Shown here one piece after another: positions 1 to 14,206 of a stretch of 14,206 nucleotides of DNA. Every line of letters begins with the position of its first letter. The first letter of the stretch is position 1. The notes beneath the pieces were generated by a model. The model was not told the origin of the DNA and did no database searches. It was given only the letters and a program-made list of their open reading frames with translations. Source of the DNA: Methanobacteriota archaeon (lineage in GTDB: Archaea; Thermoplasmatota; Poseidoniia; Poseidoniales; Thalassarchaeaceae); NCBI GenBank assembly GCA_002712575.1, contig PATZ01000054.1, positions 1-14,206 of the forward strand. Direction: 5' to 3'. The translations under genes and the position numbers were made by a program.

Positions 1-150
1 ACCATGACGACCACGGTGATGATGATGATGACCATGACGACCACGGTGATGATGATGATGACCATGACGACCACGGTGATGATGATGATGATGACCATGA
101 CGACCGCGGTGATGATGATGACCATGACGACCACGGTGATGATGATGATG
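1..150 (+). repeat. Tandem 27-33 bp repeat encoding His/Asp/Gly tract
   Basis: Five head-to-tail units begin ACCATGACGACC and end in runs of GATGAT, at 1-30, 31-60, 61-93, 94-120 and 121-150. Unit length varies only by whole GAT codons, so the frame is kept. They encode HDDHGDDDDD-type units, a likely metal-chelating loop. The array may continue upstream of the window. Near-identical units suggest recent slippage or unequal recombination. Confidence 0.9.
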
Positions 151-1349
151 AGATGTGTCACAACACAGAGACTCATGAAAACTATGAAGCAACAGAAGAA
201 GAATGTGAAGCTGCAGGCCACATGTGGACTGGAGACGATCATCACGACGATGACCATGGAGATGAGATGTGCCACAATACAGAGACTCACGAGAACTACG
301 AGTCCACAGAAGAAGAATGTGAAGCTGCAGGACATGTGTGGTTAGATCATGAAGATCACGATTTACCAGAAATTCATGCCGATAGAGTCGCTCACACTCT
401 TTCATTCCCTGAGGAAATGGTATGCTACGATATGAACTCACACACAATAAACATGACTCTTACTACTGAATCCGATTGTCAAGCAGCAGGCTTGATGTGG
501 ACCGCAGCAGATAGTGGCCCGGGTGGCGACGAACATTCTGATGAAGAGGGTCACCATGCAGTTGGAGCGGTTGTGATTCACATTGAAGCTGAGGGTGACT
601 ATGGATTCGCATTACCAAACGACGTTGCATTCTTTATCGTAATGGGTGAAGGTGGACATGATGACCATGATGACCATGATGACCACGGTGATGATGACCA
701 TGATGACCATGATGACCACGGCGATGATGATGACCATGATGACCACGGTGATGATGATGACCATGATGACCACGGTGATGAGATTGATGCTGGCGATGGT
801 GAAGATGCATTCACATATGATCCACACAGTTGGTTGAGCCCTATGGCTTTCCGAGCACAAGTCAATCTTGTTCTCGATGCAATGTCTTCAACATTCCCGA
901 ATGGATCTTCAAGTTTCAGTACTAATGCAAATAATTACAGTAACCAACTAATGGACTTGCATATTGCATATGTATCTGCATTTGGAGATGAAGGAACTTG
1001 TGCAATATCTGGTCAAGAGAAAACAATAGTTGCTAATCACAATGCATACTCGTACATGTCCGTAGCATATGATATTGAAATTATCACACTGCATGGGCTA
1101 GATCCTGAAGGAGAACCTTCACCAGCAGATATTGCTGAAGTCGTTGAGCACATTGAAGAAGAAGGAATTACTGTATTATTCGTTGAAGAATATACTGACC
1201 AAACAGCAGTTAACTCTCTCGTCACAGAAACAGGAGTGTCTATAGAAATACTTTACACAATGGAAATGGCTCCAAGTGATAGTAGCGATAATTACCTATC
1301 TATGATGAATAAAAATCTACAGAATATTATTTCTGGATGTGGATGTTAA
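1..1349 (+). CDS. Zn/Mn ABC transporter substrate-binding protein (ZnuA-like), 5'-truncated
   Basis: Partial gene, reading frame open from base 3; the start lies before the window. It is the extracytoplasmic metal-capturing subunit of the ABC transporter encoded downstream. The C-terminal half is recognisable as the ZnuA/TroA cluster: DPHSWLSP with a ligand His codon at 825-827, HNAYSYM with His at 1038-1040, then GLDPEGEPSP, a VLFVEE strand and a closing YLSMMNKNL helix. The His in HNAYSYM matches the zinc-type third ligand; manganese-binding relatives usually have Glu. The usual C-terminal Asp ligand (family form near LxTDxxG) is not evident; the text there is LYTMEM. The family's single His-rich loop is hugely expanded here into two His/Asp/Gly tracts, three Cys modules and a strand-rich insert. 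The protein ends in Gly-Cys-Gly-Cys. The internal ATG at 153 is not a plausible start, because the same frame and composition continue upstream. Confidence 0.88.
   Translation, partial: HDDHGDDDDDHDDHGDDDDDHDDHGDDDDDDHDDRGDDDDHDDHGDDDDEMCHNTETHENYEATEEECEAAGHMWTGDDHHDDDHGDEMCHNTETHENYESTEEECEAAGHVWLDHEDHDLPEIHADRVAHTLSFPEEMVCYDMNSHTINMTLTTESDCQAAGLMWTAADSGPGGDEHSDEEGHHAVGAVVIHIEAEGDYGFALPNDVAFFIVMGEGGHDDHDDHDDHGDDDHDDHDDHGDDDDHDDHGDDDDHDDHGDEIDAGDGEDAFTYDPHSWLSPMAFRAQVNLVLDAMSSTFPNGSSSFSTNANNYSNQLMDLHIAYVSAFGDEGTCAISGQEKTIVANHNAYSYMSVAYDIEIITLHGLDPEGEPSPADIAEVVEHIEEEGITVLFVEEYTDQTAVNSLVTETGVSIEILYTMEMAPSDSSDNYLSMMNKNLQNIISGCGC
153..227 (+). repeat. Cys module copy 1 within the binding protein
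   Basis: A 25-residue module starting MCHNTETHENY and ending TEEECEAAGHMW. It has two cysteines 16 residues apart and closes on Trp. Copy 2 at 267-341 differs at few residues, so the duplication is recent. Confidence 0.85.
267..341 (+). repeat. Cys module copy 2 within the binding protein
   Basis: Nearly identical to copy 1 (Ser for Ala and Val for Met are the visible residue changes). It is separated from copy 1 by a short His/Asp linker (TGDDHHDDDHGDE). Many third-position DNA differences with almost the same protein suggest the residues are under selection. Confidence 0.85.
417..500 (+). repeat. Cys module copy 3 (diverged, 28 residues)
   Basis: Keeps the plan Met-x-Cys...Thr-Glu-x-x-Cys-x-Ala-Ala-Gly-x-Met-Trp but lacks most of the His residues of copies 1 and 2. 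It may be the ancestral unit from which the tandem pair arose; that is inference. Confidence 0.7.
657..782 (+). repeat. Second His/Asp-rich repeat tract
   Basis: About 42 codons made of CATGATGAC and CACGGTGATGAT units, encoding HDDHDDHDDHG-like repeats immediately before the conserved DPHSWLSP region. This is the usual place of the His-rich loop in ZnuA proteins, so this tract is probably the original metal loop and the tract at 1-150 an extra one. Confidence 0.85.
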
Positions 1350-1376
1350 TTAGTTAAATATTAACAGGTGTTGAAA

Positions 1377-1511
1377 ATGAATTTTGTAGATTTGTTTCCT
1401 ATTATCTTCGTTCTAGGTGTATTTGCTGCTTTGATAGGTAATTTATTTCTTGAATATTTACGTGTTAAAAATACTAGATTTCAACAATTATTATTAGGTA
1501 CAGACATATGA
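1377..1511 (+). CDS. Small membrane peptide in the metal ABC operon (44 aa)
   Basis: I do not recognise this gene. A 44-codon reading frame opens at ATG 1377 with an AGGTG ribosome site at 1366-1370, six bases before it, and ends at TGA 1509-1511. Residues 4-25 are hydrophobic (LFPIIFVLGVFAALIGNLFL), followed by a basic tail (EYLRVKNTRF), which predicts one membrane span with the C-terminus on the positive, cytoplasmic side. It begins 27 bases after the binding-protein stop and ends 16 bases before the ATPase start, so it fits cleanly in the operon with no overlap. A role as an accessory or assembly subunit of the transporter is a guess from position. The ribosome site, clean fit and single hydrophobic segment argue against a chance frame. 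Confidence 0.62.
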   Translation: MNFVDLFPIIFVLGVFAALIGNLFLEYLRVKNTRFQQLLLGTDI

Positions 1512-1527
1512 TCTGGTTGGGAATAAA

Positions 1528-2340
1528 GTGCAAATAAATCCAAATGACGAGGAATGTTGTGAACCTTCAATCTTAGAGGTTAGTGATTTAACAGTAATTC
1601 GTTCAGGTAAAGTAGTTTTACAAGATATTGATTTAACAGTGCATAAGGGAGAGTTTATTGGCCTTGTAGGGCCTAATGGAAGTGGTAAATCTACACTTCT
1701 TCTTTCACTTCTTGGAGTATTGAAACCACATAAAGGTTCGATAAGTATCTATGGGAATAAACCTAATTCAAGAAATTTCTTTGGAAGAATTGGTTGGGTA
1801 TCTCAAGCTGCCTCTAATTTACCTAGTCAAGTTAGATTAACTGTCCGTGAATTAGTTAGATTAGGGACCCTAAATAACTCAAACCTCTTTTCTTGGGCAG
1901 ATAATGGACGTAGTGAAAAGGTTACTAGAGCAATCAGAATGGTTGGCCTAGAAGATGTAGAAAATGTTGATGTATCCCGTCTTTCTGGTGGTCAGAGGCA
2001 GCGGGCAGTTATTGCAAGAGCATTAGCAACTGAAGCAGAATTTCTTTTACTTGATGAACCATTGGTTGGTATGGATAATAATGCTAGAAATTCCTTGTTA
2101 AAGTTATTAGATCAACTTTGTCACGAGGCGGATAAAACAATTCTGATGGTGTCTCATGATTTAACTGCAATACGTCAAACAGCTCATAGAATGATTTTCT
2201 TGGAAGAGAAAATTAGATTTGACGGCCCAACTCATCTCTTCCCTGATTTGGAAACTCTGGCAGGTTTACGTGGAATTACTCCTACTCATGAAGGTCCAAT
2301 TCATATTCATTCAATTCCACAGTCAGAGGAGGTGAGATGA
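1528..2340 (+). CDS. Metal ABC transporter ATP-binding protein (ZnuC/MntB-like)
   Basis: Cytoplasmic ATPase that powers import of Zn2+ or Mn2+ through the neighbouring permease. All ABC motifs are present: Walker A GPNGSGKST at residues 48-56, Q-loop Gln93 (VSQ), signature LSGGQRQR at 152-159, Walker B FLLLDEP at 172-178, and switch His210 (SHD). At 270 residues it has the usual family length. The C-terminal tail THEGPIHIHS is mildly His-rich, as in some ZnuC proteins. The start is GTG 1528; the nearby ATG at 1508 is out of frame and closes quickly. The preceding GGGAA is a weak ribosome site, so the exact start is uncertain. It is followed by the permease with overlapping stop and start. Substrate cannot be told from the ATPase itself. 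Confidence 0.93.
   Translation: MQINPNDEECCEPSILEVSDLTVIRSGKVVLQDIDLTVHKGEFIGLVGPNGSGKSTLLLSLLGVLKPHKGSISIYGNKPNSRNFFGRIGWVSQAASNLPSQVRLTVRELVRLGTLNNSNLFSWADNGRSEKVTRAIRMVGLEDVENVDVSRLSGGQRQRAVIARALATEAEFLLLDEPLVGMDNNARNSLLKLLDQLCHEADKTILMVSHDLTAIRQTAHRMIFLEEKIRFDGPTHLFPDLETLAGLRGITPTHEGPIHIHSIPQSEEVR
2328..2335 (+). promoter_or_regulatory. Strong Shine-Dalgarno that decides the permease start
   Basis: GGAGGTGA sits inside the end of the ATPase gene. It ends one base before ATG 2337 but four bases before ATG 2340. The same four-base spacing is seen between AGGTGA (10824-10829) and the start of the adenylating enzyme at 10834, so 2340 is the better start. Confidence 0.6.
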
Positions 2341-3275
2341 TGTGGGATGTTGAATTTCCAATAGGTGATTTTTTAATGGAACCGCTAACGACCTTATTAG
2401 AATCAATAGCTCCTATTGTTCCAGGAGAAACATTCCCTTACTTTTTCACTATGGAAATGTTTCAACGCGCTATGATTTCAGCATTACTTGTAACGATTGT
2501 CGCGGGATTTCTAGGTACATTCTTATTAGTTAGAAATCTTGCATTAATAGGAGATGGTTTGGCTCATGTATCTTTTGGCGGTGTTGCTATAGGAGTTGTC
2601 TTAGGGGCGACATCTCCTTTGTGGTATGCATTATTTTTCAGTATCATTGCATCAATCATTATTTATGAATTACAGTCTAGAGAAATACTTACAGGGGATG
2701 CTTCTATTGCAATCTTCCTTACTGGAATGTTGGCCTTGGGTCTTGTTGCCTTACGAGTTGGTGGTGGAGGTATTACAACGGATATCGAAGGCTATTTATT
2801 CGGTAATCTACTTTTAATCGATGAAGCTGATTTCAATATGATTTCTGCCATTTGTATTATATCATTTGTTATTCTATACAGAATTAGTTCTGGTTTACTT
2901 GCAACTACAGTAGATCCTCTATCGGCAGCAGTCCAAGGCATTCCAGTCCGAGGAATTGGACTTCTATTCAGTGTCATAACAGCCGCAGTAGTTGTGAGTA
3001 TGGTACAAGTCGTTGGAGCATTGTTAGTTACATCATTGCTTGTAACTCCTGCAGCAACTGCTCAATTAATTGGGCGTAGTTTCCGTTCATGTTTATTATG
3101 GACTCAGATATTTGGAATTAGCTCTGTCCTATTGGGGCTTTATTTTTCTGCCGAGTACGATACTGGGAGCGGTTCAATGATTGCATTAGTAGCTGCAATA
3201 ATATTCTGTTTAATGGCTATTTTAACTAGTTTCACTAATATTTTAAATTATTTCAATCCAAAAAATATTTCATAA
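2340..3275 (+). CDS. Metal ABC transporter permease (ZnuB/MntC-like, ABC-3 family)
   Basis: Integral membrane channel subunit for Zn2+/Mn2+ import, working as a dimer with the ATPase. Hallmarks of the ABC-3 family are clear: RNLALIGDGLAHVSFGGVAIG in the first third, GDASIAIFLTGMLALG, an LFGNLLLI segment, the coupling region VDPLSAAVQGIPVRGI, and the late segment VVQ-like VQVVGALLVTSLLVTPAATAQLI. Length (311 residues) is slightly above the usual 270-300 because of an N-terminal extension before the first span. About eight membrane spans are expected. Start ATG 2340 is chosen by ribosome-site spacing; ATG 2337 overlaps the ATPase stop by four bases and is the alternative. An AT-rich stretch with a T-run (3293-3304) follows and could end transcription. 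Confidence 0.92.
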   Translation: MWDVEFPIGDFLMEPLTTLLESIAPIVPGETFPYFFTMEMFQRAMISALLVTIVAGFLGTFLLVRNLALIGDGLAHVSFGGVAIGVVLGATSPLWYALFFSIIASIIIYELQSREILTGDASIAIFLTGMLALGLVALRVGGGGITTDIEGYLFGNLLLIDEADFNMISAICIISFVILYRISSGLLATTVDPLSAAVQGIPVRGIGLLFSVITAAVVVSMVQVVGALLVTSLLVTPAATAQLIGRSFRSCLLWTQIFGISSVLLGLYFSAEYDTGSGSMIALVAAIIFCLMAILTSFTNILNYFNPKNIS

Positions 3276-3310
3276 AAATGAAGAATGCTCAAATTTAAAT
3301 TTTTCAAAGA

Positions 3311-3328
3311 GTTTAGCCATGGCTAAAC
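3311..3328 (+). promoter_or_regulatory. Perfect 18-bp palindromic operator upstream of the metal regulator
   Basis: GTTTAGCCATGGCTAAAC equals its own reverse complement over all 18 bases. It ends directly before the TATA-like box at 3329 and thus covers the expected TFB/BRE position. Half-sites TTTAGCC/GGCTAAA resemble the TTAG...CTAA layout of DtxR-family operators. Binding by the regulator encoded just downstream is inferred. Confidence 0.72.
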
Positions 3329-3337
3329 TTTATATTA
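3329..3337 (+). promoter_or_regulatory. TATA-like box of the regulator-exporter unit
   Basis: TTTATATTA lies about 21-29 bases before ATG 3358, which has no Shine-Dalgarno. This is the spacing expected for a leaderless archaeal transcript starting at or next to the ATG. Confidence 0.6.
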
Positions 3338-3348
3338 GCCTTGTCTAA
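3335..3348 (+). promoter_or_regulatory. Second, imperfect operator copy
   Basis: TTAGCCTTGTCTAA repeats the left half TTAGCC of the perfect palindrome and keeps the outer TTAG/CTAA dyad. Its centre is 22 bp from that of the first site, about two helical turns, so two dimers could bind the same face on both sides of the TATA box. Confidence 0.5.
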
Positions 3349-3357
3349 ACATGTGCT

Positions 3358-4008
3358 ATGTATTCGGTGGCAATTGAGGACTATCTGAAATCTATTTGGA
3401 AACTTGGCTCCAAAGATGTAGGCACTCAGGAGTTAGCATCTCACCTTAATATCAAACCTGCTTCTGTAACCAAGATGATTCTCCGATTAACTGAGATGGG
3501 ATTAGTCGATCATACTCCATACAAAGGTGCATCATTAACTCGTCGAGGAGAATTAGAAGCTTTGTCTGTAGTACGTAGACACCGTCTGTTAGAGACTTTT
3601 CTTTCGCAAACTTTAGGTCTTGCTAGAGATGAATTACACGTAGAGGCTGAAAGACTAGAACATGCACTTTCGAAGGAACTTGAAGCCGCTATAGCCGAAT
3701 ATCTGGGTAATCCTACTCGTGACCCTCATGGTCATCCAATACCCGGGCCTAATGGTGAATTATATGAAGAAACAGATCTTCCTTTATCCGATTCGCCGAT
3801 TAATATGACTCTAACCGTTATGCAAGTACCAGATAATGATTCGAATATTTTATCCTGGTTAGAAAATAATAACATTTACCCTGGTACTAAATTAAAGATA
3901 ATCTCTAGAGATGATTTTGATGGCGGTATTAATGTTAGAATTGGTCTTAGTAAAATACGCATTTCTTCATCAATAGCAAGTTTAGTGAAGATTTCTTTTG
4001 AGGAGTAA
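3358..4008 (+). CDS. DtxR/MntR-family metal-dependent transcriptional regulator
   Basis: Cytoplasmic metal-activated repressor. Residues 1-65 form the winged helix (VGTQELASHLNIKPASVTKMILRLTEMGLVDHTPYKG), 66-135 the dimerisation and metal domain, with the family signature DPHGHPIPG at 122-130, and about 145-216 an SH3-like FeoA domain, so it is the full DtxR-length type rather than the two-domain MntR. Alignment by eye places metal ligands at Asp8 (Met10 in DtxR), His75, Glu79, His94, Glu98 (Cys102 in DtxR), Glu101 and His102. Asp8 and Glu98 are the choices seen in manganese-sensing MntR, but the MntR Glu11 position is Lys here. It is followed after four bases by the exporter gene and preceded by the twin operator, so autoregulation is likely. 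The start ATG 3358 has no ribosome site and fits a leaderless message. Confidence 0.92.
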   Translation: MYSVAIEDYLKSIWKLGSKDVGTQELASHLNIKPASVTKMILRLTEMGLVDHTPYKGASLTRRGELEALSVVRRHRLLETFLSQTLGLARDELHVEAERLEHALSKELEAAIAEYLGNPTRDPHGHPIPGPNGELYEETDLPLSDSPINMTLTVMQVPDNDSNILSWLENNNIYPGTKLKIISRDDFDGGINVRIGLSKIRISSSIASLVKISFEE

Positions 4009-4012
4009 GTTT

Positions 4013-5221
4013 ATGGTAACTTCGAATGAAATTTTCGAGGTCATAGTTGTCAGCATGCGGGACGCTTTTCTTGCAGTAACCGTTTTTGTTGCTGCAATGG
4101 TTCTATTATTCAGTTGGTTGCAGTACATTACTGCAGGAAAATTTGTTGATAAAATCAGAGCTAATACTGGTTGGCAACCAGTGATTGGTGCTCTCATGGG
4201 CATCACTCCAGGATGTGGTGGAGCTATTGTAATGATGCCAATGTACACGCGTGGTTATGTCACCTATGGGACAGTTATAGCGACACTTATCGCGACTTTA
4301 GGTGATTCCGCATTTGTTTTAATCGGTGCTGCAGTCACTGATTCATCATTCATTGCTCCAGTTATTGCTGTACATATTATTTCGTTTATTATTGGAATTT
4401 GTTGGGGTTATCTTGTGGATGTTATGAAAATCACTCCTCGTAACCCATTAGGGAGATTTAGTTCAAATTTTCCAGGTAATCTTTCATCTGTTACTGTCGT
4501 TGAAATCAAAAATGGAGATAAGAAAGAAATTTTTGAAGATCTCGGAAGAGAAGAAAAAAGCGGTTGGGGTTACTTCCTTCTACACCAGGGTTATACTGTT
4601 TGGTGGATTGTAACTGCCTTCGGACTTATATTTGCAATCTTATTATTGGTATGGAGTTCCCAGAATGCAGATTTCACTCTTGAGGTTGATTACAATCCAT
4701 TGACCCTACACGGTTTCATTACTTGGATTGGTCTAATCGGAACTTCCCTGTCTATCATTCTCTATATTTCACAGAGAAATTGGATTGGTGATGATACAGA
4801 AGCATCTATTGGTGATAAATTATATTCTATGCGTGAAACTATGATACATTCTGCAAGTGAAACTGCATTTGTTACTTTTTGGGTGATGTCTGCATATCTT
4901 ATTTTTGAGTTTTCTATGTTATTTTCAGGGATGAATGAGGATGATTTAGCATTATACGGCGATGGTCTTATTGCTGTAATTCTTGCATCATTGATTGGAT
5001 TAATTCCCGGATGTGGTCCTCAAATAATTGCGATCACTGCATATACAAAGGATATAATCTCTTTTCCAGCACTTGCAGCAAATGCTATCAGTCAAGATGG
5101 AGATGCACTTTTCCCATTGCTCGTGAGACATCGAGCAGCAAGTCTTTGGGCAACGGTACATACTACCATCCCCGCTCTCATTATAGGAATTATTTTGATG
5201 TTTTTTGGGGTAAATTTCTAA
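4013..5221 (+). CDS. Putative 10TM heavy-metal (manganese) exporter
   Basis: Polytopic membrane protein of 402 residues, probably exporting Mn2+ or another divalent metal. The two halves carry matching signatures: GITPGCGGAIVMMPMYTRG (63-81) with TLGDSAFVLIG, and GLIPGCGPQIIAITAYTKD (329-347) with SQDGDALFPLL. Such paired Pro-Gly-Cys-Gly halves fit the 'putative manganese transporter / 10TM heavy-metal exporter' (ArsP_2-like) family; the assignment is from recall of the motif and not from a search. A hydrophilic loop of about 50 residues (138-187) separates the halves. An AGGAG ribosome site (4001-4005) lies seven bases before ATG 4013; the TTG at 3998, inside the regulator's end, is rejected. 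Cotranscription with a metal regulator supports a homeostasis role. Arsenic or another ion remains possible. Confidence 0.75.
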   Translation: MVTSNEIFEVIVVSMRDAFLAVTVFVAAMVLLFSWLQYITAGKFVDKIRANTGWQPVIGALMGITPGCGGAIVMMPMYTRGYVTYGTVIATLIATLGDSAFVLIGAAVTDSSFIAPVIAVHIISFIIGICWGYLVDVMKITPRNPLGRFSSNFPGNLSSVTVVEIKNGDKKEIFEDLGREEKSGWGYFLLHQGYTVWWIVTAFGLIFAILLLVWSSQNADFTLEVDYNPLTLHGFITWIGLIGTSLSIILYISQRNWIGDDTEASIGDKLYSMRETMIHSASETAFVTFWVMSAYLIFEFSMLFSGMNEDDLALYGDGLIAVILASLIGLIPGCGPQIIAITAYTKDIISFPALAANAISQDGDALFPLLVRHRAASLWATVHTTIPALIIGIILMFFGVNF

Positions 5222-5263
5222 ATTCAATCTCTCAATCGTATTTTTATTACTAATGCATAATGG

Positions 5264-6451
5264 TTAGATTGTTAATGGAATTTCCACAACCCAAATATCA
5301 AAATCACCTGCACGATCGGAATGGAAGGCAATATATTTTCCGTCTGCAGACCATGTTGGATGGGCATCAATCCCCATTGGATGCATAGTCAGTCTTTTTG
5401 TTTGACCATCTAATAAAGAAAGTATATGTAAATTAGAACTGGTTGATGTCTGCTTATTGTAAACAATGTAATCGCCATTAGGATGCCATGCAGGATAACC
5501 ATTTTGATTTTCATCAAATGTTAGTTGAGTTTCATTAAGACCGTCCGAAGTTATCATCCAAAGATGATTAATGCCAGTCTTATCACTTTCATAGACGATA
5601 TATTTCCCATCAAAAGACCAGCGACCACAATGCTCTCTTGCATCACTTTCTAAGACTTTAACAACGTCTCCTAATGGATAACCTGATTCATTTACAGATA
5701 TTTTCCACAGATCCATAGTGCCATCTCTGTTGGAGTAAAAAATAATCTCTGAACCATCTGGACTCCATCGCCCAGAATCATCAAATGAAGGATCATCTGT
5801 TAATCTGACAGTCTCTCCAGTTGATATATTCACGGTGAATATTTCCATCTGAGTATTCCCTACATCACTAATGACTCGTGAGTTGAAAACTACGTACTTC
5901 CCATCAGGTGAAGGGCCAGGATATCCATGGTATTCTTGTGTGGTAGATATTTTAATCGGCATAGTAATACCTGGATTAAAATGATAAATTTCATACATCC
6001 CCGATTCCAATCCTCTGTTTGATTTGAATAATAATTCACCATTCAAATTGAATTCTGGTTGAATATCTTCCGATGACCAGAATGTCATTTTTTGAGGAAA
6101 TAACGCCGTCACATTTACTTCTGCAACACTTTGACTTTGATGTCTTAATTCAATATTTAGACTGATAGGAGATGAAGAATCATAAGAAAAAAAAGATGTA
6201 TCTATATTGAAGTTTTTGTTTTCTCCTAAGTCTTCCGTCGAATAATAATTATCTTTAATCCAAACTTCAATTTTTTCAGAAACGGTCATTTTTGTAGCTA
6301 TCGAAACTTGAATTTGACCTTCCACCCAATCTCCTTCCAATGGAGAAATTATTTCCATCTGAACTATATTTTCTTCCTCATTATTAGTACATCCAGCAAG
6401 AGTAGAAGTAAATATAATTATTACAATAATCATTGCTTCTACTTTCCTCAT
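5264..6451 (-). CDS. TolB-like PD40 beta-propeller lipoprotein
   Basis: Secreted, lipid-anchored protein of 395 residues. A signal peptide with hydrophobic core MIIVIIIFTSTLAG ends in a lipobox LAGC (Cys21). Residues 30-117 look like an Ig/fibronectin-type beta domain (SPLEGDWVEGQIQVSI). From about 130 on, six PD40/WD40-like units repeat at roughly 45-50 residue intervals: QPEFNLNGELLFKSNR, PGPSPDGKYVVFNSR, GRWSPDGSEIIFYSNR, GRWSFDGKYIVYESDK, PAWHPNGDYIVYNKQ and PTWSADGKYIAFHSDR, giving a closed six-bladed propeller. There is no protease domain, so a DPP-IV/tricorn-type peptidase is excluded; a Tol-Pal system is not expected in an archaeon. Binding or scaffolding at the cell surface is the likely role. 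It converges on the exporter gene with 42 bases between stops. Confidence 0.85.
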   Translation of the reverse strand: MRKVEAMIIVIIIFTSTLAGCTNNEEENIVQMEIISPLEGDWVEGQIQVSIATKMTVSEKIEVWIKDNYYSTEDLGENKNFNIDTSFFSYDSSSPISLNIELRHQSQSVAEVNVTALFPQKMTFWSSEDIQPEFNLNGELLFKSNRGLESGMYEIYHFNPGITMPIKISTTQEYHGYPGPSPDGKYVVFNSRVISDVGNTQMEIFTVNISTGETVRLTDDPSFDDSGRWSPDGSEIIFYSNRDGTMDLWKISVNESGYPLGDVVKVLESDAREHCGRWSFDGKYIVYESDKTGINHLWMITSDGLNETQLTFDENQNGYPAWHPNGDYIVYNKQTSTSSNLHILSLLDGQTKRLTMHPMGIDAHPTWSADGKYIAFHSDRAGDFDIWVVEIPLTI

Positions 6452-6469
6452 GCCCTTTGGTTAGTATAG

Positions 6470-6483
6470 AAGTGCTTAGTATT
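6470..6483 (-). promoter_or_regulatory. Promoter element of the PD40 lipoprotein gene
   Basis: On the minus strand the element reads AATACTAAGCACTT and ends 18 bases before ATG 6451. Its AATACTAA part occupies -32 to -25 relative to the ATG, the place of a TATA box for a leaderless message. The same element with one change lies at the same distance before the Cys-rich peptide gene (9305-9318). Confidence 0.55.
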
Positions 6484-6566
6484 TCTTCCAATCATATTTA
6501 ATATCAAAGAAAATAAATTAATACGGTAAGACTTTAGAAAAACATAAAAATAACTGTGCTTTGACT

Positions 6567-7589
6567 ATGTATATGGGAGAAAATAAATTATCCCCCGAAC
6601 CTTGGTTTTTACACTTATTAGGGCTAATAAGTCCTATTTTAGTAATCTCAGGTAATCTGATGGGCGGATTTTTCACTGCAATGGGTGTAATCTTTATTTG
6701 GGTAATTGGTCCACTTCTAGATGTCCTATTGGGTAAAAGTAAAGTTTACCGTCCACCGAGAGATTCAGGTACTCCATTTGAGATTTTATTGTGGGTCCAT
6801 GGAATTTTACATTTCTTTGTAATAGGTACTTTTTTCATGTTTGCATTCCAACAGAATGAAATTAATTTATGGCTTATTGCTGCAGCAATGTCCACAGGCC
6901 TCTGCTCCGGTGCTTCTGCAATAGTCACTGCTCATGAATTGGGCCATCATAAACCAAAAAGCCCCGGTTGGATCCTTGCAAGGCTTCTTTTATTCTCTGT
7001 CAATTATTCACATTTTACTACAGAGCATAACCATGTACATCATAGATGGGTAGCAACTGAAAAAGACTCTGCCAGTGCTAGATTAGATGAGGGACTTTGG
7101 TTTTTCTGGTTACGAACAATCCCAGGGCAATTCATCTCAGCCTGTCGTGTACATAATAAAAAAGGCAGAAGAGGACTTAAAAATCCTACAATTCAACAAT
7201 TTTTAATGTAAATATTAGTAGGGATTATTTTACTATCATTTCCAAATGGTTTAGTACTTCTATCTGGTTGGTTAATTCTTTCGTTATTAGCAATTCTAAC
7301 CTTAGAATATGTAAACTACATACGCCACTGGGGGCTAAGAAGAGACTTAGACGAGCGTCAAACTGCTATGCATTCTTGGAATACAGAATCCCGTTGGTCC
7401 CGTTGGTCATTATTGGAGCTTACTCGACATTCACATCACCATTTGCAAGCGAGTGCTCCTTTCTGGAAACTAGAACCACATCCTGAGGCTCCTGAATTGC
7501 CATCAGGATATTATGCATGTTGGTGGCCCTGCCTAATACCTCCTCTCTGGAAACGTTGGGTTTCACATCGTATACCTAATTATGAGTAA
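6567..7589 (+). pseudogene. alkB: AlkB-like alkane/fatty-acyl membrane monooxygenase, interrupted by one in-frame TAA
   Basis: Membrane di-iron oxygenase that, in its family, hydroxylates terminal methyl groups of alkanes or acyl chains using rubredoxin electrons. The first 214 codons carry His box 1 HELGHH (123-128) and box 2 EHNHVHH (153-159, followed by RWVATEKDSASAR), as in bacterial AlkB. A TAA at 7209-7211 then stops translation, but the same frame stays open to TAA 7587-7589 and encodes the missing rest: membrane span, NYIRHWGL (the NYIEHYGL motif), SWNTESRW, TRHSHHH (final His box, 7422-7442), and LPSGY near the end. There is no shift in frame and no ATG between the stop and the NYIRHWGL motif. 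Without the stop it is about 339 residues, short of the roughly 400 of Pseudomonas AlkB mainly at both ends. Decay, sequencing error or readthrough are all possible. The start may be ATG 6573, which better fits the ATAAAAATA box at 6544-6552. Confidence 0.85.
7209..7211 (+). other. In-frame TAA interrupting the AlkB-like gene
   Basis: The stop falls between QQFLM and ILVGIILLSF, at the start of a predicted membrane span that aligns with the span after the NEILQPM region of Pseudomonas AlkB. All catalytic motifs flank it intact. TAA is one base from TTA (Leu), CAA (Gln) or AAA (Lys), so a single substitution could have created it. Confidence 0.85.
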
Positions 7590-7629
7590 TTTGCTCTTTC
7601 ATTTTAGCCCCCTTCCTCATTGTTATTAT

Positions 7630-8907
7630 ATGACTACCACCGCTCCCAAAGTTAGGATTCAGATGCTGTCGAAGGATGTTACGCTTCATCATCTTAAGAA
7701 AACCGCTGCCAGGGATACTGATGATTATGTTTTTTCACAACTCATTCCATATATTGGTAACAAAAGGAAATTGTTGGATATAATTCATCAAGCAATTGAT
7801 ATGACTGAGGTAGATGGAGGTTCTTTTGTCGATTTATTTTCAGGAAGTACAGTAGTGGCAAGATTTGCAAAAAAATTAGGTTTCAGAGTACTAGCAAATG
7901 ATTGGGAACCTTATTCCGAACAAATAGCAATAGGAACAATTGTGAATAATAAAGAACCCACTTTTCTTCAACTTGGTGGCTGTGAAAATGTATTCAGAAT
8001 GCTAAACGATGTAAAACCAATTGAAGGTTACATTACCAATCACTTGTGCCCTGAGGACGACCAAAATATCAACCATGAAGAGGATCGACTGTTCTTCATG
8101 CGGAAGAATGGAATGAAAATAGATGCAATGCGTGAATTAATTTCTTCATGGACTAATGATGGAAAAATTTCTTCAGAAGAGTTTGCCTACCTCATGGCAT
8201 CATTAGCATACTCAGTATCTTATGTTAGCAATACCAGTGGTGTTTTCAAAGGGTTCCATAGAGGATGGGGAGGTAGTAATGGTACGGCACAGTATCGTAT
8301 CTGTTCTGATATTGAGTTAAGGCCTGCAATTTTATTTGATAATGGGGAGAAAAATATTTCAACTCGTGAAGATGCAGGCAAATTAGTTCTCGAACTAACA
8401 AATATTTTGGGAGAAATTCCGGACATTATCTATCTTGACCCCCCATATAATCAGCATCCTTATGGTTCAAATTATCATGTATTGAACACAGTCACTTTAT
8501 GGGATAAACCTGATTTCCCTAAAAAAATAACTCGCGGTACCAAATCTGCAATAAGACTTGATTGGAGAACCGATCGAAGGAGTGCATACAATTCACAACG
8601 TAGGGCAGCCCAAGAGTTTCAGGAATTGATTGATAATATTACAGCTAAGTTTATTTTAACCAGCTATAGTACTGATGGAAATATACCCTTAGAAGAAATG
8701 ATGAATATTTTAGGATCTAAGGGGTCTCTGAGTGTTGTGAAAAGAGAGTATGTCAGATACAGAGTTAGCCCAACGAGACTTTCTCCTAAGCCGAGAAATG
8801 TAGAATTTGTTGTAATAACTAATACTGCTGAAAAGGCAGCATCTAAAGAAATAATAAATAAAATAGTTACAGAAATTTCATCAATTGATTCAGAAATTCA
8901 GAGTTAA
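7630..8907 (+). CDS. D12-class DNA N6-adenine methyltransferase (solitary)
   Basis: Transfers methyl from S-adenosylmethionine to adenine N6 in a specific DNA site. Counting from the earliest ATG (7582), the motif order is motif X YIGNK (57-61), motif I DLFSGSTVVARFAKK (84-98) for AdoMet, NDWEP (106-110), a target-recognition region of about 150 residues, and catalytic motif IV DPPYN (286-290) followed by QHPYGSNYHVLNTV. That order is typical of the D12/alpha class. No endonuclease, specificity subunit or mismatch endonuclease is in view, so it may be an orphan regulator-type methylase, unless the 75-residue gene behind it is a partner. Start choice is uncertain: ATG 7582 overlaps the AlkB end and would add an unusual 16-residue hydrophobic leader; ATG 7630 has a weak TATA (TTTCATTTTAG); ATG 7663 has AGGAT six bases ahead. 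Confidence 0.88.
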   Translation: MTTTAPKVRIQMLSKDVTLHHLKKTAARDTDDYVFSQLIPYIGNKRKLLDIIHQAIDMTEVDGGSFVDLFSGSTVVARFAKKLGFRVLANDWEPYSEQIAIGTIVNNKEPTFLQLGGCENVFRMLNDVKPIEGYITNHLCPEDDQNINHEEDRLFFMRKNGMKIDAMRELISSWTNDGKISSEEFAYLMASLAYSVSYVSNTSGVFKGFHRGWGGSNGTAQYRICSDIELRPAILFDNGEKNISTREDAGKLVLELTNILGEIPDIIYLDPPYNQHPYGSNYHVLNTVTLWDKPDFPKKITRGTKSAIRLDWRTDRRSAYNSQRRAAQEFQELIDNITAKFILTSYSTDGNIPLEEMMNILGSKGSLSVVKREYVRYRVSPTRLSPKPRNVEFVVITNTAEKAASKEIINKIVTEISSIDSEIQS

Positions 8908-8931
8908 TGGTTATCGATATGAGTTGAATCT

Positions 8932-9159
8932 ATGAATGATGAAAATGCTAAATTCATATGGGCGTATATTCAAGATGCAGGTGATAAATTAGTTGATAAG
9001 TTACCTCCATCAAGAAAGCATCCTAAAGGAAGGAATCCCTATGCGCACATTGCAATCTGTGTCAAAGGAAAATTTTCTATATCATACAAAGAGATTCCTG
9101 ATGATAAATTTCAAGAGGTAATTGATTACATAGATTATCTAGTCGAGAACCCATCATAG
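8932..9159 (+). CDS. Small hypothetical protein downstream of the DNA methyltransferase (75 aa)
   Basis: I do not recognise a firm family. The protein is soluble, with an N-terminal helix (ENAKFIWAYIQDAGDKLVDKL), a basic linker PPSRKHPKGRNPYAHI, and a compact block FSISYKEIPDDKFQEVIDYIDYLV. The order 'aromatic-His, short strand, SYK-x-IP, helix' faintly recalls C-terminal domains of phage antirepressors (ORF6C-like), which is a weak resemblance only. It starts 24 bases after the methyltransferase stop on the same strand, so cotranscription is likely and a DNA-binding or accessory role is conceivable. The upstream GAGTTG is a poor ribosome site. The regular amphipathic pattern and full use of the gap support a real gene. 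Confidence 0.65.
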   Translation: MNDENAKFIWAYIQDAGDKLVDKLPPSRKHPKGRNPYAHIAICVKGKFSISYKEIPDDKFQEVIDYIDYLVENPS

Positions 9160-9220
9160 CTGTGATAAATATTAATTCATAGATTTCAGCGTTTTCAAGA
9201 AGTAGTCATTAGAGATTAAG

Positions 9221-9286
9221 CTAACAACAACCATCGCAACTGCAATCTGCACCACAGGGGGAACAATCACAACATTCACAATTCAT
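9221..9286 (-). CDS. Metallothionein-like Cys-rich micropeptide (21 aa)
   Basis: A 22-codon frame on the minus strand, ATG at 9286-9284 and TAG at 9223-9221. It encodes 21 residues of which nine are Cys, at positions 3, 5, 6, 8, 11, 15, 17, 20 and 21. The pattern is Cys-x-Cys-Cys-x-Cys-x-x-Cys, then Cys-x-Cys-x-x-Cys-Cys, with only Asp, Glu, Ser, Gly, Pro, Ala and Asn between. There are no aromatic, large aliphatic (after Met1) or basic residues, as in metallothioneins. It would chelate Zn, Cu or Cd as a thiolate cluster. An in-frame TGA four codons upstream fixes the start. No clear Shine-Dalgarno is present, but an element almost identical to that of the PD40 lipoprotein gene lies at the same distance (9305-9318), consistent with a leaderless message. 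A chance frame is possible because the peptide is so short. Confidence 0.55.
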   Translation of the reverse strand: MNCECCDCSPCGADCSCDGCC

Positions 9287-9304
9287 GTAATTGCTTCAAT
9301 TGTT

Positions 9305-9318
9305 AAGTACTTAGTATT
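9305..9318 (-). promoter_or_regulatory. Promoter element of the Cys-rich micropeptide
   Basis: On the minus strand it reads AATACTAAGTACTT, 13 of 14 bases identical to 6470-6483. It too ends 18 bases before its ATG, with AATACTAA at -32 to -25. Position fits a TATA box for a leaderless transcript; the extra shared ACTT may be a regulator site. Confidence 0.55.
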
Positions 9319-9386
9319 AATTGAAAAAACAATCAAAATATTAATATTACCAGCCCTTTTTATTAATTTCAACTTCTTAACGGCTC

Positions 9387-9395
9387 AATATTTAT
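9387..9395 (+). promoter_or_regulatory. TATA-like box of the PH/kinase-like gene
   Basis: AATATTTAT lies 25-33 bases before GTG 9420. This spacing supports GTG 9420 as a leaderless start over the internal ATG 9438. Confidence 0.5.
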
Positions 9396-9419
9396 CGTCA
9401 TTATTTTACTAGGTTTATT

Positions 9420-10829
9420 GTGAATAGCCATCCTGATATGCCTGAGGTCTTATCCCCCTCAATTAGATGGTTTTTTATCAATCCAGTTTTTCTCTCAATA
9501 GAGTTAATACTAATCTTTTCTATTATTAATATAGAATTTTTATATCCTAATGAGTTATTCATAGGTAGTTCTTTTTTACTTTTATTCGCTTTTATTTACT
9601 ATTTTCTAGATTTTTCTCCGATTACTTCAATTCAAACATTTTTAATTATTTTAGCAGTTTTCATCCAAATAATTTTTTCGTTTTTCTCAATTACTATTCC
9701 ACAATTTCTTATACCATTGATGCTGATTTTTTCTGTAATAGTTTCTGGTTTGATATATTTTTTCTTTTCTAAGGTAATTATAGATAATGGAATTGTAATT
9801 TTTAAATCCAACTCTGTAAAATCTAAAAATGTCTCTATAGAATCTCGAATAAGAACTATAGGAGGTATTTTTGGTTTTGGTGATATAATTCTACACTATA
9901 AAAAAAAGAAATATGTCATATCAGGAATTAATAATAATATTGAAATTCGTCGAAAAATGATTGATAATCACCAATTACAGCCGCATAAACAAACAGCAAC
10001 ATGGAGTGGCACTCTCGTGTTATTTCTAATCTGTACAATGATACTTTTTTCTCCAATAATTTTATGCTTAGTATATTTTTATATTTATTTTTCTTCATTT
10101 GCTATACCATTGAGGATCTTATTTTCTGTGTCATTAACTTTATTTTTATCGGTCTTGATTCTAAATATTCGTTTACCAAGGAAAAATATTAATCCTGCAT
10201 CAGATCTATTGAATTTGAAGTTAATTGATACGGGAATGTGGACACAGATATTCCAGTGGAATGAATTACTTGTTGTTAAACAGTTATTCAGGTGCGGTTG
10301 GGGTCATAATAATTACAACGACCACAAGGCACCTATAATTGGTAAAAAGATGTGTGGTAAATGGAATCCAATTGCTTTAGTTATAATGCATAATTTAATG
10401 CTTATTTATCAAATGATTGGGATTCATCGAAGAAAAATCTACGAGCATCATATTGATGCTATTCCAAGAACCTATACGATTCCTGGTAGGAAGTTTAGAT
10501 ATCTTCAAGAATATGTGTCTAAACCTCTTAACTTAGAAAATATGCCCGAAGACATCAATGATCAATTCATATTATTAAATGAACAATTAGAAAGATCAGG
10601 TTTATTCATCGATGATATTCATGCAGGCAATGTTAGAATAAATTCAGATGGAAAAATAAAATTAGTAGATGGAGAATTATACACCGATGGAGAAGTCCTA
10701 ATCAAGAATTTCCTTGTGAATGGAATTGACAATAGGTTAAACGGTATGGAGAAAGTATTAGGTTGTGAAAGAATAATTCGCTGGGTGGACCACAGAGTAT
10801 CTGTTGATGATTTATTAAAACAAAGGTGA
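9420..10829 (+). CDS. Multi-pass membrane protein with bacterial-PH-like and kinase-like domains
   Basis: I know no named family with this layout. Residues 17-116 hold about four membrane spans. Residues 117-182 (KVIIDNGIVIFKSNS ... GGIFGFGDIILHYKKKKYVISGINNNIEIRRKMI) match the plan of bacterial PH (bPH2/DUF304) domains. Two more spans lie near 197-222 and 228-249. The cytoplasmic C-terminal part (about 270-465) reads as a degenerate kinase fold: LLVVKQL with Lys287 as the beta-3 lysine candidate, hinge-like YLQEYVSKPL, a catalytic loop DDIHAGNVRI with Asp399 and Asn404 in the aminoglycoside-kinase/UbiB-like order D-x-H-x-G-N, and LVDGE with Asp417 in place of DFG. The putative active residues are kept, so it could phosphorylate a small molecule, lipid or protein. 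It overlaps the ribosome site of the next gene (four-base gap). Base composition is markedly AT-rich. Start GTG 9420 is supported by a TATA box; ATG 9438 is the alternative. Confidence 0.7.
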   Translation: MNSHPDMPEVLSPSIRWFFINPVFLSIELILIFSIINIEFLYPNELFIGSSFLLLFAFIYYFLDFSPITSIQTFLIILAVFIQIIFSFFSITIPQFLIPLMLIFSVIVSGLIYFFFSKVIIDNGIVIFKSNSVKSKNVSIESRIRTIGGIFGFGDIILHYKKKKYVISGINNNIEIRRKMIDNHQLQPHKQTATWSGTLVLFLICTMILFSPIILCLVYFYIYFSSFAIPLRILFSVSLTLFLSVLILNIRLPRKNINPASDLLNLKLIDTGMWTQIFQWNELLVVKQLFRCGWGHNNYNDHKAPIIGKKMCGKWNPIALVIMHNLMLIYQMIGIHRRKIYEHHIDAIPRTYTIPGRKFRYLQEYVSKPLNLENMPEDINDQFILLNEQLERSGLFIDDIHAGNVRINSDGKIKLVDGELYTDGEVLIKNFLVNGIDNRLNGMEKVLGCERIIRWVDHRVSVDDLLKQR

Positions 10830-10833
10830 ATGC

Positions 10834-12465
10834 ATGAATATTTTATCACTTCTTTCTGAGAGGGCTAAATCTCACCCCAATAAGATCGCATTTGCCTTCC
10901 GACTTAAAAATTCAAATATGTATAATGAAATCTCATTCAAAGAATTAGATCAGAGAAGTAGTAGAGCTGCAATTCATCTCGAAAATAATGGATTTAAGAG
11001 AGGTATGAAAACTTTAGTGATGGTTAGGCCTAGCATTGATTTTATTATTCTGATTTATGGGATGTTTAAACTCGGAGTCATACCTTTATTCCCTCCTAAT
11101 TTAGACATTAAGAGTCGGAACGGGAGGAAACTATTGAGATTAATCATAAGCCGTGCTAAAATTAATGCTTTAATTGGTAGCCGTAAAATTTTATTCATTA
11201 GTTGGCTTCTGAGGCTAAGAGTTTATTCTCAAAAGATTTTATCATTGAGTCAAATCAAATCTTACTATTCTAACTCTAATAATAAATCTGAATATTTTAT
11301 TGACTCCAATATTAATTGGTTAGAAGAACCAGTATTTGTAAAGTATACTACTGGATCTACCGGACCAGCTAAGGGTGTAATTTACAATCATGCCATGCTA
11401 CATTCACACATTAAAATCTTAGAATCCGAAGGAATCAATAGTAATGACATATTTTTCGGCCGTGCAGGGACTTTAATCGTCCATCCTTTAATTGGAATGA
11501 CATCTATCCTTCATACAAATAAACCAAAACAAACTACAGGAGAAGAGATAGTTCGAGCAATAAATAGGTGGTCTATTAGTGCATGTTTCTTATCTCCTCC
11601 TTCGGCAATTAATCTTTCTAATTATCTTGAAGATATTAATGAACCCAAGATTACTACTCTCGAAAGATTGTACGTTGGCGGAGAATCAGTATCTTCAAAA
11701 GTTGTTAGAAATATTGAGCCTCATTTATCTTCTAATCGTCCAAAAGATGGCGGATTTCATCTTGTTTATGGTGCTACTGAAGGATTTCCTCTTTGCCAAA
11801 ATCAGGCTAAGCATATCTTTCAAACTGAGTTTGAAACTAAATCAGGTAAAGGTATCTGTTTAGGGAAACCAGTCAAGGGAGTTAGAATTAGAATTCTTAC
11901 ATTCAAAGAACCATTAGGGGGCTTTGATAATTCTTCTGCTGTAGATGTATCTGGTGATAGTATAGGGGAAATATCTGTCTGTGGCTCTGTTGTTTATACT
12001 CGATTAGTAGGTGATGATGAGGAATTATTTGGCGGACCTCTAACATGGGCTTTAGACAAAAATGATGGTAGTATCTGGCATAGAACCGGAGATCTTGGAT
12101 ACACTGATCATGAAAATAGAATTTGGCTGGTTGGGAGAAAAAAACACAGGGTTGAATTATCTAATGGCATAACATTGTACCCTAAACAAATTGAACCATT
12201 TTTTGATTCAATGTTTGGAATTCGTACAGCCTTAGTGAATGGCCCTAATAATATTCAAGCATCTATTATTGTTGAGGGTAATGGGATGAATTGGAATATT
12301 CTTCAGGGTAAATTAATTCAATCAATTCCTATCTTATGTGAATTATTGGGGGATAATATTGATTTTTCATTCACATTATACAGTGATACATTTCCTGTTG
12401 ACTCAGGCCACGAGGCAAAAATCAGACGTGAGGAATTAAGTCATTGGTTATGCGATAAATCATGA
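10834..12465 (+). CDS. OleC-like acyl-adenylating enzyme (AMP-binding superfamily)
   Basis: ATP-dependent carboxylate-activating enzyme of the ANL superfamily, 543 residues. Motifs: A3 YTTGSTGPAKG (171-181), A5 YGATE (312-316), A7 HRTGD (416-420) and A8 VGRKKHRVE. The closest family I recognise is OleC, the beta-lactone synthetase of olefin biosynthesis: GSTGPAKGVIYNHAM, LGKPVKGVRIRIL, IWHRTGDLGYTDHENRIWLVGRKKHRVE and the ending FPVDSGHEAKIRREEL are all its phrasing. OleC turns a beta-hydroxy acid into a beta-lactone with ATP instead of making a CoA thioester. No OleA (thiolase), OleB (hydrolase) or OleD (reductase) is in the window. An ordinary fatty-acyl ligase role is the alternative. AGGTGA (10824-10829), which contains the stop of the upstream gene, lies four bases before ATG 10834, so the two genes are translated from one message. 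Confidence 0.82.
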   Translation: MNILSLLSERAKSHPNKIAFAFRLKNSNMYNEISFKELDQRSSRAAIHLENNGFKRGMKTLVMVRPSIDFIILIYGMFKLGVIPLFPPNLDIKSRNGRKLLRLIISRAKINALIGSRKILFISWLLRLRVYSQKILSLSQIKSYYSNSNNKSEYFIDSNINWLEEPVFVKYTTGSTGPAKGVIYNHAMLHSHIKILESEGINSNDIFFGRAGTLIVHPLIGMTSILHTNKPKQTTGEEIVRAINRWSISACFLSPPSAINLSNYLEDINEPKITTLERLYVGGESVSSKVVRNIEPHLSSNRPKDGGFHLVYGATEGFPLCQNQAKHIFQTEFETKSGKGICLGKPVKGVRIRILTFKEPLGGFDNSSAVDVSGDSIGEISVCGSVVYTRLVGDDEELFGGPLTWALDKNDGSIWHRTGDLGYTDHENRIWLVGRKKHRVELSNGITLYPKQIEPFFDSMFGIRTALVNGPNNIQASIIVEGNGMNWNILQGKLIQSIPILCELLGDNIDFSFTLYSDTFPVDSGHEAKIRREELSHWLCDKS

Positions 12466-12467
12466 GA

Positions 12468-13712
12468 TTACTCATTACTGACAATATTGACTCTTGGTTC
12501 TTCCCTTACAGGTAAATGAATCAATGAAGAAAATACTCCTACTGCGATCCCAATCCACCAGACAGTTGTATAACTCCCATAAATGTCATACAGAACTCCG
12601 CCGAGGTATACTCCAACAAAGCTTCCCAATTGATGTGAAAAGAATACAATTCCGTATAATGTGGCCATATATTTTATTCCATATATATGTGCTACTAAAC
12701 CACTTGTCAATGGCACAGTTGCTAGCCATAAAAACCCCATTGCGAAAGAGAATATTAGGACGGTGTTGGCAGTAATTGGCGTTAGAATAAACCAAGCAGC
12801 AGCTATTGATCTCCCTGCATATATACCGGATAGTAACCATTTCTTACCAAACCTTTTTCCTGCCCACCCAGCCATTAATGTGCCAAATATATTTGCAGCC
12901 CCGATTACAGATATTGCCATCCCGCCGAGTGCTGCCGTTGTTTCTATACCTAGATCTCCACACCATCCTGCTGGATCGATAGGGGCACTCATTTCTGTAA
13001 CCAATGCTGGAAAATGTGCAGTTATGAATGCAAGTTGGTAACCACAAGAGAAAAATCCTACGAATATCATCATATATGTCGGGTCTTTGAAAGCTATCAG
13101 TAATATTTCACTCAGAGACTCTTCGATTTCTTCTTTCGACGCTCTTTCAGGATAACGCATAAATGGGAGTAAAAGTAATATTCCTAATATCGAAATTGCG
13201 AAAATTAAGAAAACATTTTGCCAAGTCATTGTCTTCAATAATATTATTGCTACTGTTGGACCTACAATTTGACCTGCAGACCCTGAAGCAGTTGCTATTG
13301 CTAGACTCATGGCCCTATGTTCCGGCGCACTAGCTCTTCCAACTACAGCTAAGATAACTCCAAAACCAGTACCAGCGATTCCAAATCCAACTAATATTTC
13401 ATAAAGTTGTATCTCGATAGGTGTATTTGCTCCTGTTGTTAATACAAGCCCTAGTGAATATAATATCGCACCTAAGATTATTGCTTTTTTATCTCCGATT
13501 TTCTCAGCAAATGCTCCGAAAAAAGGAGCCCCAAATCCCCAAGCAAGATTCTGTATTGCTATTGCTAAACTAAACTCAGATCTTGGCCAACCAAACTCTT
13601 CTTGAATTGGTATTTGGAAAACACCAAATGATGCTCTAATAGCGAATCCGACTAATACAATAGAGCACCCTATCAACAATACCGGTGTAAAAAGTCGTGC
13701 CCCTTTTTCCAT
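12468..13712 (-). CDS. Major facilitator superfamily transporter
   Basis: Inner-membrane transporter of 414 residues with the 12-span MFS pattern in two halves joined by the hydrophilic loop MRYPERASKEEIEESLSEI. The N-terminal stretch GFAIRASFGVFQIPIQEEFGWPRSEFSLAIAIQNLAWGFGAPFFGAFAEKIGDKKAI contains a variant motif A (GAFAEKIGDKK), and RASFGVF...EFGW is typical of the oxalate/formate-antiporter and monocarboxylate-transporter-like branch. A small organic anion is therefore the likely substrate, but it cannot be fixed from sequence. The second half has a matching GTLMAGWAGKRFGKKWLL. It converges on the OleC-like gene with only two bases between stop codons, so the 3' ends of the transcripts should overlap. 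It is divergent from the CoA-binding gene across 164 bases. Confidence 0.9.
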   Translation of the reverse strand: MEKGARLFTPVLLIGCSIVLVGFAIRASFGVFQIPIQEEFGWPRSEFSLAIAIQNLAWGFGAPFFGAFAEKIGDKKAIILGAILYSLGLVLTTGANTPIEIQLYEILVGFGIAGTGFGVILAVVGRASAPEHRAMSLAIATASGSAGQIVGPTVAIILLKTMTWQNVFLIFAISILGILLLLPFMRYPERASKEEIEESLSEILLIAFKDPTYMMIFVGFFSCGYQLAFITAHFPALVTEMSAPIDPAGWCGDLGIETTAALGGMAISVIGAANIFGTLMAGWAGKRFGKKWLLSGIYAGRSIAAAWFILTPITANTVLIFSFAMGFLWLATVPLTSGLVAHIYGIKYMATLYGIVFFSHQLGSFVGVYLGGVLYDIYGSYTTVWWIGIAVGVFSSLIHLPVREEPRVNIVSNE

Positions 13713-13876
13713 ATTTGCTGCAGATTAGTTTTATGAATAATGTTGTCGGTAAAAATTATTTACTTCTATCGTCTAAATATTTTGTATCGGAATCACTAAC
13801 AATTCTATGTAAGTAATTACAAGTCCAACAATAATGTAGAAATCATTTTCATGGTTGTCGAGGGGGATGTAGTAGG
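13713..13876. other. Divergent intergenic region
   Basis: This 164-base AT-rich gap must hold both promoters. For the MFS gene a CATAAAA box lies only 17-23 bases before its ATG, closer than the other TATA boxes here. For the CoA-binding gene I see no convincing TATA box; an AGGGGG run (13861-13866) lies ten bases before its ATG. A ten-codon frame from ATG 13851 ends on TGA overlapping that ATG and is not counted as a gene. Confidence 0.4.
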
Positions 13877-14206
13877 ATGATGGGAGAAGATAGTTTAGTT
13901 TCGGAAATATCGGAGATTAATAGCATCCATGTAATAGGTGCAGGATTGAATAAGGAAAGAACCGCACATACTGCAGTAGGAGAAATTTCTCAAAGAGGAT
14001 GGAGAGTAGTTCCTGTACATCCAAGAGATGCAGGTGCAACTGTATCTGGGACTCCGATAAGATCCGGACTTGAGGAAGGTGTCAAATTAGAACTAGTTGT
14101 TTTATTCCTTGCACCTGAAAGAGCACAAAAAGTTGTTAAAGAATTATTATTAAGAAATTTAAAATCTCCACCATTAATTTGGTATCAACCAGGGGCTGAA
14201 GATGAA
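13877..14206 (+). CDS. CoA-binding domain protein (YccU-like), 3'-truncated
   Basis: The first 110 codons of a Rossmann-type CoA-binding protein; the gene runs off the window. After a short acidic lead, HVIGAGLNKERTAHTAVGEI forms the first strand, nucleotide loop and helix. GWRVVPVHPRDAGATVSGTPIRSGL corresponds to the 'GYrViPVNP ... G' motif. LELVVLFLAPERAQKVVKEL and PPLIWYQPGAEDE match the 'DlVdvF...v' and 'vWlQ.G...e' motifs of the family, which is usually about 140 residues. The stand-alone domain binds CoA in the cytosol and its cellular role is poorly defined; a longer acyl-CoA synthetase (ADP-forming) alpha subunit also starts with such a domain, but lacks the YccU-type WxQxG ending at this distance. 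ATG 13877 and 13880 are both possible starts; the AGGGGG run at 13861-13866 supports 13877. Confidence 0.82.
   Translation, partial: MMGEDSLVSEISEINSIHVIGAGLNKERTAHTAVGEISQRGWRVVPVHPRDAGATVSGTPIRSGLEEGVKLELVVLFLAPERAQKVVKELLLRNLKSPPLIWYQPGAEDE

Follow-up and report, generated by a model that had tools for sequence, protein, structure and literature searches.

A 21-codon gene of Candidatus Poseidoniales encoding a predicted nine-cysteine, metallothionein-like peptide, preceded in most copies by a NikR-like operator

Results

A 21-codon open reading frame in an intergenic gap

The window, by which we mean the entire stretch of 14,206 nucleotides analysed here, carries on its minus strand a 21-codon open reading frame (ORF) that runs from ATG to TAG. 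This ORF, the elements 5' of it, and its neighbours are as follows.

153..1349 (+): ZnuA-type metal-binding protein, later part (Pfam PF01297; pieces aligned separately to a longer homologue)
1528..2340 (+): znuC-type ABC ATPase (Pfam)
2337..3275 (+): znuB-type permease, ABC-3 (Pfam)
3358..4008 (+): DtxR/MntR-family regulator (Pfam)
4022..5221 (+): ArsP_2 putative heavy-metal exporter (Pfam)
8932..9159 (+): 75-aa ORF convergent with the peptide gene; relatives have homologues, and Pfam gives no match at E<=0.001
9221..9286 (-): nine-cysteine microprotein gene, MNCECCDCSPCGADCSCDGCC, 21 codons, stop TAG at 9221-9223; homologues and purifying selection
9295..9325 (-): outer dyad TTCAATT...AATTGAA around the TATA position, different from the canonical operator (by eye)
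9306..9314 (-): TATA-like box position, 20-28 nt 5' of the ATG; CTAAGTACT in the window, CTAAATAAT-like in many relatives
9338..9366 (-): weak match to the NikR-like operator (profile scoring), 13.5 bits, at -79 versus the usual -45
9420-10829 (+): 469-aa ORF divergent from the peptide gene, kept in locus L095; weak, sub-threshold ABC1-kinase match (E 0.046)

The encoded peptide is 43% cysteine, with Cys at positions 3, 5, 6, 8, 11, 15, 17, 20, and 21 in CxCC, CxC, and CC motifs. Given the local base composition, 20 codons would contain nine or more cysteines with a probability of about 1e-9 to 3e-9; apart from the peptide ORF, the maximum over 20 codons in any of the six frames of the whole window is five. 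By eye, the peptide lacks a signal peptide, His, and aromatic residues and has almost no hydrophobic ones, so that only metal could fold it. Its gene lies between the convergent 75-aa ORF and the divergent 469-aa ORF and occurs once in the window's genome. No tRNA was found in the window, nor any Rfam family above its gathering score.

The initial annotation, made from the window alone, had placed a minus-strand ORF encoding Met and nine Cys, with a proper stop, in a gap otherwise free of genes. The ORF is present exactly as described, and no ORF of at least 60 aa over 9221-9286 covers it. The same annotation considered it far below the usual gene-calling length and its surroundings rich in metal-homeostasis genes. 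Both statements are borne out, by an unannotated gene of 21 codons and by the Pfam assignments of the ZnuA, ZnuC, and ZnuB types, the DtxR-family regulator, and the ArsP_2 exporter.

Distribution and conservation of the family

A first homologue search gave matches in 20 of 97 genomes at E<=10, the window's own included. A 14-member alignment was then searched over 318 genomes of the order Ca. Poseidoniales and matched 47 of them at E<=0.1; one (G046) was a chance match, leaving a homologous peptide gene in 46/318 genomes. One of these 46 genomes (G007) has a disrupted frame, its N-terminal part being lost behind a stop. The other 45 genomes supply 46 loci of intact length, the broken G007 copy being the 47th locus; one genome (G006) has two identical loci, perhaps an assembly duplicate. 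The initial annotation had named as refuting results the lack of homologous ORFs with identical Cys spacing in close relatives and the breaking of this frame there. Such homologues were found, and the frame was disrupted in G007 alone of the 46 genomes.

All 46 loci keep the 21-codon length, with the stop directly after a final Cys-Cys. The start codon is ATG in 42, GTG in three, and CAT in one. Nine Cys are present in 45 of the 46, Cys3 being lost in L103 (G301), and 44 loci have both a start codon and all nine Cys. The family pattern is M-x-C-x-C-C-x-C-x-P-C-G-x-x-C-x-C-D-G-C-C, from which residues other than Cys depart in rare cases. In the 14-member alignment, the only invariant residues apart from Met and Cys are G12 and D18, with P10 and G19 close to invariance. 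None of the 46 listed peptides, which include the window type and a MPCDCCDCDPCGPSCSCDGCC type, contains an aromatic residue. The family is patchy (46/318), which indicates that it is dispensable; incomplete metagenome-assembled genomes also lower this count.

Outside the order, no match survived inspection among 389 genomes across the phylum. Three weak matches, from inside or outside the order, were rejected on reading the DNA: those in G407 and G046 (the latter a genome of the order) fell in a stretch shared with another open frame, with no peptide-like ORF, and that in G446 (E 0.0022, for one of the 389 genomes) consisted of Met and 'PCKCCTFNPCG', the later Cys all being absent. A pattern scan of 84,980 species genomes, able to pick up close relatives only, returned 15 loci. 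Fourteen were taken as true, all from Euryarchaeota, Marine Group II, or Candidatus Poseidoniales; the sole non-archaeal match, a Streptomyces locus, covers 12 residues and was regarded as chance. None of the 100 pattern matches in viral contigs was confirmed. Small-ORF catalogues may already contain the peptide without a name.

Selection on the coding frame

Across 42 distinct coding sequences, encoding 38 distinct peptides, pN/pS was 0.16, and 21 disjoint nearest pairs differed by 101 synonymous and 74 nonsynonymous changes. Frame 0 contained no stops, and the five other frames were interrupted in 7, 42, 16, 22, and 17 of the 42 sequences. TGT and TGC both occur at each of the nine Cys positions. 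The initial annotation had asked whether third codon positions vary while Cys is retained, and this is what the alternation of TGT and TGC amounts to. Mean information at codon positions 1, 2, and 3 was 1.53, 1.68, and 0.89 bits, and 0.20 bits in the 30 bases 3' of the stop (43 distinct sequences in both cases). The selection, stop, and information data together form the pattern of a coding gene; judged by these comparisons, the peptide ORF is a genuine protein-coding gene kept by selection.

Promoter and shared operator

In many loci, the TATA-like box lies 20-28 nt before the ATG and, given archaeal promoter spacing, the mRNA should be leaderless or nearly so; this spacing suggests a leaderless or near-leaderless message for the peptide gene. 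The initial annotation had also reported that the promoter-like element of the peptide matches that of another gene. This claim was not confirmed in the window, where the core TTAATACTAAGTACTTAA has no second occurrence with up to three mismatches; it is in the relatives that an element, and a different one, is shared with other genes.

At 33 of the 46 peptide loci, an inverted repeat, TAWTAATT-N11-AATTAWTA, lies 45-46 bases 5' of the start, over the TATA box. All 33 elements score at least 11.8 bits, and 30 of them at least 12. These values come from a model trained on 16 distinct sites of nikR-like genes only, with a threshold of at least 12 bits at spacing 11. This model passes 33/46 peptide promoters, 5/457 other genes (465 minus eight nikR, znuA, or COG0523 genes), and 0.8% of shuffled promoters. 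The 33 passing peptide promoters comprise the 30 at -45/-46 and three at -79 (the window, L024, and L095). At spacing 12, 15/46 peptide promoters also reach 12 bits, which we read as register slippage in AT-rich half-sites.

The same repeat precedes genes of metal uptake. COG0523 promoters (64 DUF1636-positive genomes, yielding 30 loci and 29 parsed promoters) have it at spacing 11 as their best match in 18/29 cases. A peptide/COG0523 half-site model was built from 22 peptide and 17 COG0523 sites, drawn from 36 and 19 after near-identical or N-containing sites had been dropped; two of the 22 peptide training sites are the displaced matches of the window and L095. Over 465 gene promoters of the loci retrieved, this model gave ten scores of at least 14 bits at spacing 11; each remaining spacing between 7 and 15 gave from 0 to 5. 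Those at spacing 11 include three COG0523 genes, a ZnuA-type gene and its divergent NikR-like gene (G295), and a further ZnuA-type gene (G007). The other four are the 469/472-aa gene divergent from the peptide (window and L095), an oxidoreductase-like gene (L099), and a transporter-like gene (L023). With the same model, which contained no nikR site, the repeat was found before all 30 nikR-like genes examined (the best 30 of 208), at -52 to -54 and with at least 18.3 bits; 28 of these best 30 are divergent from a ZnuA-type gene. An example among these loci (L137-L166) is the nikR-like gene at L096:3572-4003(+), with the operator in the gap to L096:3482. The operator that most peptide promoters have in common with nikR-like/znuA and COG0523 genes is new here and provides the best clue to function, one beyond the initial annotation. 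It points to a peptide family that mostly belongs to a NikR-like metal-uptake regulon.

It should be noted that 13 of the 46 loci are without the -45 element (the window, L023, L024, L025, L033, L035, L036, L081, L092, L095, L096, L100, and L102), so that the statement on the regulon is one about most of the family, the window copy set aside, and control may differ at these 13. Peptides beginning with MNC or MDC are encoded at eight of the 13, among them the window, and at no other locus; L024 is the nearest relative of the window copy. The operator-like match at -79 in the window may be due to chance or may belong to the divergent gene. Near the start site of L025 lies the dyad AATTCGGTA-AA-TACCGAATT, with a near copy in L081, both loci being without the -45 operator. 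The other dyads in L025, L081, and positions 9295-9325 of the window suggest a different regulator.

The NikR-like regulator and the COG0523 operon

A nikR-like gene is present in 208/318 genomes of the order. Its product matches Pfam NikR_C (PF08753) at 25.3 and 26.9 bits, with a cut-off of 22. Pfam yields no separate RHH family at E<=0.001; the phmmer alignment to NikR structures, over residues 6-125, includes the N-terminal domain. The best relative in the PDB is the Pyrococcus NikR (2bj1, E 4.7e-11), and the H. pylori NikR also matches. The older form of the HpNikR consensus, TATWATT-N11-AATWATA, is the closer one to the operator described here. In the part of the literature cited here, the HpNikR consensus is given as TRTTA and TAWTA 15 nt apart, and NikR is said to act mainly as a metal-dependent repressor (PMC5385501). 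The nickel site of E. coli NikR is described as H76, H87, H89, and C95 (PMC7055735). In the NikR-like protein (P0002), H76, H87, and C95 align, H89 is replaced by Ser, and a residue is inserted before the KHSHxC stretch. The other 29 NikR-like proteins show metal-loop variants; the canonical H76/H87/H89/C95 nickel site was not found.

The COG0523/CobW GTPase (PF02492, PF07683) is followed by a DUF1636-like protein (DUF1636 E 2e-4, below the curated cut-off). This gene pair (L023, L024, L073, L095, L107-L136) lies within a few kb of the nikR-like gene in several genomes. The nikR-like gene occurs in 40/46 genomes with the peptide, against 208/318 overall (30.1 expected, p 4e-4), and the DUF1636-like gene in 20/46 (9.3 expected, p 7e-5), both p values ignoring shared ancestry. 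Within family f2, peptide and DUF1636-like gene showed no link (3 observed, 2.3 expected).

According to the cited part of a COG0523 study, one COG0523 subgroup is linked to zinc limitation and archaeal members fall mostly in another subfamily (PMC2770081). Zinc is favoured here because of the ZnuA partner and the COG0523 genes. Nickel superoxide dismutase (SOD) is encoded by 15 of the 33 peptide genomes tested, the window's included (0 positives among 14 control genomes), which speaks against a simple zinc-only story and makes the metal of the regulator uncertain. Nickel SOD was found in none of the 18 genomes tested from genera g6, g8, and g10, and urease above the cut-off in none of the 33 tested peptide genomes, three weak matches lying below it. 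The NikR-like protein is a candidate archaeal zinc (or nickel) uptake regulator. On contig C17 of G038, a nickel SOD gene (83989-85119) is convergent with the nikR-like gene, about 0.3 kb away.

Genomic contexts and evidence of gain or loss

Mechanical ORF calling distinguishes up to 36 nearest-neighbour pairs among the 46 loci, an upper figure because ORF calling and contig ends split some identical places. In 20 of 45 loci, the nearest downstream ORF to reach 100 aa converges on the peptide gene, which is evidence against an attenuator. The COG0523/DUF1636-like genes adjoin the peptide gene in 4/46 loci, in three arrangements (L023; L024 and L095; L073). In G295, the peptide gene is about 70 bp from nikR; it is 5 to 15 kb from nikR on the same contig in G007 (the broken copy), G016, G270, G272, and G114. 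A GST/glutaredoxin-like protein of about 249 aa adjoins the peptide in L025, L081, and L086, in two arrangements.

In genus g8, a transporter-like gene (judged by eye to be a sodium-solute symporter) and a 90-aa ORF are separated, between tblastn ends, by a gap of 165-166 bp where this bears the peptide (G016, G270, and G026) and of 33-44 bp in six species without the peptide there (G267, G268, G271, G266, G265, and G053). The first four of these six have the peptide gene elsewhere in the genome. G272 has the peptide in the same gap, where the interval is wider; another three genomes that possess the 90-aa gene were not measurable and are left out of this comparison. The difference indicates that about 125 bp, promoter and ORF, are present or absent as a unit. 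These are clean empty sites within one genus (L171-L173 and L175-L177 against L167-L169).

Comparison with known metallothioneins and metal regulons

Against the named metallothionein (MT) families, none of 14 family members matched Pfam or NCBIfam at E<=10, a search in which the HMMER filters drop most weak matches. The family profile recovered no solved MT among PDB sequences, its sole match at E<=10 being the nucleolar protein LYAR (E 0.7). On present evidence, the peptide would work like a metallothionein and stands outside every named MT sequence family testable here.

Among analogues of solved structure, the MT of N. crassa (25 aa, 7 Cys; PDB 1t2y) comes closest in size. Like it, the archaeal peptide is tiny, rich in Cys-X-Cys, free of aromatic residues, and genetically encoded, and would be expected to form a single cluster. 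Other small fungal MTs are Magnaporthe MMT1, of about 22 aa with 6 Cys, and Heliscus MT1, of about 24 aa. Eight Cys are given for the Heliscus MT in the cited part of PMC13107397, which also describes the beta-cluster of human MT3 as Zn3Cys9/Cd3Cys9. The archaeal peptide differs from the small fungal Cu-MTs in being 21 aa long with nine Cys and two Cys-Cys pairs, and acidic where they are Ser/Gly rich, with no detectable sequence relationship. With the beta-domain of mammalian MT (PDB 2mhu and others), it shares nine Cys and a possible M(II)3Cys9 cluster; unlike that 30-aa part of a two-domain protein, it is free-standing at 21 aa and without Lys-rich spacing. Like the SmtA/BmtA-type metallothioneins, the archaeal peptide is prokaryotic and predicted to be cytosolic and to bind metal through thiolates. 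The SmtA types differ from it in their length of about 55 aa, their His residues, and their zinc-finger part. SmtA has been described, in the source passage cited, as binding Cu or Zn (PMC7558416). The Anabaena SmtA-type metallothionein is reported to be under an ArsR/SmtB-family repressor (PMC8790569, in part), whereas most copies of the archaeal peptide gene have a NikR-like operator.

The regulator resembles the NikR of E. coli, Pyrococcus, and H. pylori in its NikR_C domain, its match over residues 6-125, and the AT-rich, long-spacer dyad that is its presumed operator. It is unlike known NikR in the half-sites of that dyad (TAWTAATT, spaced by 11), its altered metal loop, and its divergent orientation from znuA. 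The predicted joint control of znuABC and COG0523 recalls Zur regulons and the predicted archaeal DtxR-type ZntR of Methanosarcina, as outlined in the cited part of PMC2770081; the differences are the NikR-like regulator and the addition of a Cys-rich microprotein to the regulon.

Discussion

Our preferred explanation, which we hold with reasonable confidence, is that this genuine gene specifies a microprotein of the cytoplasm with a thiolate cluster, metallothionein-like and probably for zinc, which in most of the family belongs to a NikR-like regulon. The metallothionein-like reading proposed in the initial annotation is supported, the metal binding itself being deduced from composition and regulon context. 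At most loci, the peptide gene would form a transcription unit of its own, with a near-leaderless promoter and a TATA box situated within the operator, and the message would then be translated. The nine Cys of the product could hold one M(II)3Cys9 cluster, or several Cu(I). The peptide might buffer or shuttle zinc entering through ZnuABC, and it might shield the cell from thiophilic metals (cadmium, copper) that enter by the same route. The NikR-like protein would bind the operator and act as a metal-dependent repressor of the peptide gene; if it is a holo-repressor, the peptide would be made in metal scarcity. The operator lies over the TATA box at peptide promoters and, by eye, upstream of it at the COG0523 and two znuA promoters, a difference that makes an opposite sign of regulation possible.

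A fuller version of this explanation is offered tentatively, as somewhat more doubtful than secure. The family would be the first of archaeal metallothioneins, and no other genetically encoded thiolate-cluster protein that we know of would be as small or as dense in Cys as this peptide. Its gene of about 125 bp (operator, promoter, and 21 codons) would insert cleanly into intergenic sites and join a zinc-sensing, NikR-derived regulon. A holo-repressor over the TATA box would shut it; at znuA and COG0523 genes, where this site precedes the TATA box, its action may be different.

The data can be read in other ways. The density of Cys-X-Cys and Cys-Cys without His resembles that of small fungal Cu-MTs, and the peptide could be a copper(I) or cadmium detoxification thionein set apart from zinc supply, with the NikR-like operator secondary or of opposite sign, the peptide being made when metal is plentiful. 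The differing position of the operator relative to the TATA box would suit this reading, and the sharing of the operator with importer and COG0523 genes counts weakly against it; we regard it as unlikely. It is also conceivable that the NikR-like protein senses nickel and that the peptide buffers or delivers this metal, for example to nickel SOD. The membership of the regulator in the NikR family, the alignment of H76, H87, and C95, and the nickel SOD of 15/33 tested genomes (the window's among them), found near the nikR-like gene in G038, argue for such a nickel regulon. However, the aligned metal loop carries a replacement at H89 and one inserted residue, the divergently encoded transporter protein is ZnuA-type with His/Asp-rich stretches, urease is missing above the cut-off in the 33 genomes tested, and nickel SOD is absent from the 18 genomes of g6, g8, and g10 although each has a nikR-like gene and the peptide. 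We consider a nickel regulon distinctly improbable.

Two further readings deny the peptide a function of its own. A Cys-codon leader peptide (attenuator), or a structured RNA or DNA element with no stable peptide product, would fit an ORF so short that adjoins a conserved promoter. The near-leaderless message, the predominance of synonymous changes with the amino acids kept, the lack of an Rfam match in the window, and the differing neighbours in many contexts, with convergent downstream ORFs at 20/45 loci, all argue against it; with no constant co-directional downstream gene at short distance, the leader peptide is largely refuted, and this class of explanation is very improbable. A chance ORF in an intergenic gap could appeal to a length of only 21 codons. 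It is refuted by the conservation, the selection, and the odds against such Cys richness, and we treat its likelihood as negligible.

With regard to novelty, a review states, in the part cited, that metallothioneins are absent in archaea (PMC3600143), and genome papers for Thermococcus gammatolerans and for Haloferax mediterranei likewise report, in the portions cited, that there are none. We found no paper pairing metallothionein with Marine Group II, nor the phrase 'smallest metallothionein', in the literature searched, which holds few of the subscription papers. At 21 codons, below the usual gene-calling length, archaeal metallothionein-like genes could be missed. The peptide probably represents a metal-binding protein of extremely small size, in a domain of life from which metallothioneins are said to be missing. 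Marine Group II is described as the most abundant group of planktonic archaea in ocean surface waters (PMC6461757, in the part cited), and the occurrence of the family there makes it relevant to the ways in which archaea of the ocean cope with scarce zinc and with toxic metals. According to a passage of PMC2770081, no Fur or Zur is recognisable in archaeal genomes. With the operator described here, archaea gain a regulon open to testing, made up of the nikR-like, znuA, COG0523, DUF1636-like, and peptide genes.

The ZnuA of the window's genome (G000) is seemingly split over two contigs, the end of C47 and positions 1-1349 of the window, near a His/Asp-rich repeat stretch. The end of C47 carries the first ZnuA part and a divergent nikR-like gene; since the same ZnuA type continues at the start of the window, C47 and the window, which are not joined in the assembly, probably adjoin.
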